From an alpha proteobacterium 3107 (GTDB lineage: Bacteria; Pseudomonadota; Alphaproteobacteria; Rhodobacterales; Rhodobacteraceae), in assembly GCA_001483205.1 (NCBI GenBank), contig JPPB01000125.1:1-20853 (forward strand): 20,853 bases of DNA, written 5' to 3'. The notes under the pieces were generated by a model. The model saw nothing but the letters and a program-made list of their open reading frames with translations. It was not told the DNA's origin and ran no database searches. This document shows, one piece after another, positions 1 to 20,853 of the stretch; positions within the stretch are counted from its first letter, which is position 1; every line of letters begins with the position of its first letter. Made by a program: the position numbers and the translations under genes.

Positions 1-1
1 G

Positions 2-55
2 GAAACATTCCTCGCCGCAGCACAGATCGCCGCCATCGTCATATGGTATTTATGA
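2..55 (+). CDS. possible 3' end of an upstream gene (hydrophobic C-terminus)
   Basis: Frame 2 is open from the window edge and reads a hydrophobic tail (ETFLAAAQIAAIVIWYL) ending at a TGA at 53-55. A hydrophobic helix followed by a stop is what the end of a membrane protein would look like. Only 17 codons are visible, so neither the reading frame nor the product can be established. It is reported only as a possible partial gene on the same strand as the following operon. Confidence 0.3.
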   Translation, partial: ETFLAAAQIAAIVIWYL

Positions 56-128
56 GTTTACACCCTAAACAACAGACAATGCTGATAGCCCGCGTGGTAT
101 TGGCGCGATCAAGGAAAAAGGGCACGCC

Positions 129-1250
129 ATGAGCAAAATCCTGACAACCCATGTGGGCAGCCTGCCGCGCACCCAGGACGTGGTGGATTTCATCTTTGCA
201 CGCGAACACGGGCGCGATTACGACACCGGCGCTTTTGATACCTGCATGACCGCCGCCGTGTCTGAAACCGTGCGCAAGCAGAAAGAGGCCGGTATTGATA
301 TTGTCAGTGATGGCGAGACCTCCAAAATCTCCTACGCCACCTACGTGAAGGACCGCTACACCGGCTTTGACGGCGACAGCCCACGCAATGCACCGGCTGA
401 TCTGAAAATGTTTCCGGGCTTTCTCAAGCGCCTTGCTGATGATGGTGGCACGCCGCAATATGCACGGCCCATGTGTGTCGGCGACGTGAAATCCAGAGGT
501 CAGGGCGAGTTGCAAAAGGACATCGAGAACCTCAAGGCCGCGATGACGGAACATGGGGTGGAGCGTGGCTTTATGAATGCCGCCTCTCCCGGCGTGATTT
601 CGCTGTTCCTGCAAAACGATTTTTATCCAACCCGTGATGCCTATCTCGCCGCGCTCGCTGATGCGATGAAGGAAGAATATGAAACCATCGTTGCCGCCGG
701 GCTGGATTTGCAACTGGATTGCCCGGACCTGGCGCTGTCGCGGCATATGCTGTTCAGTGATCTTTCGGATAAGCAGTTCCTGAAAATCGCCGCCTCGCAT
801 GTCGAAGCACTGAACCACGCGCTTTCCGATGTGCCGCAGGGCCGTGTGCGGGTGCATATATGTTGGGGCAACTATGAAGGGCCGCATTGCTGCGACATCC
901 CGATGGCCACGATGTTTGACACGCTGATGGCCACCAAATCGCGCTATGTGCTGTTTGAAACTTCCAACCCGCGGCACGGCCATGAATGGGCAGTGTTCAG
1001 GGACCGCAAGGGGGATATTCCCGATGACAAGGTGCTGGTGCCGGGCGTGGTGGACACAACGACGAATTTTGTCGAACACCCGGAGCTTGTGGCTGAACGC
1101 ACCCGCCGTTTCGTCGATGTGGTCGGGCGCGAGCGTGTGATCGCCGGGTCCGATTGCGGCTTTGGCACGTTTGCAGGCTTCGGCACGGTGGACCCGGATA
1201 TTGCCTATGCCAAGCTCGCCACTTTGTCGGAAGGGGCCGGGCTCGTCTGA
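129..1250 (+). CDS. cobalamin-independent methionine synthase (MetE C-terminal-like) family protein
   Basis: The 373-residue product corresponds to the C-terminal, catalytic TIM barrel of MetE without the N-terminal half. It starts with the family signature TTHVGSLPR. The zinc site can be read by analogy with E. coli MetE (His641, Cys643, Glu665, Cys726): His243 and Cys245 in VHICWGNY, Glu277 in LFETSN and Cys343 in AGSDCGFG. These zinc-binding residues activate a thiol for methyl transfer in MetE. The acceptor here is not necessarily homocysteine, because short members of this family are often of unknown substrate. The ATG at 129 has a purine-rich AAGGAAAAAGG stretch just upstream. The stop overlaps the next start as TGATG, so it heads a translationally coupled operon. 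Family is certain; substrate is not known. Confidence 0.88.
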   Translation: MSKILTTHVGSLPRTQDVVDFIFAREHGRDYDTGAFDTCMTAAVSETVRKQKEAGIDIVSDGETSKISYATYVKDRYTGFDGDSPRNAPADLKMFPGFLKRLADDGGTPQYARPMCVGDVKSRGQGELQKDIENLKAAMTEHGVERGFMNAASPGVISLFLQNDFYPTRDAYLAALADAMKEEYETIVAAGLDLQLDCPDLALSRHMLFSDLSDKQFLKIAASHVEALNHALSDVPQGRVRVHICWGNYEGPHCCDIPMATMFDTLMATKSRYVLFETSNPRHGHEWAVFRDRKGDIPDDKVLVPGVVDTTTNFVEHPELVAERTRRFVDVVGRERVIAGSDCGFGTFAGFGTVDPDIAYAKLATLSEGAGLV

Positions 1251-1315
1251 TGTCTGCACTTGTCTTGCTGCCCGGTATGATGTGCGCCGCGCTGCAACGC
1301 TGGCTGGAGGTTTAA
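1250..1315 (+). pseudogene. 21-residue remnant of an alpha/beta hydrolase gene
   Basis: An ATG at 1250 overlaps the stop of the preceding gene (TGATG). It opens a 21-codon frame whose stop overlaps the ATG of the following gene (TAATG). The peptide begins MSALVLLPGMMC, which resembles the first beta strand and oxyanion loop of small alpha/beta-fold hydrolases, then ends at ...RWLEV. The natural reading is that a hydrolase gene once sat between its neighbours and was reduced by an internal deletion to its first and perhaps last codons. The frame still bridges the two genes by stop-start overlaps, so it may survive as a translational coupler. The hydrolase assignment rests on about twelve residues and is an inference. 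Confidence 0.5.
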
Positions 1316-2010
1316 TGCGAGATTCCCTGCTGACCCTTTTGAAACAGGTCGATACCCCGACCGTCTGCAATGCGATTGAGGTCGCCGAAGGCAAACGCGG
1401 GTTCAACCGGTTCACCCGCGGCACTATGCTGCCCTCTGTCCCGGAAGCCACCGCCATTGTTGGCTATGCCCGCACCGCCAAAATCGCTGCCCTCGCCCCG
1501 CCAACCGAAGACCCTGCTGTCATCAAGACCCGCCGGATGGACTATTACCGCCACATGGCAGGCGGCCCCCGCCCGGCCCTCGCGGTGATCGAAGATGTCG
1601 ATTTCCCGGACTGCATCGGAGCGTATTGGGGCGAGATCAACACAACGGTTCATAAGGGCTTTGGCCTCTCAGGTGCGCTGACCAATGGCGTAATGCGCGA
1701 CCTTGGGGATTTGCCCGATGGCTTCCCGGTGATTGCCGGTTCCGTCGGGCCAAGCCATGGTTTCGTGCATCTGCGCGAGATCGGCACACCGGTCACGATC
1801 TTTGGCATGGCAGTCGTGGATGGCGATCTGATCCATGCCGACCGCCACGGTGCGCTGATCATTCCGCCTGAAGTCATCCCGGCGCTGGAAGCGGCCATCA
1901 CGAGATTGCTCGACACCGAGAAACTGGTGCTGGACGCCGCGCGCGCCGAAGGTTTCAACTTCGCCGCGTTTGAGGCGGCATGGGCTGCATTCGAGAAGGC
2001 AAGAACCTGA
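1315..2010 (+). CDS. RraA / HMG-CHA aldolase family protein
   Basis: The 231-residue product has the RraA fold signatures. GALTNGVMRDL includes Arg128 and Asp129, matching the catalytic Arg-Asp pair of 4-hydroxy-4-methyl-2-oxoglutarate aldolases. GDLIHADRHGALIIP lies near the C-terminus. It is longer than the RNase E inhibitor RraA (about 160 residues) and near the size of the aldolase/decarboxylase branch, so a divalent-metal-dependent aldolase or oxaloacetate decarboxylase role is more likely than RNase E regulation. The start at 1315 is chosen because GGAGG at 1306-1310 sits 4 nt upstream and the ATG overlaps the preceding stop (TAATG). A longer in-frame extension to 1162 would run into the upstream gene. 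Substrate unknown. Confidence 0.82.
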   Translation: MRDSLLTLLKQVDTPTVCNAIEVAEGKRGFNRFTRGTMLPSVPEATAIVGYARTAKIAALAPPTEDPAVIKTRRMDYYRHMAGGPRPALAVIEDVDFPDCIGAYWGEINTTVHKGFGLSGALTNGVMRDLGDLPDGFPVIAGSVGPSHGFVHLREIGTPVTIFGMAVVDGDLIHADRHGALIIPPEVIPALEAAITRLLDTEKLVLDAARAEGFNFAAFEAAWAAFEKART

Positions 2011-2055
2011 TGCGGCGGCTTGACGACAAGCTGCATCCGACATAGCCTGAAAACC

Positions 2056-2084
2056 ACTGACACGGCCATCAACTGCCGGTCAGT
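2056..2084 (+). terminator. imperfect hairpin downstream of the rraA-like gene
   Basis: The arms ACTGAC-A-CGGC and GCCG-GTCAGT form a 10-bp stem with one bulged A, 46 bp after the RraA-family stop and 115 bp before the PKS start. There is no clear T-tract after it, so it could be a weak or Rho-assisted terminator, or an operator in the PKS leader. Confidence 0.3.
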
Positions 2085-2185
2085 CTAGGTGCCGAAGTTG
2101 CCGGAGTTCGGTTGCCGCCGGTCAGGCAGGCCCCGGCTCTGCATTTCGGGAGTTTGCAGACAAGTGTGATTTATCTCGACGATGC

Positions 2186-2190
2186 GGAGG
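2186..2190 (+). promoter_or_regulatory. ribosome binding site fixing the PKS start
   Basis: A GGAGG lies 8 nt before the ATG at 2199. The frame stays open upstream to a TTG at 2112, but that codon has no comparable site and would add 29 residues without PKS character. The KS motif begins 17 residues after the ATG at 2199. Confidence 0.8.
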
Positions 2191-2198
2191 AATGCCGG

Positions 2199-5100
2199 AT
2201 GAGCACGGACCATCAAACCGACGGGGCGCGCCGACGCGCCGAACCCGTTGCAATCGTTGGCATGGCATGTCGTTTCCCTGGTGCACCCGACATTCGCTCT
2301 TTCTGGCACCTGCTTGAAACCGGCGGCAATGCAGTGACGGACGGTGTGCCGCGCTCAGGCCCGAACCGTCTTGAAGAGCTGTTCAGCGATCCCCGGAACC
2401 TGCAAGGCGCTTGCCGGTATTGCGCCTATGTCGATGACATAGACCTGTTCGATGCGAGGTTTTTCCGAATTTCACCGGTCGAGGCTGAGCTGCTTGACCC
2501 CCAGCAGCGGATGATGCTCGAAACAAGCTGGCAGGCGCTTGAGGATGCGGGCATGGACCCTGACCGGCTCAGGGAGAGCCTGACCGGCGTATATACCGGC
2601 ATCAGCAACGACGAATACCGAATGCTCGTTGTGGACTCGGAAAGACCCGGAGAGGCCGCGAAATCCTTGTATGCGCTAAGCGGCACCAACCTGAACGGCA
2701 CCAGCGGGCGGGTTTCTTTCGTGCTGGGTCTGATGGGGCCAGCAAAGGCGGTGGACGCCGCCTGTGCATCGTCGCTGCTGTCAGTTCACGACGCGGTTGC
2801 AGACCTTCAGCAGGGCAAGGCTGACCTGGCAATCGCCGGAGGTGTCCAGGCAATTCTGAACAGCCGAATCTTTGAACTGCGCGCCGATTCGATGATGTTG
2901 TCCCCGGACGGCCAGTGCAAGGCATTCGACTCGTCCGCAAACGGGTATGTGCGCGGCGAAGGCTGCGGCGTGGTGGTTCTGAAGCGCCTGCGTGATGCAG
3001 AAGCTGACGGCGACCGGATATGGGGCGTCATCCGGGGCGCTGCGGTAAACCACGGCGGGGCAAGCATCGGACTGACCGTGCCGCACGAACCGGCGCTGGA
3101 AAAGGTGATTGAAGCGGCGTTGTCGCAAGCCGGTATTCCGGCCTCGGATGTTGACTACCTCGAAGCACACGGCACCGGTACCGAGGTCGGCGACCCGATT
3201 GAAATCAACGCCGTTGCCAGGGTCTATGGCAAAGGTCGCAAAGCCGACCAGCCTCTGCTTGTCGGTTCCGTGAAAACCAACCTGGGACATCTGGAATCGG
3301 CTGCCGGGATCGCCGGTCTGATCAAGGCCGTGCTGGTGATGCAGCGCGGCGTGATCCCGAAGCACCTGCATTTCAGAAATCCCAACCCAAGCCTGAACTG
3401 GGACGAGCTGCCTTTGCAGGTGACCTCGACCATGATGGACCTGCCGGACCGGAATGGGCGACCGCGCATGGCCGGTGTGAACTCGTTCGGCATATCCGGG
3501 ACCAACGTTCACATACTGGTCGGGGAATATCCGGCCCCGGACACGGCCCCGTATCCGCCGGATCGGGTCGTGGGGTCTGGTCAGGCAGTGGTCATTCCGT
3601 CATCAGAGGCCGCCGTCACCTCAGCAGAGCACGGGAAAACCTGTCAAAGGCGCGGGATTCGGCTGCTGCCGCTGTCCGGCAAGTCAGAGCAGGCAGTGCG
3701 CGACCTCGCCGGGCGGTATCTGTCGTGGCTTGATGAACAGACGGGCGAATTTCCCGCCGAAGACGGGCTGCCGGAACAGTTGCTCGCGGATATGGCGTGG
3801 ACAGCCGGTGTCGGGCGGTGTCATTTCGATTGCCGCGCGGGTGTCCCCTTCAACAGCGTCGGCCAGTTGCGGGAACGGCTTGAAAAACTGGCAGAGGCAG
3901 GCCCCGGGGATGCGCCGCGCCCGGCGGCCAGGGTCGCGTTCGCCTATACGGGTCAGGGCAGCCAGTGGGCGGGTATGGGCCGCGATCTGTATGAGAGCGA
4001 GCCGGTGGCAAGAAGGGTTTTTGACCGCTGCGAAGAAGTCTTTGTCAAAGAGCGCGGCACATCGTTGCTGGATGTGATGTTTGGCCGCGCAGGCAAAGAA
4101 CAGCTTGGCGACACGGCCTGGGAGCAACCGGCGCTCTACGCGCTCGAAACGGCACTGACCGCGCAATGGTCAAGCGTCGGCGTCCGCCCCGATATGGTTC
4201 TTGGGCATAGCGTCGGAGAAATCGCGGCTGCACAGGCGGCGGGCGTGTTCAGCCTTGAGGACGGCATGAGGTTCGCCGCCAAGCGCGGTCTGCTGCTGTC
4301 GCAAACGGAAGAAGGTGCCATGGTCGCCGTCTTCGCGCCGCCGGATCAGGTGGCGTCTGCAATCAGGGCGGCAAACGCGGGGTCTGCTGGTGTCGGCGTG
4401 AACATATCTGCGGATAACGGTCTGCATCAGGTGGTCAGCGGCCCCGTCGCTTGTATCGAATCACTCGCAACCCGCCTTGAGGCAGAAGGCATCCGGGTGC
4501 GGCGGCTGAACACGACACGGGCGTTCCACAGCCCGCTGATTGACCCGGTTCTTGACGCGCTCCGGGCGTCTCTGGATCACGTCACTGTCAAACCGCCCGA
4601 ACTGACCGTGGTCAGCAATCTGACCGGCAAGGCGGTGAGCGATGGCCGGTTGCTGGACGGGGCCTATTGGTGCCGACATGCAAGAGAACCCGTTGCCTTT
4701 GCCAGCGGTGCCAGGGCGCTTGCGGCGCTCGGTGCCGACGTGATTCTTGAAATAGGCCCCGGTTCGGTGCTGGCCCCCATGGCGTCCTCGGCCTGGCCGG
4801 ATGAGGCACCCGCCCCTGTCGTGCTGTCGAGCCTTCAGGCTCCGGCAGCCGCCGCACCGGATAACGACGGCAGCTTTGCCGAAGCAGTCGCGGGGGCCTA
4901 TCAGTCAGGGCTGCCGATCCGTTTCGAGGGCCTTTTTGCCGGGGAAACACGTCGCCGTATCCCGGTGCCCGGATACCCCTTTCAGCGTGAGTCCTACTGG
5001 TTAAGTGCGCCAAAGCAGCGGCGTTCCATCGGGGAACACCCGTTGCTGGGTATGCAAAGAGAGTCAGCAAGCGGCGAAATCACTTATGAAACAGAGCTGT

Positions 5101-8100
5101 TCCCTACGGACCCGGAGTGGCTCAGCGACCATCGGGTGTTTGAACGGGTCATCGCGCCGGGGGCACTCTATGGCACGATGGCAGCGTCGGTATCCCTGAC
5201 CGGATCAGGCGGGCCGGTGATCGTCGAAGACATGCAGTTGCACAGCCCGCTGGTGTTCGCAGAGGAAGCCGGGAAGGATGAAGCCGCTGCGAATGGCCGA
5301 ACGGTGCAGCTTCTGGTCAGCAATTCCGATTCCGCCGACAAAGGCGCGGCCTGCTTGCAGATACTGAGCAAGGGATCGGCAGAGACGGAATGGACGCTTC
5401 ATGCCGAGTGCAGGGTCGCCGCCGACACAAACGCACCGGGGGCCGCCACCCGGCGTGCGGACCTTGAGCGCCTGAAAAGCGGGCTGGCCCCTGTGGATGC
5501 GTCTGTCCTGTATCAGGCCAGGGCAGGCACCGGTATTGATCTGGGTGGGAGCTTCCGCACGCTCGGCAACCTGTGGGCAAAGCAGGGCGAGGCCCTGGGC
5601 GAGGTATCCCTGCGGGAAGGCACCACTCTGACCCATACGGAAATTCATCCGCTGGTGCTGGACGGGTGCTTTCAGGTTGTGGCGGCGGCGCGGATTCAGG
5701 GTTCGGCAGAGGATGAGACCACCTATCTGCCGTTTGGCTGGGAACGGCTCTGGCTGACGGCGGGCGACCTGCCCGAGAAGGTGGTTTGTCACGTTCGTAT
5801 GCACGAGGCAACCGGGGAACCGAATGCAGAGGCGAACGGGCCTGCGGAGGTTCTGAGCGGGGAACTGCGCATTTATGATCCTGATGGCACCCTGCTTGGC
5901 GGGCTGGACGGATATACTGTCAAACGCGCAACCCGCGCCGCGCTGTTTTCGGCAATCGAAGGCGTGAACGACCTGTTATATGAGGTGGTCTGGCGCGAAC
6001 GCCCCCTGGTGCCAGCAATCATCGCCGCGGATTTCCTGCCGGAACCGGCTGCTGTCGCGCAGGATTTCATGCCGCTTGCCGACTACCTTGAGGAAGAGGG
6101 CGTTGCCCGTGCCCGTCGGTCTGCGCTTTTGTCAGACCTTGACCGGTGGTCGCGTGCCCGCGCAATCCGGACGCTGGAAAAACTCGGATGGCAGCGTAGT
6201 GCTGGCGAGGTGGTGGAGTCAGAGGAACTTCGCCGACAGCTTGGCGTCACCGATGAACACAAACGTGTCTTTCGCCGATTGCTGGAGATGCTGGCCCGGT
6301 CCGGTGTGTTGCAGGAGGATGACGGCCGTTTCATCGTGAAAGCAGGGCATGACGACCCCCTGCCACAGGACGTTCAGCCGGACCCGGAATCCTTCGCAGA
6401 CCATCTTGCCGAGCTTCACCCGCACGGCAAGACAGAGATCGGTTTGTTCCGGCGCTGCGGGGCGGCGTTGCCGGAGGTGCTTCGTGGCCGGATGGACCCG
6501 CTCACACTCTTGTTCAGTAGCGGCTATCCGACTCCGGGCGACCTGTATCTGGATGCACCGATCGCCCGCGCTGCCAACCGGCTGCTCAGGGACGCGGTTC
6601 GGGCACTCGTGGCCAGACTGCCCGCCGGTCGGCGTTTGAGGGTGATCGAAGTCGGTGCGGGGACGGGATCGGCGACAGCATCGGTTTTGCCGGAATTGCC
6701 CAAAGGCCGGTTCGACTATATGTATACCGACATTTCCGCAGGGTTCTTTGCAGAAGCAGAATCGCGCTTCGGAGATGGTGGAGGCTGCATCGAATACCGC
6801 CCGCTGAACATCGAAAATGATCCGGTGGCGCAGGGCTTCAACGCTCATGCCTATGATCTGATCATTGCATCGAACGTGCTTCATGCCACACGTTATCTTG
6901 ATGAGACGCTCGGTCATTGCCTGACGCTGCTCGCACCGTCGGGACAGATGGTTGCGCTTGAGAACCTGCGTGGTCAGGGCTGGATGGACCTGACGTTCGG
7001 GCAACTCGACGGCTGGTGGAGATTTGCCGACGATTACCGGCCACATCACGCCCTGGCAGGCCCCGACGTGTGGTGCCGTGCGCTTAAGGACACCGGGTTT
7101 GATGGGGCTGAAGTTCTGGGCCTTGATGCGTCCCGCCCCGACGATCTGCCGGATCGTGGCGTGATTGTGGCGAAAGGCCCGGACAAGGTGTCCGAAACGC
7201 CCGGAACGTGGGTTCTTGTCGCAGACCGGGGCGGCATGGCTGCAGAGCTTGCAAACGGTCTGGCCGCTCGGAATCAGACTGTCCTGATCGTGAGTGAAGG
7301 CCCGGAATACGGGCAGACATCCGGGACAACCGGTATCCTGACGGCACATGTTGATTTTAGGCGGCGCGAATCGTGGCAGGCGCTGCTTGAAGACCTGCCG
7401 GATGATGTGCCCCTCAGCGGGGTGGTGCATCTTCTGGCACTTGACGGCCATGGCGCAGAGGCATCCGCCTGTGACATCAGGCAGGACGTGCAACATGCGG
7501 GAGCGAGTGCTCTGGCGCTCGTTCAGGGGCTGACCGATTCCGACAATATCCCGGCCAAAGGCATCTGGTTTGTCACCCGTGGCGCTCAGGTGCTGGAGCG
7601 TGAGGCCGCCGGGGGGGCGCTGGCCGGGGCGGCGTTGTGGGGCTTCGGCAAGGCCGTGGCGCGCGAAGCGGCACATCTGATGCCGCGCATGATCGACCTG
7701 GACCCGACAGTCGCGGCACCCGCGACCGATCTGGTTGAAGAGCTTATGTATCCGGATTCGGAAAACCACATTGCCCTGCGAAGGGGAAACCGTCAGGTTG
7801 CCCGTCTGGTCCGTGCGGACAACGGCCCGGAGCGGCTGGAACTGCCGAAGGAAGGGGCGTGGGGTCTGATACCGGACCCGACCGGCATTTTTGAAAAGCC
7901 CTGCGTCAGCCCCCTGCCTGCATTGCCCCTCGAAGGTCGGGAAATCCGTGTCGCGGTCCAGGCTGCCGGGCTGAACTTCTGGGACGTGTTCCGTTCGCTG
8001 GGGTTCATCGAAGACGGAAACCTTGGGCGAGAGATGTGCGGCCATATAATTGCCGTGGGGGCGGACGTAACCCGCGTTTCCGTGGGCGACCATATTGTCG

Positions 8101-11100
8101 GCCTGGGTTTTGGTGCATTCGCGGCGGAAATGGTTACCCATGAGGAACTGGTCGCGCCTGCGCCGCGGGCAATCCCGGTATCGGACCTTGCTACCGTGCC
8201 CAGTGCCTTTGTCTCGGCAGCGCTGTCCTATGAATTGTCCGGGCTTGAGGCCGGTGACCGTGTGCTGATTCATGCCGGTGCCGGTGGCGTGGGGCTGGCG
8301 GCGATCCAGTTGGCACAGGTTGCAGGCGCAGAGGTCTTCGCGACCGCAAGTGCGCCGAAGCAGGCCTATCTGAAATCACTTGGCGTCAGGCATGTTTTTG
8401 ACAGCCGACAGACGAATTTTGGCAAGGAGATTCTCGACGCCACGGACGGCGCGGGCGTGACCGTGGTTCTGAACAGCCTGACAAGTGAGGGCTTCATCGA
8501 CGCCAGCCTGTCCTGCCTTGCGCAGGGTGGCCGGTTTGTGGAACTGGCGAGACGCGACATTCTCAGCACAGAGGAAATGGCGGCCCTGCGACCGGATGTC
8601 GGCTATGACATTCTGGAGCTTGATGTCCTGAAGAAAACCGATCCGGCCTGGGTGGGGCGGGTTCTCAGGGATGTGGTGGCGCGGCTGGCGGCTGGCGAAC
8701 TCAAGCCGCTGATCCATAGCCGCTGGCCGCTCGCCGAAGCCGGGGCTGCGCTGAGATTCATGCGCTCTGCGCGGCATGTCGGAAAGATCGTCGTCACGGC
8801 TCAGCCGTTGGCGTCGGGCCGGTTGCGGGGGGATCGCACCTATCTTGTCACCGGCGGCCTGGGCGGGATCGGTCTGACCGTCGCCGAGTGGCTTGCGGGC
8901 CTTGGTGCCGGGGCAATCGTGCTGAATGGCAGGCGCCCCCCTGACGAGGACGCGCAGGCGGCCATTCGCGCCCTCGAAGACCGGGGCGTGAACATATGTG
9001 TTGAGCTTGCGGACGTGTCGGACAATGCGGCGGTCGATGACATGCTGGCCCGGATGGACGAAGAGCTTCCGCCGCTCGCAGGTGTTATCCACAGCGTCGG
9101 CGTGCTGTCGGACGGTGCGCTGACAAACCAGAACTGGGATCGGTTTGAAACGGTGCTCTGGCCAAAGGTTCTGGGTGCCTGGCATCTGCACCGTGCGACG
9201 GCGGATCGCGATCTTGACCTCTTCATCCTGTTTTCCAGCCGTGTCGGCGTCATGGGCAACCCCGGTCAGGCAAACCACGCATCGGCGAATGCTTTTCTGG
9301 ATCAGCTTGCCGGTCACCGCCGGGCACTGGGTCTGCCCGGTCAGGCAATCGCCTGGGGCGCGTGGTCCGAGATCGGCGAAGCGGCAGAGCAGAAGGACCG
9401 GATCGAGCGGCAGAGGTCCGCCCTCGGCGGGCGCTGGTTTACGCCGCAACAGGGCATAAGGGCGCTTGACAGGCTGGTGCGTCAGGATGTCACCAATTCG
9501 GTTGTGATGGCTATGGACTGGTCAGTTTTCGGGGAAGCGGTAGAAGACCGCCCGGCTTTCCTTGAGGATCTTCTCTCGTCGGTCACCGAAGACGACACAG
9601 GGGCCGGTGTTTCTTCGGAGGATTTGCTCTCCGGACTTACCAACGCCAATGCGGGGGCGCGCGAGGAACTGCTGGTGACATTCCTGCAACAGGAATTGCA
9701 GGCGGTGCTTCGGCTCCCGTCGGCACCTGCGCCTTCCGTCGGGTTTTTTGACCTCGGAATGGATTCGCTGATGGCGGTGGAACTGCGCAACCGGCTCAAT
9801 CGCGCTTTTGCGGGCATGTGCAAGGTTTCAAACACAGTGGTGTTTGATTATCCCGAAATTCAGGCACTTGCCCGCCATATTGACGGGGAACTCGGCGAAA
9901 TCAGTGCCGAAGCAACACCGCCTAAGCAGCCGGTGCCTGAACCGAAACAACAGGCACAGCCAGCACCTGAGCCGCCGCCAGCACAGCCAACGGCGCAGAT
10001 TGCGCAGGTGCCGGAACGGCCGGGCAAAGCTCAGCAGGATCAGGAGCAGATTGCAATCGTCGGCATGGCGTGCCGCTTTCCCGGCGCGCCGGACCTGTCC
10101 GGCTATTGGCGTCAGCTCAGGGCGGGCGCTGAGGCGGTGACGGACGGGCGTTGCGATGAAGGGCCATGGAGCGGCATCATCGGAGACCCACGCGCGACGG
10201 AAGCCACCAATCGTCGCGGTGGTTTCATCGAGGGTCTCGACCGGTTTGATGCGAAATTCTTCGGCATACAACCGATTGAGGCACGAAAGATGGACCCGCG
10301 CCAGAGGATGCTGCTTGAAACAAGCTGGCACGCCCTCGAGGACGCGGGGATTGATCCCGGACCTCTCAGAGGCAGCCGCGCGGGTGTGTTCGCCGGTTTG
10401 GGCAGTAGCGAATACCGTGATCTGATCGCGGCGGCGGGCCAGGATGATAGTTATCTGGGAACCGCGGCGAGTGTGGCCATCGGACGGATTGCGTTTGCGC
10501 TCGGGTTCATGGGTCCGGCGGTGCCGCTCGATATGACCTGCGCGGCGTCGCTGGTGGCCGTGCATCAGGCGGCTACAAGCCTCCGGCAGCGCGAAGTCGA
10601 TCTGGCCCTGGCCGGGGGCGTTCATGCGATTCTTTCCCCGTCGGTCATGCGGTTCATGCGCGAATACGGAATGTTGTCGCGAACCGGACTGTGCAGAACC
10701 TTTGATGCCGACGCTGACGGCTTCGTGCGCGGCGAAGGCTGTGGCATGGTTGTCTTGAAGCGGCTTAGAGAGGCAGAGGCGGACGGTGACCGCATCTGGG
10801 GAATCGTTCAGGGGTCTGCGGTCAACCAGAATGGGGCGGCGGCGGCGCTGACGGTTCCGAACGGAACTGCCCAGGAACGCCTGTATGAGGAGGCGGTGGC
10901 GCAGGCAGGTATTGCGCCCCGTGATCTCGACTATCTTGAAGTGCATGGCACGGGGTCAGAGATGGGGGATCCGATTGAAGTGCGGGCGGTCGCCGCGGTC
11001 TATGGCCGCGAACGGGACGCAGAACGTCCGCTTTTGCTCGGGACCGCTAAGACCAATATCGGTCATCTTGAATCGGCGGCAGGGGTTGCGGGCCTGATCA

Positions 11101-12470
11101 AGGTTCTGCTTGCCATGAAGCATGGTGTGATCCCGAAGCATCTGCATTTCAGAACACCCAATCCGCATATCGAATGGGATGAGCTTCCGGTGCGGGTGAC
11201 GGCAGAGGAAACCGCCTGGCCGCCGCTGACAGGTCGTCCGCCTATCGCCGGTATCAGCGCATTCGGCATTTCGGGAACGAACGCCCATCTGCTTGTCGGG
11301 GGCTACAACGGACAGGTTGGCGAAACCGCGCAGAATGACGTGAAACGATCCCCGGCAGGGGCGGCGCTGCGTGTGCCGGTTCACCTGCCGGAATCCCCTG
11401 ATGGCACGGCCCCGGCGGGGGATGGCGGGATCAGGCCGCGCGGCCTGCGGTTGCTGCCGCTGTCGGGAAAATCCTCCGGCGCGCTCAGGGAACTGGCGGA
11501 TCGGTATCTCGGCTGGCTTGACGAACACGCGACGGACATGTCGTCTGACATCAGCGCGGGCATGTCGTTTCTTGCTGACATGTCATGGACGGCAGCGATC
11601 GGGCGCAGTCACTTCGAGTATCGGGCGGGTGTCGTCTTTGAGGATATTCCGACGCTGACCGAAGGGCTGACGCAAATCGGCACCCGCGGCGGCATCGCGA
11701 AATCGCAACGGAACGATAAGCCCGCGTTCATCTATTCCGGAAAGGCCGGTGACTGGGCAGGCCGGGGGCGGGTTTTGTATGAAACCGAGCCGGTGGCGCG
11801 GGCCGTCCTTGAGCGGTGCGACGCGATATTTCGCGAGGCGCACGGCAAATCGCTGCTTGATGCGATTTCAAAGCCCGCCCATGGTGCGGATGACCCCGTG
11901 CTGATGCAGGTCACTGCCTATGCGCTTCAATGTGCGGTTACGGCGCTGTGGTCCGGCCTCGGCCAGTCGCCCGGTGTGATTTGTGCCGGTGGGGTTGGTG
12001 CAATCGCGGCTGCACAGGTGGCGGGCGTGTTCGATCTTGAAAGCGGTGTGCTGCTTGCGGCAAGGCGGGGAGAGCTGGCCGGAGCAGATGGCGGCGATGT
12101 GGTGCCCGGAGATGTCGGGGCGTTCCTTGAAGGCGTTTCGTTCGCGTCGGTCCGGGTGCCGTTGCTGGCCGACATGTCAGGCCGGATGATCAGGCCGGGA
12201 GAGACACCGGACAGGTCAGGTTGGAGCGCCAGTGTATTCCGTCCCCCGGAATTGTCCGAAGCGCTGGCGGCATCCGCGAATGTGGGGGAAACAACCATTG
12301 TCGAGATTGATCCCGACAGCGAAAGCGGCCACATGCGATCCGTGGCGCAAATGTATGAGGCAGGATTCGCGCTCGATTTTACCGGCCTCTTTGCGGGCGA
12401 GACGCGGCGGCGCATCTCGGTTCCGGGCTATCCGTTCCAGCGCCGGAGCTTCTGGTTTGACCGGATATGA
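2199..12470 (+). CDS. type I polyketide synthase, KS-AT-DH-cMT-ER-KR-ACP-KS-AT0
   Basis: The 3423-residue megasynthase has these domains. KS1 spans about 17-440 (Cys189 in DAACASSL, His324, His364). AT1 spans about 581-870 (Ser671 in GHSVGE; AFHS at His777, which suggests malonyl-CoA). DH spans about 955-1240 (His978, Asp1155 in LDGCFQ). A C-methyltransferase has its SAM motif VIEVGAGTG at 1482-1490. The ER starts near 1920 (LNFWDVF, then AGAGGVG near 2026-2032). The KR starts near 2215 (TGGLGGIG; Ser2347, with His2360 where Tyr is usual). The ACP carries Ser2523 in GMDSL. A Pro/Gln-rich linker of about 45 residues leads to KS2 (Cys2781, His2916, His2956 all present). The tail is a shortened AT (3177-3423) in which the GHS serine motif has become AGG. 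No second ACP, thioesterase or reductase follows. The first module could make a fully reduced, alpha-methylated acyl chain, iteratively or once. Release must come from elsewhere. A phosphopantetheinyl transferase is not in the window. Confidence 0.95.
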   Translation: MSTDHQTDGARRRAEPVAIVGMACRFPGAPDIRSFWHLLETGGNAVTDGVPRSGPNRLEELFSDPRNLQGACRYCAYVDDIDLFDARFFRISPVEAELLDPQQRMMLETSWQALEDAGMDPDRLRESLTGVYTGISNDEYRMLVVDSERPGEAAKSLYALSGTNLNGTSGRVSFVLGLMGPAKAVDAACASSLLSVHDAVADLQQGKADLAIAGGVQAILNSRIFELRADSMMLSPDGQCKAFDSSANGYVRGEGCGVVVLKRLRDAEADGDRIWGVIRGAAVNHGGASIGLTVPHEPALEKVIEAALSQAGIPASDVDYLEAHGTGTEVGDPIEINAVARVYGKGRKADQPLLVGSVKTNLGHLESAAGIAGLIKAVLVMQRGVIPKHLHFRNPNPSLNWDELPLQVTSTMMDLPDRNGRPRMAGVNSFGISGTNVHILVGEYPAPDTAPYPPDRVVGSGQAVVIPSSEAAVTSAEHGKTCQRRGIRLLPLSGKSEQAVRDLAGRYLSWLDEQTGEFPAEDGLPEQLLADMAWTAGVGRCHFDCRAGVPFNSVGQLRERLEKLAEAGPGDAPRPAARVAFAYTGQGSQWAGMGRDLYESEPVARRVFDRCEEVFVKERGTSLLDVMFGRAGKEQLGDTAWEQPALYALETALTAQWSSVGVRPDMVLGHSVGEIAAAQAAGVFSLEDGMRFAAKRGLLLSQTEEGAMVAVFAPPDQVASAIRAANAGSAGVGVNISADNGLHQVVSGPVACIESLATRLEAEGIRVRRLNTTRAFHSPLIDPVLDALRASLDHVTVKPPELTVVSNLTGKAVSDGRLLDGAYWCRHAREPVAFASGARALAALGADVILEIGPGSVLAPMASSAWPDEAPAPVVLSSLQAPAAAAPDNDGSFAEAVAGAYQSGLPIRFEGLFAGETRRRIPVPGYPFQRESYWLSAPKQRRSIGEHPLLGMQRESASGEITYETELFPTDPEWLSDHRVFERVIAPGALYGTMAASVSLTGSGGPVIVEDMQLHSPLVFAEEAGKDEAAANGRTVQLLVSNSDSADKGAACLQILSKGSAETEWTLHAECRVAADTNAPGAATRRADLERLKSGLAPVDASVLYQARAGTGIDLGGSFRTLGNLWAKQGEALGEVSLREGTTLTHTEIHPLVLDGCFQVVAAARIQGSAEDETTYLPFGWERLWLTAGDLPEKVVCHVRMHEATGEPNAEANGPAEVLSGELRIYDPDGTLLGGLDGYTVKRATRAALFSAIEGVNDLLYEVVWRERPLVPAIIAADFLPEPAAVAQDFMPLADYLEEEGVARARRSALLSDLDRWSRARAIRTLEKLGWQRSAGEVVESEELRRQLGVTDEHKRVFRRLLEMLARSGVLQEDDGRFIVKAGHDDPLPQDVQPDPESFADHLAELHPHGKTEIGLFRRCGAALPEVLRGRMDPLTLLFSSGYPTPGDLYLDAPIARAANRLLRDAVRALVARLPAGRRLRVIEVGAGTGSATASVLPELPKGRFDYMYTDISAGFFAEAESRFGDGGGCIEYRPLNIENDPVAQGFNAHAYDLIIASNVLHATRYLDETLGHCLTLLAPSGQMVALENLRGQGWMDLTFGQLDGWWRFADDYRPHHALAGPDVWCRALKDTGFDGAEVLGLDASRPDDLPDRGVIVAKGPDKVSETPGTWVLVADRGGMAAELANGLAARNQTVLIVSEGPEYGQTSGTTGILTAHVDFRRRESWQALLEDLPDDVPLSGVVHLLALDGHGAEASACDIRQDVQHAGASALALVQGLTDSDNIPAKGIWFVTRGAQVLEREAAGGALAGAALWGFGKAVAREAAHLMPRMIDLDPTVAAPATDLVEELMYPDSENHIALRRGNRQVARLVRADNGPERLELPKEGAWGLIPDPTGIFEKPCVSPLPALPLEGREIRVAVQAAGLNFWDVFRSLGFIEDGNLGREMCGHIIAVGADVTRVSVGDHIVGLGFGAFAAEMVTHEELVAPAPRAIPVSDLATVPSAFVSAALSYELSGLEAGDRVLIHAGAGGVGLAAIQLAQVAGAEVFATASAPKQAYLKSLGVRHVFDSRQTNFGKEILDATDGAGVTVVLNSLTSEGFIDASLSCLAQGGRFVELARRDILSTEEMAALRPDVGYDILELDVLKKTDPAWVGRVLRDVVARLAAGELKPLIHSRWPLAEAGAALRFMRSARHVGKIVVTAQPLASGRLRGDRTYLVTGGLGGIGLTVAEWLAGLGAGAIVLNGRRPPDEDAQAAIRALEDRGVNICVELADVSDNAAVDDMLARMDEELPPLAGVIHSVGVLSDGALTNQNWDRFETVLWPKVLGAWHLHRATADRDLDLFILFSSRVGVMGNPGQANHASANAFLDQLAGHRRALGLPGQAIAWGAWSEIGEAAEQKDRIERQRSALGGRWFTPQQGIRALDRLVRQDVTNSVVMAMDWSVFGEAVEDRPAFLEDLLSSVTEDDTGAGVSSEDLLSGLTNANAGAREELLVTFLQQELQAVLRLPSAPAPSVGFFDLGMDSLMAVELRNRLNRAFAGMCKVSNTVVFDYPEIQALARHIDGELGEISAEATPPKQPVPEPKQQAQPAPEPPPAQPTAQIAQVPERPGKAQQDQEQIAIVGMACRFPGAPDLSGYWRQLRAGAEAVTDGRCDEGPWSGIIGDPRATEATNRRGGFIEGLDRFDAKFFGIQPIEARKMDPRQRMLLETSWHALEDAGIDPGPLRGSRAGVFAGLGSSEYRDLIAAAGQDDSYLGTAASVAIGRIAFALGFMGPAVPLDMTCAASLVAVHQAATSLRQREVDLALAGGVHAILSPSVMRFMREYGMLSRTGLCRTFDADADGFVRGEGCGMVVLKRLREAEADGDRIWGIVQGSAVNQNGAAAALTVPNGTAQERLYEEAVAQAGIAPRDLDYLEVHGTGSEMGDPIEVRAVAAVYGRERDAERPLLLGTAKTNIGHLESAAGVAGLIKVLLAMKHGVIPKHLHFRTPNPHIEWDELPVRVTAEETAWPPLTGRPPIAGISAFGISGTNAHLLVGGYNGQVGETAQNDVKRSPAGAALRVPVHLPESPDGTAPAGDGGIRPRGLRLLPLSGKSSGALRELADRYLGWLDEHATDMSSDISAGMSFLADMSWTAAIGRSHFEYRAGVVFEDIPTLTEGLTQIGTRGGIAKSQRNDKPAFIYSGKAGDWAGRGRVLYETEPVARAVLERCDAIFREAHGKSLLDAISKPAHGADDPVLMQVTAYALQCAVTALWSGLGQSPGVICAGGVGAIAAAQVAGVFDLESGVLLAARRGELAGADGGDVVPGDVGAFLEGVSFASVRVPLLADMSGRMIRPGETPDRSGWSASVFRPPELSEALAASANVGETTIVEIDPDSESGHMRSVAQMYEAGFALDFTGLFAGETRRRISVPGYPFQRRSFWFDRI

Positions 12471-12494
12471 CGGTTGGCGGCGCGGGGTATCGGC

Positions 12495-13529
12495 CTACAG
12501 AATGCCCTGATCTGACAGAAATTTCCGCAGCATTGCCGCGCATTGTTCCGGCTGCTCTAACTGAAGCAAATGCGACGCATCAGGTATAAAATCATAATCG
12601 ACGGTGGAAACGTGACCTAGGTCAAACGTGGGCAGATACGTGTAGGGAAGCGTGGGGTCGGCCCCGATGACCTTTGTCGGGCAGGTCAGCGTCGTCAGGT
12701 CAAGCAGGGGCGAAAAGCTCCTGACATATTCTGCGATCTGGGCCTCGTATTCGCGCGGACAGCGAAGTTCATACGCTTCACCGTCGGCGCTTTGGCGAAG
12801 GGTTGAGCGCGCCATGAGCTCGCGCACCCCAGGCACAACACGGGCGAATCCGGGAAAGATCGCCAGGAGTTCGGCAAGTTGCTGCTCGGACCTGAAGCGC
12901 ACGGTGCGATTGCGGATCATCGCCGCCATTCGCTCTGCCGACCGGATAAATTCCTGCTCGCTTGCCGTGGGCTTGCACAGCGGCGGATCGAACAGAACCA
13001 GCGCGGAATAGGCATCACCGAAGGACAGAAGAGTGATCAGCGCCGAGAGCGAATGGAACACGCCGACCGTGGGCTTTTTACCATATTCCAGAACAACGGC
13101 AGAGAGAATGAGATCATGGTCGGAAATCAGCGTCGGAATATTATGATCCCGCAGGGCACCGACCTTGTTCCTGCCGTGGTTTCTGAGATCATAGACCATC
13201 AGGTCGAAATCGTCGGCCAGCATCGACCAGAACGGATAATAGGGATCAATGGCAAGACCGTTGCCATGGCTGAACACAAGCCGGGGACCGGACGGATTGC
13301 CGTGCTGACGCACTGTGGTGACGGTGTGCTCGTCCAGTTGAACATCGCATGTCGAAAGAGGTTGCGGTACCTCCCAAAGCACACCTTCCGGTGCGGACAG
13401 CAAATCGGTTTCCTGCCGATCAGGGTCTGTCCCCGGAGCGCGGTTCGCAATCATCTCATGCACACCTGACCGGGTGATACCGGGATGATGTAACGACATT
13501 TTCGCACGAGTCGCATGATCTCCTAGCAT
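12495..13529 (-). CDS. alpha/beta-fold hydrolase
   Basis: The alpha/beta hydrolase is about 344 residues long. Numbered from the ATG at 13529, it has the oxyanion motif HGNG at 88-91, DLRNHGRN after strand 4, a nucleophile elbow VFHSLSA with Ser160 (G-x-S-x-G replaced by the permitted small-residue form H-S-L-S), a candidate acid in GADPT (Asp291) and His320 in PDASHLLQ. The N-terminal ~75 residues before the fold have no recognised motif. The start is uncertain: a TTG at 13538 and ATGs at 13529, 13499 and 13454 are in frame, and none has a well-placed ribosome site. It converges on the PKS with only 24 bp between the two stops, and lies downstream of the freestanding ACP. A thioesterase-like role, releasing or editing the polyketide, is an inference from this context. 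Hydrolysis of an unrelated ester is possible. Confidence 0.85.
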   Translation of the reverse strand: MLGDHATRAKMSLHHPGITRSGVHEMIANRAPGTDPDRQETDLLSAPEGVLWEVPQPLSTCDVQLDEHTVTTVRQHGNPSGPRLVFSHGNGLAIDPYYPFWSMLADDFDLMVYDLRNHGRNKVGALRDHNIPTLISDHDLILSAVVLEYGKKPTVGVFHSLSALITLLSFGDAYSALVLFDPPLCKPTASEQEFIRSAERMAAMIRNRTVRFRSEQQLAELLAIFPGFARVVPGVRELMARSTLRQSADGEAYELRCPREYEAQIAEYVRSFSPLLDLTTLTCPTKVIGADPTLPYTYLPTFDLGHVSTVDYDFIPDASHLLQLEQPEQCAAMLRKFLSDQGIL

Positions 13530-13620
13530 TGTCTGCAATCAACGCCGGAACCCTTGGGCCATGAATAGACACACAAAAACGACCCCGAGCCACCTGATGG
13601 CCGGACCTGGACATCCGGTG

Positions 13621-13652
13621 CAGGGAGCGATGCAGCAAACATGCGCTCCCTG
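13621..13652 (-). terminator. 9-bp hairpin after the ACP gene
   Basis: CAGGGAGCG at 13621-13629 is the exact reverse complement of CGCTCCCTG at 13644-13652, with a 14-nt loop, starting 9 bp past the ACP stop. No T-run follows on the minus strand. It may only partly stop transcription and so set a higher ACP than hydrolase dose, or it may protect the acp mRNA end. Confidence 0.4.
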
Positions 13653-13660
13653 ACGTGCTG

Positions 13661-13888
13661 TCAGCCGCGTGCGTCGATAAAGCTCACAAGATCCCGAAGG
13701 GTCTCGAATTGCCGACACTGTTCAGCGACCAGCCCGAGATTGAACTCTTCGTTCACAAGTTTGAAAAAGGCAACGCAGTCCACCGATGATACACCGGAGT
13801 CGACGAGCTTTGCGTCAAAGTCGGGCGCACGGCCAAGATCAAGATTGTCGTCTATGATCTTTTTGATGCGGTCTTCGGTTGATGACAT
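13661..13888 (-). CDS. freestanding acyl carrier protein
   Basis: This is a 75-residue, acidic, four-helix-type carrier protein. The modification site is in LVDSGVSSVDCVAFF: the family core D-S-G/L-x-S matches with the pantetheine-accepting Ser in GVSSVD. The size equals that of stand-alone ACPs. The start is well supported: AGGGAGG at 13898-13904 lies 9 nt upstream of the ATG. It precedes the alpha/beta hydrolase on the same strand, with a hairpin in the 131-bp gap, and its leader carries a strong promoter. It is next to a PKS whose last KS has no ACP behind it, so it is a natural candidate carrier for that KS. That pairing is an inference. It could instead carry a starter unit. Confidence 0.85.
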   Translation of the reverse strand: MSSTEDRIKKIIDDNLDLGRAPDFDAKLVDSGVSSVDCVAFFKLVNEEFNLGLVAEQCRQFETLRDLVSFIDARG

Positions 13889-14004
13889 GAGATTGGGCCT
13901 CCCTGGTTTGAGATTTGACAGGTATGGATAAACACCTGCTTTGTCGTATTCCCCGAATCACGGCACGAGGTATCGTAGCCCCGAGCCGCAGAAGCGGTCA
14001 GTGA

Positions 14005-14032
14005 ATTATAATGGTTCAGGCGGCTGTGAAAA
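14005..14032 (-). promoter_or_regulatory. sigma-70-type promoter for the ACP-hydrolase transcript
   Basis: On the minus strand a perfect TATAAT (14005-14010) follows TTTTCA (14027-14032; four of six match TTGACA) with a 16-nt spacer. Transcription would start near 13998 and leave a leader of about 110 nt before the ACP start. AT-rich hexamers of this quality are rare in this GC-rich window. The 13-bp palindrome CAAAAGACTTTTG at 14051-14063, about 20 bp upstream of the -35, is a possible regulator site. Confidence 0.5.
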
Positions 14033-14073
14033 GCCCTATTTGACCCGTTTCAAAAGACTTTTGCATAAACCCA

Positions 14074-15216
14074 TCAGCGTTCGACGAGCGAGGCCCGTTC
14101 GGGATCATACCGGACGCTCTTTATGCTGCCGTCTTTGATCTTCGCGACAGCGGCATCAATGGCGTGGAGCGGAACCAGAAACCACTCACGTGGCACAACC
14201 GGGTTTCCGAAGCGGTCCATCACCTCAATGTCCAGACGCGCGGACGCAAAGATACGATGAATCAGGTTTTCGAGTTTTGCCCTGTTGATGTTGTAGAGCT
14301 TATACGTGGCAACAATTTCGACGCCAGCCATCAGGAATGTCGGCTGAAGATGCGCCCCGGCGATACGCCTTTCCACGCTCATGTCGGTCACACCGATCTT
14401 ATGCACCAGCTCGCGGTTCCCGGCGACCAGCGGAAGATCAGATTTGCTGCGCAGCACATAGATGGTGCCGCTGGCCGCATCGCCCCCGGCTGTATTGGCA
14501 GCAAAGAGAGGACCGGCTGTCAGCTCGGTGATCCGGCGACCGGCTTTGTCCTTGTTCAGGGCGCGCTGAAGCGAGCGCATGAGCAGGTTGCTCTCGGTGC
14601 CATTGTCAAAGATCACCCGAAGCCGGGCATCGGTGCGACCCTGATCGGTCAGCGTGACCTCACCCTTCCCGGCGACATAGGCTTTCTGTCCGCCGACGAT
14701 GAAGAAGCGGCCTTGCTCGATCTCCGCCTTCATCTCGAATGGTCTGGTTTCGCGAAGACCGGCATTGAGTTCGCTCTGAACCTGCTCAAAGAGTGGCTTG
14801 AACTTTGCGAAATCCTCGCAGCGATCACGCGAAGCAATCTGCTCGGCAGCGTGCTTCTCGGCGGTCGAGCGCACATGGCGCAGTTCTGTGATCGGCGATG
14901 TTTCAGCTTCAATCCCAAGCTCTGCAAGCAGCGCATCATCATCAAGCTCATCCGCCGTGTTTCCCGGCACCTCAGCGGATGAGCCGGACAATTCACGAAT
15001 GCGGTCGAGCCGCACGGCATAGAGCCTCTCGAAAATATCCCGTTCCCCGCCATGACGGGGCGGATGGCCATGCTCCCCGACAAAGCGCTGAATCTCTTCA
15101 AAGCCCGCGATGAAACGCTCTTCTTCAGGGGTTCGGTTGGCGGCCTTTTTCGCCTCAACCTCAATACCAAGCTCAGCGAGAAGCGCGTCATCCTCTGCGG
15201 TGAATTTCTCAGCCAT
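14074..15216 (-). CDS. GIY-YIG nuclease family protein (T5orf172/MUG113-like)
   Basis: The 380-residue protein has a C-terminal divergent GIY-YIG domain at about 250-350: TIYVLRS (251-257), HKIGVTDMSVERRI (272-285), a KLENLIHRIF helix with candidate metal-binding Glu316, and REWFLVP at 343-349. The N-terminal half is helical and charged. It contains the segment DDALLAELGIE twice, at 9-19 and 93-103, flanking a block with GEHGHPPRHGGERDIFERLYAVRLDR. The domain is known as a metal-dependent endonuclease fold in restriction and homing enzymes. The ATG at 15216 overlaps the helicase stop by 8 nt (ATGGCTGA). A GTG at 15225 is the alternative start. It is the last gene of the four-gene operon and probably supplies DNA cleavage for the helicase, an inference from position. 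Confidence 0.82.
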   Translation of the reverse strand: MAEKFTAEDDALLAELGIEVEAKKAANRTPEEERFIAGFEEIQRFVGEHGHPPRHGGERDIFERLYAVRLDRIRELSGSSAEVPGNTADELDDDALLAELGIEAETSPITELRHVRSTAEKHAAEQIASRDRCEDFAKFKPLFEQVQSELNAGLRETRPFEMKAEIEQGRFFIVGGQKAYVAGKGEVTLTDQGRTDARLRVIFDNGTESNLLMRSLQRALNKDKAGRRITELTAGPLFAANTAGGDAASGTIYVLRSKSDLPLVAGNRELVHKIGVTDMSVERRIAGAHLQPTFLMAGVEIVATYKLYNINRAKLENLIHRIFASARLDIEVMDRFGNPVVPREWFLVPLHAIDAAVAKIKDGSIKSVRYDPERASLVER

Positions 15217-17431
15217 CCGCTGCACCCTGCTGCATACGGGTAAGGAAAGCGACGCCCTCGGCCATGTATTTCTCCCAGGGATCGGGGGAATTTACGGAAG
15301 GCACCCGCCCCCGTTCCTGCTTGAATGCCAGAGCGCGCTCCGCCAGAAAGCGGGCCTCTTCGTAGGTAAGCGGCATTTTCTTTGCCGAAATCACCGCAGC
15401 AATCTGTTTCAGGCTTTCCTCGCTCATTGCCTTTGCGAGAATGGCGTAGGCCTCGCTGAAAGGGTTGATCCGGTCGATCAGGTCAATGTCAAGCTCGCGC
15501 ACATCCATTGCAAATCTGCGCACCCCGTCGATCAGGGCGGTGTTTGTGCCTGCCTCACCCTCATCCGACGCCGAAAGAACGGTTTCCCTGGCTTTCTGGG
15601 TCAGGGTCAGGGCGGCGATGGCGTGCTGACGAACCGCCTCCTGATCGTTGTCATCAAGCCTGGGGTATTTGTCCCTGATGATCTTCCCCATGCGAACCTG
15701 CGTCAACTCTTCAGGCACAAGCTCCTCATCGAACAACCCCCGCTCGACTGCCGTCTTGTCCTGCACAAAGGCGGTGATGACCTCATTCAGGTCTTGCTGA
15801 CAGATGCGCCTGGCCTCTTTGCTCTTCGGCTCAACCAGCCCCTTGATCTCGATCTGAAACTGGCCGGTTTTGTCATTGAAACCGACATTCTCCCTTGCCG
15901 GGTCATAGCCGCCCTCGCCGTAATCGAACCCTTCAACCGGTCCGCCCTGCGCGCTTTTGGGGGTAAAATTGAAACGCGGGGCAAGCACCTGCTCCATCAA
16001 CAGACTGGCGGCAATGGCTTTCAGCGTGTCGTTCACCGCCTCGGTGACGGCCTCCTCAGACGCATCCGGCTCGGCAATCAGGTTGGTAAAGCGCGCGCGG
16101 GTCTTGCCCTCGGCATCACGGGTCGCCCGGCCAATGATCTGCACAATCTCGGTCAGGCTCGACCGATACCCCACCGTGAGCGCGTGCTCGCACCAGATCC
16201 AGTCAAAGCCTTCCTTGGCCATGCCAAGGGCGATGATAATGTCCACATGATCGCGGTTGTTCTTCTGGGCCGGGTCTCTGAGGGCCGCCAAAACCCTGTT
16301 CCGCTTGGCGGGGTCTGTATCATCAACCAGATCGGCGATTTTCAGAACACGCCCCCCGGCGGTCATCACACACTGAAAGCCGGTCTTCGGGTCTGTTTCC
16401 TGCCATTCCCCCAGGGCGTCAATGATATGCTCCACTTCCCGGTGCTTATCCCTGGTGCTTTCGCGGGAATTGACGTTCGGGATATGCAGGATCGTCTTCT
16501 TGCCGGGGTCAAGCACATCCAGAATGCTGTCGGCATAGGAACCCCCATAAAAGAAATACCCGATGTCAAGCGCCTTCAGATACTTATAGCCGTTCAACTG
16601 CTCGTAATAAGTATAGGTGACGGTCTCGAACTTCTGCTCATCCTCTGCGCTCAGAACCGGCTCCGCGTCGCCCCGGAAATAACTGCCGGTCATCGCCACC
16701 ACATGCACTCTGTTCCGGTCGATCAGCTCCCCCAGATGCCCGCCCAGCCTGTTATCCGGGTTGGCCGAAACATGGTGAAACTCATCCACCGCGATCAGCC
16801 GGTCATCGAATGCCCCCGCCCCGAACCGGTCCATGGCAAAGCGAAAGGTCGCATGGGTGCAGACCAGCACCCGATCATCGCTGTCAAGGAACGCCCCGAC
16901 CGCGGCAACCTTGCCGTCCTCTGTCCCCGGCGCATTGCACAGGTTCCGTTTCGGCGTGACCGTCCAATCCGCCCAGAACCCGAACCGGCTGAGCGGTTGA
17001 TCGTCAAAGCTCGCCCCGATGGACCGTTCGGGGACGGCAATAATCGCCTGCCTCAGCCCCTGATTTTCCAGCTTATCCAATGCGATGAACATCAGCGCGC
17101 GGGACTTGCCCGATGCGGGCGGCGATTTGATCAGCAGATATTGCTCGCCCCGCCGCTCATAGGCCCGTTCCTGCATGGGCCGCATCCCAAGCTCGTTCGA
17201 CGTGGCAGAGCGGCCATTCCGGGCATAGCTGACAGAGACAGAGGGAATATCACTGAAACCTCTGGGCTGGCCAGCGATGTTTGCCCCACGACCTGTTGCT
17301 GCCTGACCGCCGGGCAGGTGGAGTCTGGCGTTCGCGAAAAATGCCTCTGCCATCTCTGGAATGTCAGAGGTATCAATGTCTTCGTCTGTCATTGCGGCTA
17401 TTTCATCCAGCCGCCTTTTTGATATACTCAT
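15209..17431 (-). CDS. DEAD/DEAH-box (ResIII-like) helicase with N-terminal BrnA antitoxin segment
   Basis: The product is a 740-residue superfamily 2 ATPase: Q-motif-like GMRPMQERAYE at 82-92, Walker A PPASGKS at 104-110, DEFH at 216-219, TGS at 248-250 and motif VI QIIGRATRD at 431-439, then a long helical C-terminus. Residues 1-43 look like a separate protein. The sequence up to DEDIDTSDIPEM and FFANARLHLP matches the start of BrnA antitoxins, which normally continue into a ribbon-helix-helix DNA-binding half. Here the frame runs instead through a Gly-rich linker (about 43-80) into the helicase. The start at 17431 is fixed by AAGGAGG at 17439-17445, 7 nt upstream. It overlaps the end of brnT by 29 bp, as brnA usually does. 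The helicase assignment is firm. The antitoxin reading rests on about 40 residues plus the adjacent BrnT. Confidence 0.9.
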   Translation of the reverse strand: MSISKRRLDEIAAMTDEDIDTSDIPEMAEAFFANARLHLPGGQAATGRGANIAGQPRGFSDIPSVSVSYARNGRSATSNELGMRPMQERAYERRGEQYLLIKSPPASGKSRALMFIALDKLENQGLRQAIIAVPERSIGASFDDQPLSRFGFWADWTVTPKRNLCNAPGTEDGKVAAVGAFLDSDDRVLVCTHATFRFAMDRFGAGAFDDRLIAVDEFHHVSANPDNRLGGHLGELIDRNRVHVVAMTGSYFRGDAEPVLSAEDEQKFETVTYTYYEQLNGYKYLKALDIGYFFYGGSYADSILDVLDPGKKTILHIPNVNSRESTRDKHREVEHIIDALGEWQETDPKTGFQCVMTAGGRVLKIADLVDDTDPAKRNRVLAALRDPAQKNNRDHVDIIIALGMAKEGFDWIWCEHALTVGYRSSLTEIVQIIGRATRDAEGKTRARFTNLIAEPDASEEAVTEAVNDTLKAIAASLLMEQVLAPRFNFTPKSAQGGPVEGFDYGEGGYDPARENVGFNDKTGQFQIEIKGLVEPKSKEARRICQQDLNEVITAFVQDKTAVERGLFDEELVPEELTQVRMGKIIRDKYPRLDDNDQEAVRQHAIAALTLTQKARETVLSASDEGEAGTNTALIDGVRRFAMDVRELDIDLIDRINPFSEAYAILAKAMSEESLKQIAAVISAKKMPLTYEEARFLAERALAFKQERGRVPSVNSPDPWEKYMAEGVAFLTRMQQGAADG

Positions 17432-17684
17432 CGAAAAGCCTCCTTTCCTTCCTGTTGGCCTTTCGGGCATTGATGATCCGTGTGACACCCTGTCGTTTGG
17501 TATGGACAACACACAGAACGACTTCATTTTCGAGGCGACCAAGGCTGATTTCACGCTGCTCGCCATAGTCGCGTAGATCAGTGCCGGTCAGCACCGGTCC
17601 GTCAAAGATATGCCTTGCTTCTTCAAAGCGGATACGATGCTTTTCCATATTCCTGGCATTCTTTGCAGGATCCCATTCAAACAT
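17403..17684 (-). CDS. brnT: BrnT-family toxin (RelE-like ribonuclease fold)
   Basis: The 93-residue protein has the BrnT signatures in order: FEWDPAKNARNMEKH at the N-terminus, FEEARHIFDGP, GEQREISLGRL, VVLCVVHT and TRIINARKANRKERR near the end. BrnT is the toxin of the type II brnTA system, a RelE-like fold that inhibits translation and is neutralised by BrnA. Its ATG follows the methyltransferase stop directly (TGAATG), with GGTGGGG 8 nt upstream. Its last 29 bp overlap the next gene, whose N-terminus resembles BrnA. There is no free-standing brnA in the window, which is unusual. The full length and intact motifs suggest it is not decaying. Confidence 0.88.
   Translation of the reverse strand: MFEWDPAKNARNMEKHRIRFEEARHIFDGPVLTGTDLRDYGEQREISLGRLENEVVLCVVHTKRQGVTRIINARKANRKERRLFDEYIKKAAG
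17439..17445 (-). promoter_or_regulatory. ribosome binding site inside brnT setting the helicase start
   Basis: AAGGAGG lies within the 3' end of brnT and 7 nt upstream of the ATG at 17431. It is the best ribosome site in this operon. The longer in-frame extension upstream is brnT sequence in another frame, so translation of the helicase should begin with the BrnA-like segment. Confidence 0.8.
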
Positions 17685-20441
17685 TCAGGTATCCCCACCC
17701 CGTGTTACCATCCTTGTATACATCCCGAACAGCTTTTCCAACCGCTCGGTGTCATTGCGAAAGCGGCGGCCGATATAGATGCGTTCCAGCACCTCATCAT
17801 TGCGGTCATGGGCGGCGCGCAGGTTTTCGGGCATGGCACCGGCTTTGTAGAGATCGGCGATGGTGGCGGGGAAATGTGCTTCTCTGGCCAGCAGGATGTC
17901 TTCGGCGGCGCGGGTCAGATCGGCGCGGTTCTTTTCGGTCAGTTTGGGGACGGGGAAGGTGTTCCAACCGAGGGTGTTGGAATAATTGAATCGCGTCTCT
18001 AACTTCCCGCAAACGGCATCAACCCAAATAAGGTGAAATCTGGAAGACAAAATCGCCAAATTCCATATTGGGGCATCATATAAAGCAAAATTCCGATTTG
18101 TTACTGTTGCCGAGCTGTCAATGAGCCCAATTTGAAGCCACTCTCTCCTTTCAGATGAGACGGCAGGCACCACGATAGTGTGAGCTTTCCCGATATTCAT
18201 CTCGCGCATCTGGTGTGCGCGCCTTGCCATTTCATTCGCACCCTTGTCACGGCTGGCGAGGCGCATTTTCCGAACGCCCTCTATACGCGCCTTGATAGCG
18301 GGGATTTGCATCGCTTCCGCAAGATGCTGATCCCCGATCCACAGGCAATAACGCACAAGCCCGCGAATGAACTCTTTAGAGCCGTAAATCCGGCGAATGA
18401 AGCGGCGGCGTTGTTCAGGCGTCAGCGCCAGCGCCTCAACCTCATCACTGCTCAAAAGCAGATGGCCGCCGTCAACGGGCTTGTTGCCAAAGCTCATTTC
18501 AGCGCAGCCGTTCAGGGGCTTGCCGGCCTTCTGAACGATGACATTCGGCGCCGCCACCAGATAGGCATTGATGTTGTCCGCCTCTTTCATCATCGTCTCG
18601 CCCTGCTCATTCAGGGCAAAGAGCCTGCGCGTCGGGCCTGCACGGTTTGAAATGGCGATGATGGCGACAGTCACACCTGCATTATGGCTGGCAAGGTTGG
18701 CCCATTTGAACGATGTATGGGCAAAGCTGATTTCCTGCCCGGTGGCAAGGATCGGGGGCCAGAGGATCGGCACCTGTTGCCCCTGACAAATCGAATTGGT
18801 GGACACAAACGCCGCCGTGCATCGGGTGTGCAGGCCATAGTCGGCGGCCTTCATAAACCAGCCCGCCACGTAATCCAGCGACTTCCAGTTTTTGACCCGG
18901 CCCGCAAAGATGTGTTGCAGGTCTTCTTTCTGTTCACTGCCCTGCCAGGTAGAGCCAAGATAGGGCGGGTTGCCGCAGATATAGGTTTCGCCGCCCTCAT
19001 TCTCGAAATCGATCTGCGGCTTTTCCGACGGCGACATGAACAGGTCTTCGCCGCGCATATCCACCGTTTTGCCGGTCGGCGGGCAGATGCTCAGCCACTC
19101 CAGCCTGAGCGCATTGCCCTGGGTGATCCAGTTCTCGGCATCCAGCGGCAGAAATTCGGCCAGCGCCTCTTTCTGTCCGCGATGCAGCACGTCGCTCTGA
19201 TATTCGGCGATGATCAGCGCAAGGCGGGCGATCTCGGCGGGGAAATCACGCAGTTCAATGCCGCGAAAGTTGGTCAGCGGAATATCCGTGCGCCGGTTCG
19301 GTTCGTCACGCCGCCGGTTGATCTCGGCCTCGATGACGCGCATTTCCTTGTAGGCGATGACAAGGAAATTGCCCGATCCGCAGGCAGGGTCAAAGACGCG
19401 GATTTTGGCAATCCGGGCGCGCAGGTTGAGCAGTTTGCGGGTGTTGTCGCCCGCCGCCTCAAGCTGTGCGCGCAGATCATCAAGGAAGAGCGGGTTGAGC
19501 ACCTTGAGGATATTGGACACGGATGTGTAGTGCATCCCCAATGCGCCGCGTTCCTCATCATCGGCGATGGCCTGGATCATGGAGCCAAAGATGTCGGGGT
19601 TGATTTTGGTCCAGTCGAGGCTGCCGATGTGCAGCAGGTAAGAGCGCGCGGCCCTGGAAAAGCGCGGCACATCGGTGCGGCCCGAAAACAACCCGCCGTT
19701 CACATAGGGGAAGTCATTTGCCCAGCGGGGCAGTTTTGCGTCCGCGCGGTCGGTGGCGGGGGTTTTCATGGCGCGGAACAGTTCAGAGATGATCTGATGG
19801 GTGTCAGAGCTGTCGTTGGCGCTCATTTGACTGACGGTTTGGGTGAAGAGGTCTTTGCGGTTCAGGATCGAGGTGTCCTCGGCGAAAAAGCAAAAGATCA
19901 GCCGGGCCATGAAGCGGTTCATGTCATGGCGGCGGTCGGCGGTGCCCCAGTCGGGGTTGTGTTTCAGAAGTTCGATATAGAGTTTGTTGAGGCGGCCCGT
20001 GGCCCTGATGTCGAACGTGCTTTCGGTGATTTGTCTGACGGTGGAAATGCCCGCAAGGGGCAGGAAGGTGCCGAAATGGTCAGGGAAATCTGTGTAGTTG
20101 CAGGCGATGGTGTCGCCTGAGTTCAGGTTTTCGGCCTCCAGCGTCAGGCCATCGGTGGCGAGGATGAATTTGACCCGGTGGCGTTTGTGCGTGGTCGCGG
20201 GGCTGTTGCGCAGGGCGATGAGCGTTTCGGCCACCGCGCCCGGATTGCAGACCTTGATGTGGATGTTGTTGGTTTGCAGCACGCCGCCAAGGTCGGATTT
20301 GTTGGTTGACCCGGTGCGCAGGCGTTTGATCGTCGTCGCCCTGTTGCCGAAGGCCTCCAGGAAGGCGAACGGAAATTCGCCGGGGTCGAACGGTTGTTCG
20401 GCCAGGGCTGATATGGCTTCTTCAATCTCTACCGGGTTCAT
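17685..20441 (-). CDS. class I SAM-dependent DNA adenine methyltransferase (MmeI-like)
   Basis: The 918-residue protein has an N-terminal region of about 140 residues resembling the MmeI N-terminal domain, a helical spacer with ATGRLNKLYIELLK, the SAM motif FDPACGSGNF at 350-359 and the N6-adenine catalytic motif NPPY at 491-494, followed by a long target-recognition region. Type IIG enzymes of this group combine nuclease, methylation and recognition. Here I see no clear D...ExK nuclease motif in the N-terminus, so it may only methylate and recognise the site. The ATG at 20441 is preferred over a GTG at 20453 because GGAG lies 6 nt before it. It is the first gene of the operon and its stop abuts the brnT start, so self DNA can be protected before the effectors are made. 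The host site is not predictable from sequence. Confidence 0.88.
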   Translation of the reverse strand: MNPVEIEEAISALAEQPFDPGEFPFAFLEAFGNRATTIKRLRTGSTNKSDLGGVLQTNNIHIKVCNPGAVAETLIALRNSPATTHKRHRVKFILATDGLTLEAENLNSGDTIACNYTDFPDHFGTFLPLAGISTVRQITESTFDIRATGRLNKLYIELLKHNPDWGTADRRHDMNRFMARLIFCFFAEDTSILNRKDLFTQTVSQMSANDSSDTHQIISELFRAMKTPATDRADAKLPRWANDFPYVNGGLFSGRTDVPRFSRAARSYLLHIGSLDWTKINPDIFGSMIQAIADDEERGALGMHYTSVSNILKVLNPLFLDDLRAQLEAAGDNTRKLLNLRARIAKIRVFDPACGSGNFLVIAYKEMRVIEAEINRRRDEPNRRTDIPLTNFRGIELRDFPAEIARLALIIAEYQSDVLHRGQKEALAEFLPLDAENWITQGNALRLEWLSICPPTGKTVDMRGEDLFMSPSEKPQIDFENEGGETYICGNPPYLGSTWQGSEQKEDLQHIFAGRVKNWKSLDYVAGWFMKAADYGLHTRCTAAFVSTNSICQGQQVPILWPPILATGQEISFAHTSFKWANLASHNAGVTVAIIAISNRAGPTRRLFALNEQGETMMKEADNINAYLVAAPNVIVQKAGKPLNGCAEMSFGNKPVDGGHLLLSSDEVEALALTPEQRRRFIRRIYGSKEFIRGLVRYCLWIGDQHLAEAMQIPAIKARIEGVRKMRLASRDKGANEMARRAHQMREMNIGKAHTIVVPAVSSERREWLQIGLIDSSATVTNRNFALYDAPIWNLAILSSRFHLIWVDAVCGKLETRFNYSNTLGWNTFPVPKLTEKNRADLTRAAEDILLAREAHFPATIADLYKAGAMPENLRAAHDRNDEVLERIYIGRRFRNDTERLEKLFGMYTRMVTRGGDT

Positions 20442-20453
20442 CTGTTGCTCCAC

Positions 20454-20746
20454 GGGTTGGTGGTTTTGATCCCGTATCCTGCAATATCTACCCGAATTAT
20501 GGATAAGCGACGACCTTCATTTTGACTTTCTGCTCTGCGGGCATGTAAGCGGTGGGGCAGGGCAGGATATGGGCGAATGCGTTTGTCGGGGAGCGGTGTC
20601 TTGTGTGCTCAATGTTCCGACGAATACCAGTGATCAGGCGCAGGCCTTGCCAGCACAGCCGGGCGAAGGAGCATCGGCGACCAAATTGTCCCGCCCGGCT
20701 GAGCCAATATGCAGAGGTCTTCATATGATATTGGTGGGGCGGTGCC
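20454..20746. other. intergenic leader of the methyltransferase operon
   Basis: No convincing gene is visible in this 293-bp gap. A 75-codon minus-strand frame covers part of it but is Arg/Cys-rich with no recognisable family and no ribosome site. A CATAAT at 20496-20501 (minus strand) is a possible -10 element, but no good -35 accompanies it. The operon promoter should lie here because the next gene upstream has its own likely terminator. Confidence 0.4.
20656..20701 (-). terminator. 10-bp inverted repeat after the outer-membrane protein gene
   Basis: CAGCCGGGCG at 20656-20665 is the exact reverse complement of CGCCCGGCTG at 20692-20701. The spacer is 26 nt and the repeat begins 46 bp past the stop of the minus-strand gene. 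The stem is GC-rich but the loop is long and no T-tract follows, so a terminator is plausible but not certain. Confidence 0.35.
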
Positions 20747-20853
20747 CTAGAATCTGAAGTTGATGGAGACGCCTGCGGTGTAGGTCTGCTGATCCCCGGA
20801 CAGGCCGATACCGTCGGCGGCCCCGAAAAACTCGGCGCTGAGGCCGCCGTCGA
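20747..20853 (-). CDS. outer-membrane beta-barrel protein, C-terminal fragment
   Basis: The last 34 residues of a protein that continues beyond the right edge are visible, ending YTAGVSINFRF and a TAG at 20747-20749. Alternating hydrophobic residues with a terminal Phe are the C-terminal beta-strand signal recognised by the BAM assembly machinery in porins and related barrels. The preceding Gly/Asp-rich stretch fits an extracellular loop. This supports a Gram-negative host. The specific family cannot be told from the fragment, and it appears unrelated to the defence operon. Confidence 0.7.
   Translation of the reverse strand, partial: DGGLSAEFFGAADGIGLSGDQQTYTAGVSINFRF

Follow-up and report, generated by a model that had tools for sequence, protein, structure and literature searches.

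Among the known systems closest to the locus described here are the BrnT-BrnA toxin-antitoxin pair and the DnmA-YeeB-YeeC restriction operon. Excerpts of a review list the residues D6, E7, K9, R41, and E78 of Brucella abortus BrnT as important for its RNase activity (PMC5086665). A total of 33 fusions of BrnT and BrnA, with domains of the RHH or HTH type, have been reported in a paper whose main text does not contain the word helicase (PMC11980606). The DnmA(YeeA)-YeeB-YeeC genes of B. subtilis, as described in parts of two papers, form a putative Type I-like restriction locus for which no phage defense was seen (PMC9973331; PMC7261158). Sections of the first of these papers also cite a study in which dnmA and yeeB mutants of V. 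crassostreae were more sensitive to some phages, and they mention two putative toxin-antitoxin systems that adjoin dnmA in B. subtilis (PMC9973331). Growth arrest tied to restriction is known from PrrC, which, according to extracts of PMC2610378, is silenced by EcoprrI and fires when the Stp protein of phage T4 neutralizes EcoprrI. Both PrrC and PARIS were named RM guardian systems in portions of a 2025 review (PMC12707154), and BrnT-like genes were noted upstream of CoCoNuTs in a passage of PMC11090510. A fusion of BrnA with a helicase was not found described in the titles and abstract lines of the open-access papers listed by full-text searches, a scope in which subscription papers and preprints are mostly absent, and the available parts of PMC8616854, PMC10098735, and PMC10865869 contain nothing on such a fusion.

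The window, which is the whole stretch of 20,853 nucleotides analyzed here, comes from an alphaproteobacterium of the family Rhodobacteraceae (contig JPPB01000125.1). Its open reading frames and Pfam matches revealed four minus-strand genes arranged head to tail, encoding a methyltransferase, BrnT, an SF2 helicase, and a T5orf172/MUG113 protein (Table 1). By its predicted products, the operon is of the DnmA-YeeB-YeeC type. The Pfam domains of the methyltransferase were MmeI_Mtase, MmeI_TRD, MmeI_N (residues 5-164), MmeI_hel, and MmeI_C; the protein matched the MmeI structure 5hr4 with an E-value of 3.2e-133 in an alignment that starts at MmeI residue 109, and a family of Type IIG restriction enzyme-methyltransferases was its top match in PADLOC (E 9.2e-281). 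The late start of the 5hr4 alignment would suit a methyltransferase without the MmeI nuclease motif, as in DnmA-YeeB-YeeC loci, but the span of MmeI_N over residues 5-164 would not. The helicase was matched by DEAD (E 1.6e-4), Helicase_C (E 4.3e-4), and ResIII (E 1.1e-3), all under the Pfam curated cut-offs, and its assignment as YeeB-like was made through a plasmid protein of 68.7% identity that carries the annotation YeeB. The domain of the fourth protein is related to GIY-YIG. The frame of the helicase is also open farther upstream of its ATG, and the start at this ATG is well supported by the Shine-Dalgarno-like AAAGGAGG ahead of it.

Table 1. Features of the restriction operon with the fused helicase in the window.
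Feature	Coordinates	Strand	Basis
MmeI/DnmA-like DNA methyltransferase, 922 aa	17685..20453	-	all five MmeI domains, Pfam
brnT, predicted intact RelE-fold ribonuclease toxin gene	17403..17684	-	PF04365, E 4.3e-24
Shine-Dalgarno-like AAAGGAGG	17439..17446	-	7 nt 5' of ATG 17431, within brnT
Fused helicase ORF, 740 aa	ATG 17431 to stop 15209	-	starts MSISKRRLDEIAAMTDEDIDTSDIPEMAEAFFANARLHLPGG, open into SF2 ATPase
Overlap of brnT and fusion gene, 29 nt	17403..17431	-	same length in 7/7 fused loci
BrnA-type N-terminal segment, residues 1-43	17303..17431	-	BrnA identity, BrnA profile, 7vd7 chain
Variable linker, residues 44-61	17249..17302	-	alignment of 51 fused proteins
Helicase core (YeeB-like, SF2), residues 62-740 plus stop	15209..17248	-	Pfam and relatives
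YeeC-like protein with T5orf172/MUG113 domain, 383 aa	14074..15225	-	MUG113 E 2.9e-14, T5orf172 E 8.7e-11

The initial annotation of this DNA had read the helicase as starting with about 43 BrnA-like residues that overlap the end of an intact brnT and lead into an SF2 ATPase with no intervening stop, with the ribbon-helix-helix half of BrnA missing, and this description was borne out. Residues 1-42 of the helicase were identical at 29 of 42 positions (69%) to a free-standing complete BrnA (L135), a protein of 85 aa with a ribbon-helix-helix half by sequence, whose gene follows its own brnT with a 29-nt overlap. A canonical BrnA profile, derived from 12 free-standing BrnA sequences alone, matched the window protein over profile positions 3-45 of 90 with 36.7 bits and an E-value of 1.9e-10 (stated for 1000 sequences). 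The same profile found all 49 fused proteins tested, with i-E values of 1.8e-7 or better. Chance similarity was ruled out, as 980 shuffled N-termini peaked at 6.3 bits against it.

The match to the BrnA profile ended at position 43-55 in 48 of the 49 fused proteins. The exception was P0029, where it reached position 76, and the sequence there consists of linker and helicase core. Because the profile matches stop at these positions, the likeness to BrnA ends about where the ribbon-helix-helix of BrnA starts. Additionally, no BrnA or ribbon-helix-helix family was found by Pfam in the fused protein at E-values of up to 1. By these alignments, a variable linker and a helicase take the place of the ribbon-helix-helix half.

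The BrnT of the window matched PF04365 with 85.1 bits (cut-off 34.5), the only family found at E-values of up to 1, and its AlphaFold model had a mean pLDDT of 92.9. A BrnT profile matched the PDB chains 7vd7_A (E 5.1e-29) and 3u97_A, a BrnT (E 3.8e-10). According to its sequence listing, 7vd7 comprises a 94-aa toxin of the BrnT family and a 44-residue chain named antitoxin, which may be a truncated construct. This short chain matched the canonical BrnA profile over positions 4-45 (E 3.1e-8), and the direct match of a fused-segment profile to 7vd7_B was weak (E 0.066). As aligned through the profile, the antitoxin chain of 7vd7 is the same part of BrnA that the helicase retains.

The fusion was found in many lineages, which ruled out an artefact of one genome, and the case of a single genome raised by the initial annotation did not occur. 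Searches with window residues 1-70, P0006 residues 1-62, and residues 1-62 of the L052 protein gave 5, 42, and 8 matches, respectively, and 48 distinct proteins with a BrnA-type start were identified. Some of these are near-copies, such as P0005 of the window protein, and two are short (449 and 492 aa). DNA was available for seven fused loci (the window, L012, L018, L052, L130, L131, and L132), the other fused members being represented by protein sequence only. In all seven, brnT lies directly upstream of the fused gene and overlaps it by 29 nt, while the overlap is 35 nt in the canonical pairs L134 and L136, whose BrnT is two residues longer.

A coupling of segment and toxin gene was observed among relatives retrieved by the whole helicase. 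Of 80 genome loci with 72-82% identity, 77 were without the segment and three were fused, from Propylenella (L012), Bradyrhizobium (L018), and Celeribacter (L052), and exactly these three have brnT. Ten relatives on viral contigs, two of which contain the helicase only in part, had no segment. Across these 90 loci, no BrnT-profile match was found at E-values of up to 1 in the available DNA of the 87 unfused ones, of which L046, L129, L072, and L014 have little or no upstream sequence. A segment profile run over the 87 unfused loci gave only one match, on the opposite strand (L034, E 0.93), and a whole-BrnA profile gave only a match of the ribbon-helix-helix half, downstream of the helicase (L064, E 0.071). 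Hence, relatives with a complete brnA and a separate helicase, the other case that had been raised, were not found: no brnA or brnT stood beside the unfused helicases examined, in the DNA available.

Broader draws of genomes gave a similar result. Among 385 genomes drawn evenly from the class, 17 carried 18 helicase copies (E up to 1e-60), namely two fused copies, both of which have brnT, and 16 unfused copies, which have none within about 1.5 kb. With the segment as query, fused frames were found in G000 and G186 among 385 genomes and in G000, G642, and G654 among 390 genomes. In a draw of 398 genomes from the phylum, no fusion besides that of the window was found at E-values of up to 1e-8. 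Among plasmids, 264 records had a helicase match, and none of the 60 listed aligns to residues 1-37; the segment alone as query matched four plasmid records. Orphan remnants of the BrnA N-terminus were observed at L133, L086, and L087. At L066, the slot that brnT fills in fused loci is occupied by a gene for the toxin YafQ, together with a DinJ-like partner. The genome of the window also encodes a second, complete brnTA pair (L106).

The position of brnT within the operon was constant, as it follows the methyltransferase gene and precedes the helicase gene in all seven fused loci. When brnT is counted from its farthest usable start, it abuts or overlaps the stop of the methyltransferase gene in the window (with a gap of 0 nt), L012, L052, and L131. 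The two genes are 25 nt apart in L132 and 158 nt apart in L018, and two other genes lie between them in L130. Hence, five of the seven loci leave little space for a promoter of brnT itself, and this would account for how BrnA could do without its repressor half.

Conservation along the fused protein was uneven. In an alignment of 51 fused proteins, the mean top-residue frequency was 0.85 in columns 1-40, 0.43 (with indels) in columns 41-61, 0.91 in columns 62-140, about 0.9 in columns 62-480, and 0.80 in columns 481-740; because similarity at the N-terminus was what retrieved the 48 proteins, the value for columns 1-40 is partly selected for, and the contrast of these columns with the linker is less affected. 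Mean pN/pS over the 21 pairs of the seven loci was lowest in the core, at 0.17, followed by BrnT at 0.34 and segment codons 11-40, which the overlap does not reach, at 0.38; the linker had the highest value, 0.71. These values are rough because synonymous sites were near saturation. By this measure, the segment and BrnT are under amino-acid constraint, and the linker is much less so.

These patterns bear on the alternative given in the initial annotation, fusion of a dying brnA with the helicase through a chance deletion; on this reading, brnT would be a leftover. Orphan BrnA remnants such as those noted above speak for it, but the segment is kept in 48 proteins, brnT is an open frame in each of the seven fused loci, the constraint falls on segment and toxin far more than on the linker, and the helicase motifs Walker A, DEFHH, TGSYFRG, and QxxGRxxR are intact in 44, 46, 46, and 45, respectively, of the 47 long members, the window included. 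A relic of this kind found no support and is very improbable.

Distances between the seven loci were compared by Mantel tests, which for segment and BrnT gave r 0.90 with an exact p of 0.0012 (all 5040 permutations); r was 0.75 for BrnT and core (p 0.0087) and 0.59 for segment and core (p 0.032). The co-divergence of BrnT and segment could be explained by their physical linkage alone. On a tree of the helicase core with 129 rows (52 fused), the fused label required 11 changes, at least four of them forced by well-supported branches, and on a reduced tree of 89 rows (27 fused) it required seven changes, at least two of them forced. A single fused clade was rejected on the reduced set (p-AU 2e-55, 89 rows), for which 40 of the 129 rows, near-copies and long branches, had been removed by hand; the tree was a quick one, and the unfused rows had been picked by closeness to the window. 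As the fused label does not form one clade, the trait was apparently gained, exchanged, or lost more than once. Repeated fusion, a single gain with many losses, and transfer of a cassette of brnT and segment between helicases cannot be told apart here.

The residues of BrnT linked to RNase activity were compared through an alignment to 3u97. The positions of D6, K9, R41, and E78 are conserved in all seven BrnTs of fused loci. The E7 position is acidic only in L012 and is P, A, S, or T in the other six, compared with an acidic residue in seven of the 10 free-standing BrnTs aligned and an alanine in the 7vd7 toxin. Such a change at the E7 position may make the BrnT of fused loci a weak toxin. 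It could also be taken to mean that BrnT has little role as an RNase and that its binding tunes the assembly or activity of the restriction subunit, as the acidic residue is lost in six of seven fused BrnTs against three of 10 free-standing ones. Action of BrnT on the helicase is nevertheless most unlikely, given that the four other RNase-linked positions are kept in all seven and that the segment is the antitoxin segment of BrnA.

Four features were established at the level of sequence, namely the fused architecture, the conservation of this architecture, the coupling to brnT, and the match to a solved toxin/antitoxin-fragment pair. On this basis, the fused restriction helicase is probably the antitoxin of the adjoining BrnT, an RNase that would be held hostage and set free by loss, degradation, or blockage of the helicase. 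The first 42 or so residues of the helicase would be the toxin-binding half of BrnA and would catch newly made BrnT, which is encoded just ahead in an overlapping gene. Once the fused form had neutralized BrnT in this manner, the restriction complex would bear a silenced RNase, and BrnT would stay quiet as long as an intact helicase is present. Loss or degradation of the helicase, or its blockage by an anti-restriction factor of a phage, would then free BrnT to cut RNA and arrest growth. The DNA-binding half of BrnA may have been dropped because the restriction operon expresses brnT, so that a repressor of its own would be unneeded.

The initial annotation had proposed that the helicase is an antitoxin by which restriction is guarded. 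This proposal is supported in part. Its structural side holds, with the BrnA N-terminus, its conservation in many lineages, its association with brnT, and the match to 7vd7; the release of BrnT upon phage action, in contrast, is a suggestion about what the trigger might be. Three points speak against a clean guard, namely the residue at the E7 position, the lack of phage defense in B. subtilis, and the second complete brnTA pair. The BrnA of this second pair (L106) might act in trans on the BrnT of the window.

The anatomy of the locus would be identical if the helicase were the antitoxin of BrnT and the benefit lay in maintenance of the operon, whose loss or breakage would deprive the cell of the antitoxin and poison it, with no sensing of phage involved. 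This addiction is the main rival to a guard. Restriction systems that act as selfish or addiction modules are treated in parts of a review (PMC12707154), and the YafQ gene with its DinJ-like partner at L066 is what would be expected of an acquired maintenance module. For maintenance, however, an ordinary unfused brnTA would suffice, yet all seven fused loci and the aligned proteins have linker and helicase in place of the ribbon-helix-helix half. Moreover, a helicase of 740 aa is not obviously a labile antitoxin, and the plasmid records listed, as given above, do not align to the start of the segment. With these points combined, addiction appears unlikely, while still deserving more weight than any other rival.

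The segment might instead bring BrnT to the translocating restriction complex as an effector RNase, which would cut transcripts on foreign DNA rather than being silenced. The variability of the linker in both length and sequence fits a tether, as does its pLDDT of about 24-26, in a model of the fused helicase that was poor overall (mean pLDDT 58, pTM 0.39). The docking part would, however, be an antitoxin segment, and in B. abortus, according to the review excerpts (PMC5086665), BrnT has BrnA as its cognate antitoxin, so that a toxin bound by it is expected to be inactive. Recruitment of an active RNase is quite improbable.

If the helicase is the antitoxin of BrnT, restriction would be tied physically and directly to growth arrest, with the RNase held by a domain of the motor itself and not by a separate antitoxin. 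More tentatively, helicases of the YeeB type may repeatedly have been made into antitoxins, and any means by which a phage degrades, sequesters, or jams the translocase may fire the RNase. Such an operon would guard itself, with the guard and the guarded subunit in one polypeptide and the repressor half of the antitoxin given up since expression comes from the operon; this wider reading is conceivable but somewhat doubtful. As segment, linker, and helicase are cleanly separable, the question of how restriction systems sense their disablement would become testable with two genes. The arrangement also offers a possible reason for the occurrence of BrnT beside restriction systems, and a pattern for searches, namely antitoxin halves without a DNA-binding domain that are joined to a defense enzyme.

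Compared with known systems, the locus shares with BrnT-BrnA of B. abortus (PF04365) an intact BrnT, a toxin gene that comes first, an overlapping antitoxin frame, and the N-terminal segment of BrnA. It differs in the absence of the C-terminal ribbon-helix-helix half, in place of which there is a restriction helicase of about 680 residues. With the DnmA-YeeB-YeeC system (the YeeA operon, Type I-like, MmeI family), it shares the order and families of the methyltransferase, the SF2 helicase, and the T5orf172 protein. In contrast to that system, the window has brnT placed after the methyltransferase gene and ahead of the helicase gene, and its helicase starts with an antitoxin N-terminus, whereas the 87 unfused relatives are without the segment. 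An association of brnAT with Type I genes in defense islands is mentioned in parts of PMC12707154, where the pair accompanies the Type I system as a toxin-antitoxin system and, in the text available, no fusion is mentioned. PrrC-EcoprrI and PARIS resemble the locus in that a growth-arresting system is tied to a restriction operon, and the PrrC nuclease is silenced by the enzyme, as BrnT is proposed to be by the helicase. PrrC differs in being an ABC-ATPase anticodon nuclease held by EcoprrI, whereas the toxin here is of the RelE fold and putatively held by an antitoxin domain borne on the helicase. By analogy, PrrC with EcoprrI may serve as the closest working model for a BrnT held by its helicase.

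Toxin-antitoxin genes of a second type, distinct from BrnT-BrnA, occupy the space between the methyltransferase and helicase genes in L066, an Acidobacteriota relative whose helicase is unfused, that is, lacks the BrnA-type N-terminal segment. The toxin was identified as YafQ by Pfam (PF15738, E 6.8e-27), and the accompanying ORF, judged by resemblance, is presumably a DinJ-like antitoxin. Accessory genes in this slot differ across the 80 relatives found in genomes, L061, L030, L039, L035, and L010 being examples. A Pfam scan of ten representatives of these relatives identified, beside YafQ, a Schlafen/AlbA_2 ATPase, RhuM, and HEPN, as well as one sub-threshold match to an NgoFVII-like PLD domain, while five slot proteins of 147-392 aa had no Pfam match.

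Coordinates of features in the window and in related loci
Feature	Location	Context
Two-module polyketide synthase, 3452 aa	window, 2112-12470	
Alpha/beta hydrolase	window, 12495-13538	Accompanies polyketide synthase
Two additional ORFs, 308 and 353 aa measured between stop codons	L130:1632-3653	Between methyltransferase and brnT, fused locus
Presumed DinJ-like antitoxin ORF and YafQ toxin gene	L066:5398-5983	Between methyltransferase and unfused helicase
Orphan BrnA N-terminal segment, 56 aa	L086:1501-1671	
Orphan BrnA N-terminal segment, 56 aa	L087:1450-1620	

Elsewhere in the window, the polyketide synthase comprises two ketoacyl synthase and two acyltransferase domains, together with KR, dehydratase, methyltransferase, and ACP domains.

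BrnA-type segments were also found unattached to a helicase. The orphan proteins of L086 and L087 lack the ribbon-helix-helix half, and no BrnT match was found near either in the approximately 3.1 kb examined at each locus. Upstream of the L086 orphan, a short DinJ-like fragment was noted by eye. In L133 (genome G717), a fragment of the segment with 24 matched residues does not continue into a helicase, and the 8.5 kb examined contained no BrnT match; this fragment is probably a decayed remnant. Another, divergent brnT-brnA pair (L106), whose antitoxin retains its C-terminal half, is encoded on contig C293 of the window's own genome and is a possible source of cross-talk.
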